The notes under the pieces: model-generated
What the model was told of the DNA's origin: nothing
Seen by the model: the letters and a program-made list of their open reading frames with translations, nothing else
Databases searched by the model: none
Assembly: GCF_004322755.1 (NCBI RefSeq)
Contig: NZ_CP036401.1
Coordinates: forward strand, 2,294,001 to 2,358,000
Direction: 5' to 3'
Source: Pseudoduganella albidiflava
GTDB lineage: Bacteria > Pseudomonadota > Gammaproteobacteria > Burkholderiales > Burkholderiaceae_D
DNA: 64,000 nt
Made by a program: the position numbers and the translations under genes
Shown: positions 1 through 64,000 of the stretch, piece by piece
How positions within the stretch are numbered: position 1 is the stretch's first letter
Layout of the letters: each line of letters opens with the position of its first letter

Positions 1-35
1 CCCTTCGCCGTTGGGGTGAATGCATGCGTTTCCAA
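1..35. repeat. Dispersed palindromic repeat, copy A (cut by window edge)
   Basis: The first 35 bases match, with two differences, the end of the longer repeat at 7401-7574 (the TTGGGGTGAATGCATGCG block). The rest of this copy lies outside the window. It sits just beyond the stop codon of the FliK-like gene. Confidence 0.6.
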
Positions 36-73
36 TATGCCGGATGGCGCATTTGCCCGCACAGGCCTGCGCA

Positions 74-1114
74 TCAACGCCCGGCGCCTGATGCGGCGAT
101 GAACTGATCGTCCGAACGCTGCGGTTGCGACAGCAGCACCGCCACTTCGGCCATGGCCCGGAACACTGGCGCCGTCAGCGCGGCGAGCTGGTGGCGCTCC
201 GGCTGCGCCAGGCCGGGCGGGGGCAGCGCCCGCATCAGCCGCACGCGCAGGATGCGCACGCCGCACCGGCTGGCGATGTTGCCGATCTCCGGCAGCTGGG
301 CGCGCATGTGCTGCATCGCGCCCGCCTGGGCCGCGCCGATCTCCAGCACCACGCCACCGCCTTCCGCCGGCTCCATCTGCAACACGACCTTGCCCAGCTC
401 GGGCAGGTGCACTTCCAGCCGCAGCGCAATGCGGGGATGCCGTTGCGCCGGGCCGTCTTCTTCATCCGGATCGCGCGTGACGACGCGCAGGACAAGTTTT
501 TCGGCGCCCCAGGCATACACGGCGAAGCGCCAGGCATCGAGTTCCGAGACCAGCTGCTGCGGCAGGCTGCCATCGCGCAGTACCTGCGGCACCCCGTCCG
601 ACTGGAACAGGCTGGCCGGTACGTTGCGGCCCCGCGATTGTGCGGCCAGTGCGGCGCGCTGCTGGCCGTAGGTCTGGATCATTGCCATCCACGAGGCGGC
701 CAGGGCCGACGGGTCCGGCGCATGCCAGACCATCTGGCGCGACATGAACAGCTGGTTGGGCTGCATCGACGCGGCTTCGGCAAGCACCGCCTGGGCCACC
801 AGCGTGCGCGCCAGCGCCGCCGGAACCGTAGACCCTTTGCCTTCCATCGCTTCGAGCAGCGCGCCGACGGCACCCGGCAAGTCCACGTCGAACCCGCCCG
901 GCGCGGACCCGCCTGGCGCATGGGCTGGCTCGTCGTGGACCGCATGGGGATTGACGAACAGCGGGGCGGTTGGCGTCTGCGTGGAAGGGGACGCGGATGA
1001 GGGCGAAGACGAGGGCGGCGGCGGCATCGGCCGCGCCTGGCCCGGCCGTTCGCGGGCATTCCGGTCTGGAATCGTCAACGCCGCGCCGGCGGGGATTACT
1101 CGGTCGATGGCCAT
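74..1114 (-). CDS. FliK-like protein (flagellar hook-length control C-terminal domain)
   Basis: A 346-residue protein. Residues 1-80 are low-complexity, rich in Pro, Ser and Ala, as in FliK-type proteins. Residues about 225-295 contain LRLEVHLPELGKVVLQME followed by a segment ending in GVRILRVRLMRA. This resembles the conserved C-terminal FliK/Flg_hook pattern, in which a 'L.P.ELG.v.v' strand is followed by a helix and a final strand. FliK measures hook length and switches the export substrate to filament proteins. The neighbouring flagellin genes support a flagellar role. No clear Shine-Dalgarno precedes the ATG. The start lies only about 25 bases after the terminator of flagellin copy 1, so it needs its own promoter or read-through. 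The family call rests on motif resemblance only. Confidence 0.5.
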   Translation of the reverse strand: MAIDRVIPAGAALTIPDRNARERPGQARPMPPPPSSSPSSASPSTQTPTAPLFVNPHAVHDEPAHAPGGSAPGGFDVDLPGAVGALLEAMEGKGSTVPAALARTLVAQAVLAEAASMQPNQLFMSRQMVWHAPDPSALAASWMAMIQTYGQQRAALAAQSRGRNVPASLFQSDGVPQVLRDGSLPQQLVSELDAWRFAVYAWGAEKLVLRVVTRDPDEEDGPAQRHPRIALRLEVHLPELGKVVLQMEPAEGGGVVLEIGAAQAGAMQHMRAQLPEIGNIASRCGVRILRVRLMRALPPPGLAQPERHQLAALTAPVFRAMAEVAVLLSQPQRSDDQFIAASGAGR

Positions 1115-1138
1115 TGCAGCAGCTTATCATGGGTGGAT

Positions 1139-1167
1139 AAAAAAAAAGCCAACCGAGTCCGGTTGGC
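1139..1167 (-). terminator. Rho-independent terminator of flagellin copy 1
   Basis: Read on the minus strand: a 7-bp stem CCAACCG / CGGTTGG with a 4-base loop, followed by C and nine T. It lies 48 bases after the stop of the first flagellin gene. Confidence 0.85.
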
Positions 1168-1214
1168 CCTGTGCGGCGCCGCCCCCGTTACCGGGGCCGG
1201 CGCAGTCCTGACGA

Positions 1215-2096
1215 TTACTGCAGCAGGGACATGACCAGCGACGACTGGCTGTTCGACTGCTTCAGCATGGCGGTGCCGGCTTGCAGCAGCATCTGGTTCG
1301 ACGTCATCGAAGCCGATTCGGTGGCGAAGTCGACGTCCATGATGCGGCCGGCGGCGGCCTTGGTGTTGGTCGAGATGTTCGACAGGTTGCTGTTCACGTG
1401 GTCCAGGCGGTTCGACACGGCACCGATCTTCGAGCGCAGGGCCGAGACGGAATCGATCGCGGTGGCCAGCTTCGAGATGGTAGCGTTGGCTGCGCCGGTC
1501 AGTTCGGTGCCCACGCCGCCAGGTACGGCGTTGTCGGCGCTGAAGCGGGCGGAGACGCTGCCGATACCCGAGTTGGCATCGGTGGCGGTACCCAGTTCGG
1601 TGGTGAAGTCGGCATCCAGCTTTTCAGCGGAATCGGCACCGATCTGGAACGAGATCGCTGCATTGAGCTTGCCGCCGGTGGTCTTGAACAGTTCCGTGCC
1701 GCCGAACTTGGTGTTGCCGAAGATGTTGGTCAGTTCATCGGCCAGCGAGTCGTACTCGCCCTGCATCGCGGTCTTGTCGGCGGCGGTCGAGGAACCGTCG
1801 GCGGCCTGGGTTGCCAGGTCCTTCATGCGGTTCAGGATGTTGGTCGTCTGGTCCAGCGCGCCGTCGGCGGTCTGCAGCATGGAGATCGAGTTCTGCGTGT
1901 TGCGCATGGCCACTTGCATGCCGCTGGTTTGCGTCTTCAGGCGGGTAGCGATCTGCAGGCCAGCAGCGTCGTCCATGGCAGAGTTGATGCGGTAGCCGGT
2001 CGACAGGCGCGTCATCGACGTCGACAGGGTCGACTGGGTACGGGACAGCGAGTTCTGTGCGGACAGGGCGGCGTTGTTGGTGTGAAGGCTCAGCAT
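1215..2096 (-). CDS. fliC: Flagellin, tandem copy 1
   Basis: Flagellar filament subunit, 293 residues, exported through the flagellar type III apparatus. The N-terminal D0/D1 region (MLSLHTNNAALSAQNSL..., with the LSTGYRINSAMDDAAGLQIA block) and the C-terminal D1/D0 region (DVDFATESASMTSNQMLLQAG) are typical. The central D2/D3 region is very short, so this is a small flagellin. An in-frame ATG lies 17 codons upstream, but GGAG eight bases before the chosen ATG, and the identical start in copy 3, favour MLSLHTN. It differs from copy 2 by a single visible residue (Gly for Ser in the IFGNTKF segment). Confidence 0.95.
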   Translation of the reverse strand: MLSLHTNNAALSAQNSLSRTQSTLSTSMTRLSTGYRINSAMDDAAGLQIATRLKTQTSGMQVAMRNTQNSISMLQTADGALDQTTNILNRMKDLATQAADGSSTAADKTAMQGEYDSLADELTNIFGNTKFGGTELFKTTGGKLNAAISFQIGADSAEKLDADFTTELGTATDANSGIGSVSARFSADNAVPGGVGTELTGAANATISKLATAIDSVSALRSKIGAVSNRLDHVNSNLSNISTNTKAAAGRIMDVDFATESASMTSNQMLLQAGTAMLKQSNSQSSLVMSLLQ

Positions 2097-2150
2097 GATG
2101 ATTACTCCGTGCGGTTTGTTGTCTGGGGCAGTTTCCTGCGTACTCATGAA

Positions 2151-2164
2151 TACAAGACGACCGT
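2151..2164 (-). promoter_or_regulatory. Conserved element upstream of flagellin copy 1
   Basis: The 14-base block ACGGTCGTCTTGTA (minus strand) recurs identically upstream of all three flagellin genes (also 3286-3299 and 4434-4447). It is preceded in each by a similar AATTTCCA...TTAATG stretch. Its conservation in the otherwise diverged copy 3 leader suggests promoter, leader or mRNA-stability function. I could not fit a convincing sigma-28 or sigma-54 consensus. Confidence 0.5.
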
Positions 2165-2273
2165 TTTGCCAGTCACATTAAATTCCACGTGGAAATTTTT
2201 TAGATTTTTTTTTTCCGCTCGCCATGACTGTGCGCGATCGCTCCTGAGGCTGCGCCGACGATGCCGGAAATGC

Positions 2274-2300
2274 AAAAAGCCAACCGGACCGGTTGGCTTT
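2274..2300 (-). terminator. Terminator of flagellin copy 2
   Basis: A 10-bp stem AAAGCCAACC / GGTTGGCTTT with a 5-base loop. On the minus strand it is followed by further T residues. It lies 50 bases after the stop of flagellin copy 2. Confidence 0.85.
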
Positions 2301-2349
2301 CTTGCATGCGCTGGCCGACCTTGGTGGCCGGCCAGCGTGTCTCGGGCGA

Positions 2350-3231
2350 TTACTGCAGCAGGGACATGACCAGCGACGACTGGCTGTTCGACTGCTTCAG
2401 CATGGCGGTGCCGGCTTGCAGCAGCATCTGGTTCGACGTCATCGAAGCCGATTCGGTAGCGAAGTCGACGTCCATGATGCGGCCGGCGGCGGCCTTGGTG
2501 TTGGTCGAGATGTTCGACAGGTTGCTGTTCACGTGGTCCAGGCGGTTCGACACGGCACCGATCTTGGAGCGCAGGGCCGAGACGGAATCGATCGCGGTGG
2601 CCAGCTTCGAGATGGTAGCGTTGGCTGCGCCGGTCAGTTCGGTGCCCACGCCGCCAGGTACGGCGTTGTCGGCGCTGAAGCGGGCGGAGACGCTGCCGAT
2701 ACCCGAGTTGGCATCGGTGGCGGTACCCAGTTCGGTGGTGAAGTCGGCATCCAGCTTTTCAGCGGAATCGGCACCGATCTGGAACGAGATCGCTGCATTG
2801 AGCTTGCCGCCGGTGGTCTTGAACAGTTCCGTGCCGCCGAACTTGGTGTTGCTGAAGATGTTGGTCAGTTCATCGGCCAGCGAGTCGTATTCGCCCTGCA
2901 TCGCGGTCTTGTCGGCGGCGGTCGAGGAACCGTCGGCGGCCTGGGTTGCCAGGTCCTTCATGCGGTTCAGGATGTTGGTCGTCTGGTCCAGTGCGCCGTC
3001 GGCGGTCTGCAGCATGGAGATCGAGTTCTGCGTGTTGCGCATGGCCACTTGCATGCCGCTGGTTTGCGTCTTCAGGCGGGTAGCGATCTGCAGGCCAGCA
3101 GCGTCGTCCATGGCAGAGTTGATGCGGTAGCCGGTCGACAGGCGCGTCATCGACGTCGACAGGGTCGACTGGGTACGGGACAGCGAGTTCTGTGCGGACA
3201 GGGCGGCGTTGTTGGTGTGAAGGCTCAGCAT
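2350..3231 (-). CDS. fliC: Flagellin, tandem copy 2
   Basis: A 293-residue flagellin almost identical to copy 1 at both DNA and protein level. The near-identity extends into about 120 bases of upstream leader, so the whole 1135-bp unit is duplicated. The start was chosen as in copy 1 (GGAG eight bases upstream of the ATG at 3231). It carries Ser where copy 1 has Gly in the IFSNTKF segment. Each copy has its own terminator and leader, so they are likely expressed independently rather than as an operon. Confidence 0.95.
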   Translation of the reverse strand: MLSLHTNNAALSAQNSLSRTQSTLSTSMTRLSTGYRINSAMDDAAGLQIATRLKTQTSGMQVAMRNTQNSISMLQTADGALDQTTNILNRMKDLATQAADGSSTAADKTAMQGEYDSLADELTNIFSNTKFGGTELFKTTGGKLNAAISFQIGADSAEKLDADFTTELGTATDANSGIGSVSARFSADNAVPGGVGTELTGAANATISKLATAIDSVSALRSKIGAVSNRLDHVNSNLSNISTNTKAAAGRIMDVDFATESASMTSNQMLLQAGTAMLKQSNSQSSLVMSLLQ

Positions 3232-3410
3232 GATGATTACTCCGTGCGGTTTGTTGTCTGGGGCAGTTTCCTGCGTACTCATGAATACAAGACGACCGTT
3301 TTGCCAGTCACATTAAATTCCACGTGGAAATTTTTGAGATTTTTTTTCGGGCCGCTCGCCATGACTGTGCGCGATCGCTCCCGAGGCTGCGCCGGCGATG
3401 CCGGAAATGC

Positions 3411-3439
3411 AAAAAGCCAACCGTTTCCAGTTGGCTTTT
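3411..3439 (-). terminator. Terminator of flagellin copy 3
   Basis: An AAAAGCCAAC / GTTGGCTTTT stem with an 8-base loop on the minus strand, 58 bases after the copy 3 stop. It uses the same CCAAC stem as the other two flagellin terminators. Confidence 0.8.
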
Positions 3440-3496
3440 CGTGTTGGACCGCCATGCGAATGGCGGTCCGGGGAAGTGCGAAACTACTGTACAGAA

Positions 3497-4378
3497 TTAC
3501 TGCAGCAGGGACATGACCAGCGAGGACTGGCTGTTCGACTGCTTCAGCATGGCGGTGCCGGCTTGCAGCAGCATCTGGTTCGACGTCATCGAAGCCGATT
3601 CGGTGGCGAAGTCGACGTCCATGATGCGGCCGGCGGCGGCCTTGGTGTTGGTCGAGATGTTCGACAGGTTGCTGTTCACGTGGTCCAGGCGGTTCGACAC
3701 GGCACCGATCTTCGAGCGCAGGGCGGAAACCGAGTCGATCGCGGTGGCCAGCTTGGCGATCGTGGCGTTGGCTGCGCCGGTCAGTTCCGCGCCAACGGCA
3801 CCAGGTGCGACGTTGTCGGCGCTGAAACGGGCGGAAACGCTGGTGATACCCGTGGTGCCGTCCGTCGCGGTACCCAGTTCGGTGGTGAAGTCGGCGTCCA
3901 GCTTTTCAGCGGAATCGGCACCGATCTGGAACGAGATCGCTGCATTGAGCTTGCCGCCGGTGGTCTTGAACAGTTCCGTGCCGCCGAACTTGGTGTTGCT
4001 GAAGATGTTGGTCAGTTCATCGGCCAGCGAGTCATATTCGCCCTGCATCGCGGTCTTGTCGGCGGTGGTCGACGAAGCATCGGCGGCCTGGGTTGCCAGG
4101 TCCTTCATGCGGTTCAGGATGTTGGTCGTCTGGTCCAGCGCGCCGTCGGCGGTCTGCAGCATGGAGATCGAGTTCTGCGTGTTGCGCATGGCGACTTGCA
4201 TGCCGCTGGTCTGCGTCTTCAGGCGGGTGGCGATCTGCAGGCCGGCAGCGTCGTCCATTGCCGAGTTGATACGGTAGCCGGTCGACAGGCGGGTCATCGA
4301 CGTCGACAGGGTCGACTGGGTACGGGACAGCGAGTTTTGTGCGGACAGGGCAGCGTTGTTGGTGTGAAGGCTCAGCAT
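3497..4378 (-). CDS. fliC: Flagellin, tandem copy 3 (divergent centre)
   Basis: A 293-residue flagellin. The terminal regions are essentially identical to copies 1 and 2. Differences concentrate in the central, surface-exposed part: TDGTTGITSVSARF replaces TDANSGIGSVSARF, DNVAPGAVGAE replaces DNAVPGGVGTE, and ASSTT replaces GSSTA. The leader is also diverged: it has its own CCGGAG ribosome-binding sequence and lacks the in-frame upstream ATG seen in copies 1 and 2. That absence is why the shorter start was chosen for all three. It probably encodes a minor or phase-specific filament subunit. Confidence 0.95.
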   Translation of the reverse strand: MLSLHTNNAALSAQNSLSRTQSTLSTSMTRLSTGYRINSAMDDAAGLQIATRLKTQTSGMQVAMRNTQNSISMLQTADGALDQTTNILNRMKDLATQAADASSTTADKTAMQGEYDSLADELTNIFSNTKFGGTELFKTTGGKLNAAISFQIGADSAEKLDADFTTELGTATDGTTGITSVSARFSADNVAPGAVGAELTGAANATIAKLATAIDSVSALRSKIGAVSNRLDHVNSNLSNISTNTKAAAGRIMDVDFATESASMTSNQMLLQAGTAMLKQSNSQSSLVMSLLQ

Positions 4379-4514
4379 TTCAGTAACTCCGGTTGGGTTG
4401 GTTTGTCAGAGCACTTCTCTGCGCTCTCATGAGTACAAGACGACCGTTCCCGCCCCGGCATTAAGTGCCGCATGGAAATTCTTTGAAATTTTTTTCGCGA
4501 TGTGAAAACGCCAA

Positions 4515-4533
4515 CGCCGGGGATCGCCCGGCG
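4515..4533 (-). terminator. Hairpin downstream of the ETF-QO gene
   Basis: A CGCCGGG / CCCGGCG-type stem with a GATC loop, followed on the minus strand by TTGGCGTTTT. The U-tract is poor, so it is a weak candidate. A second hairpin, GGGCGCC ACT GGCGCCC, lies immediately after the ETF-QO stop at 4611-4628. Confidence 0.4.
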
Positions 4534-4567
4534 TCGTGATGACAATAAGGATGAAAACCAGGATGAA

Positions 4568-4604
4568 GATGAGGATAAAGATGAGGATAAAGATGAGGAT
4601 GAAT
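4568..4604. repeat. 12-bp tandem repeat, three units
   Basis: Three head-to-tail units of AGATGAGGATAA (the last ends TGA), extended on the left by related GGATGAA words from about 4548. It lies in the 3' untranslated region of the ETF-QO gene. Confidence 0.8.
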
Positions 4605-4633
4605 AGGCGATGGGCGCCACTGGCGCCCGTGCA

Positions 4634-6301
4634 TTACATGTTCGGGTAGTTCGGCCCGCCGCCGCCTTCCGGCGTGACCCACACGATGTTCTGCGTGGGA
4701 TCCTTGATGTCGCACGTCTTGCAGTGCACGCAGTTCTGGGCGTTGATCTGCAGGCGGTCGGTACCCTCGTCGGTCTTCACGTACTCGTACACGCCGGCAG
4801 GGCAGTAGCGCTGTTCCGGGCCGGCATACTTGGCCAGGTTCACGTCGACCGGCACCGACGGGTTCTTCAGCGTCAGGTGGATCGGCTGGTCTTCGGCGTG
4901 GTTCGTGTTCGAGATGAACACGGACGACAGCTTGTCGAACGTCAGCTTGCCGTCCGGCTTCGGATACACGATCGGCCGGTAGTTTGCCGCCGGCTTCAGG
5001 CAGGCGTGGTCCGGTTCGCTGTGGCGCAGCGTCCAGGGCGCCTTGCCGCGGAAGACGATCTGGTCGATGCCGGTCATGATGGTACCGAACACCAGCCCCT
5101 TGTTCAGGTATTGCTTGACGTTGCGCGCCACATGCAATTCCTCGTGCAGCCATGACTGCTCGAACGCTGCCGGGTAGGCCGACAGCTCGTCGTGCTGGCG
5201 GTTCGCCGCCAGCGCATCGACCAGCGCCTCGGCGGCCAGCATGCCGGACTTGATCGCCGCATGGCTGCCCTTGATGCGGCTCATGTTCAGGAAGCCGGCA
5301 TCGCAACCGAGCAGGCAGCCTCCCGGGAATACCAGCTTCGGCAGCGACTGCAGGCCGCCGGACGTGATGGCGCGCGCACCATACGATATGCGCTTGCCGC
5401 CTTCGAAGTAGCCGCGGATCGCCGGGTGCGTTTTATAACGCTGGAATTCCTCGTACGGCGAGATGTACGGATTGGTATAGTTCAGGCCGACCACGTAGCC
5501 GACCACGACCTGGTTGTTCTCCGCGTGGTACAGGAACGAGCCGCCATACACGTCGTGCGCCAGCGGCCAGCCGGAGGTGTGGATGACGAGGCCCGGCTGG
5601 TGTTTCGCGGGATCGATTTCCCACAGCTCCTTGATGCCGATGCCGTAGGCCTGGGGATCCTTGCCCTTGTTCAGGTCGTACTTGGCCATCAGCGTCTTGC
5701 CCAGGTGGCCGCGCGAGCCTTCGGCGAACAGCGTGTACTTGCCATGCAGTTCCATGCCGAGCTGGAAATCGGGGCCGGGTTCGCCATCGCGCTTGACGCC
5801 CATGTTCCCGGTGGCGACACCCTTGACGGAACCGTCTTCGTTGTACAGCACTTCGGCGGCAGGGAAGCCGGGGAAGATTTCCACGCCCAGGCTTTCGGCC
5901 TGCTGGCCCAGCCAGCGCACCACGTTGCCGAGCGAGATCACGTAGTTGCCATGGTTTTCCAGGCATTTCGGGATCATGAAATTCGGCGTCTTGTAGGCCT
6001 TAGTTTCGGTCAGGAACAGCACCCGGTCCTCGGTCACGGGGGTGTTCAGCGGTGCGCCCTTGTCCTTCCAGTCGGGAATCAGCTCGGTCAGCGCGCGCGG
6101 ATCCATCACGGCGCCGGACAGGATATGCGCGCCCAGTTCGCCGCCTTTTTCCAGCACGACCACCGAGATTTCCTGGCCCTTTTCCTGGGCCAGCTGCTTG
6201 ATGCGGATCGCCGCGGACAGGCCGGCCGGGCCGCCGCCAACGATCACCACGTCGTATTCCATTGCTTCGCGCGGGCCGTACTGTTCAACGAGATTCGTCA
6301 T
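4634..6301 (-). CDS. Electron transfer flavoprotein-ubiquinone oxidoreductase
   Basis: A 555-residue inner-membrane-associated flavo-iron-sulfur enzyme. It passes electrons from reduced ETF, fed by acyl-CoA and amino-acid dehydrogenases, to ubiquinone. An N-terminal FAD-binding Rossmann motif VVIVGGGPAGLSAA lies at about residues 19-32. The C-terminal ferredoxin-like 4Fe-4S domain has the cysteines of YCPAGVYEY and CVHCKTCDIKDP, with NIVWVTPEGGGGPNYPNM at the end. Length matches the family. It is a single gene, divergent from the short-chain dehydrogenase. No strong Shine-Dalgarno is seen before the ATG. Confidence 0.95.
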   Translation of the reverse strand: MTNLVEQYGPREAMEYDVVIVGGGPAGLSAAIRIKQLAQEKGQEISVVVLEKGGELGAHILSGAVMDPRALTELIPDWKDKGAPLNTPVTEDRVLFLTETKAYKTPNFMIPKCLENHGNYVISLGNVVRWLGQQAESLGVEIFPGFPAAEVLYNEDGSVKGVATGNMGVKRDGEPGPDFQLGMELHGKYTLFAEGSRGHLGKTLMAKYDLNKGKDPQAYGIGIKELWEIDPAKHQPGLVIHTSGWPLAHDVYGGSFLYHAENNQVVVGYVVGLNYTNPYISPYEEFQRYKTHPAIRGYFEGGKRISYGARAITSGGLQSLPKLVFPGGCLLGCDAGFLNMSRIKGSHAAIKSGMLAAEALVDALAANRQHDELSAYPAAFEQSWLHEELHVARNVKQYLNKGLVFGTIMTGIDQIVFRGKAPWTLRHSEPDHACLKPAANYRPIVYPKPDGKLTFDKLSSVFISNTNHAEDQPIHLTLKNPSVPVDVNLAKYAGPEQRYCPAGVYEYVKTDEGTDRLQINAQNCVHCKTCDIKDPTQNIVWVTPEGGGGPNYPNM

Positions 6302-6427
6302 AAGTTTTATAAGGTATGTGAAAAACGGGAAAAATTAGCACGAGTGTGCTCTTTTTCCGCCGTAAATGCAACGGCATTGTAGTAGATGTTCCCGTCTAAT
6401 TTGGCTAATTGTGTAAGATACGAAACA

Positions 6428-6510
6428 CAAGCGGAGCACTGGCAGGAGCGCAAGCGGGAGCACTGGCAGGAGCGCAAGCGGGAACACAAGCGGGAGCACA
6501 AACGGAGCAC
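6428..6510. repeat. Intergenic 23-24-bp tandem repeat with degenerate tail
   Basis: Two near-identical 23-24-base units (6428-6450 and 6451-6474), each containing GGAGCACTGGCAGGAGCG, are followed by partial units built on CAAGCGGGA. It lies between the divergent ETF-QO and SDR genes. Confidence 0.75.
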
Positions 6511-6608
6511 CAGCCGGAACGAAGCCGCGACCCATGCGGCAACCGGGTGTGGGACAGGGCTGCGATGACCAAGCCGCATCGCGGGCGTATCAAAACAAGG
6601 AGCAAGCC

Positions 6609-7385
6609 GTGGGTATCGAAGTCAATTTTGAAGGCAAGATCGCGCTCGTGACGGGAGCGTCCAGCGGCCTGGGGGCACGCTTCGCGAAGGTGCTGGCCAA
6701 TGCCGGCGCGCAGGTGGTGCTGGCCTCGCGGCGGGTCGAGCGCCTGAAGGAATTGCGTGCCGAGATCGAGGCCGATGGCGGCGCGGCCCACGTGGTGGCG
6801 CTGGACGTGACGGACTACGCCAGCATCAAGTCGGCCATCGCCCATGCGGAAACGGAGGCGGGGCCGATCGATATCCTCGTCAACAATTCCGGTGTGTCGA
6901 CCACCCAGCGGCTGGTCGACGTCACGCCGGAAGACTACAACTTCGTGATGGACACCAACCTGCGCGGCGCCTTCTTCGTGGCGCAGGAAGCGGCCAAGCG
7001 GATGATCGCGCGCGCCAAGGGCGACCCGAAGAAACAGCACCGCATCATCAACATCGCCTCGGTGGCCGGCCAGCGCGTGCTGCCGCAGATCGGCGTGTAT
7101 TGCATGAGCAAGGCCGGCGTGATCCACATGACCAAGGCGATGGCAGTGGAGTGGGGCCGCCACGGCATCAACACCAATGCCATCTGCCCGGGCTACATCT
7201 CCACCGAGATCAACGAGGATTATTTCGCCAGCGAGCAGGGGCGGCGCCTGATCGAAATGCTGCCCCGCAAGCGGCCGGGCAAGCCGGAAGACCTCGATGG
7301 CCTGCTGTTGCTGCTGGCCGGCGAGGACGCCCACTTCATCAACGGCGCGGTGATTTCGGCCGACGACGGGATGACCGCGCAGTAA
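6609..7385 (+). CDS. Short-chain dehydrogenase/reductase (SDR)
   Basis: A 258-residue classical SDR. The NAD(P)-binding motif TGASSGLG is at residues 15-22, NNSG is in place of the usual NNAG, the catalytic serine region is NIASVAG, and the active-site YCMSK gives Tyr164 and Lys168. I chose the GTG at 6609 because AAGGAG sits six bases upstream and it places the glycine motif at the usual position. An upstream in-frame ATG at 6534 would add 25 atypical residues. The substrate cannot be read from the sequence. SDRs of this sort near ETF-QO often reduce 3-oxoacyl or related ketones, but that is only inference. Confidence 0.88.
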   Translation: MGIEVNFEGKIALVTGASSGLGARFAKVLANAGAQVVLASRRVERLKELRAEIEADGGAAHVVALDVTDYASIKSAIAHAETEAGPIDILVNNSGVSTTQRLVDVTPEDYNFVMDTNLRGAFFVAQEAAKRMIARAKGDPKKQHRIINIASVAGQRVLPQIGVYCMSKAGVIHMTKAMAVEWGRHGINTNAICPGYISTEINEDYFASEQGRRLIEMLPRKRPGKPEDLDGLLLLLAGEDAHFINGAVISADDGMTAQ

Positions 7386-7400
7386 AGGGCGCCATACCCT

Positions 7401-7574
7401 GATGCCGCCTGGACAAACCCACCCCAGGTGCAAATTCCGGGGTCAGACCCGACGGGGTGAAGCAGGGGTTTCGCGAAGCATGCTTCGCGCCTGCGGAACG
7501 GTGCTGGCATGCAGGCCAGCATTCCTTCCTGACCCCAGCCCTTCGCTGTTGGGGTGAATGCATGCGCTTCCAAC
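7401..7574. repeat. Dispersed palindromic repeat, copy B (full length)
   Basis: It contains, in order, a CCCACCCC arm, the palindrome GGGGTCAGACCC, a perfect 18-bp palindrome CGCGAAGCATGCTTCGCG (7472-7489), a hairpin TGCTGGC / GCCAGCA (7502-7521), CCTGACCCC, and TTGGGGTGAATGCATGCG. It lies between the SDR gene and the LysR gene. The order matches, inverted, the copy at 22984-23152. Confidence 0.8.
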
Positions 7575-7608
7575 GTATCGGGTAACGCTTAACTTAGCGG
7601 CATTAGGA

Positions 7609-8502
7609 TCAGACCCCGGCCATCAATTCCACGACCCAGTCGATGAAGACGCGCACCTTCCTGCTCAGGTGCCGGTTCGGCGGCCAGGCGATCCACAGCG
7701 GCATCGGATCGATGTGCCACTCCGGGAACAGCGGCTGCAGGGTGCCGGCCGCCACGTGCGGCCGCGCCATGTAATCCGGTAGCCACAGGATGCCCAGGCC
7801 GGCCAGCCCAGCGGCGAGATAGGCATTGCCGTCATCGGTGCGCAGCACGTAGCGGCCGTGCACGCTGGCGCTTTCGCCGCCGCGCCGCATCGCATACGGC
7901 AGCCCGTTGCCGGACCAGCGGAACGCCACGATACGGTGCGGGTCCTCGCCCAGCTCCGCGGGATGCGCCGGCGTGCCGGCACGCGCCAGATACGCGGGCG
8001 CCGCATACACACCCAGCCTCAGGTCGGCCACGCGCCGCGCCGCCAGCGAGCCATCGGCCAGTTCGCCGCCACGGATCACGCAATCGACGTTCTCGCCGAT
8101 GATGTCCACCTTGCGGTCGCTGGCGCCCAGGTCGAGCACGATGTCCGGGTAGCGTGCATGAAAGCCGGGCAGGGCGGGCACCACCACCAGCGCCGCCAGT
8201 GGGCTGGGCATGTCGACCCGCAGCTCGCCGCGAGGTGCGGTGGCGGCGCCGGGCAGGCCGGTTTCCAGATCGTCGAGATCGGCAAGGATGCCGACTGCCC
8301 GCTCATAGAATGCCGCGCCGTCCGGCGTGGTGTTGACGCGCCGGGTGGTGCGGTTCAGCAGGCGCACGCGCAGCCGCGCTTCCAGTTGCTGCACCAGTTG
8401 CGTGACCGTCGCGCGGCTCATGTTCAGGGTTTCCGCGGCGCGCGTGAAGCTGCCCGCCTCGACGACGCGTACGAAGGCCTTCATTGCATCGAAACGGTCC
8501 AT
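7609..8502 (-). CDS. LysR-family transcriptional regulator
   Basis: A 297-residue LTTR. The N-terminal winged helix-turn-helix is clear (FVRVVEAGSFTRAAETLNMS... with QLEARLRVRLLNRTTR). The C-terminal part resembles the periplasmic-binding-protein-like effector domain, of the AaeR/DsdC-like group common in Burkholderiales. The ATG at 8502 is preceded by GGGAGG and chosen over a TTG ten codons upstream. It is divergent from the RidA gene at 8625, which it probably regulates, as is usual for LysR proteins with a divergent neighbour. Confidence 0.93.
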   Translation of the reverse strand: MDRFDAMKAFVRVVEAGSFTRAAETLNMSRATVTQLVQQLEARLRVRLLNRTTRRVNTTPDGAAFYERAVGILADLDDLETGLPGAATAPRGELRVDMPSPLAALVVVPALPGFHARYPDIVLDLGASDRKVDIIGENVDCVIRGGELADGSLAARRVADLRLGVYAAPAYLARAGTPAHPAELGEDPHRIVAFRWSGNGLPYAMRRGGESASVHGRYVLRTDDGNAYLAAGLAGLGILWLPDYMARPHVAAGTLQPLFPEWHIDPMPLWIAWPPNRHLSRKVRVFIDWVVELMAGV

Positions 8503-8624
8503 GGTCCTCCCTGTATTGTTTGGATTATACAAACAGTGATGGACGCACTGCGCTGTTTATCGGCACCGCGCGCGCCGCTACAGTGGCGGCTTGTCCCGAT
8601 CCGGGATGCTCAAAGGAGATGACG

Positions 8625-9029
8625 ATGACGAGTACGATGAACAAGCGCGACGTGGTATTCCCGGCCGGCCGCCAGGCCCTGTATGAAAAGAACCGCTATT
8701 CGCCGGCCGTGCGGTCGGGTGGTTTCCTGTTCGTGTCCGGCCAGGTCGGCAGCCGGGAAGACGGCTCGCCGGAACCGGAACTCGATGCGCAGGTGCGGCG
8801 CGCCTTCGCCAACCTGAACGCGGTGCTGGCCGCCGCCGGCTGCTCGTTCGACGACGTGGCCGACGTGACCCTGTTCATCGTCGAACCGCAAGCGCGTTTC
8901 GAGCGGATCTGGGACGTGGCGCGCGAGTTCTGGGGGCAGGCGCCGTACCCGACGGTGACGGCGGTCGGCGTCACGTGGCTGTACGGATTCGACTTCGAGA
9001 TCAAGGTGATTGCACGCTTGCCGGACTGA
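8625..9029 (+). CDS. RidA/YjgF family protein
   Basis: A 134-residue member of the RidA (imine/enamine deaminase) superfamily. The pattern GGFLFVSGQVGSR, the central FANLNAVLAAAGCSFDDV and the C-terminal YPTVTAVGV are recognisable. In this family the conserved Arg that binds the carboxylate is usually near the C-terminus; the position is occupied by other residues here (YPTVTAVGVTWL), so catalytic RidA activity is uncertain. AAAGGAG lies six bases before the ATG at 8625; the ATG at 8619 directly abuts the SD and is unlikely. Divergent from the LysR gene. Confidence 0.85.
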   Translation: MTSTMNKRDVVFPAGRQALYEKNRYSPAVRSGGFLFVSGQVGSREDGSPEPELDAQVRRAFANLNAVLAAAGCSFDDVADVTLFIVEPQARFERIWDVAREFWGQAPYPTVTAVGVTWLYGFDFEIKVIARLPD

Positions 9030-9068
9030 CGCGCAGGAAGGGAAACGCGTTTCCGCGGCAAGGGGCGC

Positions 9069-9147
9069 GACGCGTCAACGCAGGAAGGGAGCGACGCGTC
9101 AGCGCAGGAATGTGGAGACGCGTCAGCGCAGGAATGTTGAGACGCGT
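9069..9147. repeat. 24-bp tandem repeat, three units plus a partial
   Basis: Units begin GACGCGTCA(G/A)CGCAGGAA and occupy 9069-9092, 9093-9116 and 9117-9140, then a truncated GACGCGTTAC. Units 2 and 3 differ at one base. It fills the space between the RidA stop and the convergent LuxR-type regulator's stop, and contains MluI-like ACGCGT palindromes at each unit start. Confidence 0.85.
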
Positions 9148-9707
9148 TACCGCGTCATGCCCACTAGCTTATGCACCAGCTCCGACGAGGTGGCGGCGCC
9201 GAACTTGCGCATCAGCTTCGCGCGGTGCATTTCCACGGTGCGCGGCGACAGGTCGGTTTCGCGCGCGATCATCTTGCTGGTCTTGCCTTCGACGAGGAAG
9301 GCGGCGATCTCCCGTTCGCGCGGCGTCAGCTCGGCCGATACCGGGCGCTTCTCGGAAACGTCTTCGAAGGTCCACACGCCGGCGCCGAGCGGGTCGGCGC
9401 AGTTCAGCGCGCGGCCCGTCACGTGGCACCAGAACAGCTCGCCGTTGGCGCGCCGCATGATGCGTTCATCCGAATAGCGCCCGCGCGCATTCATGATCGG
9501 GATGATGCGGTGCCCGGTGCGCAGGAATTCATCCATCGTGGGATACAGCACGCAGAACGACTGGCCGTCCAGCGTGCCGTGCGGGTAGCCGAACATCTGG
9601 GTCAGCGCGTCGTTGCTGGACTGGATCACGCGGTTGACGGAGATGCACATGCCCACCGGCGCGAACCGGAAGATGGTTTCATAATCGATCTCGTAGGGTG
9701 CATTCAT
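9147..9707 (-). CDS. PAS-LuxR transcriptional regulator
   Basis: A 186-residue regulator with an N-terminal PAS fold (residues about 8-125, starting ETIFRFAPVGMCISVN and including the PAC-like WCHVTGRAL). The C-terminal LuxR/GerE helix-turn-helix is LTPREREIAAFLVEGKTSK...LSPRTVEMHRAKLMRKFGA. There is no receiver domain. It is divergent from scoAB (176 bases between starts), making the CoA-transferase operon the obvious target. The PAS ligand is not deducible. Confidence 0.9.
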   Translation of the reverse strand: MNAPYEIDYETIFRFAPVGMCISVNRVIQSSNDALTQMFGYPHGTLDGQSFCVLYPTMDEFLRTGHRIIPIMNARGRYSDERIMRRANGELFWCHVTGRALNCADPLGAGVWTFEDVSEKRPVSAELTPREREIAAFLVEGKTSKMIARETDLSPRTVEMHRAKLMRKFGAATSSELVHKLVGMTR

Positions 9708-9882
9708 CGCGCTGTCTCGACTGGCTTTCTCGGCTTGCTATCCGGATGATTTTCTTGTGTGAAGCCGCTAACGATACGGCCGTATTTCTACTGTATTGTA
9801 CTTTCCATACGGGTAACCTATTCTGTAACGCCACGTAGGCGGAGCCATTCCGCCTAGCTTAACAAAAATGGAAGGGGGCACA

Positions 9883-10581
9883 ATGAATAAAGTATATCCG
9901 GACGCGCCGTCCGCCCTGGCCGGCGTCGTGCAGGATGGGCAGACCATCGCCGTCGGCGGCTTTGGCCTGTGCGGCATTCCCGAAGCGCTGATCCTCGCCT
10001 TGCGCGATTCCGGCGTCAAGGGGCTGACGGCCATCTCGAACAATGCCGGCGTCGATGGCTTCGGTCTTGGCCAGCTGCTCGAAACGCGCCAGATCAAGAA
10101 GATGATCGCTTCCTATGTGGGTGAAAACAAGGAGTTCGCGCGCCAGTACCTGGCCGGCGAACTGGAACTGGAATTCACGCCGCAGGGCACGCTGGCCGAG
10201 AAGCTGCGCGCCGGCGGCGCCGGCATTCCGGCCTTCTTCACCAAGACCGGTGTCGGCACGATCGTCGCCGAAGGCAAGGAAATCCGCGAATTCGACGGCG
10301 AACAGTACGTGATGGAACGCAGCCTGGTGGCGGACGTGGCGCTGGTCAAGGCATGGAAGGCCGACAAGGCGGGCAACCTCGTGTTCCGCAAGACGGCCCG
10401 CAACTTCAACCCGAACGTGGCGGCTTCCGGCAAGGTCACCATCGTCGAAGTGGAAGAGCTGGTGGAAGTGGGCGAGATCGATCCGGACGCCGTGCATACG
10501 CCCGGCATCTTCGTGCACCGCATCGTGCACAACCCGAATCCGGAAAAACGCATCGAACAGCGCACCGTGCGCGCCGCCTGA
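9883..10581 (+). CDS. scoA: 3-oxoacid CoA-transferase subunit A
   Basis: A 232-residue alpha subunit of succinyl-CoA:3-ketoacid CoA-transferase, which activates acetoacetate with CoA from succinyl-CoA. The glycine-rich [14 protein letters not shown] near residue 25 and [20 protein letters not shown] are family hallmarks. I start at 9883 (MNKVYPDA), which has an AAGGGGG sequence upstream. The ATG five codons earlier has no ribosome-binding site. It is ten bases from scoB, in one operon, and under likely control of the divergent PAS-LuxR regulator. Confidence 0.93.
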
Positions 10582-10591
10582 GGAGAAGAAC

Positions 10592-11242
10592 ATGGCATGG
10601 ACTCGTGATCAAATGGCCGCGCGCGCGGCGAAGGAGCTGCAGGACGGCTTCTATGTCAACCTGGGCATCGGCCTGCCCACCCTGGTGGCGAACTACGTAC
10701 CTTCCGATATCGAGGTGTTCCTGCAATCGGAGAACGGCCTGCTCGGCATCGGCCCGTTCCCCACGGACGATGAAGTGGATGCGGACCTGATCAACGCCGG
10801 CAAGCAGACCGTGACGGCCTTGCCCGGCTCGGCCTATTTCAGCTCGGCCGATTCGTTCGGCATGATCCGCGGCGGCAAGATCAATCTCGCCATCCTGGGC
10901 GCCATGCAGGTGTCGGAGAAGGGCGACCTGGCGAACTGGATGATCCCCGGGAAGATGGTGAAGGGCATGGGCGGCGCGATGGACCTGGTGGCCGGCGTGA
11001 AGAAGGTGGTGGTGCTGATGGAGCACGTGGCCACCGCGAAGGATGGCACCACGTCGCACAAGCTGCTGAAGCAGTGCGACCTGCCGCTGACCGGCGTGGG
11101 CGTGGTCGACGTCGTCATCACCGACCTCGGCGTGATGGAAGTCACGGATACCGGCCTGAAGGTGATCGAACTGGCGCCGGAGGTGACGAAGGAGCAGATC
11201 GCCGCCGCCACCGGCGTGGAGCTGGACTTCTCGGCCTTGTAA
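10592..11242 (+). CDS. scoB: 3-oxoacid CoA-transferase subunit B
   Basis: A 216-residue beta subunit. The segment [15 protein letters not shown] contains the catalytic glutamate that forms the enzyme-CoA thioester in this family. It is preceded by AGGAG eight bases before ATG and follows scoA after a 10-base gap. With 3-hydroxybutyrate dehydrogenase at 17369-18178 it completes the route from 3-hydroxybutyrate to acetoacetyl-CoA, suggesting use of ketone bodies or of stored polyhydroxybutyrate. Confidence 0.94.
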
Positions 11243-11259
11243 GCGCCGCGCCGCAAACG

Positions 11260-11288
11260 AAAAAGGCACGCCGCGGCGTGCCTTTTTC
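11260..11288 (+). terminator. Bidirectional terminator between scoB and dctA
   Basis: A perfect inverted repeat AAAAAGGCACGCCG / CGGCGTGCCTTTTT (centre near 11274). It works in both directions for the convergent scoAB and dctA transcripts. Confidence 0.9.
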
Positions 11289-11326
11289 ATCTTACTGCTT
11301 CATGTTGCTGGTTCACACCGCGTTCA

Positions 11327-12646
<1,320 letters not shown>

Positions 12647-12720
12647 GATTGGAGTCTCCATTGGCTTCCCAGTGCTCCCATCATGGCAAACCATCTCAGA
12701 TATCACCATTGTGATTATCC

Positions 12721-12757
12721 GCATTGTGGTTTCCCCTATCAGGGGTAACCACAATGC
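12721..12757. promoter_or_regulatory. Long inverted repeat upstream of dctA
   Basis: Two 17-base arms, one mismatch, around the loop ATC: GCATTGTGGTTTCCCCT pairs with AGGGGTAACCACAATGC. No T-run follows on either strand, which argues against a simple terminator for the subtilase gene ending at 12853. A second, smaller inverted repeat ATCAC-CATT-GTGAT lies at 12702-12715, between this element and dctA. Confidence 0.6.
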
Positions 12758-12852
12758 GGTTACTACGTACTTGCAGATTGCAACTTACTACTTGCCGCTT
12801 GCTGCTTGCCAACCGCTGCTTGCTGCTCAGCCCCGGCAGTTGCGCACCCTGT

Positions 12853-15800
12853 TCAGTGCACCGTCGAGATCGCCTCGCGCAAGGCCGCGCCGCCCATCAA
12901 TGGCGCGGCCGGCGCGGATTTCCGCATCGGCACCGCCCGCTGTGGCAAGCCTTCCGGCAGGATCGGGTCCATCGCCAGCTGCGTCAGCAACTCGGTCTGG
13001 CCGTTGAGCTGGTACGCGAGCACGCCGTAGTAATACTTGCCTTCGTCGAGTCCGCTCCACGCCAGGCCCACGGTACCGGTGCTGCCCTTGCCGAGCATGG
13101 CCGGCGCCGAGACGCGCAGGTTGCCGGCATCCTGCCCCGGCGCGATGACCCAGGTGGACAGCGCGAAGGTGGCGCTCACACCGTTGTGCGGTCCTTCGCT
13201 GGCGACGCAGATGGTGTAGTCGCCCGGTTCCGGATTGGTGGTGGCCGCCGAGCCGTTCCCGCCGTAGGGCACGAAGCCGACCAGCTGGCCGTGCGGGTCG
13301 ATGACGAACAGGTTCAGGGAATCGCTCCAGCCCTGGCTGCCGGCCAGCGAGTCCGAATCGAACACCGCGAACCGCGCGGCCAGCGTGCCACCCGGGATCG
13401 ACACCGTTTTCGTCGCCACCTGCGCGCTGCCGCCCGCCAGGCACGCCGCCAGCGCGGCGTCCACGCCGATCCCGCCCTGGACCGTCATCACGTCCTTGTG
13501 CGGCGGCACCAGCCCGCTGACGCCGACCTTCAGCCTGGCGGACGAACCGGCGATGATCGGGATCAGCTTGCGGCCGATGCGCTGGTCGCCGATCAGGTAC
13601 TCCGGCGCGTCGATGACCATGGCACGCGCCTGCAGCGGGCTGCGCACGCGGTGCGCGCCGTCGCTCCACTCCAGGTAACCATAGGACCAGGCCAGGTTCT
13701 CCGCCGTGGTACGCGTCAGCGTGACCGTGAAACTGCCCGTTTCACCCGGCGCCAGGGTCAGCTCGGCGGGACTGACGGCGACGTCGAAGCCATCCAGCTG
13801 CGCTTGGGCCCGGTAGGTCGCGGCGGTGGCGCCCACGTTCTTCACGGTGCGCGACAGGACTTCGCTCACCGCGACCGAAGGCGCCGTCAGCGCTGCCTGG
13901 TTCAGGTTGGTATCCGTCGTCGTGCCGACGGTCCGGCAGGTTTCGGGCGCCACGCCGATGGACTCGGCACCGCACAGGAAGCGCTGCCAGTCGAGCGTGC
14001 CGGCGTCGTACACGAGGCCCGGATCGCCGGCGGCGTTGGGCTGCACGAAGCCGGCGCCCTGGCCCCACGGCAGCGTGCCGGACAGTTCACCGGTGAAGTC
14101 GCCTTCGCGCGTCTGCGCCGCGGTCGTCATCAGCGCCGACTTGATCGCGGCGGGCGACCAGCCGGGATGCTGCTGGCGCAGCAGCGCCGCCAGGCCCGCC
14201 ACGTGCGGGCTGGCCATCGACGTACCGGTATGGAAGCCGAACCGCGCCGAGCCGGGCGCCGTGCCGGCCTGGACGATGCTGTTGCGATACTCCTGGTCCC
14301 CGGCCGGCGTGATGCCGGCCAGGATCTCGAGGCCGGGCGCCGCCAGGTCGGGCTTCATGACGCCGGGCACCACGATGTTCGGGCCGCGCGACGAGAACGA
14401 CGTGACCGAAGGCGATGGATGCAGGTTGTCATGGATGCCGAAGGCCGACATTTCCAGCTTCGCATCGGGATGCCCGGCCAGGTGGCGCACCAGCGCTTCG
14501 CCATCGACCGGCAGCAGGTCGACCGTGGACACCGCGTAGTCGACGTGGTGCGGCGCTTCGTTGAACTCCAGCAGGACCATGCCGGCCGCGCCGGCCGCCT
14601 GCGCCACCACGCTCTTGGCCTTGGGCGCGATGCCGCCGGCTTCGCAGATCAGCACCTTGCCGGCCACCAGCTCCGGGTCGACCAGGCCGTCGGGCCCGGC
14701 ACCGGCGGCGTTCGCGTCGGCCGCGCTGAAGCACAGCGCGCGGGCATAGCGGTCCGCGTCGGACAACTGGTCGAACGGCTTGCGGCCCGCGTTGTGCGCG
14801 AAGATGAACGGGGTCGGCGGCAATGGGGCGCGATTGAGAGAACCCCCGATCAGCGTCGGGCCGCCGGGGACGGCCAGCACCGCGCCGGTCACCTTGTCGT
14901 GGTTCGTGGCCGCAACGGTGGCCAGCCATGGCACGGCGTGCGCGACCGGGTACATCGGCCCGTCGTTGCCCGCCGAGGTGGCCACGAATACGCCGGCGGC
15001 GGCGGCCCCCAGGAACGCCTGGTCGACCGGGTCGTCGATCGACCAGGTGCCGCCGATCGAGAAGTTCAGCACGTCGACGCCATCGGCCACGGCCTGTTCG
15101 ATCGCCGCCACCGAATCGCTCTGCATGCAATTGGTCTTCACGTCGTCCGGAGCAGCCGGCAGCGTGTGGGTCCAGCACACCTTGTACGCGGCTATCCGGG
15201 CGCGCGGCGCCATGCCCGACGCGGCGCCTGCCGGTACGCCGTCGAGCGCCACCGCCACGCCATGGTTGCCCCCGGCGGTGGATGCCGTGTGCGTGCCATG
15301 CCCCCGGCCCGAACCGGCCGTATGGATGCCGTCGCGGGGCGAGCGGAACTCGTTCCAGTGCAGGCGCGCGCCTTCCGCCATCCGCGCCGCGCTGAACGAG
15401 CGGGCGCCGACCAGCTTGTTGTTGCAGGCCGCCACCGTGAATCCTTCGCCGGTTTCGCAGGTGCCTTGCCATGTCGCCGGCGGCGCGCCATAGACGAGGG
15501 TGCCGCTGGCGGCATGGGTCGGCTTGCCTTCGGCATCGATGCGGTCGGCGAAGGCCGTATGTTCGGGCCAGATGCCGGTGTCGATCACGCCGATGACGAC
15601 ATCCTCGCCCGCCTTCGTGCTACCGCCCAGCTGGCTCCACAGGCCACCCGGCTGGTCGAGGCCGAGGTAGGTGGGGGTGTGGTTGGTGTCGAGCTGGAGC
15701 GGCTTCTCGGCGATCACGGCACGCACGCCCGGCTGCCGCTGCAGCGCGCGTGCTTCGGCCGGCGTCAGCAGGACCGACAAGCCGTTATAGACCAGCTGGT

Positions 15801-16089
15801 AGCTGTGCAGCACGCGGGCACCCCGGTAACGGGCCAGCAGCGCCTGCTGCTTCTGGCGCAGGAAGCCGGTATAGCTGGCCACGGCCGCGGAGTTTGCGTT
15901 CAGTTGCATGCCGCGCGCGGGGCGGGTGGCGCCCAGGCCGGCAATGCCGCCCTCGTAGCTGGCGGCCGGCTTGTCGGCGAGCTGCACGATATAGGTCCGG
16001 CGCGCCGTGTCGGCGGCCAGCGCGGACCCGGTCGCGCACAGCAGCAGGGCAGGGATCAGGAAAAGGAGCTTCTGGTAAGGGGGCTTCAT
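12853..16089 (-). CDS. Secreted S8 (subtilisin-like) serine peptidase
   Basis: A 1078-residue exported protease. A signal peptide with an LLFLIPALLLCATG core ends near ALAA (residue 26). An I9-type propeptide region runs to about 130. The catalytic triad is visible: Asp170 (VIGVIDTGIW), His264 (GRGHGTHTAS) and Ser624 (GTSMASPHVAG), with the oxyanion Asn375 (SAGNDGP). Between His and Ser lies an inserted PA-like domain (about 440-540), as in cucumisin/pyrolysin-type enzymes. The C-terminal 400 residues look like Fn3/pre-peptidase beta domains. The ORF is open 167 codons further upstream, but the ATG at 16089 begins the signal peptide and overlaps the stop of the PEP-CTERM gene (ATGA). No sorting tag is seen at its own C-terminus. 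Confidence 0.93.
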   Translation of the reverse strand: MKPPYQKLLFLIPALLLCATGSALAADTARRTYIVQLADKPAASYEGGIAGLGATRPARGMQLNANSAAVASYTGFLRQKQQALLARYRGARVLHSYQLVYNGLSVLLTPAEARALQRQPGVRAVIAEKPLQLDTNHTPTYLGLDQPGGLWSQLGGSTKAGEDVVIGVIDTGIWPEHTAFADRIDAEGKPTHAASGTLVYGAPPATWQGTCETGEGFTVAACNNKLVGARSFSAARMAEGARLHWNEFRSPRDGIHTAGSGRGHGTHTASTAGGNHGVAVALDGVPAGAASGMAPRARIAAYKVCWTHTLPAAPDDVKTNCMQSDSVAAIEQAVADGVDVLNFSIGGTWSIDDPVDQAFLGAAAAGVFVATSAGNDGPMYPVAHAVPWLATVAATNHDKVTGAVLAVPGGPTLIGGSLNRAPLPPTPFIFAHNAGRKPFDQLSDADRYARALCFSAADANAAGAGPDGLVDPELVAGKVLICEAGGIAPKAKSVVAQAAGAAGMVLLEFNEAPHHVDYAVSTVDLLPVDGEALVRHLAGHPDAKLEMSAFGIHDNLHPSPSVTSFSSRGPNIVVPGVMKPDLAAPGLEILAGITPAGDQEYRNSIVQAGTAPGSARFGFHTGTSMASPHVAGLAALLRQQHPGWSPAAIKSALMTTAAQTREGDFTGELSGTLPWGQGAGFVQPNAAGDPGLVYDAGTLDWQRFLCGAESIGVAPETCRTVGTTTDTNLNQAALTAPSVAVSEVLSRTVKNVGATAATYRAQAQLDGFDVAVSPAELTLAPGETGSFTVTLTRTTAENLAWSYGYLEWSDGAHRVRSPLQARAMVIDAPEYLIGDQRIGRKLIPIIAGSSARLKVGVSGLVPPHKDVMTVQGGIGVDAALAACLAGGSAQVATKTVSIPGGTLAARFAVFDSDSLAGSQGWSDSLNLFVIDPHGQLVGFVPYGGNGSAATTNPEPGDYTICVASEGPHNGVSATFALSTWVIAPGQDAGNLRVSAPAMLGKGSTGTVGLAWSGLDEGKYYYGVLAYQLNGQTELLTQLAMDPILPEGLPQRAVPMRKSAPAAPLMGGAALREAISTVH

Positions 16090-16898
16090 GCGCGGCCTCC
16101 GTTGCGAAGGCGGCGCGTGCGGCTTGCCGCGCCCAGCAGCGCGAGGCCGCCGGCCAGCATGGCCAGTGCCGACGGTTCCGGCACGGCGCTCACGCTCAGG
16201 GTGCCCACCGCGAACTGCGAGGCGTTCAGCAGGGTGCCGTCGTTCAGGCAGGCACCGGCCGCGGTGTACGCGCACGCGTCGATCCGCAGGCTGGTCAGGC
16301 TTGTGCCGGCAAAGGCATTGTCCAGTGTCCAGTCGGCCCAGGCATGCAATTCGGGCAGGTCGGCCGTTGCGGTGATCACCGATCCCGCCGCCGTGGTGCC
16401 CCACAGGCGCAGCTGTCCCATGCTGTGCGCCGCGCCTTCCTCGCTTTCCGGGCCGATGCCGGCATAGGTCAGCGCCGACAGCCGGAAGGCACTGCCATCC
16501 TCGCGGGAGAGCGTCAGCGAGCCGTCGTTCACGCCCGCATAGTACGAAGTTTCGCCGAACGGGCAGGCCAGGAAGGTGCATGCCGACCACTGCTGGGCAC
16601 CGACGACGGCGCCGGCCAGGCCGGGCTCGTAGTCGGGAAACGACTGTGCGAACGCGCTGTCCGCCACCACCGCCAGGAAGCGGTCGGTCGTGAAGCGGTC
16701 GCCGCCGTTGTACAGGGGGCTGTCCGCCGGCAGTGCCGGGGTGACGATATTGCTGACATTGTCGAAACCGATCGTGGCCGCCTGGGCGGGCGGCGTGGCG
16801 GCGCTGGCCAGCACGGCGGCGCAGGCCAGCAGGCCGATACCGGAACGGATGCGCCTGCCGGGTGGCGCGGCAGTGCGGGAACTCGATAGCTTGGTCAT
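16086..16898 (-). CDS. PEP-CTERM sorting-domain protein
   Basis: A 270-residue exported protein. An N-terminal signal sequence (LLACAAVLASAATPPAQA) is followed by a beta-rich body starting ATIGFDNVSN. The C-terminal PEP-CTERM tag has VPEPSALAMLAGGLALLG, then the arginine-rich RTRRLR tail recognised by the exosortase/XrtA system. Its stop overlaps the start of the subtilase gene by ATGA, so the two are translationally coupled. This suggests the pair acts together outside the cell. The body resembles the extracellular-matrix-type PEP-CTERM proteins, but its function is not known. Confidence 0.88.
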   Translation of the reverse strand: MTKLSSSRTAAPPGRRIRSGIGLLACAAVLASAATPPAQAATIGFDNVSNIVTPALPADSPLYNGGDRFTTDRFLAVVADSAFAQSFPDYEPGLAGAVVGAQQWSACTFLACPFGETSYYAGVNDGSLTLSREDGSAFRLSALTYAGIGPESEEGAAHSMGQLRLWGTTAAGSVITATADLPELHAWADWTLDNAFAGTSLTSLRIDACAYTAAGACLNDGTLLNASQFAVGTLSVSAVPEPSALAMLAGGLALLGAASRTRRLRNGGRA

Positions 16899-16963
16899 GG
16901 GTTATCCCTGTAAGTGGAGGAGGAGCGACCGCCGCGCCACCGGAAAACGTAACAAAGATCGGA

Positions 16964-16979
16964 CTGATAGCGCTATCAG
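16964..16979. promoter_or_regulatory. LacI-type operator-like palindrome
   Basis: Perfect 16-bp palindrome CTGATAGCGCTATCAG, 66 bases upstream of the PEP-CTERM start. A central CG step in an AT-flanked palindrome is the usual signature of LacI/GalR-family operators. The 8-base core TAGCGCTA recurs at 17133-17140, 165 bases away, which would allow looping. No LacI-family gene is in the window. Confidence 0.55.
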
Positions 16980-17200
16980 CGGTGAGTCGATGCTATCGCA
17001 ACTTCGTCATCGCGCCATGCAATTTTTTTAACGAAAAATTCGGCCGGGTCCAGCCATGCAGAGTGAAAGTAGCGCGTTCGCTGCTGAAACACGAGCCGCG
17101 AATACGAGGCTTGTGTTGTAAAATATCTACGATAGCGCTAGCAAATGGCTTGCGCGAAAGGGAGATTGCGGGCCGTCGAGCGTGGCCCGCGAGCGGTGCT

Positions 17201-17290
17201 TGAATCAGCTTGAATCAGCTTGAATCAGCTTGAATCAGCTTGAATCAGCTTGAATCAGCTTGAATCAGCTTGAATCAGCTTGAATCAGCC
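17201..17290. repeat. 10-bp tandem repeat, nine units
   Basis: Eight perfect consecutive units of TGAATCAGCT and a ninth ending in C. It lies downstream of the 3-hydroxybutyrate dehydrogenase terminator. The unit length is close to one helical turn. Confidence 0.95.
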
Positions 17291-17324
17291 GGAGTTGCCT
17301 TGCGTAGATTAAGTGTCTGGCAGC

Positions 17325-17357
17325 AAAAAAGGCGCCGGTCGCGTGCCGACCGGGCGC
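17325..17357 (-). terminator. Terminator of 3-hydroxybutyrate dehydrogenase gene
   Basis: On the minus strand, a GCGCCCGGTCG / CGACCGGCGC stem with a one-base bulge and GCACG loop, followed by CTTTTTT. It lies 12 bases after the stop. Confidence 0.85.
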
Positions 17358-17368
17358 TCATTGAGGCC

Positions 17369-18178
17369 TTACTGGGCCACCCAGCCACCGTCGACGTTCC
17401 AGGCCGCGCCACGTACCTGGCTGGCCACGTCGCTGCACAGGAACACGGCCAGGCCGCCCAGCTGCTCGGGTGTCACGAAGTCGCCGGACGGCTGCTTGTC
17501 GGCCAGCAGCGCGCGCTTGGCCTGGTCGTTCGTCAGGCCATCGCGGGCGGCACGGTCGTCGACCTGTTTCTGCACCAGCGGGGTGAGCACGAAGCCGGGG
17601 CAGATCGCATTGACCGTCACGCCGGTCTGCGCCGTTTCCAGCGCTGTCACCTTGGTCAGGCCCACCAGGCCGTGCTTGGCGGCCACGTAGGCGGACTTGC
17701 CCGCGGAGCCGACCAGGCCGTGTGCCGAAGCGAGGTTGATGATGCGGCCCCAGTTCTGCTGCCTCATCCGCGGCAGGGCCAGGCGGCTGGTGTGGAAGGC
17801 GGAAGTCAGGTTGATGGCGATGATGGCATCCCATTTCTCGACCGGGAAGTCTTCGACATTGGCGACGAACTGGATGCCGGCATTGTTGACGAGCACGTCG
17901 ACGCCGCCGAATTTTTCGGTGGCGAACGCGAACAGCGCCTCGATTTCCGCCGGCTTACTCATGTCGGCATTGTGGTGTACGGTCTGCACGCCGAATTCCT
18001 GCGCGGTCGATGCCAGCAGGGTGGCGATGTCGTCGGCATTGCCGAAGCCGTTGAAGACGATGTTGGCGCCTTGCGCGGCCAGTGCGCGGGCGATACCCAG
18101 GCCGATGCCGGAGGTGGATCCCGTCACGAGGGCCGTTTTACCGGAAAGGATAGTGCCGTTCGAAGGTGTGCTGCTCAT
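17369..18178 (-). CDS. bdhA: 3-hydroxybutyrate dehydrogenase
   Basis: A 269-residue NAD-dependent SDR oxidising D-3-hydroxybutyrate to acetoacetate. TGSTSGIG is at residues 19-26, VNNAGIQFV and INLASAHGLVGS are characteristic of this subfamily, and YVAAK gives Tyr164 and Lys168. The C-terminus GAAWNVDGGWVAQ also matches bacterial BdhA. The ATG at 18178 is preceded by GGAG; an ATG four codons upstream has no ribosome-binding site. It feeds scoAB. Confidence 0.93.
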   Translation of the reverse strand: MSSTPSNGTILSGKTALVTGSTSGIGLGIARALAAQGANIVFNGFGNADDIATLLASTAQEFGVQTVHHNADMSKPAEIEALFAFATEKFGGVDVLVNNAGIQFVANVEDFPVEKWDAIIAINLTSAFHTSRLALPRMRQQNWGRIINLASAHGLVGSAGKSAYVAAKHGLVGLTKVTALETAQTGVTVNAICPGFVLTPLVQKQVDDRAARDGLTNDQAKRALLADKQPSGDFVTPEQLGGLAVFLCSDVASQVRGAAWNVDGGWVAQ

Positions 18179-18327
18179 GGTCTGCTCCATAGTTGGTGGC
18201 GGCCGTGCCGCCGATTCCGGGTTGCTGTTACCTGTCGTCCACTACGCTGCGCTAAACTTGCCAGGGATTTTAGCGGCAACGCACGGTAGAATGTAGCCCA
18301 AAAACCAAGACCCGGCAGGAGGCCAGG

Positions 18328-19221
18328 ATGATCGAACCAGCGTTGAAGTCGGTGCAGTGCCTTTCCCCGGCGGGCTTGCACCGGATGGCCTACCAGGAAT
18401 GGGGAGATCCATCCAACCCGAGAGTGCTGGTCTGCGTGCACGGCGTGACGCGCGTGTCGGACGACTTCGACGACCTGGCGCGCGCGCTGGCCGGCGAGTA
18501 CCGCGTGGTGTGCCCGGATGTGGTGGGCCGCGGCCGTTCCGGCCGGCTGCGCAACCCGGACCTGTACCGCGTGCCGCAATACGTGAGCGACATGGTCACG
18601 CTGCTGGCGCGCGTGCTGGCCAATGTCGACTCGCAGCGGGAGCCAGCCAAGGTCGCGTGGTTCGGCACGTCGATGGGCGGGCTGATCGGCATGGGCCTGG
18701 CGGCATTGCCGGACAGCCCGATCGGGCGCCTGGTCCTGAACGACATCGGCCCGGTGCTGGATCCGGCGGCGCTGCGCCGCATCGGCGACTACATCGGCCA
18801 GGACGTGCGCTTCGCCACGTTCGAGGAAGGCGCGCGCTTCGTGCGCGACGTGTCGGCATCGTTCGGCCCGCACACTGAAGCGCAGTGGGAGAAGATGGCG
18901 CGCGACGTGCTGCGCCAGGATGCCGACGGCAGCTGGGTGCGGCATTACGACCTCGCGCTGGCGCAGCCGTTCCGCGCGGCGACGCCGGAATCGGTGGCCG
19001 CCGACGAGCACGTGCTGTGGGCCGCCTACGATGCGATCCGTTGCCCCACGCTGGTGGTGCGCGGCGCCGCATCGGACCTGCTGTCGCATGCGACGGCGCA
19101 GATGATGACGCAGCGCGGGCCGCGCGCCGGGCTGGTGGAGTTCGCCGGGGTGGGCCATGCGCCCACCTTCGTGCAGGCCGACCAGATCGCGGTGGCGCGC
19201 GAGTTCCTGCTGGAGCAATAG
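18328..19221 (+). CDS. Alpha/beta hydrolase
   Basis: A 297-residue alpha/beta-hydrolase-fold protein. The HGVTR oxyanion region is at 39-43, the nucleophile elbow GTSMGG places Ser115, and the catalytic His is in GVGHAP near residue 277. An acid residue is probably in the RGAASDLL segment. GGAGG lies upstream of the ATG. It is divergent from the 3-hydroxybutyrate dehydrogenase. Substrate unknown; the neighbourhood would suit an ester or oligomer of hydroxyalkanoate, but nothing in the sequence proves it. Confidence 0.88.
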   Translation: MIEPALKSVQCLSPAGLHRMAYQEWGDPSNPRVLVCVHGVTRVSDDFDDLARALAGEYRVVCPDVVGRGRSGRLRNPDLYRVPQYVSDMVTLLARVLANVDSQREPAKVAWFGTSMGGLIGMGLAALPDSPIGRLVLNDIGPVLDPAALRRIGDYIGQDVRFATFEEGARFVRDVSASFGPHTEAQWEKMARDVLRQDADGSWVRHYDLALAQPFRAATPESVAADEHVLWAAYDAIRCPTLVVRGAASDLLSHATAQMMTQRGPRAGLVEFAGVGHAPTFVQADQIAVAREFLLEQ

Positions 19222-19317
19222 GGCTTATACCTTGGGGCTCGTACCCTGGTTCTGGAACCTGTACCGGGTCTTTAATCGGTCCCCTTTTTTTTGTTGAACC
19301 TGTAGAAAAGAGAAGAA

Positions 19318-19671
19318 ATGGAAATCAAACGACTGTACGTGGGCAAGCGCATGTCCGAAGTGGCGATCCACAACAACACCGTGTACCTGGCAGGCCAGGT
19401 TGCCGCCACCGAGCCGGACGCCGACATCAAGGGCCAGACCCGCGAAGTGCTGGCCGCCATCGACAAGCTGCTGGCCGAAGCCGGCAGCGACAAGAGCTGC
19501 ATCCTGTCCACCCAGATCTTCATCAAGGACCTCGCCGATTTCGCGGCCATGAATGAAGTGTGGGAAGAGTGGGTCGCGCAAGGCCATACGCCGCCGCGCG
19601 CCACCGTCCAGGCCAACCTGGCCAACCCGGCCTGGCTGATCGAGATCGTCGTCGTCGCCGCCCAGCGCTGA
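19318..19671 (+). CDS. RidA family protein (117 residues)
   Basis: A small trimeric-type RidA homologue: HNNTVYLAGQVAA near the N-terminus, LLAEAGSDKSCILSTQIF in the middle and PPRATVQANLANPAWLIEI at the end. The Arg of PPRATV is the conserved substrate-binding arginine of active RidA imine hydrolases, unlike in the paralogue at 8625. AGAGAAG lies upstream of the ATG. It is followed by relA after 94 bases. Confidence 0.9.
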   Translation: MEIKRLYVGKRMSEVAIHNNTVYLAGQVAATEPDADIKGQTREVLAAIDKLLAEAGSDKSCILSTQIFIKDLADFAAMNEVWEEWVAQGHTPPRATVQANLANPAWLIEIVVVAAQR

Positions 19672-19765
19672 TCGCGCGCGGCACAGGTAGCAAGCGGGAA
19701 GCCGGTGTGCCGGGTTCCCGTTTTTCAGGCAGCAATTCCCGCAGCAAGCAGCAAAGGTTTTTGTC

Positions 19766-22009
19766 ATGGTCTCCATTGCGGCGCTGAACAGCGCAACGTC
19801 CGAACAGCTGGTGCTTGGCTTGTCCAGCGACGATGGCGCGCGGGTGCTCGCCGCCCTCGATTTCGCCAGCGCGGCCTATGCCGGCAAGCAGTGCACCAGC
19901 GGCCAGCCGGCACTCGATTTCGCCGTCGGCGCGGCCTCCACGCTGGCGCTGCTCAATACCGATGCGGCCACGCGCATCGCCGCGCTGCTGTTCGAACTGT
20001 GCCTGCTCGATCCGGCGCAGGGCATCGCGATCGAACCGAAGTTCGGCAAGGAAGTGGCCGACCTCGTCATCGGCGTGCACCAGCTGATCCGGCTGCGCGA
20101 GCTGACCCAGGGTTCGCCCGCCGCCACGCGCGGCAAGAACGCCGCCCAGCAGGCGGTGGCGCAGATGGAAACGCTGCGCAAGATGCTGCTGGCGATGGCC
20201 AGCGACATGCGCGTGGTGCTGGTGCGGCTGGCCTCGTGCTGCAGCACGCTGCGCTGGTTCGCCGACCAGAAGATCTTCAACGAGATGACGCGCGCCTACG
20301 GCCGCGAGACGCTCGACCTGTATGCGCCGCTGGCGAACCGCCTCGGCATCTGGCAGATCAAGTGGGAACTGGAAGACCTGTCGTTCCGCTTCATCGAGCC
20401 GGAGAACTACAAGCGCATCGCCAAGATGCTCGAGGAAAAGCGCATGATGCGCGAAAGCTTCGTGACCCAGTCGATCGCGCGGCTGCAATCGGAGCTGGCC
20501 GCCGCCGGCATCCAGGCCGAGGTGTTCGGCCGGCCGAAGCATATCTACAGCATCTGGAACAAGATGCGCGGCAAGGAGCTCGATTTCACGGAGCTGTACG
20601 ACGTGCGGGCGTTCCGCGTGATCGTCCCCGACGTGAAGACGTGCTACACGGTGCTCGGCCTGGTCCATAACATCTGGACGCCGATCCCGAAGGAATTCGA
20701 CGACTACATCTCGCGGCCCAAGCCGAACGGTTACCAGTCGCTGCACACGGTGGTGACGGCGGACGATGGCCGGCCGCTCGAGGTGCAGATCCGCACCCAG
20801 GAAATGCACAGCTTCGCGGAATATGGCGTGGCCGCGCACTGGCGCTACAAGGAAGAGGGCAATTCCAGCTTCCAGGGCCAGAAGTACGATGAAAAGATCG
20901 CCTGGCTGCGCCAGCTGCTCGCGTGGAAAACCGACGTGGCGGACGCCGTGGTGGGCCAGGAGGAATTGCAGCGCGAATGGGTGGAAAAGCTGAAGGAAGC
21001 GGCGCTGGACGACCGCATCTTCGTGCTGACCCCGCAGGCGCGCGTGCTGGAGTTGCCGGTGGGCGCCACGCCGATCGATTTCGCCTACCACCTGCACAGC
21101 GACGTGGGGCACCGCTGCCGCGGTGCGCGCGTGGATGGCGTGATGGTGCCGCTCAACACGCCGCTGAAGAGCGGCCAGACCTGCGAGATCATCACCGCCA
21201 AGGGCGCTCCCGGCACGGCCGGCCCGTCGCGCGACTGGCTCAGCCCCGGCTATGCCGTCAGCAACCGCACGCGCGCCAAGGTGCGCGCCTGGTTCCATGC
21301 GATCGACGTGCAGGAAACGCTTTCGCACGGCCGCTCGCTGGTGGAAAAATCCCTGCAGCGCGAGGGCAAGACGGCGGTCAACCTGGAGACGCTGGCGCAA
21401 AAGCTCGGTTTCGCCAAGGTCGATGAGCTCTTCCTTGCCGTGGGCAAGGAGGAATTCAGCCTGCGCCACGTCGAGCATGCGCTGCACGACAACGCCGAGC
21501 CGGCGCCGCCCGAAGACGCGGTGGTACTGAACAAGAGCCGTGCCTCGTCGACGGAGCAGGGCGCCAAGTCGGGCGTGCTGGTGGTGGGCACCGAGGGCCT
21601 GATGACGCAACTGGCCAGGTGCTGCAAGCCGGCACCGCCCGATCCGATCGTGGGCTTCGTCACGCGTGGCAAAGGGGTGTCGATCCACCGTTTGTCGTGC
21701 AAGAACTTCGCCGAGATGCGCATCAAGGCGCCCGAGCGCGTGATCGTCACCGAATGGGGTGACGGCCAGCGCGAAACGGTCTACCCGGTTGACCTGTTTG
21801 TGCTGGCGGGCGACCGCCAGGGCCTGCTGCGCGATATCTCCGAAGTTTTTTCGCGCGAAAAGATCAACGTGATCGGCGTGAATACGCAAAGCGCGAAAGG
21901 GCAGGCACGCATGACCTTCACCGCCGAAATCGGTTCGACGGCGCAAGTGCACAAGGCCCTGGCGGCGATCTCGGAAGTGACCGGCGTGCTCGAGGCGCGG
22001 CGCGCCTAG
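19766..22009 (+). CDS. relA: GTP pyrophosphokinase RelA
   Basis: A 747-residue long RSH protein making (p)ppGpp on amino-acid starvation. The N-terminal HD-hydrolase region lacks the HD..ED metal motif (AALLFELCLLD), so it should be hydrolase-dead. The synthetase domain has RPKHIYSIWNKM and EFDD at 310-313, the acidic signature of monofunctional RelA rather than the basic RxKD of SpoT, and KPNGYQSLHTVV. A TGS domain (IFVLTPQARVLELPVGAT), zinc-finger/ZFD-like cysteines (RCCKPAPPD) and a C-terminal ACT domain (FVLAGDRQGLLRDISEVF) follow. It ends 22 bases from the convergent CDF gene. Confidence 0.95.
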   Translation: MVSIAALNSATSEQLVLGLSSDDGARVLAALDFASAAYAGKQCTSGQPALDFAVGAASTLALLNTDAATRIAALLFELCLLDPAQGIAIEPKFGKEVADLVIGVHQLIRLRELTQGSPAATRGKNAAQQAVAQMETLRKMLLAMASDMRVVLVRLASCCSTLRWFADQKIFNEMTRAYGRETLDLYAPLANRLGIWQIKWELEDLSFRFIEPENYKRIAKMLEEKRMMRESFVTQSIARLQSELAAAGIQAEVFGRPKHIYSIWNKMRGKELDFTELYDVRAFRVIVPDVKTCYTVLGLVHNIWTPIPKEFDDYISRPKPNGYQSLHTVVTADDGRPLEVQIRTQEMHSFAEYGVAAHWRYKEEGNSSFQGQKYDEKIAWLRQLLAWKTDVADAVVGQEELQREWVEKLKEAALDDRIFVLTPQARVLELPVGATPIDFAYHLHSDVGHRCRGARVDGVMVPLNTPLKSGQTCEIITAKGAPGTAGPSRDWLSPGYAVSNRTRAKVRAWFHAIDVQETLSHGRSLVEKSLQREGKTAVNLETLAQKLGFAKVDELFLAVGKEEFSLRHVEHALHDNAEPAPPEDAVVLNKSRASSTEQGAKSGVLVVGTEGLMTQLARCCKPAPPDPIVGFVTRGKGVSIHRLSCKNFAEMRIKAPERVIVTEWGDGQRETVYPVDLFVLAGDRQGLLRDISEVFSREKINVIGVNTQSAKGQARMTFTAEIGSTAQVHKALAAISEVTGVLEARRA

Positions 22010-22031
22010 GCCGCGCGGTGGCGGGTAGCCG

Positions 22032-22949
22032 CTACTGCGGCCGGCCCTGCTTGCCGGCCAGTTCGGCCTGCAGCGTGACGTGGTCGATGCCGTGCTTCTC
22101 CAGCAGCATGGCGCGGATCGCCTTCAGCGTGGCCGGCCAGTGCTGCAGGTCGGGTACTTCGACATGGCCGATCAATGCCGGCTGGCCTGGCGCCATGTCC
22201 CAGACGTGCAGGTCGTGCACCGAGCTGACGCCTTCGACGCCTTCCAGGTCGTCGCCCACCTTTTCATAATCGATATCGTCCGGCACGCCCTCCATCAGGT
22301 GGTGGCCCGATTCGCGCAGGATGCCTACCGTGGATTTCAGCAGCAGCAGCGACACCAGCAGCGACAGCAGCGGGTCGATCCGCATCCAGCCCGTGTAATA
22401 GATCACGATGCCGGCCAGCAGCGCGGCCACGGAACCCAGCATGTCGCCCAGCACGTGCACCAGCGCCGCCCGCGTGTTCATGCTTTCGCGGTCCTTCGAC
22501 AGCACCAGTGCCACCAGCACGTTCACCACCAGGCCGATCGCCGCCACGCCCGCCACCGTGCCACCCTGCACGGCTTGCGGCTGCGCGAAGCGGTGCGCCG
22601 CCTCGAACACGATCCAGCCGATCACCAGCAGCATGACCAGGCCGTTGATGAAGGCGGCCAGCGCCTCGGCGCGGCCGAAGCCGAAGGAGTAGCGCGACGA
22701 AGGCGGACGCTTGGCGATCAGCTGCGCGAACAGTGCCAGGCCAAGCGATGCGGCATCGGTGACCATGTGGCCCGCATCGGAGATCAGCGCGAGCGAGTTG
22801 GCCATGAAGCCGGCCACCACTTCGACGCCGGCGAAGGTCAGCGTCAGGCCCACGGCCCAGGCCAGGATCGCCAGGCTGCGGTCGGCGCGCTGGTGCTTGT
22901 ATTTGGCGTCGCCCTTCAGGTGGGCGTGGAGGTGGCTGGTGGCGTTCAT
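22032..22949 (-). CDS. Cation diffusion facilitator (zinc/cadmium/cobalt efflux)
   Basis: A 305-residue CDF protein of the CzcD/ZitB type. The His-rich N-terminus (HLHAHLKGDAKYKHQR) is followed by six predicted membrane helices. The metal-site motifs DAGHMVTDA in helix 2 and HVLGDMLGS in helix 5 show the HxxxD pattern of zinc transporters. A cytoplasmic C-terminal ferredoxin-like domain carries HDLHVWDM. The start at 22949 removes 22 atypical residues from the longest ORF. Convergent with relA. Confidence 0.92.
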   Translation of the reverse strand: MNATSHLHAHLKGDAKYKHQRADRSLAILAWAVGLTLTFAGVEVVAGFMANSLALISDAGHMVTDAASLGLALFAQLIAKRPPSSRYSFGFGRAEALAAFINGLVMLLVIGWIVFEAAHRFAQPQAVQGGTVAGVAAIGLVVNVLVALVLSKDRESMNTRAALVHVLGDMLGSVAALLAGIVIYYTGWMRIDPLLSLLVSLLLLKSTVGILRESGHHLMEGVPDDIDYEKVGDDLEGVEGVSSVHDLHVWDMAPGQPALIGHVEVPDLQHWPATLKAIRAMLLEKHGIDHVTLQAELAGKQGRPQ

Positions 22950-22983
22950 TGTTTGCGGTTGGTGGAGTCGGTAAAAATATAGC

Positions 22984-23152
22984 ATGCATGCTGTTCGCGC
23001 ATGATTGCACCCCAACGACGAACCCTAGGGTCAGGAAGGAGTACAGCCTTGTAAGGCCGTACCGTTCCGCAGGCGATGAGCATGCTCCTCGAAACCCCTG
23101 CTGCACCCCAGCGGGTCTGACCCTAGCCTTTGCCGTTGGGTTGCCTCCAAGG
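22984..23152. repeat. Dispersed palindromic repeat, copy C (inverted)
   Basis: The same order of blocks as copy B in inverse orientation: GCACCCCAAC, AGGGTCAGGAAGG, a hairpin GTAC.GCCTT / AAGGC.GTAC (23041-23062), ACCGTTCCGCAGGCG, the palindrome GAGCATGCTC (23078-23087), GAAACCCCTGCT and GGGTCTGACCC. The hairpin stems differ in sequence from copy B but keep pairing. Confidence 0.75.
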
Positions 23153-23170
23153 GCAATTTCACTCTGGCCC

Positions 23171-23199
23171 TTGTCTTATCGGCGCTGCCTCTCTATAAT
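23171..23199 (+). promoter_or_regulatory. Promoter of tRNA-Val genes
   Basis: -35 TTGTCT (23171-23176), 17-base spacer, consensus -10 TATAAT (23194-23199), then a GC-rich discriminator GCTCGGC before the tRNA. The GC-rich discriminator is the usual mark of stringently controlled stable-RNA promoters. Confidence 0.88.
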
Positions 23200-23209
23200 G
23201 CTCGGCATT

Positions 23210-23286
23210 GGGCGGTTAGTTCAGCTGGTTAGAATACTTGGTCGACATCCAAGGGGTCGGGGATTCGAATTCCTCACCGCCCACCA
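23210..23286 (+). tRNA. tRNA-Val (GAC), copy 1
   Basis: 77-nt cloverleaf including the encoded CCA. Acceptor GGGCGGT / ACCGCCC, D stem GTTC / GAAT, anticodon stem CTTGG / CCAAG with the loop TCGACAT, so the anticodon GAC is at 23244-23246. T arm loop TTCGAAT, discriminator A73. Position 33, almost always U, reads C here. Confidence 0.9.
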
Positions 23287-23396
23287 GAATGCGAAGGGGT
23301 TGCGTCACGGCGTGATGCAACTTCATCAAGTTCAACGAAGTAGTGGCAACAAGAAGCAAGCAAGCAGTAAATCAGTAGTAAATAAGCAGTGCAAGA

Positions 23397-23473
23397 GGGC
23401 GGTTAGTTCAGCTGGTTAGAATACTTGGTCGACATCCAAGGGGTCGGGGATTCGAATTCCTCACCGCCCACCA
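23397..23473 (+). tRNA. tRNA-Val (GAC), copy 2
   Basis: Identical in all 77 positions to copy 1, 187 bases downstream, with encoded CCA and anticodon at 23431-23433. The spacer has no separate strong promoter that I can see, so both are likely co-transcribed from the promoter at 23171. Confidence 0.9.
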
Positions 23474-23604
23474 GAATACTTCAGCAACAGTCAATGTAAG
23501 AGCGAGAAAGGCAATCCGGTTATGACACCGCGAACTACAACCGCTAAGGTTTGGTGAGTGACGCTAGTCGATCGGCTTTCTTTGGCTTTTTCAAATTGAA
23601 AGAT

Positions 23605-23629
23605 AACGCGGCTAGTCCGCGTTTTTTTT
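23605..23629 (+). terminator. Terminator of the tRNA-Val unit
   Basis: AACGCGG / CCGCGTT stem with a CTAGT-type loop followed by eight T. It separates the tRNA unit from thrS. Confidence 0.88.
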
Positions 23630-23703
23630 CGTCCCGGTTTTTCCTCTATTGTCAGTCGAGTTTCAGCTAATTTAATACGCGGCCCCGTGCCGATTGGAGA
23701 GCA

Positions 23704-25614
23704 ATGATGGTATCAGTCCGACTTCCCGATGGCTCCGTGCGCCAGTTCGACGCGCCGGTGACCGTGGCCCAGGTGGCCTCCAACATCAGCAACAGCCTGG
23801 CCAAGGCCGCGCTGGCAGGCAAGGTCGACGGCAAGGTCGTCGATACCTCGTTCCTGATCGAGCAAGATGCCGACGTGGCCATCGTCACCGACAAGGATCC
23901 CGAGGGCCTGGACGTGATCCGCCACTCGACGGCCCACTTGCTGGCCTATGCCGTCAAGGAACTATTCCCGGATGCGCAGGTGACCATCGGCCCGACCATC
24001 GAGAACGGCTTCTACTACGACTTCTCGTACAAGCGCCCGTTCACGCCGGACGACCTGGTAGCGATCGAGAAGAAGATGGCCGAGCTGGCCAAGAAGGATG
24101 AGCCGGTCACCCGCAAGGTGCTGCCGCGCGACGAGGCCGTGGCGTACTTCAAGTCGATCGGCGAAGAGTACAAGGCCGAGATCATCGCCTCGATCCCGGC
24201 CAACGAAGATGTGTCGCTGTACAGCGAAGGCAAGTTCACCGACCTGTGCCGCGGCCCGCACGTGCCTTCCACCGGCAAGCTGAAAGTGTTCAAGCTGATG
24301 AAGCTGGCCGGCGCCTACTGGCGCGGCGATTCGAAGAACGAGATGCTGCAGCGCGTGTACGGCACCGCCTGGGCCAGGAAGGAAGAGCAGGAGCAGTACC
24401 TGCACATGCTGGAAGAAGCGGAAAAGCGCGACCACAGGAAACTCGGAAAGCAACTGGACTTCTTCCACTTCCAGGACGAAGCGCCGGGCCTGGTGTTCTG
24501 GCACCCGAAGGGCTGGACGATCTGGCAGCAGGTCGAGCAATACATGCGCAAGAAGTACCAGGACAACGGCTACCAGGAAGTGAAGGCGCCGCAGATCCTC
24601 GACGCGAGCCTGTGGGGCAAGACCGGTCACTGGGATAACTACCGTGAAAACATGTTCGTCACGGAATCGGAAAACCGCCAGTACGCGCTGAAGCCGATGA
24701 ACTGCCCGGGCCACGTGCAGATCTTCAACAGCGACCTGCGCTCCTACCGCGACCTGCCGCTGCGCTACGGCGAATTCGGCCAATGCCACCGCAACGAACC
24801 GTCCGGCGCGCTGCACGGCATCATGCGCGTGCGCGGTTTCACGCAGGACGATGGTCACATCTTCTGCACGCACGAGCAGATCGAGCCGGAAGTGGTGGCC
24901 TTCCACCAGCAGGCGATGGAAGTGTATGCGGACTTCGATTTCACCAATATCGAGGTGAAGCTGGCGCTGCGCCCGGACAACCGCATCGGCACCGATGAAG
25001 TCTGGAACGACGCGGAAGAGGCGCTGCGCCACGGCTTGCGCGCCTGCGGCGTGACGTGGACGGAATTGCCGGGCGAGGGCGCGTTCTATGGCCCGAAGAT
25101 CGAATACCACCTGAAGGATTCGTTGGGCCGCCCATGGCAGGTCGGCACGATGCAGGTCGACTTCTTCATGCCGGAGCGTCTCGGCGCGCAATATGTCGCG
25201 GAAGACAACACGAAGAAGACGCCGGTCATGCTGCACCGTGCGATCGTCGGCTCGATGGAACGCTTCATCGGCATCCTGATCGAGAACTACGCGGGCGCGC
25301 TGCCGATGTGGCTGGCGCCGGTGCAGGTATCGATCCTGAATATCTCGGAAGGGCAGGCGGCATACGCCACCGAACTGGCCGCCAGGCTGCGCAAGCTGGG
25401 CTTCCGCGTCACGGCTGATTTGCGCAACGAGAAGATCACGTATAAAATACGCGAACATTCCGTCCAAAAAATGCCTTACATCCTCGTCATCGGGGATAAA
25501 GAGCGGGATGCCAATACCGTGGCCGTGCGTGCGCGGGGCAATGTCGATCTGGGTGTAATGTCCATCGATGCCCTGGTTGAGCGACTCCAGCAGGATGTCG
25601 CCAGCAAAGCCTGA
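23704..25614 (+). CDS. thrS: Threonyl-tRNA synthetase
   Basis: A 636-residue class II synthetase. N-terminal TGS domain (residues 1-62), editing domain with the HxxxH metal-like motif at His74 and His78 (HSTAHL), catalytic core with MNCPGH (zinc cysteine) and motif 2 [15 protein letters not shown], and a C-terminal anticodon-binding domain ([16 protein letters not shown]). Two tandem ATG codons follow GGAGAGCA; I keep the first. It heads the translation cluster thrS-infC-rpmI-rplT-pheST-ihfA. Confidence 0.97.
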
Positions 25615-25718
25615 CGGGGATTGATCGCCGAGGCTTGATCGTTAAAGTATTAACATCGAGCCTCGATCGTAAAGTCCTCGTAACCGGCCAACTTACAAAA
25701 TTTTTAAAGGAAACTGCA

Positions 25719-26252
25719 ATAGCTACTGACAAGTCGCAGCATCGCATCAATGGCGAAATCACGGCACCGGAAATGCGTCTTTCCGGCGTCAATAATGAGC
25801 CGCTGGGCATCGTGAGCCTGGCCGAAGCCTTCCGCCTGGCGGAAGAAGCGAACGTGGACCTCGTGGAAATTGCGCCCACCGCGCAGCCACCGGTTTGCCG
25901 TCTGATGGATTACGGTAAGTTCAAGTACTCCGAGCAGAAAAAAGCGCACGAAGCCAAATTGAAGCAGAAAGTCATCTCCGTGAAGGAAGTCAAATTCCGT
26001 CCCGGTACTGACGATGGCGACTACAACATCAAGCTGCGCAACCTGATCAAGTTCCTGGAAGAGGGTGACAAGACGAAGATCACCCTTCGTTTCCGCGGCC
26101 GCGAAATGGCCCACCAGGACATCGGCATGCGCATGCTGGAGCGGTTGAAGTCCGATCTGGAAGAGTTCGGCCAGGTCGAGCAGTTCCCCAAGATGGAAGG
26201 GCGCCAGATGATCATGGTCATTGCCCCCAAGAAAAAAAATCCGCCGCGGTAA
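25719..26252 (+). CDS. infC: Translation initiation factor IF-3 (AUA start)
   Basis: A 177-residue IF-3 binding the 30S subunit and proofreading initiation. The N-terminal domain begins [20 protein letters not shown], where the family normally begins. The linker and the C-terminal domain with [16 protein letters not shown] are intact. No ATG, GTG or TTG precedes this point within family distance. AAAGGA is followed after seven bases by ATA at 25719, so ATA is the likely start codon. In Escherichia coli infC starts at AUU and IF-3 represses its own synthesis by rejecting that codon; the same logic would apply here. The next upstream ATG (25635) would add 28 unrelated residues. Confidence 0.93.
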
Positions 26253-26623
26253 GCCTGCAAAGCGGGCGCATTTCGGGCCTGACGTGCTCATCGTACTCAA
26301 GTACGATTCCGCGCGACAGGCCCGAACTGCATCCCGCTGTGCAGGTTACCGGGGCGGATTCAAACCATGCCTCGGATATCAAGGCGAAGGGCGGAAGCCT
26401 TTTTTCCAGCTACGCAGCGGCAGGGCTGGTGCGTAGCTGGAAAAACCGGGTATAATTGCCGGCTCGCTAGGTTTGAGCGAACAAGAATTTGCGGGATCAA
26501 ATCCGCAACATGTAGTGGCCCCGCCGCCGCTGCATCAACAAGTGAAAGCAGGCACCCAAGCGCAACGTGTTGTTGCCACCTGCGATCCTGTTATTTGGAG
26601 CTGTCCGCGAGGACAGATGTGTT
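26253..26623 (+). promoter_or_regulatory. Long structured leader of rpmI-rplT
   Basis: 371 bases without a gene between infC and rpmI. Nested hairpins GGGCCTG...CAGGCCC enclosing ATCGTACT / AGTACGAT lie at about 26274-26328. A strong 15-bp stem TTTTTCCAGCTACGC / GCGTAGCTGGAAAAA lies at 26401-26445. A TATAAT follows at 26451-26456, but its -35 region (GGTGCG area) is weak. In many bacteria L20 represses its own operon through RNA structure upstream of rpmI; this leader is a natural candidate. Confidence 0.6.
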
Positions 26624-26821
26624 ATGCCAAAAATGAAGACCAAAAGCTCCGCGAAGAAGCGTTTTCGCGTGCGTCCGGGTGGTACCGTCAAATCGGGTAT
26701 GGCGTTCAAGCGTCACATCCTGACCAAGAAGACCACCAAAAACAAGCGTCAGCTGCGTGGCACCCGTAACATCAATGCGTCCGACGTCACCAGCGTCCTG
26801 CGCATGATGCCGTCCGCTTAA
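26624..26821 (+). CDS. rpmI: 50S ribosomal protein L35
   Basis: A 65-residue L35 ([20 protein letters not shown]...). Length and sequence are typical. The longest ORF begins 19 codons earlier without similarity; GAGGA lies upstream of the chosen ATG. It is followed by rplT after 24 bases. Confidence 0.96.
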
Positions 26822-26845
26822 TCTCACACTCATTAAGGAGCTACT

Positions 26846-27208
26846 ATGCCTCGAGTAAAACGTGGGGTTACCGCGCGTGCCCGTCATAAAAAAGTACTAA
26901 ACCAGGCCAAGGGTTACCGCGGTCGTCGCAGCAAGGTTTACCGTATTGCCAAGCAAGCAGTCATGCGCGCTGGCCAGTACGCCTACCGCGACCGTCGTAA
27001 CAAGAAGCGCGTCTTCCGCGCCCTGTGGATCACCCGTATCAACGCGGCTTCGCGCGAACACGGCCTGACCTACAGCGTCTTCATGAATGGCCTGAAGAAA
27101 GCTGCTATCGAACTGGACCGTAAAGTCCTGGCCGATATGGCTGTGATGGACAAGCCGGCGTTTGCCGCGATTGTCAACGCCGTGAAAGCAAAGATCGCTG
27201 CTGCCTAA
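26846..27208 (+). CDS. rplT: 50S ribosomal protein L20
   Basis: A 120-residue L20, an early assembly protein that binds 23S rRNA and commonly autoregulates its operon. It starts [19 protein letters not shown] and has the basic helix [26 protein letters not shown] precedes the ATG. Downstream lies an attenuator-like terminator before pheS. Confidence 0.97.
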
Positions 27209-27212
27209 TTAA

Positions 27213-28337
<1,125 letters not shown>

Positions 28338-28395
28338 GCGGCTCAGGCAAGTCCCACAGGGCAGTTCAATTAAAAAAGAATACTGAAGGCTGAAA

Positions 28396-30837
28396 ATGCA
28401 ATTCTCCGAAAACTGGCTCCGCACCATGGTCGATCCGAAGATGACTTCGGATGAGCTGTCCCACCTGCTGACGATGTCCGGCCTCGAAGTGGAAGAAGTG
28501 GAACCCGTCGCCCCGCCGTTCACCAACGTCGTCGTCGGCCACGTGCGCGAAGTGCAGAAACACCCGAACGCCGACCGCCTCAACGTGTGCCAGGTCGACG
28601 TGGGCACCGGCACGCTGCTCAACATCGTGTGCGGCGCGCCGAACGTGCGCGAAGGCCTGAAAGTGGCATGCGCGACGGCGGGTGCCGTGCTGCCGCCGGG
28701 CGCCGACGGCAAGCCGTTTGAAATCAAGGTGGGCAAGCTGCGCGGCGTCGAGTCGCAGGGCATGCTGTGCTCGGCGCGGGAACTGAAGCTCTCCGAAGAC
28801 CACGGCGGCCTGCTCGAGCTGCCGGACGATGCGCCGGTCGGCACGAATTTCCGCGACTACTACGCGCTGAACGACCTGAAGTTCACCATCAAGCTGACGC
28901 CGAACAAGGCCGACTGCCTGTCCGTGCTGGGTGTCGCCCGCGAAGTGGCGGCACTGACCGGCTCGCCGCTGAACGCGCCGGCAAGTGCCGCCGCCGCCGT
29001 CACGCTGGATGAAAAGCTGGCCGTCAAGATCGGCGCGCCGGACCTGTGCGGCCGCTTTGCCGGCCGCGTGATCCGCAACCTGAACGCCCGGGCAGCGACG
29101 CCGGACTGGATGAAGCAGCGCCTGGAGCGCAGCGGCCAGCGTTCGCTGTCGGCCCTGGTCGACATCTCGAACTACGTGATGCTGGAGCTGGGCCGTCCGT
29201 CGCACGTGTTCGACCTGGACAAGATCCATGGCGGCCTCGAAGTGCGCTGGGGCAAGGCCGGCGAATCGCTGAAGCTGCTGAACGGTAATACCGTTTCCGT
29301 CGACGAATGGGTCGGCGTCGTCGCCGACGCCGAGCAGGTCGAATCGCTGGCCGGCATCATGGGCGGCGATGCCACGGCCGTGTCGCTCGACACCACCAAT
29401 GTGTACCTGGAAGCGGCGTTCTGGTGGCCGAACGCGATCCAGGGCCGCGCCCGCAAGTACAACTTCTCCACCGACGCGGCGCACCGCTTCGAGCGCGGCG
29501 TCGATTACGCGACGATTCCCGAGCACATCGAGCGCATCACGGCGCTGATCCTGGACATCTGCGGCACGGCCGAGACGAAAGTGGGCCCGATCGACGACCA
29601 GGTCGTCAACCTGCCCGAGCGCAAGCCGGTGCAACTGCGTACCGCGCGCGCCCAGAAGGTGATCGGCGTGCCGCTGACGGACGACGTCATCGCCGACATC
29701 TTCACGCGCCTGGCGCTGCCGTTCACGCTGCAGCAGGATGCCCAGGGCGGTGGCGTGTTCAGCGTGACCGCGCCGAGCTACCGCTTCGATATCGAGATCG
29801 AGGAAGACCTGATCGAGGAAGTGGCGCGCGTGTACGGCTTCGAGAACATCCCGGCCAGGCCGCCGGTGGCCGAGAACACGATGCGGATCGCGCCGGAAAA
29901 CGAGCGTTCGATCTTCGCCGTGCGCCACCAGTTGGCCGACCTGGGCTACCAGGAAGTGGTCAACATGAGCTTCGTGGAAGCGCAGTGGGAGCAGGACTTC
30001 AACGCCAATAACGACCCGATCAAGCTGCAGAACCCGATCGCCAGCCAGCTGTCGGTGATGCGCTCGTCGCTGATCGGCAGCCTGGTCGCCAATGTGCGCT
30101 ACAACGTCAACCGCAAGGCGCCGCGCGTGCGCGCATTCGAAGTGGGCGCCGTGTACAAGCGCGATGCCGGCGTGCAGGATGGCCCGCTGACGGTGGCCGG
30201 GTACGACCAGCCGCAACGCGTCGGCGCCATCGCCTATGGCCCGCAGGCCGATGAACAATGGGGCCTGCCGACCCGCGACGCCGATTTCTTCGACGTCAAG
30301 GCCGACCTGGAAGCGCTGTTCGCCCCCGTCCCGCTGCGCTTCGCCAAGCTGGAGCACCCGGCGCTGCACCCTGGCCGTGCGGCATCCGTGGCGGTGGAGG
30401 GCAAGGTGATTGGCTTCATCGGCGAACTGCATCCGCGCTGGCTGCAAAAGTACGACTTGGCGAAGGCTCCCGTGGTGTTCGAAGTCGATGCTGTTGCGTT
30501 GCAACAACGTGCGGTGCCGGCCTATACGGAAATCTCCAAGTTCCCGGGCACCAGCCGCGACCTGGCGCTGGTCGTTCCGCAAACGGTGGCAACCCAGGAA
30601 TTGCTGGACGTGTTCGCCGCCGCGGTGGCCGCCAGCGAACACGCGCGCATCGTGCAAGCCATTGTTTTGTTTGATGAATACCGTGGCGCCGGCCTCGCGT
30701 CGGACGAGAAATCACTTGCTTTCCGCTTTAGCTTGCAAGATACTCAAACAACCCTGCAGGACGAAATCGTCGATGCCTTGATGGGTTCACTGGTCGATGC
30801 GGCGGCGCAGAAACTGGGTGCGAAAGCCCGTAAATAA
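28396..30837 (+). CDS. pheT: Phenylalanyl-tRNA synthetase beta subunit
   Basis: An 813-residue beta subunit. It has an N-terminal tRNA-binding OB fold ([21 protein letters not shown]), a B3/B4 editing region ([19 protein letters not shown]), B5, a catalytic-like core and a C-terminal FDX-ACB domain that begins near [18 protein letters not shown] lies upstream of ATG. 58 bases separate it from pheS. Confidence 0.96.
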
Positions 30838-31319
30838 CGGTCACTGAGGCGAGCCGATCCAAGCTGAGGTCGAAGCCGGTTCGGTTCGGTTCAAATCTGG
30901 CTCGGTTCAAGTCTCGATTCAAGCTCGGCCCGGTTCAAGTTCGGCCCGGTTCAAGTTCGGCCCGGTTCAAGTTTGGCTCGGCTCAGTTGAAGCTCGGCTC
31001 AAGTTCAAGTTCGGCTCAGTCCAGCTCGGCTTGACTCGACCGGATCAGATGCATCGGTTCGATCCGGGCCGGGTTCCGTCGGCGCCGGGCTGGCCGGCAG
31101 TTTGTTATGACAAGATTGTTGTGATAACTTGTTTTGCTGTCGGGCGCCCCTACCTTAGGGTGGGCTTAAGCTCAGCAGTAAATGCGCGGTAAATGGGCAG
31201 TAAGTGCGGTGTGGCTCTTTCGCGCACCGCAGCATTCATTCAGAATAGTCAACATTCGGTTCACATAAGCGGGTCCGGCATTGCCGGACCCACGTACTTT
31301 GTAAAGGCAGGGCAGCAAA
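30838..31319. other. Intergenic region with imperfect repeats and an inverted repeat before ihfA
   Basis: No gene is seen. From about 30880 to 31030 the sequence is built of imperfect 16-17-base repeats. An inverted repeat GTTATGACAA - GATTG - TTGTGATAAC lies at 31104-31128 with a single mismatched pair. A GGTCCGGCATTGCCGGACC hairpin lies at about 31272-31290. Confidence 0.65.
30880..31030. repeat. Imperfect 16-bp tandem repeats
   Basis: Three regular units built on GGTTCAAGTTCGGCCC occupy 30932-30979. Looser variants with TCAAGCTCGGC and TCAAGTCTCGA extend on either side. They lie between pheT and ihfA. Confidence 0.8.
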
Positions 31320-31343
31320 ATTAACAACAACGACACCGCGGTT

Positions 31344-31727
31344 TTGCAATCAGCGCTGGATGCCGAGTTGCACAGCGCCATGCAGGTTGCAAAGGTACGC
31401 AAGGAAGCTGAAAAGAGCTTGCCTACGCTCACCAAAGCAGAACTTGCCGAATTGCTGTTCGAACAAGTCGGCTTGAACAAGCGTGAGGCAAAGGATATGG
31501 TCGAAACCTTCTTCGACGAGATTCGCAATGCGCTCGAGCGCGGCGAAGCGGTCAAATTGTCCGGTTTCGGCAATTTCCAGCTGCGCGACAAGCCGCAGCG
31601 GCCGGGCCGCAACCCGAAGACGGGCGAAGAAATCCCGATCACGGCGCGCCGCGTCGTGACCTTCCACGCCAGCCAGAAGCTCAAGGGCATGGTGGAAGAA
31701 AGTGCCGCGCTGGCACGAGCAGCCTGA
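31344..31727 (+). CDS. ihfA: Integration host factor alpha subunit (start uncertain)
   Basis: DNA-bending protein subunit. The core from [25 protein letters not shown] through [38 protein letters not shown] is the IHF/HU fold with the DNA-intercalating PGRNPKTG arm. An N-terminal extension of about 28 residues relative to E. coli IhfA is seen, as in other Burkholderiales. The start is uncertain: TTG at 31344 has no Shine-Dalgarno; ATT at 31320 would follow AGGG at seven bases and give a protein beginning [15 protein letters not shown] at 31380 would drop the extension. Its position after pheT is conserved in proteobacteria. Confidence 0.92.
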
Positions 31728-31739
31728 TAAAGGGTAGGC

Positions 31740-32126
31740 ATGAACGATCGCCTCAGCAAGACCGAACTGGTCAGCTTGCCGCCGATTCCGGCCAAGCGTT
31801 ACTTCACGATCGGCGAGGTCAGCGAGCTGTGCGGTGTGAAGCCGCATGTGCTGCGCTACTGGGAACAGGAATTTACCCAGCTCAAGCCGGTCAAGCGCCG
31901 TGGCAACCGCCGCTATTACCAGCACCATGAAGTGCTGCTGATCCGCCGGATCCGTGAGCTGCTCTACGAACAGGGCTTCACGATCAGCGGTGCGCGCAAT
32001 AAGCTGGACAGCCGTGGCGTCGCCGCCCAGGAAGCGTATGATAACGATATGCCACCGCCGCCGCCGCCGCTCGACCGGGAAATGATCCGCAACGAGTTGC
32101 TGGCGATTCTTGGCCTGTTGAAATAA
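31740..32126 (+). CDS. MerR-family regulator
   Basis: A 128-residue MerR-type protein with the winged helix YFTIGEVSELCGVKPHVLRYWEQEF and RRGNRRYYQHHEV, a short dimerisation helix, and a polyproline stretch (PPPPPP) before the last helix. There are no C-terminal metal cysteines. The small MerR gene directly after ihfA is typical of beta- and gammaproteobacteria. Twelve bases separate it from ihfA. Confidence 0.92.
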   Translation: MNDRLSKTELVSLPPIPAKRYFTIGEVSELCGVKPHVLRYWEQEFTQLKPVKRRGNRRYYQHHEVLLIRRIRELLYEQGFTISGARNKLDSRGVAAQEAYDNDMPPPPPPLDREMIRNELLAILGLLK

Positions 32127-32164
32127 GGGCTGCGCCGCACGGCGCGCCCTGCATCTTTTTTTTT
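32127..32164 (+). terminator. Terminator of the thrS-merR cluster
   Basis: GGGC.GCGCCG / CGGCGC.GCCC stem with CA loop directly after the merR stop, followed after five bases by a run of nine to ten T. Confidence 0.85.
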
Positions 32165-32320
32165 GCCACCTTCGTCCCCATTTGTAGGCGCGACAACGGG
32201 CCAGAACGTTAAATGATTGGTGTTACAATATCAACGTTATAATTCTGTTAGTGAAAAATACAGACGCTCGGCGAGCGATCCACGGCCAATTTCCCAAGCC
32301 AGGGATATACGAGGGAAACA

Positions 32321-32953
32321 ATGATACGCGTTGCCATTTGTGACGATCACCAGATAGTACGAGCAGGCTTCAAACAGATCTTTTCGCAATCCGAAGAATT
32401 TTCCGTGGTTGCGGAAGGCAGTACCGGGCGCGAAGCACTGGACATTGCGCGCCGCGAGATTTGCGACGTCCTGCTGCTCGATATCGCCATGCCCGACCAG
32501 AGCGGTATCGACACCTTGCGTACCATTCGCCAGGGCCAGCCGGATCTTCCCGTGCTGATCCTGTCCGGTTACCCGGCACAGCAATATGCGCTGAACCTGT
32601 TCAAGATGGGTGCCAACGGTTACCTGAACAAGGAATGCGAGGCGGATGAACTGATCACCGCCGTGCGCACCGTGTTCCAAGGGCGCCGTTATGTCAGTTC
32701 GCAAGTCGGCGAATTGCTGGCGCAAAGCTTCGACCGCGACCCGAATACCGCGCTGCACACCGAACTGTCGGACCGCGAGTTCCAGGTCTTCCTGCGGCTG
32801 GCGCGTGGCGCCACCGTGTCCGATATCGGTACCGCGCTGTCGCTCAGCATCAAGACAGTCAGTACCTACCGCACCCGGATCATGGAGAAGATGGGCTTGC
32901 AGTCGAATAGTGACCTGACCTACTATGCAATGAAGAACAATCTGCTGGATTGA
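32321..32953 (+). CDS. NarL/FixJ-type response regulator
   Basis: A 210-residue two-component output regulator. The receiver has the acidic pair Asp8-Asp9, phospho-acceptor Asp54 (LLLDIAMPD), and Lys104 (NGYLNKE). The C-terminal LuxR-type helix-turn-helix runs LSDREFQVFLRLARGATVSDIGTALSLSIKTVSTYRTRIMEK. It is followed, after a terminator, by the histidine kinase gene in the same orientation; they are likely partners although apparently transcribed separately. Confidence 0.93.
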   Translation: MIRVAICDDHQIVRAGFKQIFSQSEEFSVVAEGSTGREALDIARREICDVLLLDIAMPDQSGIDTLRTIRQGQPDLPVLILSGYPAQQYALNLFKMGANGYLNKECEADELITAVRTVFQGRRYVSSQVGELLAQSFDRDPNTALHTELSDREFQVFLRLARGATVSDIGTALSLSIKTVSTYRTRIMEKMGLQSNSDLTYYAMKNNLLD

Positions 32954-32979
32954 CCGCGGCTGAGTGCTCGTCAGGACTG

Positions 32980-33026
32980 GAACCGCCAGCGCCGATCCTC
33001 CGGGATCGGTTCTGGCGGTTTTCTTT
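32980..33026 (+). terminator. Terminator after the response regulator gene
   Basis: AACCGCCAG / CTGGCGGTT stem with an inner CCGATCC / GGATCGG hairpin, then TTTTCTTTT. Confidence 0.88.
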
Positions 33027-33105
33027 TGGCGCGGCGGTTTTGGCGGCGGTATGCGATGGCGGTGTTGTTCCGCGGGGTAATATTCCCGCTCTGCAGCATT
33101 TCCGG

Positions 33106-33135
33106 TGGGCATTAAAACCGCGGCCGGGCTATAAT
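33106..33135 (+). promoter_or_regulatory. Putative promoter of the histidine kinase gene
   Basis: -10 TATAAT (33130-33135) with a TGGGCA -35-like hexamer 18 bases upstream, 39 bases before the kinase ATG. Its presence after a terminator supports separate transcription of kinase and regulator. Confidence 0.5.
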
Positions 33136-33174
33136 GGCCCGACCGCCGTCCGCGCCAGCGAAGGATGCTTCAGG

Positions 33175-34713
33175 ATGTATTTCACCGCGAAGGCAGCGCC
33201 GCATCACCGGCTGCCCCTCTACAAGACCGTTTTGTGCGTTACGTGCGCGCTGATCCTTATCGTCAACGGCCTGTTCCTTTTCCATAACCTGCAGGCCCTG
33301 AAAAGCGCCAACGCGCAGGTGCTGCAAAGCTCGCGCGTTGCCGAGCGCCTCCAGTACCTGGACGTCCTGGTGCAGGATGCCGAAAGCAGCATGCGCGGCT
33401 ATTTCATCTCCGGCAACGAAGTCTATCTCGGCCCCACGCGCAGCGTGCTCGACAAGACCGAGGCGGAAGTGCGCCAGTTGCAGGCGCTGCTGGCCGACAA
33501 TCCCGCGCAGTTGAAGAACCTGTCCCAGCTGAACACGCTTGTCCGGCGCAAGCTGACGATGCTGAACCAGGCCATCGAGGTGTATCACCATGGCGGGCTG
33601 GATGAAATCGTCAACATCTCGCGCTATGGCGACGAGAAAGGCGGCCTGGACGAGATCAGGCTGCAAACCGTGATCATGATCCAGGAGCAGAACGAAACCC
33701 TGGAGGCGCGCAGCGCGCGGTTCTACGAGGAATACCACAACGCGCTCGTGCTGGGCGTCCTGATCAACGCGGTGGCCATCATCGTGCTGGTCATGTTCTA
33801 CCGCCTGGTCAGCCGCAGCTACTTCCGGCAGGCGGCCGTGGAATACGCGCTGCAGCAGTCGAACGAAAATCTCGAGGCGATGGTCACGCAGCGTACCGAG
33901 CAGCTATCCGTGCTGTCGCGGCACCTGATCAGCGTCAGCGAGGACGAGAAGTCGCGCCTGTCGCGCGAGCTGCATGACGAAATGGGCGCCAGCCTCACGT
34001 CGATCAGCATGGATATCGGTGCCGTCATGCTGCAGCTGCAGAAGACGCATCCGGACCTGGCGGCCCAGCTGAAGCGGGCTCGCGGCACGCTGGTGGAAAC
34101 GGTGGAGCTGAAGCGCCGCATCATCGAGAACCTGCGCCCCAGCCTGCTGGACAACCTGGGCCTGTGCGCGGCCATCGACAGCTATACCGACGACTTCTCG
34201 CGCATGACCAAGCTGCCCTGCGATACCGAGATCGGTCCGGAGATCGATGGCATCGTGCGGCGCGGCGACGCCAGCCTGTCGATCGCGCTGTTCCGCATCG
34301 TGCAGGAATCGCTGACCAATATCCGCAAGTATGCGCAGGCCAGCCGCGTGTCGGTCACGCTGCAGCGAACGGAAGAGGGAATCGTGCTGAGGATTATCGA
34401 TGACGGCATCGGCATCGCGGCCCCGACGCTGGCCAAGCCGATGTCGCACGGCATCCTGGGGATGCGGGAGCGCGCCTTGCTGCTGGGTGGCACCCTGACG
34501 ATCCGCCGCGGGCGCGGCGACAAGGGGACCTGCATCGAAGTGCGCATACCGCTGCGCGGCCAGGCCGAGCCTGCCGCGCAGGGCAATGAAACGGTGAAGC
34601 TGGCGGCGTTCAGCAGCCCGCTACGTCAACGAGCAGACGATCATATTCCGTCTTTGCCACCTTATAGCACTCGCCCGCATAGCGTTCCAGTCCCGCACGA
34701 TCCAGTACAGTGA
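33175..34713 (+). CDS. CHASE3-domain sensor histidine kinase
   Basis: A 512-residue membrane kinase of the NarX/DegS (HisKA_3) class. Two membrane helices (about 17-37 and 188-210) flank a periplasmic CHASE3-like helical sensor (SMRGYFISGNEVYL). A coiled-coil linker leads to SRLSRELHDEMGASL with phospho-acceptor His267, then an HATPase_c domain (QESLTNIRKYAQA, DDGIGI, HGILGMRERA). The final 35 residues are Pro/Arg-rich, without family similarity, and are read through the 3' end of the convergent Crp gene. The start lies after the TATAAT at 33130; the ORF is open 75 codons upstream without similarity. Confidence 0.93.
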   Translation: MYFTAKAAPHHRLPLYKTVLCVTCALILIVNGLFLFHNLQALKSANAQVLQSSRVAERLQYLDVLVQDAESSMRGYFISGNEVYLGPTRSVLDKTEAEVRQLQALLADNPAQLKNLSQLNTLVRRKLTMLNQAIEVYHHGGLDEIVNISRYGDEKGGLDEIRLQTVIMIQEQNETLEARSARFYEEYHNALVLGVLINAVAIIVLVMFYRLVSRSYFRQAAVEYALQQSNENLEAMVTQRTEQLSVLSRHLISVSEDEKSRLSRELHDEMGASLTSISMDIGAVMLQLQKTHPDLAAQLKRARGTLVETVELKRRIIENLRPSLLDNLGLCAAIDSYTDDFSRMTKLPCDTEIGPEIDGIVRRGDASLSIALFRIVQESLTNIRKYAQASRVSVTLQRTEEGIVLRIIDDGIGIAAPTLAKPMSHGILGMRERALLLGGTLTIRRGRGDKGTCIEVRIPLRGQAEPAAQGNETVKLAAFSSPLRQRADDHIPSLPPYSTRPHSVPVPHDPVQ

Positions 34714-35401
34714 TGTTGCCGCGGCGGTAAGTGATCAAGCCGTCTTCCTGCAGTTTGCCGGCAGCGGCCGTGATGCTTTCGCGGCGCACGCCCAGCATGA
34801 TCGAGATCATTTCCTGCGTCACCTTCAGCTCGTTGGTCGGCGAACGGTCCAGGCGGTCCAGCAGCCAGCGGCACAGCTTTTGTTCGATCGAGCTGTGGCG
34901 GCCGCCAACGGCGTTCTGCGCCATCTGGGCAAACAGCGCCGTGTTGTAGCGCATCAGCAGCTGGGGCAGGGCGCCGCCCTGGTTGAAGGCATCGCGCAGT
35001 GCCTGGGCCTTCAGGCGGTAGCCGTAGCCGGCGCTCTGCACGACCGCGGTGCACATGGCCCGTTCCCCCGGGAACATCGACACGCCCACCACGCCTTCAT
35101 GGCCGACCACGGCGATTTCCGTCGTGGCGCCATCCTCCATCACATACAGCAGCGAAACGATGGCCGTCGTCGGGAAATAAACGTTCTCCAGCTTGCTGCC
35201 ATACTCGAACAGTTCCTTGCCGAACGGCAGTTGCACCAGTTCCAGGTGCTCGAACAACGACTCCAGCACATGGCGCGGCAATGCGGCCAGCAGTTCATTC
35301 TGCTGAGTGCCGCTGTAGCTGATCACCGGCCGGGTGGCATCCCGCGCGCCGGCGAGCGGCATCGAGGTTTTTTCGGAAACGCCAAGTTGAGTGTTGTTCA
35401 T
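34610..35401 (-). CDS. Crp/Fnr-family transcriptional regulator
   Basis: A 263-residue cyclic-nucleotide-binding-type regulator. The N-terminal cupin-like domain (LELVQLPFGKELFEYGSKLENVYF, IAVVGHEGVVG) lacks the PGExFGE phosphate cassette of cAMP-binding CRP and has no FNR cysteines. The C-terminal HTH is VTQEMISIMLGVRRESITAAAGKL. It resembles the small 'GVSMF' group common in Burkholderiales and rhizobia. GAGGA precedes the ATG. Its last 104 bases overlap the 3' end of the kinase gene on the other strand. Confidence 0.92.
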   Translation of the reverse strand: MNNTQLGVSEKTSMPLAGARDATRPVISYSGTQQNELLAALPRHVLESLFEHLELVQLPFGKELFEYGSKLENVYFPTTAIVSLLYVMEDGATTEIAVVGHEGVVGVSMFPGERAMCTAVVQSAGYGYRLKAQALRDAFNQGGALPQLLMRYNTALFAQMAQNAVGGRHSSIEQKLCRWLLDRLDRSPTNELKVTQEMISIMLGVRRESITAAAGKLQEDGLITYRRGNITVLDRAGLERYAGECYKVAKTEYDRLLVDVAGC

Positions 35402-36008
35402 ATTGTCCTCACGAGCTTAAGTACAGGAATTGCGTCGGCTGCTTCAGTGTGAATTGCGAAATGCGACTCTTGGTTAGATGCCGCACGGCGCCGATCGCGT
35501 TGGTAGTACTTTAAGTTCCTATGTAGGTAACGAACATAAGACGGGTTTCCGCCCGGGTGTAGGTTGGTTAGATCATCAGCTGTCAGTCTAGTCCTACGGA
35601 AACTTCGCATTTTCATAACATAGCCGATTTGCGGGCAGCGCACGATTGACCCCGCCGCAGGCTCGACCGGCCGCAATGCAAGGCCCAGCCTCATTTCCCG
35701 CTTTTTCGGTGCTATCCGTACGGCAGCGAACATTGCTTAAGGAAATACTCCGCAGTACGCCGCTCCGGTAGCCTTGCCCAGTCCGGATGGCCCGCCAAGG
35801 GCCTCGATCAGGTCTGCTCCTACAGACTCTTGAATCCACAACTCTGCTGTAAGCGCCGGTTTTCATGTGCTAACCCTTCGATGGATACCTTTTCACGCCT
35901 CCGACACGACGCGCGCGGGCCACACGAGACGATTTTTTCCTAAAGAAACGATAGTTTCTGTCGTAAAATTGCCGTACATCAATATCGCACAATGTCACAA
36001 AGGCTCCC
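35402..36008. other. Intergenic region without recognisable gene
   Basis: About 600 bases between the divergent Crp-like regulator and the pilus operon. The short ORFs here (minus strand 35398-35733 and 35594-35866) have no ribosome-binding site and no recognisable composition. It must hold the promoters of both units, but I see no clear consensus. Confidence 0.5.
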
Positions 36009-36431
36009 ATGAAACACGCCCAACAAGGCTTCACGCTGATGGAAGTACTGGTCACCGTGGTGATCGTCGGCATCTTGTCGGCCGTGGCCGTGCCGGCCTA
36101 TACCGGCTATGTCACCCGCGCGCGCACGGCCGAGGCGTTCACGGCGCTGGGTGCGGCGCAGGCGAATGCGGAGCAGTTCTGGAACAACGGCCGCAGCTAT
36201 GCGGGATTCGACGGCTCCAGCGCTTTCCCCGCGGCGACGCCGAATTTCACGTATGCGCTGAGCAACGCCACCGCGTCGACCTTCACGGTGACGGCCACCG
36301 GCCGCGCGAAGATGACCGGATTCACCTATACGATCGACCAGAACGGCACCCGGGCCACCACGGCAACGCCGGCGTGGGGCACCAATACGGCATGCTGGGT
36401 CGACAGGAAGGGCGGCCAGTGCTCCAGCTGA
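36009..36431 (+). CDS. pilE: Type IV pilin, PilE-like
   Basis: A 140-residue type IV pilin or major-type minor pilin. A short leader MKHAQQG is cut by prepilin peptidase before Phe8, with Glu at +5 (FTLMEVLVTVVIVGILSAVAVPAY). The C-terminal pair of cysteines in ACWVDRKGGQCSS forms the usual D-loop. It heads the operon; its stop overlaps the GTG of fimT. AAAGG lies before the ATG. Confidence 0.93.
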   Translation: MKHAQQGFTLMEVLVTVVIVGILSAVAVPAYTGYVTRARTAEAFTALGAAQANAEQFWNNGRSYAGFDGSSAFPAATPNFTYALSNATASTFTVTATGRAKMTGFTYTIDQNGTRATTATPAWGTNTACWVDRKGGQCSS

Positions 36432-37087
36432 GGCAACCATCGCCGGTGCTGCCAGGGCCGCCGCCGCAGGTGCGGCCGCGGCCGCGCGGCTATACGCTCA
36501 TCGAGGTACTGGTCGGGATCGCCATCCTCGGCATCCTGCTGGCCGTGGGTGTGCCCAACATGACACAATGGATCGTCTCCAACAAGGCCAGGGCCGCGTC
36601 GGAGTTCTACCTGGACGGCCTGTCGATGGCGCGTCGCCAGGCGGTGGCGCACAACGCGCGCAGCCGCTTCGTGCTCACGCCAGGCACCAATGGCCAGTTC
36701 GACTGGCAGGTCGACCTGTGCTTCCCCGCGCCGGGTGTCCCGTGCACGGACGACACCGGCAACTGGTCGACGACCGCCGCCGCGGCAGCGGGCGATCCGG
36801 AAGGCGCGACGGGTTTCCGCTCCGTGTTCCGCGCCGCCACGTCGCTGCCGCCGTCGTCCATCCTGATCCCGGCAGTGGCGCCGGAAGGGGCGACGGCCGT
36901 GTATTTCACCGAACTGGGCTGGGTGGACACGACCATCCAGGACCGGCTGACGCGGCTGCGCCTCGATCCGTCCACCGGCCTGGCGGGTGACGTACGCGCC
37001 GCCGCGGTGGCTGTCACGCTGGCCGGCATGGCGGCGAAATGCGACCCGGCCACCGTTGCGCCCGACTCCCGGGCCTGTCCGCCATGA
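36419..37087 (+). CDS. fimT: Minor pseudopilin FimT/GspH-like
   Basis: A 222-residue minor pilin. The prepilin motif PRGYTLIEVLVGIAILGILLAVGVP starts at about residue 24, followed by the GspH/FimT-type body (NKARAASEFYLDGLSMARRQAVAHNARSRF). I start at GTG 36419 because GGAAGG lies seven bases upstream and it overlaps the pilE stop. Alternative in-frame GTGs at 36446 and 36470 are possible. Its stop overlaps the pilV start (ATGA). Confidence 0.88.
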   Translation: MLQLRQPSPVLPGPPPQVRPRPRGYTLIEVLVGIAILGILLAVGVPNMTQWIVSNKARAASEFYLDGLSMARRQAVAHNARSRFVLTPGTNGQFDWQVDLCFPAPGVPCTDDTGNWSTTAAAAAGDPEGATGFRSVFRAATSLPPSSILIPAVAPEGATAVYFTELGWVDTTIQDRLTRLRLDPSTGLAGDVRAAAVAVTLAGMAAKCDPATVAPDSRACPP

Positions 37088-37518
37088 TGCCGCGCACCGT
37101 CCGGCGCATGCCTCCGGCCCGGCGCGTCCAGCACGGCATCGCCCTGCTCGAAGCGCTGATCGCCGTGGTGATCCTGGCGCTCGGCCTGCTGGGCACGATC
37201 GGCCTGCAGGCGCGCTCGTACTCGGCGCTGGCCGACTCGGCGATGCGGGCGGAAGCCACGCTGGCGGCCGACCGCCTGGTGGGCATCATGAGCAACGACG
37301 TGGCCAACCTGGCCACCTACCAGGTCGCGCTGGGTGCCACCGCCCCGGCTGCGCTGGCGCCGTGGTCCGCCGAAACGGCGGCCGCCATCCCGGGCGCGCG
37401 CTGCCGCGTCACCGTGGTGCCGGAAGCGCAGCGCACCCGTGTGGAGATCGAGATCCGCTGGCGCCGCAAGCAGGGCGCCGACGACAGCGGCCATCTCGTG
37501 ACCGCGTACATCCGATGA
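37084..37518 (+). CDS. pilV: Minor pilin PilV
   Basis: A 144-residue minor pilin with the prepilin motif QHGIALLEALIAVVILALGLLG (Glu at +5) at about residues 17-38. The body QARSYSALADSAMRAEATLAADRLV is typical of PilV. It overlaps fimT upstream and pilW downstream by ATGA. Confidence 0.9.
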   Translation: MMPRTVRRMPPARRVQHGIALLEALIAVVILALGLLGTIGLQARSYSALADSAMRAEATLAADRLVGIMSNDVANLATYQVALGATAPAALAPWSAETAAAIPGARCRVTVVPEAQRTRVEIEIRWRRKQGADDSGHLVTAYIR

Positions 37519-38807
37519 GCAGGGCACCGATGAACACGCTGCCGATGAACACGCTGCCGATGAACACGCGGCCAATGAACACGCCGCCAATCCACGACAC
37601 GCTGCCGGGCGGCGCGCCCGGGACGGCCGTGCCACCGACCGCCGCACCGCGCCTGTACAGCCCGGCGCAACGGGGCTTCTCGATCGTCGAGCTGATGGTC
37701 GCCGTCGTCGTCGGCTTGCTGGCCGTCATGTTCGCCACCCGGCTGATGGTCAATGGCGAGCAGAGCAAGGCCGCCTCGGTGGGCGGCTCGGATGCCATGC
37801 AGAACGGCATGCTGGCGCTGTTCTCGATCAATACCGATGCGTCGCAAGCCGGCTGGGGCCTCAACGACGACCTGGTCAATGGCTGCAACACGCGCATGAC
37901 CGATACCCAGGGCTTCACCCTCGCCACCGCCACCCGCGACGGCGCAGTGATCAGGCCGCTGGCGCCGGCCGTCATCGGCAACGGTGGCACCGGTTCCGAT
38001 ACGCTCACCCTGTACTCCGGCAGCGGCCTGGCCGGCGTCGGTTCCACCCAGGTGTGGCAGAACTACATGGGCGGCACCACGATCGGCGTGGCCAACGTGG
38101 CACCGTTCGGCTTCAGCGCCGGCGACGTCATCGTCGTCGCACCGGAACCGGCCGGCGCCGATTGCGCACTCGCGCAGTTGTCGGCGCCGCCCGCGGCAAG
38201 CGTGCTGCAGATCGCGGCCGGCGCCGCCTCGCGTTTCAATACCGGCAACCTCGGCGTGCTGTACAACGGCGGCCAGGCGCGCGTGTTCAACCTCGGCCCG
38301 GCCGGCAAGCTGTCGTTCCACACCTGGTCCGTCACGGACGGCGTGCTGCAGCTGCGTGCCACCGACCTTGCCGGTACCGGCGCACAGCCGCAGGCCGTGG
38401 TCGGCAACGTGGTGGCGCTGAAGGCGCAATACGGTTTCGATACGCGCACCGGCACCGCGTTCATCCCGAAGGCCGGCATGCAGGTGGGGCGCTGGAGCAG
38501 CGCGATGATCGACGCCGATGGCGACGGCAGCACCGGCGCCGCGGGCGACTGGCAGCGCATCGCCGCGCTGCGCATCGCCATCGTCGCCCGCGGTGCCATA
38601 CCCGAGCGGCCCGCCGCGGGGCAGGCCACGTGCACCGCCACCACCGCGCCGCTGACCCTGTTCAGTACCGCCGTGCCGGCCGGCGTCACCGCCTCGTCCG
38701 TCCAGGTGGCGCTCGCCGTACCGAACGACACCGTCAGCTGGACCTGCTACCGTTACCGCGTGTTTGAAACGATCGTGCCGATCCGGAATGCGGGGTGGCG
38801 GCCATGA
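37515..38807 (+). CDS. pilW: Minor pilin PilW
   Basis: A 430-residue PilW. The prepilin motif QRGFSIVELMVAVVVGLLAVMF lies unusually deep, at about residue 54, because the leader carries a repeated MNTLP/MNTRP/MNTPP segment (residues 6-24) and a Pro-rich stretch. The ATG at 37515 overlaps the pilV stop; the ATGs in each repeat unit offer alternative starts. The end, CYRYRVFETIVPIRNAGWRP, is typical of PilW. Confidence 0.9.
   Translation: MSRAPMNTLPMNTLPMNTRPMNTPPIHDTLPGGAPGTAVPPTAAPRLYSPAQRGFSIVELMVAVVVGLLAVMFATRLMVNGEQSKAASVGGSDAMQNGMLALFSINTDASQAGWGLNDDLVNGCNTRMTDTQGFTLATATRDGAVIRPLAPAVIGNGGTGSDTLTLYSGSGLAGVGSTQVWQNYMGGTTIGVANVAPFGFSAGDVIVVAPEPAGADCALAQLSAPPAASVLQIAAGAASRFNTGNLGVLYNGGQARVFNLGPAGKLSFHTWSVTDGVLQLRATDLAGTGAQPQAVVGNVVALKAQYGFDTRTGTAFIPKAGMQVGRWSSAMIDADGDGSTGAAGDWQRIAALRIAIVARGAIPERPAAGQATCTATTAPLTLFSTAVPAGVTASSVQVALAVPNDTVSWTCYRYRVFETIVPIRNAGWRP
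37529..37589 (+). repeat. 15-bp in-frame tandem repeat at the start of pilW
   Basis: Four units of CGATGAACACGCTGC type encode MNTLP, MNTLP, MNTRP, MNTPP. The first two units are identical. The length is a multiple of three, so copy change keeps the frame. Confidence 0.9.
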
Positions 38808-39409
38808 CGCGCATGACACACACCAGGGACTTCATGCACCAGCGCGGCGTGGCGCTGCCGGTCATGCTGATCATGCTCGTCGTGATGATGGTCAGCAGCA
38901 TCTACCTGCTGCGCTCCACCAATTCGACGGCGCTCACCACGTCGAACCTGGCCCATGAGGATGCGCTGTCGAAAGCGGCCGACCTGGGCATCCACGCCGC
39001 CTACGACTGGCTGAGCAGCGTGCCGAAAAGCACGCTGTACAACGACGTGCCCGCCGCCGGCTACGTGGCCACCATCAATCCGGGCGCGGGGCAGGGCGTA
39101 TCGAACCCGGCGTTCTGGCAGGGTTCGACGACGGTGTGGGATGCCAACCGCCGCGACCAGGTCGAATACGTGATCCACCGGATGTGCCAGTTCGCCGGCG
39201 CCTACAACGCCGTCAATCCGGCCAACAATTGCACGCTGACGGCGGCGCGGCAGAACGTACAGGCCAGGACGCGCGTCGGCGACAGCCTGGCGTCCGATGC
39301 GCCGGCCTACCAGGGCAAGCCGCAGCTGCACTACGTGATCACCGCGCGGATCGCCGGCCCGCGCGGCGGCAATGTCATGAACCAGGCCGTCGTGATGATG
39401 GGGCCGTAG
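38804..39409 (+). CDS. pilX: Minor pilin-assembly protein PilX
   Basis: A 201-residue PilX with a divergent prepilin region (QRGVALPVMLIMLVVMMVSSIYLLRST), which lacks Glu5 as is common in PilX. The ATG overlaps the pilW stop; a GTG three codons upstream is also in frame. It is followed by pilY1 after three bases. Confidence 0.88.
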   Translation: MTRMTHTRDFMHQRGVALPVMLIMLVVMMVSSIYLLRSTNSTALTTSNLAHEDALSKAADLGIHAAYDWLSSVPKSTLYNDVPAAGYVATINPGAGQGVSNPAFWQGSTTVWDANRRDQVEYVIHRMCQFAGAYNAVNPANNCTLTAARQNVQARTRVGDSLASDAPAYQGKPQLHYVITARIAGPRGGNVMNQAVVMMGP

Positions 39410-39412
39410 ACG

Positions 39413-42400
39413 ATGATGAACCCGATGACCTACTTCAAGGGCCGACTGGCCGCCCGCCCGCCGTCGCAGTCGCGGCCTGCCCAGCTGCTTCCGCATCTGC
39501 TTAAACCCCTGCTCCTGCCGGTGCTGGCATGGCTGCTGGCCTGCGTGTCCGCCCCGGCGCTGGCCGCCACCACCAATATCGCCCAGGTGCCGCTGCTGAA
39601 CATCGCCGGCACAGGGACCGTCAAGCCGAACCTGATGCTGCTGTTCGATAACTCCGGCTCGATGGACCAGACCTACACGCCGGACTACGTCAACGACAAC
39701 CTGTGCCGCTCGCGCCTCACGCTGTCGGCCGGCATCACGGCGTGCACCGTGGGCCATCCGCCCTTCATGAGCCCCGACTTCAACCGCCAGTACTACAATC
39801 CGCGCATCCGCTACGGCGCGCCGATCCAGTGGGATGGCACGTATTACCCGGACATGACGGCGGCGCAGACGGCCAGCTGGACCAACGTGCCCAGCGATGG
39901 CTTCGGCCGCAGCAACACCAACCTGTACGGTTCGTCCGACAGCGCGATCAACCTGATCAGCGAGTTCCCCGACCTGAAGTGGTGCAACAGCAGCGACGAG
40001 AGCGACTGCCGCATCAACACCGCCACCTACACCTACCCGGACAACGCCTACTACAACCCGGCCGCCATCAGCGGCGGGCCGTACTACTACAACATCGCCG
40101 TGTCCGAGTACTGCCGCGACGAGCGGCTGACCAGCTGCACGTCGGTGGCCGCCGGCGCCGCCGCACCGGACGGCTACCCGGTACCGGCCACGGTGCGCTG
40201 GTGCAGCAACCGCGCGCTGACCACCTGCCAGGCCAAGCGCGTGGGCACTTATATCTACCCGAAGTACTCGTCGCCGCCGACCAGTTCCATCGCCCACGGC
40301 ACCATCACGCTGGGCGCCACGCTGTCGTCGTCGCCGATGCAGATCGCTTCGGTCACGGTCATCAATCCGGCCTCGCCGGATGCGCCGGTCACGATCAGCA
40401 ACGGCGCCGTCAGCGCGCCGAGCGGCACCAATACCGCCGCGCGGCAGCAGGCGCTGGCCACCCAGGTCGCGGCGAGCATCATCGCGCGCACCGGCCTCGG
40501 CATCAATTCCTACTGGGCCTGCGTGCGCACACCCACCGGCTCGTCCACCGTGCCCGCCTGTTCGTCGCTGGGCATCCCGCTCACGTCCGACAACGTGGTG
40601 GCGGTGGTGCCCATCGTCTGCGCCGGCGGCGCCAAGTCGCTGACCAACTGCAGCACGATCCGCGAAGACGCCTTCACCAACACGCGGCAGGGCTGGGGCG
40701 TGGAAGTGGATGCGCCTTCGGTGCAGACCACGCCGGCCACCACCGGCCAGCCACCCACGGCGCTGTTGCGCATCGGCGGGCGCGGCACCATGCGCAGCAC
40801 CGGCAGCATCGCCAGCATCAGGCTCGGCAGCACCACGATCACCGGCACCGTGTCGCTGCGCAATATGTCGCCGGCCCAGGTGGCGCTGGCGATCGTGCAG
40901 GCGATCAATGCGTCGAGCACCCGAGCCACGCACCGCGCCTACCTGGGCGGCGACGCCACCACCGGTGTCTGCGCCAATGAACCGGCCACCACGGTCTGCG
41001 TCGTCAACATCAACGCCACGGCGAACGGCGCTGCGCTGAGCGGCACGGTGTCGGGCGAGAACAACGTCACGTTCAGCACCGTGAACGCCACCAGCATCGT
41101 GGAAGGCATTCCCGTCACCACCACGGCGCTGTCGTCGCTGCCGAGTGCGTTCTCGCGGGTGAACATCGTTCCCGGCCGCACTTATCCGAAGGCCGCCTCG
41201 CGCAGCGACTGCGTGGCGCAGACCGGGGTCTGCACCTACGACGAGGAAATGACCAACTTCGCCAACTGGTATGCGTACTACAAGAACCGGCTGCAGATGA
41301 TGAAGACCTCGGTCGGCATCGCGTTCGCCGCCATCAATGCGAACTACCGCGTGGGCTTCGTGCGCCTGTCGCAGGCCGGTGCCGCCCTGTCGATCGACAT
41401 GAAGCCGGCCGATTTCACGGGCACGGCGCGCAGCACCTGGTATTCCACGCTGTACAACACCACCAGCAGCGGCTCCACGCCGATCCGCACCGCCATGGAC
41501 AATGTCGGCCGCATGTTCGCCAACCTGGCGCCGTACGACTACGACTCGGGGCAGGAAGTGGTGCAGTTCCCGTGCCAGCAGAACTTCCTGATCCTCACTA
41601 CCGATGGCTACTGGAACGGCAGTTCGACGGCCAACGTGGTCAACAACGACAACCAGGAAAATGCCGGGCGCTTCTGCACATACGGCCGCGGCTGCGTGGA
41701 TACGCGCGCCCAGTCGCAGCCTTCGATCTCGGACGTGGCGCTGCACTGGTATAACGGGGGTTCGTCGACGGCGACCGTGTCCCTGCGTCCCGACCTGGAA
41801 CCGGACATGACGAAGCCCGGCCAGGTGCCGGCCGCCGAGGGCGAGAACACCCACCTGCACATGAACACCTACACGCTGGGCCTGGGCATGGATGGCGTGA
41901 TGACCTATGAGCCGAACTACGATTCGGCACCGAAGGCGGGCGGCGATTTCTACAACCTGATCACGCGCGTGCAGACCGGCTGCCCGTGGAACAACAACGG
42001 CCCGTACGTGTGGCCGAATCCGGACGTGACCAATACCGGCAATACCGTGCAGGAACGGGTCGACGACCTGTGGCATGCCGCCATCAATGGCCACGGCAAG
42101 TACTTCAGCGCCAACGAACCGCGCGAGGTGGTCGAGGGCCTGTCGTCCGCGCTGTCGAACATGCAGGTGACGCTGGGCGCCGCGTCGGCCGCCGCCACCT
42201 CCACGCCGAACATCTCGCTGCAGGACAACGACATCTTCTCGGACACTTTCACCACCGTGAAGTGGTACGGCGAACTGTCGGACCGGAAGATCGATCCCAC
42301 CACGGGCGTCGTCAGCAACACCACCGTCTGGACCACCACCGACACGCTCGGCGAGAAGGTGGCCGCGTCCAGCGACACGCGCAGCATCTACATGGCCGGC

Positions 42401-44095
42401 AGCGGCGCCCTGAAGGCGTTCCGCTACGATGCCATGTCCCCTCAGGAAAAGGCCTGGTTCACCGGGCAGTGCCCGAACCTGCCGCAGTGCACGCTGCTGT
42501 CGGTGGCCGACCGGAACATCGTCAACAGCGGCGACCACATGGTGAACTGGCTGCGCGGCCAGCAGCAGCATGCCAACGACCGCATCTTCCGCGCCTACTC
42601 GATGAGCAGCGACACGCCGTCGATCCCGATCGTGCTGGGCGATATCGCCTCGTCGAAGCCGGCCTATGTGCGCGACCCGCGCAAGGCCTACACCGGCAAC
42701 GGCTACCCCGAGTTCCGCGACGCCCAGACGGCGGCGCGCCCAGTGGCCACCGTGTTCACGGCGGCGAACGACGGCATGCTGCACGCGTTCTCCGCCGCGG
42801 ATGGCCAGGAAGCATGGGCCTACGTCCCGCGCATCACGATGAAGAAGCTGCCGGCGCTGTCGAGCACCACGTACGCCACCAACCACCAGTTCACCACCGA
42901 CGGCTCGCCCGAAGTGGCCGACGTGTACTTCAACGGCGCCTGGCATACCGTGCTGGTGGCCGGCCTGAACGCGGGCGGCCGCGGCTACTACGCGCTGGAC
43001 ATCACCGACCCGCGCCAGCCGAGGCAGCTGTGGGAACTGTGCGCCGACGCCAGCGTGTGCGCCAACGCCGTACCGAACATGGGCCTGTCGTTCGGCAATC
43101 CGCAATTCGGCACGTGGCGCGATGGCTCGGGTGCCGAGCGCTGGGTGGTGTTCCTCACGTCCGGCTACAACAACGTGCCCGGCGTGGACGGTGTCGACAC
43201 GGGCGACGGCAAGGGCTACCTGTTCATCGTCGACATCGCCACCGGCGCGGTGCTCAAGACGGTGAGCACCAACAGCGGGGATACCGCCACGCCATCGGGC
43301 CTGGCGAAGATCACCGCGATCACGGCCGATCCGAACGGCGACCCGCTGGTCACCCACATCTACGGCGGCGACAACGATGGCCGCATGTGGCGCTTCGACC
43401 TGACGGCCACCGACGGCAGCGTGGGCGTGCTGAAGCTGGGCGACGCGGGTGCCGCCCAGCCAATCACGACGCGCCCGGACGTCACGCTGTGCGCGGTGGA
43501 AGGCACGACGATACCCGAGCGCGTGGTGCTGTTCGGCACCGGCCGCCTGCTCGACGTGCCGGATACCGCCAATGCCGACGTGCAGAGCCTGTACGTGGTG
43601 AAGGACTCGGGCGCCTACGTCAACCTGCGCGGCGCCGCGATGGAGCAGCAGACGCTGAGCACCTCCGGTACCGGCACCAACACCGGCTCGTACCAGATCA
43701 CCGACGACGCGGCCGACCTGCGGCAGAAGAGCGGCTGGTACGTCGACTGGCGCCTGAACCCGGGCGAGCGCATGAACATCGACCCGAAGATCGTCAGCGG
43801 CGTGGCCAACGTGGTGACCAACCTGCCCACCTCGTCGTCGTCCTGCTCGGTGGGCGGTACCAGCAACGCCTACGCACTGGACGTGTGCCGCGGTGTCGGC
43901 GTCAACGGGCGGATCGTGGGCGGCACGCTGTCGAACACGTCGGCGGCGGTCGGCTTCATCATCGTGCGGCTGCCCAGCGGCGAAATGAAGATGATCGCCA
44001 CCACCGCCAAGGGCGAAACGCTGACGCGGCCGATCGTCGAACTCGATTCCGAAGGCGCCCATCCGGTCGGCTGGCGGCGCGTGAAGGGGGACTGA
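39413..44095 (+). CDS. pilY1: PilY1-type pilus tip adhesin/regulator
   Basis: A 1560-residue exported protein. A long basic N-terminus leads to a signal core LLLPVLAWLLACVSAPALA ending near residue 51. A VWA-like domain begins at about residue 73 with the MIDAS motif DNSGS (79-83). The C-terminal half is the PilC/PilY1 seven-bladed propeller (TVFTAANDGMLHAFSAADG, THIYGGDNDGRMWRFDL with the calcium-site-like acidic loop). PilY1 sits at the pilus tip with the minor pilins, promotes assembly and adhesion. It ends the operon. Confidence 0.93.
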   Translation: MMNPMTYFKGRLAARPPSQSRPAQLLPHLLKPLLLPVLAWLLACVSAPALAATTNIAQVPLLNIAGTGTVKPNLMLLFDNSGSMDQTYTPDYVNDNLCRSRLTLSAGITACTVGHPPFMSPDFNRQYYNPRIRYGAPIQWDGTYYPDMTAAQTASWTNVPSDGFGRSNTNLYGSSDSAINLISEFPDLKWCNSSDESDCRINTATYTYPDNAYYNPAAISGGPYYYNIAVSEYCRDERLTSCTSVAAGAAAPDGYPVPATVRWCSNRALTTCQAKRVGTYIYPKYSSPPTSSIAHGTITLGATLSSSPMQIASVTVINPASPDAPVTISNGAVSAPSGTNTAARQQALATQVAASIIARTGLGINSYWACVRTPTGSSTVPACSSLGIPLTSDNVVAVVPIVCAGGAKSLTNCSTIREDAFTNTRQGWGVEVDAPSVQTTPATTGQPPTALLRIGGRGTMRSTGSIASIRLGSTTITGTVSLRNMSPAQVALAIVQAINASSTRATHRAYLGGDATTGVCANEPATTVCVVNINATANGAALSGTVSGENNVTFSTVNATSIVEGIPVTTTALSSLPSAFSRVNIVPGRTYPKAASRSDCVAQTGVCTYDEEMTNFANWYAYYKNRLQMMKTSVGIAFAAINANYRVGFVRLSQAGAALSIDMKPADFTGTARSTWYSTLYNTTSSGSTPIRTAMDNVGRMFANLAPYDYDSGQEVVQFPCQQNFLILTTDGYWNGSSTANVVNNDNQENAGRFCTYGRGCVDTRAQSQPSISDVALHWYNGGSSTATVSLRPDLEPDMTKPGQVPAAEGENTHLHMNTYTLGLGMDGVMTYEPNYDSAPKAGGDFYNLITRVQTGCPWNNNGPYVWPNPDVTNTGNTVQERVDDLWHAAINGHGKYFSANEPREVVEGLSSALSNMQVTLGAASAAATSTPNISLQDNDIFSDTFTTVKWYGELSDRKIDPTTGVVSNTTVWTTTDTLGEKVAASSDTRSIYMAGSGALKAFRYDAMSPQEKAWFTGQCPNLPQCTLLSVADRNIVNSGDHMVNWLRGQQQHANDRIFRAYSMSSDTPSIPIVLGDIASSKPAYVRDPRKAYTGNGYPEFRDAQTAARPVATVFTAANDGMLHAFSAADGQEAWAYVPRITMKKLPALSSTTYATNHQFTTDGSPEVADVYFNGAWHTVLVAGLNAGGRGYYALDITDPRQPRQLWELCADASVCANAVPNMGLSFGNPQFGTWRDGSGAERWVVFLTSGYNNVPGVDGVDTGDGKGYLFIVDIATGAVLKTVSTNSGDTATPSGLAKITAITADPNGDPLVTHIYGGDNDGRMWRFDLTATDGSVGVLKLGDAGAAQPITTRPDVTLCAVEGTTIPERVVLFGTGRLLDVPDTANADVQSLYVVKDSGAYVNLRGAAMEQQTLSTSGTGTNTGSYQITDDAADLRQKSGWYVDWRLNPGERMNIDPKIVSGVANVVTNLPTSSSSCSVGGTSNAYALDVCRGVGVNGRIVGGTLSNTSAAVGFIIVRLPSGEMKMIATTAKGETLTRPIVELDSEGAHPVGWRRVKGD

Positions 44096-44124
44096 GCGCG
44101 GGGCGGATCAGCGCAGCGGCAGTC

Positions 44125-44928
44125 TCATTGGGGCTTCCTGGCACGGGTGGCAAGGAAGGTCGGCAGATAGCGGTCGATCAGGAAGCGCGGGCGCGGCTGC
44201 CTGTCTTCGTAAAAACCTGTCAACACGAAGCCTGCTTCCAGTTGGCCGCCAATTTGCGCATCCAGGCCGTGTCCGAACACCAGCGCCTCGCCGCGCTGCC
44301 GCTTGCCGGCCAGCGCCTGTGCGTCCAGATGCTCAAGGTCGGAGTAGGGCACGGAAAAGCATGGCCTGATCAGTCCCTGTTCCGCATAGGATGGATCGCG
44401 GTCGCCCACGAAGACCACCGGATTGTAGAAGCTGCTCAGCAGCGTGCCACCGCTGCGCAGTACGCGGAAGCATTCCCGCCAGACCGGCCGGATATCGGGT
44501 ACATACAGGTTGGAAATCGGATGGAAGACAAGGTCGAAGGAGGCGTCCGCAAGGGCCGACAGGTCGCGCATGTCGCCCTGGATCACGTTCAGTTCCAGGC
44601 CGTCGCGCCGCGCCACCATGCTGTCTTGGCGCAGCTGCAGTTCCGAGGCGTCGAAGACCGTCACCTTTGCGCCCGCTGCCGCCAGAATGGGAGCCTGCTG
44701 GCCGCCGCCGGATGCCAGGCAAAGAATACGCAGTCCGCGTACGCTGTCGAGCCAGTCTGCCGGCAAGGCGCCCGGCGTCAGCCTGACCTGCCAGTCGCCG
44801 TTGCGGGCGGCGGCCACTTCTTCCGCGCTGACCGGTAGCGACCATTCGCATTGCTGCGCTGCCTGGCGATCCCAGGCGGCGCGATTGTGATTGAAGACGT
44901 CGATAGGTTCTACGGAGGTATCTGGCAT
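44125..44928 (-). CDS. Class I SAM-dependent methyltransferase
   Basis: A 267-residue methyltransferase with motif I ILCLASGGGQQAPILAAAG, the acidic VTVFDASELQL after it, GDMRDLS and the motif IV DLVFHPISNLYVPD. AAAGGA lies six bases before ATG. The longest ORF adds 33 unrelated residues. It is convergent with pilY1 (29 bases between stops). Substrate unknown. Confidence 0.88.
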   Translation of the reverse strand: MPDTSVEPIDVFNHNRAAWDRQAAQQCEWSLPVSAEEVAAARNGDWQVRLTPGALPADWLDSVRGLRILCLASGGGQQAPILAAAGAKVTVFDASELQLRQDSMVARRDGLELNVIQGDMRDLSALADASFDLVFHPISNLYVPDIRPVWRECFRVLRSGGTLLSSFYNPVVFVGDRDPSYAEQGLIRPCFSVPYSDLEHLDAQALAGKRQRGEALVFGHGLDAQIGGQLEAGFVLTGFYEDRQPRPRFLIDRYLPTFLATRARKPQ

Positions 44929-45371
44929 GGGCTTTCCTTTGAAACGATGGGAAAACTGCCCGTGATACGGCCGCCGCGGCGACGCTGCAGCACTGGCACC
45001 TGCGTGCGAGGTGCGCCGGTACGGCATCGGGGATGAACGACAGTATGCGGCTGGCCGATCGCGCGTGGGCAGCGATAGTCAGTTCGATGCAGGGCATCAA
45101 CGCATTACTTGTTCATGTCGGCTTGCTCCGGTGGGTGCAGGGAAGCGATTCTAGCATTGGAGACAGCCTGCCTGGCGTTTGCTGGACGGCGCAGGTAGCT
45201 CGCTTGGACGCTTTCAGGCGTGGAGGCCGCATCACGCGCTTGCACCGCGGAGCAGTAAGAGGGGGCAGTGAGCGGGGCAGTCAGTTTCCCACTGTGCCGA
45301 AATTGCCCGGCCCGCACCAAAAAACGGTAAAATCCACGGTTTTCCGTCGAGCCGAACCGTTGGTTGCCACC
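44929..45371. other. Intergenic region between methyltransferase and prfC
   Basis: 443 bases between divergent genes. An ORF in frame with prfC covers part of it but has no ribosome-binding site and no similarity to RF3 proteins. I see no other structured feature. Confidence 0.5.
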
Positions 45372-47042
45372 ATGTCCGAAGAATCCCAAGTCACCACCCC
45401 AGCCATTGAGGCAAGCAGCGAGCAGGAAGCGGGCGCCAGCGCCAAGCCTGCCGCGCTGATCGCGCGCGAAGTCCAGCGCCGCCGCACGTTCGGCATCATT
45501 TCCCACCCCGACGCCGGCAAGACGACGCTGACCGAGAAGCTGCTGCTGTTCTCGGGCGCGATCCAGATGGCCGGTACCGTCAAGGCCCGCAAGAGCGCGC
45601 GCCACGCCACCTCCGACTGGATGGAGATCGAGAAGCAGCGCGGCATTTCCGTTGCCTCGTCGGTGATGCAGTTCGAGTTCCGCGACCACATCATCAACCT
45701 GCTCGACACGCCGGGCCACCAGGACTTCTCGGAAGACACCTACCGCGTGCTGACGGCAGTCGACTCGGCGCTGATGGTGATCGACGCGGCCAAGGGTGTC
45801 GAGGCGCAGACCATCAAGCTGCTCGACGTCTGCCGCATGCGCAACACGCCGATCGTCACGTTCATGAACAAGATGGACCGTGAAACGCGCGACCCGCTCG
45901 AACTCCTGGATGAACTGGAGTCGGTGCTGAAGATCCAGTGCGCGCCGGTGACGTGGCCGATCGGCATGGGCAAGAACTTCCGCGGCGTGTACCACCTGCT
46001 GCGCGACGAAGTGCTGCTGTTCCGCGCCGGTTCGGAAAGCGCCAACCAGACCGTGGAAGTCATCAAGGGCATCGACAATCCGAAGCTGCAGGAGATGTTC
46101 CCGCTGGAGATGGACCAGTTGCGCATGGAAGTGGAGCTGGTGCACGGCGCCTCGCACCCGTTCGACCTGGAGCAGTTCCTGGCCGGTATCCAGACTCCCG
46201 TGTTCTTCGGTTCGGCGATCAACAACTTCGGCGTGCGCGAGATCCTGTCGGCGCTGGTCGACTGGGCGCCGCCGCCGCGCGAGCGCGACGCCACCGTGCG
46301 TTCCGTCGAGCCCACCGAGCAGCCGTTCTCCGGCTTCGTGTTCAAGATCCAGGCCAATATGGACCCGGCGCACCGCGACCGTATCGCCTTCCTGCGCGTG
46401 TGCTCCGGCCGCTTCGAGCGGGGCATGAAGGTCAAGCACCTGCGCCTGGGGCGCGAAGTGAAGGTGTCGTCGGTGGTGACGTTCATGGCATCGTCGCGCG
46501 AACAGGTGGAAGAGGCCTACGCCGGCGACATCATCGGCTTGCCGAACCACGGCAACATGCAGATCGGCGACAGTTTCTCGGAAGGCGAGATGCTGCAGTT
46601 CACCGGTATTCCATACTTTGCGCCGGACTTCTTCCGCCAGGTGCGCATCCGCAACCCGCTGAAGATCAAGCAGCTGCACAAGGGCCTGCAGCAGCTGGGC
46701 GAAGAGGGCGCGGTGCAGGTCTTCAAGCCGGTGCAGGGCGGTGAGCTGGTGCTGGGCGCCGTCGGCGTGCTGCAGTTCGAAGTGGTCGCCAGCCGGCTGA
46801 TGAACGAGTACGGCGTCGACGCCGTGTTCGAAGGCACCAGCATCAGCAGCGCGCGCTGGGTCTCGTCGGACGACAAGAAGGCGCTGGCCGACTTCGAGGC
46901 GGCCCTCGGCCACAACGTGGCGTACGACGCCGCCGGCAACCTGGCCTACCTCGCCACGTCGGGCGTCAACCTGCGCCTCACGCAGGAACGCTGGCCGAAG
47001 CTGACGTTCCACGCCACCCGCGAGCACGCCACGAAGCTCTGA
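45372..47042 (+). CDS. prfC: Peptide chain release factor 3
   Basis: A 556-residue translational GTPase that recycles RF1 and RF2. After a 30-residue acidic-alanine-rich extension come G1 [10 protein letters not shown] (44-53), the switch [13 protein letters not shown]3 [16 protein letters not shown], and G4 NKMDRE, then domains 2 and 3. The ATG at 45372 gives the normal length plus a short extension. The Shine-Dalgarno is weak. Confidence 0.96.
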
Positions 47043-47093
47043 CGGCAATGCCGCTCACTTTAGGCATCCTGGCATGCCACGAGCGCCTGCATC

Positions 47094-47180
47094 TACCCCA
47101 ACGGCGAACGTCTGGGGTCAGACCCGCCGGGTCTGACCCCCGAATCTGCACTTGGGGTGGGTTTATCCAAGCGGCATCAG
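47094..47180. repeat. Dispersed palindromic repeat, copy D (internally deleted, inverted)
   Basis: ACCCCAACGGCGAA, then the 27-base palindrome formed by GGGGTCAGACCC - GCC - GGGTCTGACCCC (47113-47139), then the TGCACTTGGGGTGGGTTTATCC block which is the inverse of 7408-7432 in copy B. The hairpin-bearing middle of copies B and C is missing. Confidence 0.75.
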
Positions 47181-47196
47181 GCTCAGACGGCTTGTT

Positions 47197-48495
47197 CTAG
47201 CGCGCCGCGGCGCGCGCTTCCGCGTGGCCGAACACGCGGTCGACCAGCTCGACCGCGGCGGCCACGCCATCCTCCCGCCGCATGGCGTTTCCGGCTTCGA
47301 TGGCAGCCTGCGTCATGGCCGGCGTGTCGAGCGCCTGGCGGATCAGCTTCGCCAGCCCGGCCGCGGTGGCCTTGCGCCGGTGCACGGGCGTGCCGGCGAT
47401 GCCCAGCCGCCGCAGCTCGCGGCCCCAGTGTTCCTGTTCGCTGATGTGCGGCACCACCACCGATGGCTTGCCGGCGAGGATGGCCGATTGCGTGGTGCCG
47501 GCGCCGCCATGGTGCAGCACGGCGCTGCAGCGCGGGAAGACGGCGTGGTGCGGTGCTGCGCGAACGTAGAGCAAGCGATCCGACGACGTGAAGCCGCAGG
47601 CCGCCGCGTCGGCGCTCTGGATGATCGCCCGGCAGCCGGCCAGCCGCGCCGCTTCGCCGAGCAGCTCCAGCGTCTCGCGCTGCCAGCCGGTATCGGCCGG
47701 CATCCAGCTGCCCAGCGTCATGTAGACCGGCGGCTCGCCCGCGGCGAGGAAGCCGGCCAGTTCCGGCGCCACGCTGCCTTCGACAGCGATATTGGGCATG
47801 TCGAGGAACCCGCTCAGTTGCACGCCGGGCGGCCAGTCGGGCTGCTGGACGGCGATGACCGGGCTCACCGCGACCAGCGTCAACTGCGGCGACAGCCACA
47901 CCTCGTCGATCATGTCGCGCACCGGCGGCACGCCCGCCCGGGCGCGCAGGCGGTTGGTATCGGCCAGCAGCGCGCGGTTGACCGCCAGCCGCGTGATCCA
48001 CCAGAGCAGCCGGTTGGCCCACTGCGCGCCGCCGCGCGAACGCATCGGATGGTCGCAGGCGCTGGGGATGCCGCCGTGCGACAGCATCACGCTGGCATAA
48101 GGGCGCCCGGCACGCTGTGCCGCGGCCCGCAGCGGATGCATGAAGAAATGGCCGATCACCACGTCGCACTCCTCGCACAGCCGCTCCGCCGCCGCGAACA
48201 TGCGGTCCTCGACGGGCGCGAAGGCCAGGCGCAGGATCTTGGCCATCTGCCGCATCGGGTCGCGCGTGTTGAACACGGTGGCGCCGATCTTTCCCGCATC
48301 TTCGGGCCCCAGCACCGGCGACGCCACCATGCGGATATCCACGCCCGAGGGCGAGACATGGCGCGCATAGGCATCGCTGTCCACGCAGGTGATGACGAGG
48401 ATGACCTCATGCCCGCTACGCTGCAGGCCCTCCGCCAATGCCAGGAATGGGCGCACGTCGCCGTGGCTGCCCCAGGTTTGCAAGCCGATCTTCAT
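47197..48495 (-). CDS. Family 1 glycosyltransferase (UDP-glucuronosyl/MGT type)
   Basis: A 432-residue GT-B enzyme. The N-terminus MKIGLQTWGSHGDVRPFLALAEGL is the acceptor-domain pattern of sterol/macrolide glycosyltransferases. The C-terminal nucleotide-sugar motif is VLHHGGAGTTQSAILAGKPSVVVPHISEQ. AAGGA lies before the ATG. It is probably a lipid or secondary-metabolite glucosylating enzyme. It is divergent from the GntR-ABC operon; the intergenic region carries the YtrA-type operator. Confidence 0.9.
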   Translation of the reverse strand: MKIGLQTWGSHGDVRPFLALAEGLQRSGHEVILVITCVDSDAYARHVSPSGVDIRMVASPVLGPEDAGKIGATVFNTRDPMRQMAKILRLAFAPVEDRMFAAAERLCEECDVVIGHFFMHPLRAAAQRAGRPYASVMLSHGGIPSACDHPMRSRGGAQWANRLLWWITRLAVNRALLADTNRLRARAGVPPVRDMIDEVWLSPQLTLVAVSPVIAVQQPDWPPGVQLSGFLDMPNIAVEGSVAPELAGFLAAGEPPVYMTLGSWMPADTGWQRETLELLGEAARLAGCRAIIQSADAAACGFTSSDRLLYVRAAPHHAVFPRCSAVLHHGGAGTTQSAILAGKPSVVVPHISEQEHWGRELRRLGIAGTPVHRRKATAAGLAKLIRQALDTPAMTQAAIEAGNAMRREDGVAAAVELVDRVFGHAEARAAAR

Positions 48496-48562
48496 GTTTT
48501 TCCTTGTTGAAAAAGCACTGAAACGGATTATGGCCGAGTTCACACGCGTGTGCAGTCCGGGC

Positions 48563-48591
48563 TTGACATGGCCCGATCCCACGTATACTGT
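48563..48591 (+). promoter_or_regulatory. Promoter of the GntR-ABC operon
   Basis: -35 consensus TTGACA (48563-48568), 17-base spacer and TACTGT -10 (48586-48591). The operator palindrome starts inside the -10. Confidence 0.8.
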
Positions 48592-48608
48592 ATTAATCAC
48601 TTAATACA
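48589..48608. promoter_or_regulatory. Operator palindrome for the YtrA-type repressor
   Basis: Perfect inverted repeat TGTATTAA - TCAC - TTAATACA overlapping the -10 element and start point of the promoter. This is the expected position for autorepression by the GntR-family gene that follows at 48634. Confidence 0.75.
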
Positions 48609-48633
48609 CCAATACAATGGTAGCGAACCATCC

Positions 48634-49026
48634 ATGACCGAACATACCGCCCAGCTGTTTGCCATCACCACCGGCTCGGCCGAGCCCATCTATCGCCAGT
48701 TGATCGAGCAGGTCAGGCGGCTCGCCGCCGCCGGCGTGCTGGCGCCGGGCGACACGCTGCCCTCCGTGCGCGAGGTGGCCGGTACCCTGGCCGTCAATCC
48801 GATGACGGTCTCGAAGGCCTACAACCTGCTCGAGATGGAAGGCGCGCTGGAGCGCATCCGCGGGCAGGGCATGCAGGTCGCGCAGCGCAAGCCGGGTGGG
48901 CACAAGGAGCGCGAAGCCTTGCTGCGCCCGTCGCTGGAGCGCGCGGCCCGCGAGGCCCGCCAGCTGGAGCTGGACGATCACACGATTCTCGAACTGTTCA
49001 AACAAGTCCTGAAGGAAGAAAAATGA
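48634..49026 (+). CDS. GntR-family (YtrA type) regulator
   Basis: A 130-residue short GntR protein with the winged helix PIYRQLIEQVRRLAAAGVLAPGDTLPSVREVAGTLAVNPMTVSKAYNLLE and only a brief helical tail, as in the YtrA subfamily. It overlaps the ABC ATPase gene by ATGA. YtrA-type genes repress the ABC transporter operons in which they lie. Confidence 0.92.
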   Translation: MTEHTAQLFAITTGSAEPIYRQLIEQVRRLAAAGVLAPGDTLPSVREVAGTLAVNPMTVSKAYNLLEMEGALERIRGQGMQVAQRKPGGHKEREALLRPSLERAAREARQLELDDHTILELFKQVLKEEK

Positions 49027-49898
49027 ACACATCCGTGGTTGCAATGGAAGGCGTGGCGCGCTCGTTCGGCGGCCGCGGGGTACTGGCCGGGATCGACTGG
49101 CACATCGGCAGCGGCGCGGTGATCGGCCTGCTGGGCCGCAACGGCGCCGGCAAGTCGACGCTGATCGAATGCCTGCTGGGCCTGCGCGAGGTGGACAGCG
49201 GCGCCATCACGCTGTTCGGCGAGCCGGCCGGCAACCTGTCGCCGGCGACCCGCGCCCGCATCGGCTACGTGCCGCAGAAGTCCGAGCTGTTCGACTGGCT
49301 CACGCCGGACCAGCTGCTGGCGTATTTCCGAACCCTGTACCCGCGCTGGAACGACTACAAGGTGGAGAACCTGCTGGCGCGCTGGGGCTTCGATCCGGCC
49401 ACGCGCCGGCAGCGCATCGCCAGCCTGTCCGGCGGCCAGCAGCAGCGGCTGTCGATCATCCGCGCGCTGGCGCCCGACCCGGACCTCCTGGTGCTGGACG
49501 AACCCGTCGCCAGCCTCGATCCGGTGGGCCGCCGCGACTTCCTGCGCGAACTGGTCGACGACGTGATCGAGCGCGGCACCACGGTGCTGTTCTCGACGCA
49601 CATCCTGTCCGACCTGGAACGCATCGCGGTCGATGTCGCCTTCCTGAAGGATGGCCGCATCGCGCTGCAGGCGCCGCTCGACGACCTGCTGGAAGGCACC
49701 CGCCGCGTCAGCGGCGATCCGAAAGCGCTGGCCACGCTGCGCCTGGACCAGGAGCTGGGCCGCGTGCGCCACGGTAACGGCGCATTCAGCATCGTGGCGC
49801 GGCTGTCCGCCCAGGAGTCGATCCGCCTGCTGGCATCGCCCGGCGTGCGCCTCGAGCCGGTCTCGCTGGAAGACCTGTTCGAAGAGGTAACGCGATGA
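49023..49898 (+). CDS. ABC transporter ATP-binding protein
   Basis: A 291-residue ATPase. Walker A GRNGAGKST (38-46), Q-loop in VPQKSELFDW, signature LSGGQQQRL near residue 135, Walker B LLVLDEP near 158, and the H-loop in STHIL. It resembles YtrB/BcrA-type exporter ATPases. It overlaps both neighbours by ATGA, so the three genes are one tight operon. Confidence 0.94.
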   Translation: MNTSVVAMEGVARSFGGRGVLAGIDWHIGSGAVIGLLGRNGAGKSTLIECLLGLREVDSGAITLFGEPAGNLSPATRARIGYVPQKSELFDWLTPDQLLAYFRTLYPRWNDYKVENLLARWGFDPATRRQRIASLSGGQQQRLSIIRALAPDPDLLVLDEPVASLDPVGRRDFLRELVDDVIERGTTVLFSTHILSDLERIAVDVAFLKDGRIALQAPLDDLLEGTRRVSGDPKALATLRLDQELGRVRHGNGAFSIVARLSAQESIRLLASPGVRLEPVSLEDLFEEVTR

Positions 49899-51271
49899 AC
49901 GCCTGGCGCCAGTTGCTGATGCAGGTCGTGCTGCGCCACCGCGTGCAGGGAAGAACGTGGATCACCTGGGTATTGCTGGGCACCATGGTGTTGCCGCTGG
50001 GCGCCGTGCTGTTCGGTCCCGTGCCGCGGCTGGTCGGCGCGACCGCGGCGGGAGCGCTGCTGTCGATCGCGGTCGTGATGTGGTGGGGGCAGTACCTGCA
50101 GACGGCGATGCGGCTTAATACGCCGGCGTCGGCCTGCCTGGTTCCCGGCCTGCACCGCCGCCTGCTGGCGCTGACCGCCGTGTTGTGGATCGCCGCCAGC
50201 GTGCCGCCCGCCGTGCTGTTCGGCGCCGCAACCGGTTACTTCGGTTATGCGCTGCTGGCCTGCGCGGCCACGCTGCTGTTCGCGGCGCTGTGCTGCCGCT
50301 ATCCGTGGCTGGGGCTGGTGCCGTCGTTCGCCTGGCTGTTGGCGCGGCTGCCGTGGTATCCCGCTGGCGCGCTGGATGCCGTGCTCGACGCAGCAGAGGC
50401 GGCCGTCACGCTGGCCGGCCTGCTCGCGCTGGCCGCGCTGGGCGCCCTGGTCCTGCGCGTGCTGTTCCCGCGCGGCGGCGACGCGCATTACCGGTTCGGT
50501 ACCTGTATCGACCGCCGGGCCGGCAAGGGCAAGGGCGGCATGACGATGGCTTCGGGCAGCACGCTGTTCCGCGCACTGGACAGTTTCTATCATGCCCGCC
50601 TGGCGGCGCCGGGCCGGCCCGCCGCACGCCTGCTCGATGCGCTGGGCGGCCGCGCCCACTGGAGCCGCGCGGTGCTGATCCTCGCGATCCTCACCGGCGG
50701 CGCGCTGGCCTGCCGGGCCTACACCGGTCCCGAAACCATGCGGCCGTTCATCCCGCTGCTGCTGGTGGCGATGATGCTGGCGGTGTTGTCGCACGTGGAT
50801 GGCCTGCTGTCGGCCGTGAAGAATTCCCGTGCGGAGCAGGGCATCCTGCTGCTGGCGCCGGTGGCGCCGCCGCCGCGCGACCTGAACCGGCAGCTGGCTC
50901 TGGCGCTGCTGGGCCGCTTCGGCATTGTGCTGGGGGCCTACCTGGCCGGCAGCTGCGTCGTGCTGCTGGCCACCACCGGCGCATGGCGCGCGTGGCTGTG
51001 CTGTACGGCGGTGGCACTGGCCTTCACACCGCTGCTGTTGCGCGATCACGCGCGCCATCCGGGCTGGAAGTCGGCGCAGCTTTCGGTCGGGATCGTGATG
51101 CTGCTGATGGCGCCCCTCAGCGGCCTGGTCGAATACGGCGGGATCCCGGCGGTGGTGTCGATCGCGTGCAGTGCGGCGCTGCTGGCCGGCACCGCCATCG
51201 CCATGGTGCTGCGCTGGCGCGGCGCGATGGCCGCCGCGCCGGCCTTCCCGGCCGGGCGGCTGGCTAGCTGA
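49895..51271 (+). CDS. ABC transporter membrane protein
   Basis: A 458-residue hydrophobic protein with about ten to twelve predicted membrane helices in two halves, separated by a polar loop (residues about 195-220, HYRFGTCIDRRAGKGKGG). It has no obvious sequence motif but is the natural permease partner of the preceding ATPase. The substrate is unknown; the YtrA-type regulation suggests cell-envelope stress or antibiotic export. Its stop abuts the convergent cupin gene's stop with no gap. Confidence 0.85.
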   Translation: MNAWRQLLMQVVLRHRVQGRTWITWVLLGTMVLPLGAVLFGPVPRLVGATAAGALLSIAVVMWWGQYLQTAMRLNTPASACLVPGLHRRLLALTAVLWIAASVPPAVLFGAATGYFGYALLACAATLLFAALCCRYPWLGLVPSFAWLLARLPWYPAGALDAVLDAAEAAVTLAGLLALAALGALVLRVLFPRGGDAHYRFGTCIDRRAGKGKGGMTMASGSTLFRALDSFYHARLAAPGRPAARLLDALGGRAHWSRAVLILAILTGGALACRAYTGPETMRPFIPLLLVAMMLAVLSHVDGLLSAVKNSRAEQGILLLAPVAPPPRDLNRQLALALLGRFGIVLGAYLAGSCVVLLATTGAWRAWLCCTAVALAFTPLLLRDHARHPGWKSAQLSVGIVMLLMAPLSGLVEYGGIPAVVSIACSAALLAGTAIAMVLRWRGAMAAAPAFPAGRLAS

Positions 51272-51676
51272 CTACTTCGCGGGCGTGGCCAGCGGCTGGC
51301 CCTTCTCGATCACGTACACGCCGACCAGTTTCGTCGTCGTGCTGCCCGGATTGCGCGCGTCGTGCACCACGCCGGCGGGGATGATGATCGCTTCGCCGGC
51401 TTTCACGCGCCGCGGTGGCGCACCGTCGATCAGCAGTTCGCCTTCGCCATCGAGAAAATAGGTGATTTCGTCGCCCGGGTGCGTGTGGCGGCCCGCGGTG
51501 GCGCCGGGTGCCAGTTCGACGTGGGCGACGACCGCTTCGCGGTTGGGCACGGAGATGTCACCGCGGGTGATGACGGTGCGCTTGATGCCGGTGGGCTGGG
51601 CCAGGGAACTGGTGCAGGGCAGGGCTAGCAGTGCTAGTGACACAGCGGCCATCGCGGCCGCGGCTTGGCGTCTCAT
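51272..51676 (-). CDS. Exported cupin-domain protein
   Basis: A 134-residue small cupin with an N-terminal signal peptide (AAVSLALLALPCTSSLAQ). The cupin motif 1 is GRHTHPGDEITYFLDGEGEL with the His, His and Glu metal ligands. Motif 2 is PAGVVHDARNPG. GGAGG lies six bases before the ATG at 51676; the longer ORF is not supported. A periplasmic metal-binding or sugar-type cupin; substrate unknown. It is downstream of and in the same direction as the small genes at 51814 and 52307. Confidence 0.88.
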   Translation of the reverse strand: MRRQAAAAMAAVSLALLALPCTSSLAQPTGIKRTVITRGDISVPNREAVVAHVELAPGATAGRHTHPGDEITYFLDGEGELLIDGAPPRRVKAGEAIIIPAGVVHDARNPGSTTTKLVGVYVIEKGQPLATPAK

Positions 51677-51813
51677 CGTCTCCTCCATGGTGGTGGTGGC
51701 TGCACGGGTGTGCAGGTCGATGGTACGCGCGATGGCGCGGCCGCTCAACCATTTCGCGATGAGCTTGATCTGGCAAGCGCAAGCCGGGTTGGGTCCCGGC
51801 TTGCGTGAACCCG

Positions 51814-52044
51814 TCAGCCCTTGGCCCCCGGACCATTTGGCTCTTCCGGCACCGTCATGGTGCTCGGCTCGTTCTCCGACTCCTCGTTCGGTTCGGCTGC
51901 CGGACCGTGAGGGGCTGGAGCGGCCTGCTGCGCTTCAGCCGGCGCTGCGAAGCTCGAGCCAGCTGCGGTATTTGCGGCAGCGGCAGTGGTGAAGGCGCCT
52001 GCAGTGGCAATACCCAGGATGAGGGTGGTGATCGATTTTTTCAT
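51814..52044 (-). CDS. Small exported peptide with C-terminal VPEEPN motif
   Basis: A 76-residue protein starting MKKSITTLILGIATAGAFTTAAAA, a clear signal peptide. The mature part is Ala/Pro/Glu-rich and ends TMTVPEEPNGPGAKG. The end matches that of the 54-residue product at 52307-52471 (TLVPEEPNNPTIKG). No cysteine, no known domain. Ribosome-binding site weak. I do not recognise the family; secreted signal, structural peptide or precursor are all possible. Confidence 0.6.
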   Translation of the reverse strand: MKKSITTLILGIATAGAFTTAAAANTAAGSSFAAPAEAQQAAPAPHGPAAEPNEESENEPSTMTVPEEPNGPGAKG

Positions 52045-52075
52045 AAACAGGTTATTGGTTCTTTGAGTTGAGGAT

Positions 52076-52198
52076 TCACTGCAGCGCATGCGGCAATGGT
52101 GTGCCCTTGCCTGCGATGTTCAGCGCATCCGGGATGCTCACTGCTTCCCGGGTGCGGACAGCATTGCTGCGATTCCGGTCTGTCTGCGACGCAAACAT
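52076..52198 (-). CDS. Possible 40-codon ORF between the two small genes
   Basis: A minus-strand reading frame from ATG 52198 (GGAAGG ten bases upstream; an ATG at 52222 would add eight residues) to the TGA at 52076. The product ends REAVSIPDALNIAGKGTPLPHALQ-like, with reasonable amino-acid composition. It shows no VPEEPN motif. Evidence is only the open frame and position. Confidence 0.25.
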   Translation of the reverse strand: MFASQTDRNRSNAVRTREAVSIPDALNIAGKGTPLPHALQ

Positions 52199-52306
52199 AA
52201 CGATGATGCCTTCCGTCGCCATGCCACGTCGTCAGTGCCCTATTGCGGCGATAGGAGCTGATGGCTGGATGCCTCGGTAAGGCATCCGTTGATCATCTTC
52301 GCGCCC

Positions 52307-52471
52307 TCAGCCCTTAATCGTGGGATTGTTGGGCTCTTCCGGGACCAACGTGGCGACCGGTATGGAAGGTGCGGTGGGTGCGGTGGGTGCGCTCTCGGCC
52401 GGCTGCGCGAGCGGCTCTTTCTTGGTGCCGGATTCCGTATTCTCCGATGCCGGTTTGTTTTTCTCAGTCAT
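52307..52471 (-). CDS. Small 54-residue protein coupled to the STAND regulator gene
   Basis: Starts MTEKNKPASENTESGTKKEP and ends TLVPEEPNNPTIKG. Hydrophilic, Pro/Ala/Glu-rich, no signal peptide or cysteine. AGGAG lies eight bases before its ATG, inside the 3' end of the upstream 1089-codon gene, which it overlaps by eight bases, implying translational coupling. The VPEEPN C-terminus is shared with the exported 76-residue product downstream. No family recognised. Confidence 0.65.
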   Translation of the reverse strand: MTEKNKPASENTESGTKKEPLAQPAESAPTAPTAPSIPVATLVPEEPNNPTIKG

Positions 52472-55400
52472 GATGGTTACTCCTGTTGTGGTGGGTGAAT
52501 GAAATACGGTGAAGGGATGCCGGGTCGCGAAACTTCATGTCCAGCAGCCTCTCCCAATCGGCGCGGGCAGTTGCACTGTTGCCTCTGCAGTAATTTGCCT
52601 GCACCAGCGCGGCGAGAATGAAATATTCTGTTTCCGGACGGCGCATTGGCCCCAGGATGGATGCTGCTTCCATGCAGGCAAAAACCGCCTCCTCGGTCAG
52701 TCGGCGTTCCCTCAGGATATCGGCATGTGCCAGCAGTGCGTCCGCAAACTGGAGGCGCAGGGACATGTCCCCGCTCAAAGGCCTCGGGGCAGCCCTTAGC
52801 GTCTCGAGCACAGGACCGAGCGCCAGCGCTGCCTTATCAATTTCCTTCATCCGTACAAGGGTATCGGCAATGTAGATATCGAGTTGCATGCTCACGCGGG
52901 TCAGCTCGGCTTGAGTCGGATCGGCTGCGGCTAGGCGGGCGGTTCCATGGCGCAGGGCCTGAAGTTCTGCCAGCGCCTTTGCCGGAGCAGCATAAGATGA
53001 GAGGTATGCCGATTTGATGGCGATGACATGCAAATTGCGTTGCCAGGTCAGATTGCTGGGGTCATTCTTGACGAATGCTGCCATGATCGTGTGAGCTTCC
53101 CGCCATCTGTCCTGGCTGGTAGCCAAGCCAAGCGCCTGTTCTATCTCTGCAAGGTGCGACACGGCGGACGCGAGGCGCACTCCCCATTCGGTATTGGTGC
53201 GATGGCGTTCAAGAACTGGATGGATCAGCTGTCGCTCGGTGTCATACAGGGTCCTTGCATCTTCCAGCGCGCCGCGCGCTGCCGTGGCTTTGGCCAGCCA
53301 GGAATAAGTACCGGCAAGGCTCATGATCAAACCGTCGTCGCCCGGCCGCATGTCGATGACCGCGCGTTTCAGCCGGATCGCCTCCTTGAACGCCGCGCTG
53401 GCGGCGACGAAATCGCGGCGGCCCATTTGAACGCTGCCGATATTGTGGTGTGCATAGGCAAGCTCGAGCACGCTATCGGCATCGCGCGGTGCCAGCTCCA
53501 CCAACTTCCGGCTCAAGTCACGATACTGCGCGACATATTCAAGAGCGACGGACCAGTCGTCCCGGTCGCGATGAATTTTGCTCAGCCAGAACGCCACGGC
53601 CCCCTGCGCCTTCAGCGCTGCCCTGTCGTCAGGCACCCGCGCGAGATGCCGCGAAAGAATGCCGCGCGCCGCCAGCAGCGCGGTCTGGGCGGAATCCGGC
53701 TTGGCACGCGCAATATCGACTTCGGCGATCACCTGCAACGCCTTTGCGCGCTGCACCGCCGTCCGGGGATCGCCGTCGTCCGTGCCACCGGCAAGGTAGG
53801 CCAGCGCTCGCTTGCTCACATCGTCCAGCAGATCCAGCCGGCCCAGCGGCCGCAGCTTGTCGGCGAAATCCCCGAGCATGAAGCCCAGCAGTCCTTCGGC
53901 GTCGGCGCGGCGCCGGTCCGCATCCTGTTGCGCGGCCCGTGCCGTCAGGCCGAGCACACCCGCCAGCACTGCCAGCAGCGCGATCACCGCCACCACCGCC
54001 ATGCGTATGCGCTCGCCCAGCTTGACCCGCCGCAGCGACGCGTCGACGAACTCGGCTTCCTGCGCGGACAGGGAAATGTCGGCCGAATCCAGCACGGTAC
54101 GAGCCTGGTTGGCCTGGATGCCGGGCGGCAGCAGCAGGTCGCGTGGGCGCCCGGCCGCGGCCCAGCGCGCCGCCTGCGCTGTAATCCGCGTACGCACCTG
54201 CAGCGTTTGCCGGTGGACTTCGATCCAGTTCGCGATGCGGGGCCAGCGCCGCAGCAGCGCCTCGTGGGCCACGCCGAAGCCGGGCACGTCGCCGGCCAGT
54301 TCGCTGACGAACAGACGCGCTTCCACCAGCGCGCGGACCAGATCGCGCTCGGCTTCATCGCGCAAGACCGCCCAGGGGGCGCGGCGCGCCGTGACGGCAT
54401 GCTGCTCCTCGCCGATGCAGACCAGCAGCGACAGCACGCGTGGCAGCGCGGCCTGCTGTGCGGCGGGCAGCGCGGCGACGACCTGCTCGGCACGCACGCC
54501 CAGCGCGCCCTCGATGCCGCCCAGCTGGCGGAACACCTGGAAGCGCAGCAGGCCGTCGTCGCCGCGCTGGCGGTACAGTTCATCGAGGCAGTATTGCAGC
54601 AGCGGTAGCGCGTCCGGGCTGGCGCGGGCGGCGTCGCACAGCACGTCGTCCAGGCTGGCGCCGGTATCGGCTTCCCGCTCGAACGCCAGCCTGGCGGCGC
54701 GCGCCGGTTCGCGCACCATTTGCGCGATGGCCGCGCCATCGGGCGGCTCCACGTCGAAATGGCCGCCGCGCGTCTTCAGCGCCATCATTTCCGGCACGGC
54801 CATCAATTCGGGATAGAAATCGTTGCGGCAGGCCAGCACGACCAGCACGTTGGCGCGCGCCAGGCGGTCCAGCGCCTGGAAGAATGCCGTACGGTCGGCG
54901 GCGCTGTCCGCGGTGCGGAACACGGCCTCCAGCCGGTCGACGAACACGGCCAGCCGGGCCGGCCCGTCCGGCGCCAGGTGCGCGGCCACGGCGGCCGGTT
55001 CGTCGCGCAGCCGCTGGCCGAGCGTGGCGGCATCGAGGCCGTCGAACAGCAGGGCGTTGCCGCATTCGGCGTCACTGCGTTCCGCGTCGAGCAGCACGGC
55101 GGCCAGCGCGCCGAGCAGGCCGCTGCCGCCCAGGTCCGCGCAATCCATGTGCAGCGTGCAGTCGAGGGCGACGAGTCCGCCGTTTGTAACCATCAGTTGC
55201 GGCAGCAGGCCGGCGCGTACCAGCGAAGTCTTGCCGGACCCGGAAGCCCCCAGCACCAGCGCCATCGCGCAGCCGCCATCGACCTGGTCGAGCACCGTCT
55301 GGCGCAGCCGCGTGGCCGCCTGCACCCGGCCGAAGAAGATCGCCGCGTGGCTTTCCTCGAACGCGGCCAGGCCCCGGAACGGCGAGCCCTGGTCCCAGCC

Positions 55401-55733
55401 GCCGGGAGCTTCTTCCTCTTCCACCACGTCGGCGATGGCGCGGTAGCCGCGCTTGCGCACCGTTTCGATATAGCGCGGCGCCGTGCTGGAATCGCCCAGC
55501 GCCTTGCGCAACTGGGCGATCGCCTTGTGCACCGGGTTGTCGCCAAGTTCAGGCGTGCCCCAGCATTTTTCCAGCAATTCCTCGGGCGGGATGACCGCGT
55601 GCGGATGGCGGCAAAGGTAGCGCAGCACGTCCATGGCGCGCGGTTCCAGGCCCACGCGCGTGTCGCCATTGCGCAAGGAATTGCCTGCCACCTCCACTTG
55701 CCAGTCGCCGAAGCGAAACCCGCGATGAGCCAT
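52464..55733 (-). CDS. Winged-helix / STAND NTPase / membrane / helical-repeat regulator
   Basis: A 1089-residue protein. Residues 5-102: OmpR/PhoB-type winged helix (FRFGDWQVEVAGNSL, LEPRAMDVLRYLCRHP, VHKAIAQLRKALGD, YIETVRKRGYRAI). Residues 118-136: SPFRGLAAFEESHAAIFFGR, the N-terminal mark of nSTAND1-type NTPases. Walker A GASGSGKTS 162-170; Walker B-like LAVFVDRLEAVF 261-272. One membrane helix at about 577-597 (MAVVAVIALLAVLAGVLGL). Residues 610-1089: helical, TPR-like. By CadC-like topology the DNA-binding part and NTPase are cytoplasmic and the C-terminal repeats periplasmic. No histidine-kinase or receiver domain. It overlaps the 54-codon gene at its 3' end and is divergent from the 55880 gene. 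Confidence 0.85.
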   Translation of the reverse strand: MAHRGFRFGDWQVEVAGNSLRNGDTRVGLEPRAMDVLRYLCRHPHAVIPPEELLEKCWGTPELGDNPVHKAIAQLRKALGDSSTAPRYIETVRKRGYRAIADVVEEEEAPGGWDQGSPFRGLAAFEESHAAIFFGRVQAATRLRQTVLDQVDGGCAMALVLGASGSGKTSLVRAGLLPQLMVTNGGLVALDCTLHMDCADLGGSGLLGALAAVLLDAERSDAECGNALLFDGLDAATLGQRLRDEPAAVAAHLAPDGPARLAVFVDRLEAVFRTADSAADRTAFFQALDRLARANVLVVLACRNDFYPELMAVPEMMALKTRGGHFDVEPPDGAAIAQMVREPARAARLAFEREADTGASLDDVLCDAARASPDALPLLQYCLDELYRQRGDDGLLRFQVFRQLGGIEGALGVRAEQVVAALPAAQQAALPRVLSLLVCIGEEQHAVTARRAPWAVLRDEAERDLVRALVEARLFVSELAGDVPGFGVAHEALLRRWPRIANWIEVHRQTLQVRTRITAQAARWAAAGRPRDLLLPPGIQANQARTVLDSADISLSAQEAEFVDASLRRVKLGERIRMAVVAVIALLAVLAGVLGLTARAAQQDADRRRADAEGLLGFMLGDFADKLRPLGRLDLLDDVSKRALAYLAGGTDDGDPRTAVQRAKALQVIAEVDIARAKPDSAQTALLAARGILSRHLARVPDDRAALKAQGAVAFWLSKIHRDRDDWSVALEYVAQYRDLSRKLVELAPRDADSVLELAYAHHNIGSVQMGRRDFVAASAAFKEAIRLKRAVIDMRPGDDGLIMSLAGTYSWLAKATAARGALEDARTLYDTERQLIHPVLERHRTNTEWGVRLASAVSHLAEIEQALGLATSQDRWREAHTIMAAFVKNDPSNLTWQRNLHVIAIKSAYLSSYAAPAKALAELQALRHGTARLAAADPTQAELTRVSMQLDIYIADTLVRMKEIDKAALALGPVLETLRAAPRPLSGDMSLRLQFADALLAHADILRERRLTEEAVFACMEAASILGPMRRPETEYFILAALVQANYCRGNSATARADWERLLDMKFRDPASLHRISFTHHNRSNHHD

Positions 55734-55784
55734 CCGATCGACATCCCCGAAATTATTTTCTTATATGAATCAGTGACTTGACTC

Positions 55785-55805
55785 TTCCGGAAGGTTTCCG
55801 GAAGG
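55785..55805. promoter_or_regulatory. 11-bp direct repeat, candidate binding site of the winged-helix regulator
   Basis: TTCCGGAAGG - T - TTCCGGAAGG. Each unit contains the palindrome TTCCGGAA. Direct repeats spaced one helical turn are the typical target of OmpR-type winged helices. It lies in the 146-bp space between the divergent STAND regulator and the 55880 gene. Confidence 0.6.
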
Positions 55806-55879
55806 CGCCCGCGCGGCTGGGTGACTACAGTCTTGCTAACTGATCGACCCCCATCTTAACATTTCTCTATAACAAATAG

Positions 55880-56602
55880 ATGTCAAATTCTTACAACTCC
55901 TTCGACCTGGCGGATTTCCCGCGGCGCTACCTGAAACCCTTGCTGGTCGATGCGCTGCAAGCCAGGCTCGCGGCATGGCCGGTCGCGCTGGCGCTGCCTC
56001 CGGCCGCCGTGGCCGACCCGCTGGGCAGCGAAAGCGGGCGCTCCGGCGTGCCGGAGGGAGTGTGGGGCGAGCCCTGCTTCGTGGCCACGGACCGGGGGTG
56101 GACATGGCGCGACCATGCGCTGCTGGCATGGCGGACCGGCGGGGCGCTAGCGCACCAGCGCATCTCGGAGCAGGAGCGCCGCTATGACATCTACCTGTCC
56201 GAACAGCCGGACATGGCCGGCGTGCCGCGCCTGACCGTCGATTTGCACGCGTTGCAGACCTGCTATGAACGCGACGCCATCACGGAGGGGGCCTGCGACC
56301 TGGGCGCCGGATGGGCCAGGCTGACGCAGCGCTGGTCGCTGCGATTGCAACTGATAGTCACGGCAGCTGGCCGGGTCAACGTCATCACCCGCGCAAGCCG
56401 GCCGGCCCCGCGCATGGATGCCGGCCGCAGCGGCCCCTGGCCCGGCGCCGACCCGCTGGCCCGCCTGCTGGACGTGCGGCGGCTGACGCGCGACTGGGAG
56501 CAGGGCGGTGCCTCCCTGGGCGCGGTGCGCGACCAGCTCGTGAGCCGGCTGGCCGCGGCGATCGAACCGCCGCTGGCCCGGTCCGTGCCGCAATTCGCCT
56601 AG
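55880..56602 (+). CDS. Protein of unknown function (240 residues)
   Basis: Not recognised. A soluble, mixed-composition protein without signal peptide or membrane helix, with Trp- and Arg-rich segments (DRGWTWRDHALLAWRTGG, VNVITRASRP). The codon use is like its neighbours. The start has no Shine-Dalgarno; A/T-rich bases precede it. It is 11 bases upstream of the 344-residue gene and probably co-transcribed with it, and divergent from the STAND regulator. Confidence 0.6.
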   Translation: MSNSYNSFDLADFPRRYLKPLLVDALQARLAAWPVALALPPAAVADPLGSESGRSGVPEGVWGEPCFVATDRGWTWRDHALLAWRTGGALAHQRISEQERRYDIYLSEQPDMAGVPRLTVDLHALQTCYERDAITEGACDLGAGWARLTQRWSLRLQLIVTAAGRVNVITRASRPAPRMDAGRSGPWPGADPLARLLDVRRLTRDWEQGGASLGAVRDQLVSRLAAAIEPPLARSVPQFA

Positions 56603-56613
56603 GGCAGGGCGCC

Positions 56614-57648
56614 ATGGTCAACCTGACCCTGCACGCCGGGATGGCGGAGCGCCGGCCGCTGTTCATCGTGCGCGACCGCAACCTGCCGGTGGTCTTCGGC
56701 GTGGACGGCGCCGGCCGGCTGCGCCTGTTGCAGCACATGGGCACCGGGGCCTGGTCCGACACCGACCTGTCGGCCGGGTTGCCCGATGGCGCGACCGTAC
56801 GCTGCGCCGACGTGCGGCAGGCGCCGGACGGCACGCTCAGCATCGCGCTGGCGGTCTGCAATGCAGCCGGCCGGTGCAACCTGCGCATCGGCACCGGCAT
56901 TCCCGTGCAACAGGATGAAGCGGGCTGGCTGCACACCATGCGGCACCTGCCGGTCGCCCCCGGGCTGCCAACCGCTACCCTGGTCACCCACTTGGCGTTC
57001 GGCCCCCTGCAAGCCGGCGCGCCGCCGCTGCTGCTGGTGCACGCGGGCGCGGCCACCTGGTACTGCAACGCGGCCGCGCCGCTGCACACGATGCGCCCGC
57101 TCGACCTGCCGCCCGCGCGGGCATGCGCGATCGGCAATTACCGGCAGCCGGGCATCTGGGTGCTGCATGCCTACGGCAAGGGCAGTTCGCTGCGCTTCAC
57201 GCCGCTGTGCGACCCGTTCGGCTGGTACGTGACGCTCGATTACCCGGACTTGCCGCCCCATGTGGACAGCGTGCTGCTGGCCCCGGGCGCGCAGTCGAAC
57301 GTGCCGGACCTGTACGCGGCGGGCGAACGCATCGTCGTCTACCGGGGCGGCAACACCCCGCCCCAGACGGTGGCGCGCGTCGCCGGCGCCAGGCTGCTGT
57401 GGGGCCACGTGCATGACGGCGCCGACTATCTCGCCTACGCCGATGCCGGCGGCGCCCTGTGGATGCTGGTGCGGCCGCGGCGCGGCGCCTGGCAACCGCC
57501 ATTCCGCCTGACGCGGCGGCGCGCGGTGCTGGCCGTGGCCGGGCAGTTCATCCATGCCGCCGCCATCGAGGAGGGCCGGCTGGAAGTGCAGCGCTTCACG
57601 ATGGATGGCCAGCTGTATGGCAGCGAGCTGGTGGCGGCGGACTGGTGA
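56614..57648 (+). CDS. Protein of unknown function, possible beta-propeller (344 residues)
   Basis: Not recognised. Repeated beta-strand-like segments with the pattern hydrophobic-Val-Asp-Gly (VFGVDGAGRLRLL, LLVHAGAATWYC, WVLHAYGKGSSLRF, DYLAYADAGGALWML) suggest a propeller or lectin-like fold. No signal peptide. The ORF is open about 100 codons upstream overlapping the previous gene; I start at 56614, where ATG follows AGGGCAGGG. It is followed by the gcvP terminator on the other strand. Confidence 0.6.
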   Translation: MVNLTLHAGMAERRPLFIVRDRNLPVVFGVDGAGRLRLLQHMGTGAWSDTDLSAGLPDGATVRCADVRQAPDGTLSIALAVCNAAGRCNLRIGTGIPVQQDEAGWLHTMRHLPVAPGLPTATLVTHLAFGPLQAGAPPLLLVHAGAATWYCNAAAPLHTMRPLDLPPARACAIGNYRQPGIWVLHAYGKGSSLRFTPLCDPFGWYVTLDYPDLPPHVDSVLLAPGAQSNVPDLYAAGERIVVYRGGNTPPQTVARVAGARLLWGHVHDGADYLAYADAGGALWMLVRPRRGAWQPPFRLTRRRAVLAVAGQFIHAAAIEEGRLEVQRFTMDGQLYGSELVAADW

Positions 57649-57681
57649 AAAAAAAAGCCGCCCGCCTTGCGGCGGACGGCG
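57648..57681 (-). terminator. Terminator of the gcvTHP operon
   Basis: On the minus strand, a GCCGTCCGCC / GGCGGGCGGC stem with GCAA loop, then nine T. It directly follows the convergent gene's stop. Confidence 0.93.
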
Positions 57682-57707
57682 TTTCCATTGAACGCAGGCG
57701 CGAGCGC

Positions 57708-60602
<2,895 letters not shown>

Positions 60603-60656
60603 GAAGGGTCTCTTGGGCCAATAAGGGGCCAATAAGGGGGCCGGATTAAATGGAAC

Positions 60657-60690
60657 CGATGCGGGGGCCGATGCGGGGGCCGATGCGGAA
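60657..60690. repeat. 12-bp tandem repeat between gcvH and gcvP
   Basis: Two perfect units of CGATGCGGGGGC and a third partial unit. Further related GGCCAATAAGGGG and GGGCCAATGC words flank it, so the whole 130-bp gap is repetitive. Confidence 0.8.
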
Positions 60691-60733
60691 GGCCAAAGCA
60701 GGGCCAATGCGGGGCCGGCCCCGTATTGCGGTA

Positions 60734-61117
60734 TCAGGAAGCGGTGTTCTTGCCGTAGGCGTCGGCGTCCAGCAGGGCGTCGATCGCGGCGGCGTCGGCC
60801 GGCTTCATCTTGAACAGCCACGCGTCATACGCGTTGGCGTTGATCGATTCCGGCGCGCCGGCCACCGCGTCGTTGACGGCGGTGACTTCGCCCGACACCG
60901 GAGCATAGATGTCGGAAGCGGCCTTCACCGATTCCACCACGGCGGCATCGTCGCCCGCGGTGTAGCTGTTGCCGACTTTCGGCAATTCGACGAAGACGAT
61001 GTCGCCCAGCGCGTCCTGGGCGAATTCAGTAATGCCGACCGTGATCGTGCCGTCGTCTTCCTTGCGGATCCACTCGTGGGATTCGGTGTACTTCAGCTCT
61101 GCGGGAATGTTGCTCAT
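60734..61117 (-). CDS. gcvH: Glycine cleavage system H protein
   Basis: A 127-residue lipoyl carrier. The lipoyl-lysine is Lys65 in [23 protein letters not shown] lies six bases before the ATG. 44 bases separate it from gcvT and about 130 from gcvP. Confidence 0.97.
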
Positions 61118-61161
61118 GTGTTGCTCCAGATTGGTGGTGTTGTTGGGGAGGTCGGGCCTGT

Positions 61162-62283
61162 TCAGGCGACGAGGATTTTACCGTTCCGCACGAAAGGCAG
61201 TTTCACCACCGTGGCGGCCAGCTTCTTGTCGCGGATTTCAACGTGTACGGTATCGCCCACCTGCACGTCCAGCGGCACGCGCGCCAGCGCGATCGCCTGC
61301 TGCATCGTGGGGCTGAACGTGCCGGAAGTGATTTCGCCCGTGGCGCCATCGGCCGCGATGACTTTCTGGTGGGCGCGCAGCACGCCGCCTTTTTCGCGCA
61401 GGATCAGGCCCACGAACTGGGCGTTCTGGCCCTTGGCCTGCAAGGCGGCCTTGCCGACGAAGTCGCGCTCCGACACCAGGTCGATGGTCCAGGCCAGGCC
61501 GGCGTCCAGCGGGTTCACCATCTCGTCCATGTCCTGGCCGTACAGGTTCATGCCCGCTTCCAGGCGCAGCGTATCGCGCGCGCCGAGGCCGGCCGGCTTC
61601 ACGCCGGCGGCGGCCAGCGCGTTCCACAGGGCTTCGGCCTGCGTGGCGGCCACGCCGATCTCGAAACCGTCTTCACCCGTGTAGCCGGTACGCGCCACCA
61701 TGGCCTCGCCGAATGCGGTGTCCTTGACGATGGCCACGTTGAACGGCTTCATCTCGGCGGTGGCGTCCTTCGCCTGCGGGATCAGTTCCCAGACCTTGGC
61801 GCGGGCATTCGGGCCCTGCACGGCGACCAGGGCCATGGCATTCGCGGGATTGTCGCGGCGTTGCGTGATGGTCAGGCCGGCCTGCCACTCGTCGCTCTTC
61901 GCCTGCATCCACGCCACGTCCTTCTCGGCGGTGCCGGCGTTCACGACCAGGCGGAACCAGTTTTCGGTGAAGAAATAGACGATCAGGTCGTCGATCACGC
62001 CGCCTTCGGGATTCAGCATGCACGAGTACAGGGCCTTGCCCGATACCTGCAGCTTGTCGACATTGTTGGCCAGCAGGCGGCGCAGGAAGGCACGGACGTC
62101 GCTGCCTTCGATGTCGACCACGCACATGTGCGCCACGTCGAACATGCCGGCGTCACTGCGCACGGCGTGGTGCTCTTCGATCTGCGAACCGTAGTTGACG
62201 GGCATGTCCCAGCCGCCGAAATCGACCATGCGGGCGCCGAGGGCGCGGTGGGCTGCGTTGAGGGGAGTAGCTTTGAGCGTCAT
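61162..62283 (-). CDS. gcvT: Glycine cleavage system T protein (aminomethyltransferase)
   Basis: A 373-residue tetrahydrofolate-dependent T-protein releasing ammonia and methylene-THF. The N-terminus [32 protein letters not shown] is typical; folate-region residues [12 protein letters not shown] and [21 protein letters not shown] are conserved. [10 protein letters not shown] stands where SHMGQVDV-type sequence is usual. The start at 62283 follows GAGG; 56 codons of open frame upstream overlap the riboswitch and are not coding. First gene of the operon. Confidence 0.96.
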
Positions 62284-62380
62284 GGGGCCTCGGACTTCGG
62301 TTGGGGTTAACAGCACAACAGCCACGCAATGACACGCACTGGCACGGAAGAAGCGGACAGCTTTTCCACTGTTGTTCGTT

Positions 62381-62603
62381 ACCCCTCTGTCCTCGGTACC
62401 TGAGAGATAGCGGTTCGATGACTCGACGCCGCACGCCCCTTCGGTGGGCAAGCTTACCGGTTACCGTGCAAGCGTGCCGCTCTCCAGAGTTTCGGCCGCG
62501 CGCACATTGCTGGCGCTGCGACCCCTGACCGGTCCTTGATGCCTGAGAGTTTTTGGGTGTTGCCCCTTCGGCGGCAGCTGGGCGCTGCGCTCTCCCGGTC
62601 GAG
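62381..62603 (-). ncRNA. Tandem glycine riboswitch
   Basis: Two consecutive aptamers on the minus strand. Aptamer 1 (about 62527-62603): GGGAGAG, GCCGAAGGGGCAAC, ACTCTCAGGCA, AGGACCGG. Aptamer 2 (about 62381-62492): GGAGAGCGGC, CACCGAAGGGGCG, CTCTCAGGTACCGAGGACAGAGGGG. These conserved cores are diagnostic for cooperative or tandem glycine riboswitches, which turn on gcv expression when glycine is abundant. About 100 bases of expression platform precede gcvT. Confidence 0.95.
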
Positions 62604-62610
62604 GATCGGG

Positions 62611-62639
62611 ACTATAAGTTAAGTGGGACGGGGTGTCAA
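62611..62639 (-). promoter_or_regulatory. Promoter of gcvTHP
   Basis: On the minus strand: TTGACA (62634-62639), 17-base spacer, TATAGT (62611-62616). The start point falls just before riboswitch aptamer 1. Confidence 0.9.
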
Positions 62640-62840
62640 TCTAGCAGGGGCCATATGGTCGGGCTTGATTGTGCTCTCTATCTAGGTGAACGCAGCGTCA
62701 TCGGTAGCCTTAAGATAACCTGATTCGTTTCTATCCGGGCGTAACGGGGATTCGCCACAACAGTGCGGCGAAAGAATTGGAGTGACGAACTGACGCGCAC
62801 GTCGTGCATGCAGTATCGGCATTCTATGGTGGACTGTTAT

Positions 62841-63275
62841 TCATATTTCGTCTGCCAACAATAGTCGTCGGGTTTTAAGACGATTTGACAAAAAAGATCG
62901 CACTTTTTCGTCATTCATAGCCGCTGAATAAAATTCCTGAAGCACAGGCTCAACGTAGTAGAAGAAGAGTTGGCGATCGCTTTCAGCTGTGGGAATTGCT
63001 TTCTTCAATACGTTAAGAAATGTGTGCGGCGACATTATCTTTGCGAATGCCGTGTAAGGTTTCCCGCTTGCAAATGGGATATTCTTCATGTAATACTCGC
63101 AAAGCTTGATCTGGTCGCGCTTTCTCCATGAGCGATGGCCAATCAAATCAAAGGCGTAGCCGTAATCCGGATTGGAAAGTGGAAGTATGTGTATGAGCAG
63201 ATCCACCGCGTCGGCTGAATTTAGTGTTCTCAGGCGAGTAATTGCACTATATAAGGGGGAGTTTGGAGTTATCAT
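62841..63275 (-). CDS. Hypothetical protein, possibly acquired (144 residues)
   Basis: Not recognised. Soluble, helix-rich sequence with no motif. It begins MITPNSPLYSAITRLRTLNS; AGGAG lies nine bases before its ATG and overlaps the stop of the preceding 76-codon frame, suggesting coupling. Base and codon use look clearly AT-richer than the rest of the window. A small gene following a truncated frame in such a segment could be an immunity or cargo protein, but nothing proves it. Confidence 0.55.
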   Translation of the reverse strand: MITPNSPLYSAITRLRTLNSADAVDLLIHILPLSNPDYGYAFDLIGHRSWRKRDQIKLCEYYMKNIPFASGKPYTAFAKIMSPHTFLNVLKKAIPTAESDRQLFFYYVEPVLQEFYSAAMNDEKVRSFLSNRLKTRRLLLADEI

Positions 63276-63287
63276 TGTTTTCGGCTC

Positions 63288-63518
63288 CTAAGTTTTCCAG
63301 GGCGAGGTTCGCATTGCGAGAATTGCTCGCTGGTTGCTGGCGGTGTTCTGAATCATCCGTCCAGACGGTGACTTTTCTTCTGTTCGGTCCCTTATTGTTT
63401 CCGAATCTGATCGAGTGAGCGTACCTTGCATCTGCGCCTCGCGTAGGTCCAAGTAAGCCGAGAAATCAGAATTAATATTCGGTCTGTCAATGCGAACAGT
63501 ACCATCGAGCATGGTCAC
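63288..63518 (-). CDS. Hypothetical protein or remnant (76 residues)
   Basis: Begins MLDGTVRIDRPN after two residues and ends MRTSPWKT. The frame stays open upstream of the ATG for about 24 codons (GRYWLQGRGSKRIVSAGSYDFVT) to a stop, and that extension reads like protein, so this may be the C-terminal remnant of a larger gene. No Shine-Dalgarno precedes the ATG. AT-rich composition like the neighbour. Confidence 0.35.
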   Translation of the reverse strand: MTMLDGTVRIDRPNINSDFSAYLDLREAQMQGTLTRSDSETIRDRTEEKSPSGRMIQNTASNQRAILAMRTSPWKT

Positions 63519-63887
63519 AAAATCGTATGAGCCCGCGGAAACAATTCTTTTGCTCCCTCGTCCCTGCAGCCAATAGCGTCCTTAGCTGTCTTCAACAAGA
63601 ATTCTTGATGGCTTCCGCCGCACAACAGCGTTGCGCGGTTGCGAGTTTGGTAGTCTTTCAACAAAGCTACTTGCTGAAGAGGCGGGCGGACGCGTCCGTA
63701 TTCTCACACCGTTCGAAGGTTCCCGTGTAATCAATTCGCTGCTCCACGAGTGCAATCGCGTGGTCTTTTGGGGGCACTCTTCTAACCGCGTGGAAAACGC
63801 CCAACCCAGAGCCGATTGTCTATGCCGTCATGGATAATGACTGCCGTAATAGAGAAGATCAATGCCAACACGCCTCCGCTTCAATTA
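63519..63887 (-). other. Probable degenerate sequence
   Basis: No intact gene. On the minus strand, a frame of about 60 codons without a start (63518 to about 63705; it includes LLKTAKDAIGCRDEGAKELFPRAHTIL) and other short frames read like protein but are stop-bounded. It may be eroded coding DNA between two orphan genes. Confidence 0.35.
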
Positions 63888-64000
63888 TTAACGTCCCCAT
63901 CTCATTAGTCGCTTGGCGAGCTGCCGGGCTGACTGACCCATTGCTTTGTTCTTTGAAAATTTATCGAGATCGGCAAATAGCTCTGGGATAAGCTCTTTGT
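63888..64000 (-). CDS. 3' end of a gene running off the window
   Basis: A minus-strand frame from the window edge to the TAA at 63888 encodes 36 residues, ending FSKNKAMGQSARQLAKRLMRWGR-type sequence with charged helix character. The 5' part lies beyond the window. Product unknown. Confidence 0.45.
   Translation of the reverse strand, partial: KELIPELFADLDKFSKNKAMGQSARQLAKRLMRWGR

Follow-up and report, generated by a model that had tools for sequence, protein, structure and literature searches.

A membrane winged-helix STAND regulator and an adjoining gene with a proline-first tail: a candidate peptide-receptor cassette of Pseudomonadota

A regulator with a winged helix, a STAND NTPase, one membrane helix and a TPR solenoid, together with an adjoining gene whose product ends in a short proline-first tail, forms a well supported cassette. 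We came upon it in a stretch of 64,000 nucleotides from Pseudoduganella albidiflava (contig NZ_CP036401.1, positions 2,294,001 to 2,358,000), called the window here. The original prediction saw in the regulator and its small neighbouring genes an undescribed signalling module, and the present results support this in a narrower form: what stays constant beside the regulator is a short C-terminal motif, carried on at least three precursor scaffolds. In our judgement the chances are evenly balanced that the regulator and the small gene make up a peptide-receptor cassette in which the tail serves as ligand.

The regulator and its distribution

The single chain of 1089 residues that had been predicted was verified as an open reading frame running from 55733 to 52464 on the minus strand (52464..55733). 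The expected winged helix and nSTAND1 domain are both far over their Pfam cut-offs. The Trans_reg_C profile places an OmpR-type winged helix at residues 25-98 (55440..55661, minus strand; E 2.8e-17, 63 bits, cut-off 26.2), and the nSTAND1 NTPase occupies residues 118-531 (54141..55382, minus strand; E 2.9e-89, 300.8 bits, cut-off 27.1), whose Walker A motif (GASGSGKTS, residues 162-170) and Walker B region (FVDRLEA, residues 264-270) are kept across an alignment of 30 sequences. The best PDB sequence match of the regulator is 5ju7, the CadC DNA-binding domain. One membrane helix had also been foreseen; it sits after the STAND domain at residues 578-597 (53943..54002, minus strand), with a mean hydropathy of 2.87, and the strongest hydrophobic segment falls at this position in 30 of 30 aligned homologues, while a second, weaker segment (>1.7) lies within the NTPase in 10 of the 30. 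AlphaFold2 confidence is weak exactly at this helix.

The claim of a C-terminal helical repeat stood at the level of structure. AlphaFold2 gives a confident solenoid of helical hairpins at residues 656-1085 (52479..53768, minus strand; pLDDT mostly >90), and its top structural matches are TPR domains, including RapI, NprR and Rap-Phr structures; at the level of sequence, the TPR_1 profile (E 0.047) stays below the Pfam cut-off. We propose the solenoid as a peptide-binding domain. TPR solenoids bind ligands of many kinds, and a fold in common does not by itself establish a function.

The architecture is not chance, since 2231 homologues at E<=1e-10 were found among 7999 candidates scored. A match at E<=1e-20 is present in 63 of 74 genomes of the genus and in 15 of 145 sampled genomes of the family. 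Pseudoduganella sp. SL102 (P0004), at 87% identity, is a close named homologue among the matches listed. The named loci, taken as the top 80 among 296 that were confirmed, span Oxalobacteraceae, Rheinheimera, Shewanella, Nitrospirillum, Dyella, Pseudoxanthomonas and others. The set of 99 distinct loci used below excludes 2 short matches, 22 duplicates and 11 loci (L001, L100, L102-L106, L136-L139).

The adjoining gene and its tail

In 89 of the 99 loci the next gene picked encodes a protein of 114-166 aa, typically with an end of the SPDPQVxNxP kind. Pfam typing of six examples gave matches to the DP-EP family, PF08985, in five (E 7.7e-24 to 0.0019, the weakest below the cut-off), and the sixth matches nothing; DP-EP is the usual downstream partner of the regulator. 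Coupling of the two genes is close, with the downstream start overlapping the regulator stop in 50 of 96 cases, 36 of them at -4. A profile search of the genus found 59 DP-EP-like proteins in 55 of 74 genomes; all 59 genes lie -1 to 104 nt downstream of a regulator match, and the 11 genomes that lack the regulator have none. A2 was built from 30 loci in which the tail was already present. PF08985 also occurs in 6 of 398 genomes of a phylum sample, each time with a regulator relative closely upstream (35-40% identity, aligned from residues 1-6 to 830-1075).

The constant element is the tail itself. The motif P[EQD]xxN is present in the next gene at 91 of 99 loci, one gene being picked per locus with a relaxed tail rule and with the first ATG as start. 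When no gene is picked and every ORF with a start -120 to +300 nt from the regulator stop is taken, 64 of 102 end in P[EQD]xxN; among the remaining ORFs of the 80 named loci, 71 of 9352 do. These figures are to be read with the knowledge that the rule was derived from loci L020-L099, which were then included in the count, with P and N fixed by the rule. No tail gene was seen at L015, L063 and L116. Co-occurrence of small VPEEPN genes with the regulator had been proposed as a check. The PEEPN form proved narrow, being seen in the window, L096 and L112, whereas the general motif is the one that recurs.

A DP-EP protein is present in the PDB under the name 'Peptidase' (3n55 and 3njf-3njn, a series that includes 3njh), and we take it to be SO1698 of Shewanella oneidensis. 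Osipiuk et al. are said to have described SO1698 in 2012 as a 'self-cleaving and self-assembling endopeptidase'. Four distinct 119-residue chains, of which 3n55 is the one displayed, align to residues 1-116 of the query only and end at the tail Asp. Four distinct 128-residue chains extend through the tail, and those displayed have single changes to Ala, at the tail Asp, at the following Pro, at the Ser two before the Asp, or at one residue elsewhere. With the cut at Asp-Pro, the remaining tail is Pro-first, P-[EQ]-[VI]-x-N-x-P. The Asp precedes the tail Pro in 84 of 89 DP-EP-size proteins (80 by count, four by eye) and is absent in the other five.

What happens where DP-EP is lost? Eight regulator-bearing genomes of the genus lack a DP-EP profile match. 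Four of these, the window genome, G564, G596 and G601, have tail-only peptides, three (G542, G576, G577) have double-glycine peptides, and G551 (L116) has no clear tail. Among 12 further paralogous regulators without a DP-EP profile match, the motif is present in 11 by the strict rule and in the twelfth by eye. The same tail thus recurs beside the regulator on unrelated scaffolds, namely DP-EP, double-glycine leader peptides and tail-only genes.

In the window two small genes follow the regulator, in keeping with the small-peptide genes of the original prediction. pepA (52307..52471, minus strand) encodes 54 aa that end VPEEPNNPTIKG, and its first 8 nt lie within the end of the regulator gene. 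pepB (51814..52044, minus strand; start MKKSITT, chosen by us) encodes 76 aa that end VPEEPNGPGAKG; its N-terminus resembles a Sec signal by eye. Both products end VPEEPNxP, neither the pepA nor the pepB frame matches PF08985 or another Pfam family, and the DP-EP profile has no match across the window genome. P. umbonata (L096) has counterparts of both peptides, and L112 has one tail peptide, a counterpart of pepA, ending TPEEPNGPGAKG. At L111, where the form is PESGN, the pepA counterpart ends VPESGNDPKTHG and a second tail gene ends VPESGSDPKTQG; the second tail of a frame at L005, DPEEPNNPEPIKFA, is intermediate. For the pepA and pepB tails the best match lies inside their own genome in three of three cases, a small sample. 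A loose tail pattern is uninformative in the window genome, with 39 matches, pepA and pepB included, against 21 for the reversed pattern.

One might think that DP-EP serves the regulator structurally, in the manner of ToxS with ToxR, with the tail strand plugging the groove of the sandwich in cis or in trans rather than acting as a free signal. In the crystal the cut tail reportedly remains bound as a strand, which would suit such an arrangement, and so would the strict co-occurrence of DP-EP with the regulator and the overlap of the two genes. The genes of ToxR/ToxS and VtrA/VtrC are likewise neighbouring and partly overlapping, according to PMC9214523. We consider this explanation unlikely however, as the sandwich has been lost while tail and regulator are kept, both in the window clade (4 genomes) and at L024-L026. 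Moreover a clear export signal is not seen on the DP-EP proteins, of which 11 of 89 exceed a hydropathy cut that is crude and loose and catches strands too; pepB only just passes the same cut. That tail and regulator remain where the sandwich is lost is the main reason to suppose that the tail acts on the regulator itself.

Partial Mantel tests of tail distances against regulator domains (91 pairs) gave partial r values of 0.086 for the C-terminal part, 0.089 for the STAND domain and 0.099 for the winged helix; the tail tracks no domain better than another, which provides no evidence for the TPR domain as its partner. Tails duplicated within one protein are identical at 30 of 32 positions, where shuffling gives 15.4 on average (P 5e-05), in eight proteins chosen and aligned by eye, a result given little weight because recent internal duplication explains the identity equally well.

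Double-glycine precursors

At some loci small genes with unrelated N-termini encode GG or GA and then P[EQD]xxN near the end. L022 has both forms, a DP-EP tail PDVNNDPEPQ and double-glycine peptides with the tails PEVVNDPDPV, PDVNNDPQPV and PDLDNDPPPT. L036 and L043 also carry double-glycine tail peptides, and G106 has six. L024-L026 have the double-glycine form only, with a tail, PE[LI]GHD, that falls outside the P[EQD]xxN rule. When DP-EP tails were compared with double-glycine tails of the same locus, at five loci, the pairing ranked 14 of 120, no better than shuffled pairs.

A double-glycine DNA pattern finds 12 sites in 5 of 74 genomes of the genus (reversed control, 0), and all 12 lie on the regulator strand, 635-5782 nt downstream. 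Among 145 genomes of the family there are three sites, all in G106, and none for the control. The single match among 399 genomes of the order looks chance-like, since it lies inside a long frame, away from its end, and the reversed control has two matches.

A C39 domain is encoded in the flank at seven loci (L022, L024, L025, L026, L036, L038 and L145), and in two of them, L036 and L038, it is on the opposite strand. Both loci tested with Pfam, L022 and L024, proved to have C39 and HlyD genes; L043 has the double-glycine peptides and no C39 domain in the flank examined. The peptides are predicted to be cut and exported by the C39 ABC transporter, which is likely. Known double-glycine leader peptides share the GG/GA motif and the nearby C39 exporter; the difference here is a mature part with a DP-EP-like tail, at a regulator locus. 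The presence of several double-glycine peptides with a C39 exporter is also reminiscent of bacteriocin loci, and one could suppose that DP-EP and the double-glycine peptides are the product, bacteriocin-like or structural, of a regulator that senses something else. That the tail gene so regularly adjoins the regulator, while the divergent neighbours vary, argues against this supposition, which strikes us as rather improbable.

A proposed peptide-receptor mechanism

The most economical reading, to which we give about an even chance, is that the tail is the ligand of the regulator. The precursor encoded by the small gene would carry the tail as a signal. In most relatives the precursor would be the DP-EP beta-sandwich, cut in the cell at Asp-Pro ahead of the tail; in some, double-glycine peptides, probably processed and exported by the C39 transporter, would yield a similar Pro-first tail; and in the window clade, where the sandwich is gone, the tail would be made by tail-only genes (pepA, pepB). 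The TPR solenoid, probably periplasmic, would bind the tail, after which the STAND NTPase may switch, and the winged helix would then bind an 11-bp direct repeat, located in the space that separates the regulator from the divergent genes, and drive its own operon, a feedback. The original prediction had a periplasmic domain that senses an external ligand and an NTPase that gates DNA binding, and the present scheme would keep both. Against the scheme, DP-EP proteins show no clear secretion signal that would take them to a periplasmic domain. Also counting against it are the five DP-EP-size proteins that lack the Asp, the three loci with no tail gene, the 30 regulator-bearing genomes without the exact repeat, a second exact repeat site in the window genome, and the comparisons of tails with regulator domains and of DP-EP with double-glycine tails.

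How does such a system compare with known ones? The RRNPP receptors of Bacillota (Rap, NprR, PlcR) likewise have a TPR fold and an adjacent small propeptide gene, a likeness that is one of fold only. Here, however, the regulator has an OmpR-type winged helix, a STAND NTPase and a membrane helix, the host is of the Pseudomonadota, and the precursors include a beta-sandwich cut at Asp-Pro. RRNPP receptors are cytosolic and lack a membrane helix, whereas hydropathy gives the regulator one. The DP-EP-size precursors are also longer than the 100-aa propeptide default given in PMC10075063. CadC/ToxR-like regulators, ToxR/ToxS and VtrA/VtrC share the winged helix, the single membrane helix and the neighbouring small partner; by contrast the present regulator has a STAND NTPase between winged helix and membrane and a C-terminus of TPR only, and its partner, unlike ToxS or VtrC, is a DP-EP or peptide gene. 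The regulator scores 74.3 of 400 bits with the CadC equivalog NF007540, under the curated cut-off. The STAND regulators AfsR/SARP and MalT are soluble, whereas ours has a membrane helix, and the BTAD domain of AfsR was not reported by Pfam in the regulator at E up to 0.1. As for PF08985 itself, whose 3n55/3njh series is cut at Asp-Pro, the window peptides differ in having no such domain.

More broadly, we tentatively suggest, at somewhat short of an even chance, that the cassette represents a widespread and undescribed way for Pseudomonadota to signal from cell to cell by peptides, in which a membrane winged-helix/STAND/TPR receptor responds to a Pro-first tail, with positive feedback through the 11-bp repeat. 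The tail would come from a self-cutting beta-sandwich, from double-glycine leader cleavage or from a bare tail peptide. If so, the DP-EP 'self-cleaving endopeptidase' would gain a function as a pro-signal that releases its own pheromone, and the cassette would point to a role for a protein family of solved structure whose biological role we did not find described in the literature searched. Nor was a published link between the regulator and DP-EP found in that literature, mostly papers outside subscription. PMC10075063 presents enzyme-made small molecules as the usual quorum signals of Pseudomonadota. A cassette that links peptide and receptor genetically, in genera such as Shewanella, Rheinheimera, Duganella and Pseudoduganella, would alter that picture.

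Divergent genes and the upstream repeat

A divergent pair of genes had been taken as part of the module. Co-occurrence does not bear this out: among the 80 named loci the nearest divergent gene is of the c14 type in only 16, of cluster c2 in 28 and not found in 19, where an ORF counted as a neighbour if another locus held a relative. The pair is clade-specific and not core. Its first gene, d240 (55880..56602, plus strand; 240 aa), is homologous to the C-terminal half of c14, whose structure model shows a possible likeness to the TULIP P47/OrfX2 fold; Pfam has no match to d240, and a PDB sequence search with the c14 alignment gave none. The second (56614..57648, plus strand; start chosen by us) encodes a possible beta-propeller lectin-like protein of 344 aa, with a weak BP39L-family match (E 0.0015, 17.5 of 400 bits), with homologues, and with no Pfam match. 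In the window the regulator may also drive these putative TULIP-like and propeller-like genes, both proposed as output genes.

The regulator operon and the pair have the intergenic region 55734..55879 in common. It contains a putative operator (55788..55805, minus strand), an 11-bp direct repeat CCTTCCGGAAA CCTTCCGG upstream of the regulator, or CCTTCCGGAAA/CCTTCCG in short, with a chance expectation of 0.02. The period is close to that of the direct repeats recognised by OmpR/PhoB-type domains. A sigma-70-like promoter was not found in 51700-55900, where 0.5 was expected. A repeat matching at 8 of 9 positions with a spacing of 11 occurs in 34 of 99 upstream regions, compared with 1 of 99 after shuffling, and other spacings from 9 to 16 give 1-7; three of the 34 (L009, L019, L093) have other sequences. 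The exact repeat has 34 matches in 33 of the 74 genus genomes (reversed control, 0). It occurs in 33 of 63 genomes with the regulator, 30 being without it, and in none of the 11 that lack the regulator, and for 33 of the 34 matches a regulator match follows 42-105 nt downstream, G586 being the exception. Because the exact repeat falls almost only upstream of regulator genes, the regulator looks to be mainly local, with its own operon and the divergent genes as targets.

Such a local repeat speaks against a defence-like role, in which the regulator would be a STAND sensor and the tail gene its guard or inhibitor. The nSTAND1 domain and the occurrence of STAND NTPases in anti-phage systems lend some colour to this alternative, which is very improbable, as PADLOC gave only a weak mad8 match (27 residues, E 0.004) and Pfam reported no effector domain beside the winged helix, the NTPase and the weak TPR. 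A stricter pattern, with a leading A, is found in 2 of 74 genomes, each site upstream of a regulator. With a looser repeat pattern and one mismatch allowed, the window genome has three matches, the window site included (reversed control, 1), and the looser pattern gives a second exact site at 1717070.

Neighbors and variants of the cassette

In the window, a cupin gene (51272-51676, minus strand) comes after the tail-only gene pepB, and relatives of this cupin gene are found in nine of the loci compared, the window's own copy being counted among the nine. At the related locus L076, a gene for a PAS-GGDEF diguanylate cyclase (11797-12771) lies shortly 3' of the DP-EP gene, and at L062 the cassette is followed by a gene (15113-17734, minus strand) for a protein with N-terminal beta/gamma-crystallin repeats, a member of c14, the cluster that includes kin of the window's divergent gene d240. 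A second, unnamed family of divergent genes, with a motif resembling YxIGxE, adjoins the cassette on the minus strand at L062 (6936-7793), L049 (7063-7851) and L095 (7029-7892); the L062 and L049 members have no Pfam match.

Two regulators of genome G545 (contig C1, 4054317-4057522 and 4180686-4183915) are each split over two frames, a winged helix-STAND part and a membrane-TPR part, so each part may be a gene in its own right, or the regulator genes may be broken. At L116 (300-1500, minus strand), a regulator of the 957-aa type is followed by a small hydrophilic ORF with no clear tail. The DP-EP gene 3' of the L005 regulator appears frameshifted, and six double-glycine peptide frames are open in the same genome. 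Among L146-L157, one paralogous regulator group, the tails include DPQETNVPP and DPEIGN, possibly a second specificity.

Matches to the 11-bp direct repeat, the putative operator, also occur away from any regulator, in G586 (contig C11, 701779-701796) and in the window genome (contig C1, 1717070-1717087), and these are possible further targets.
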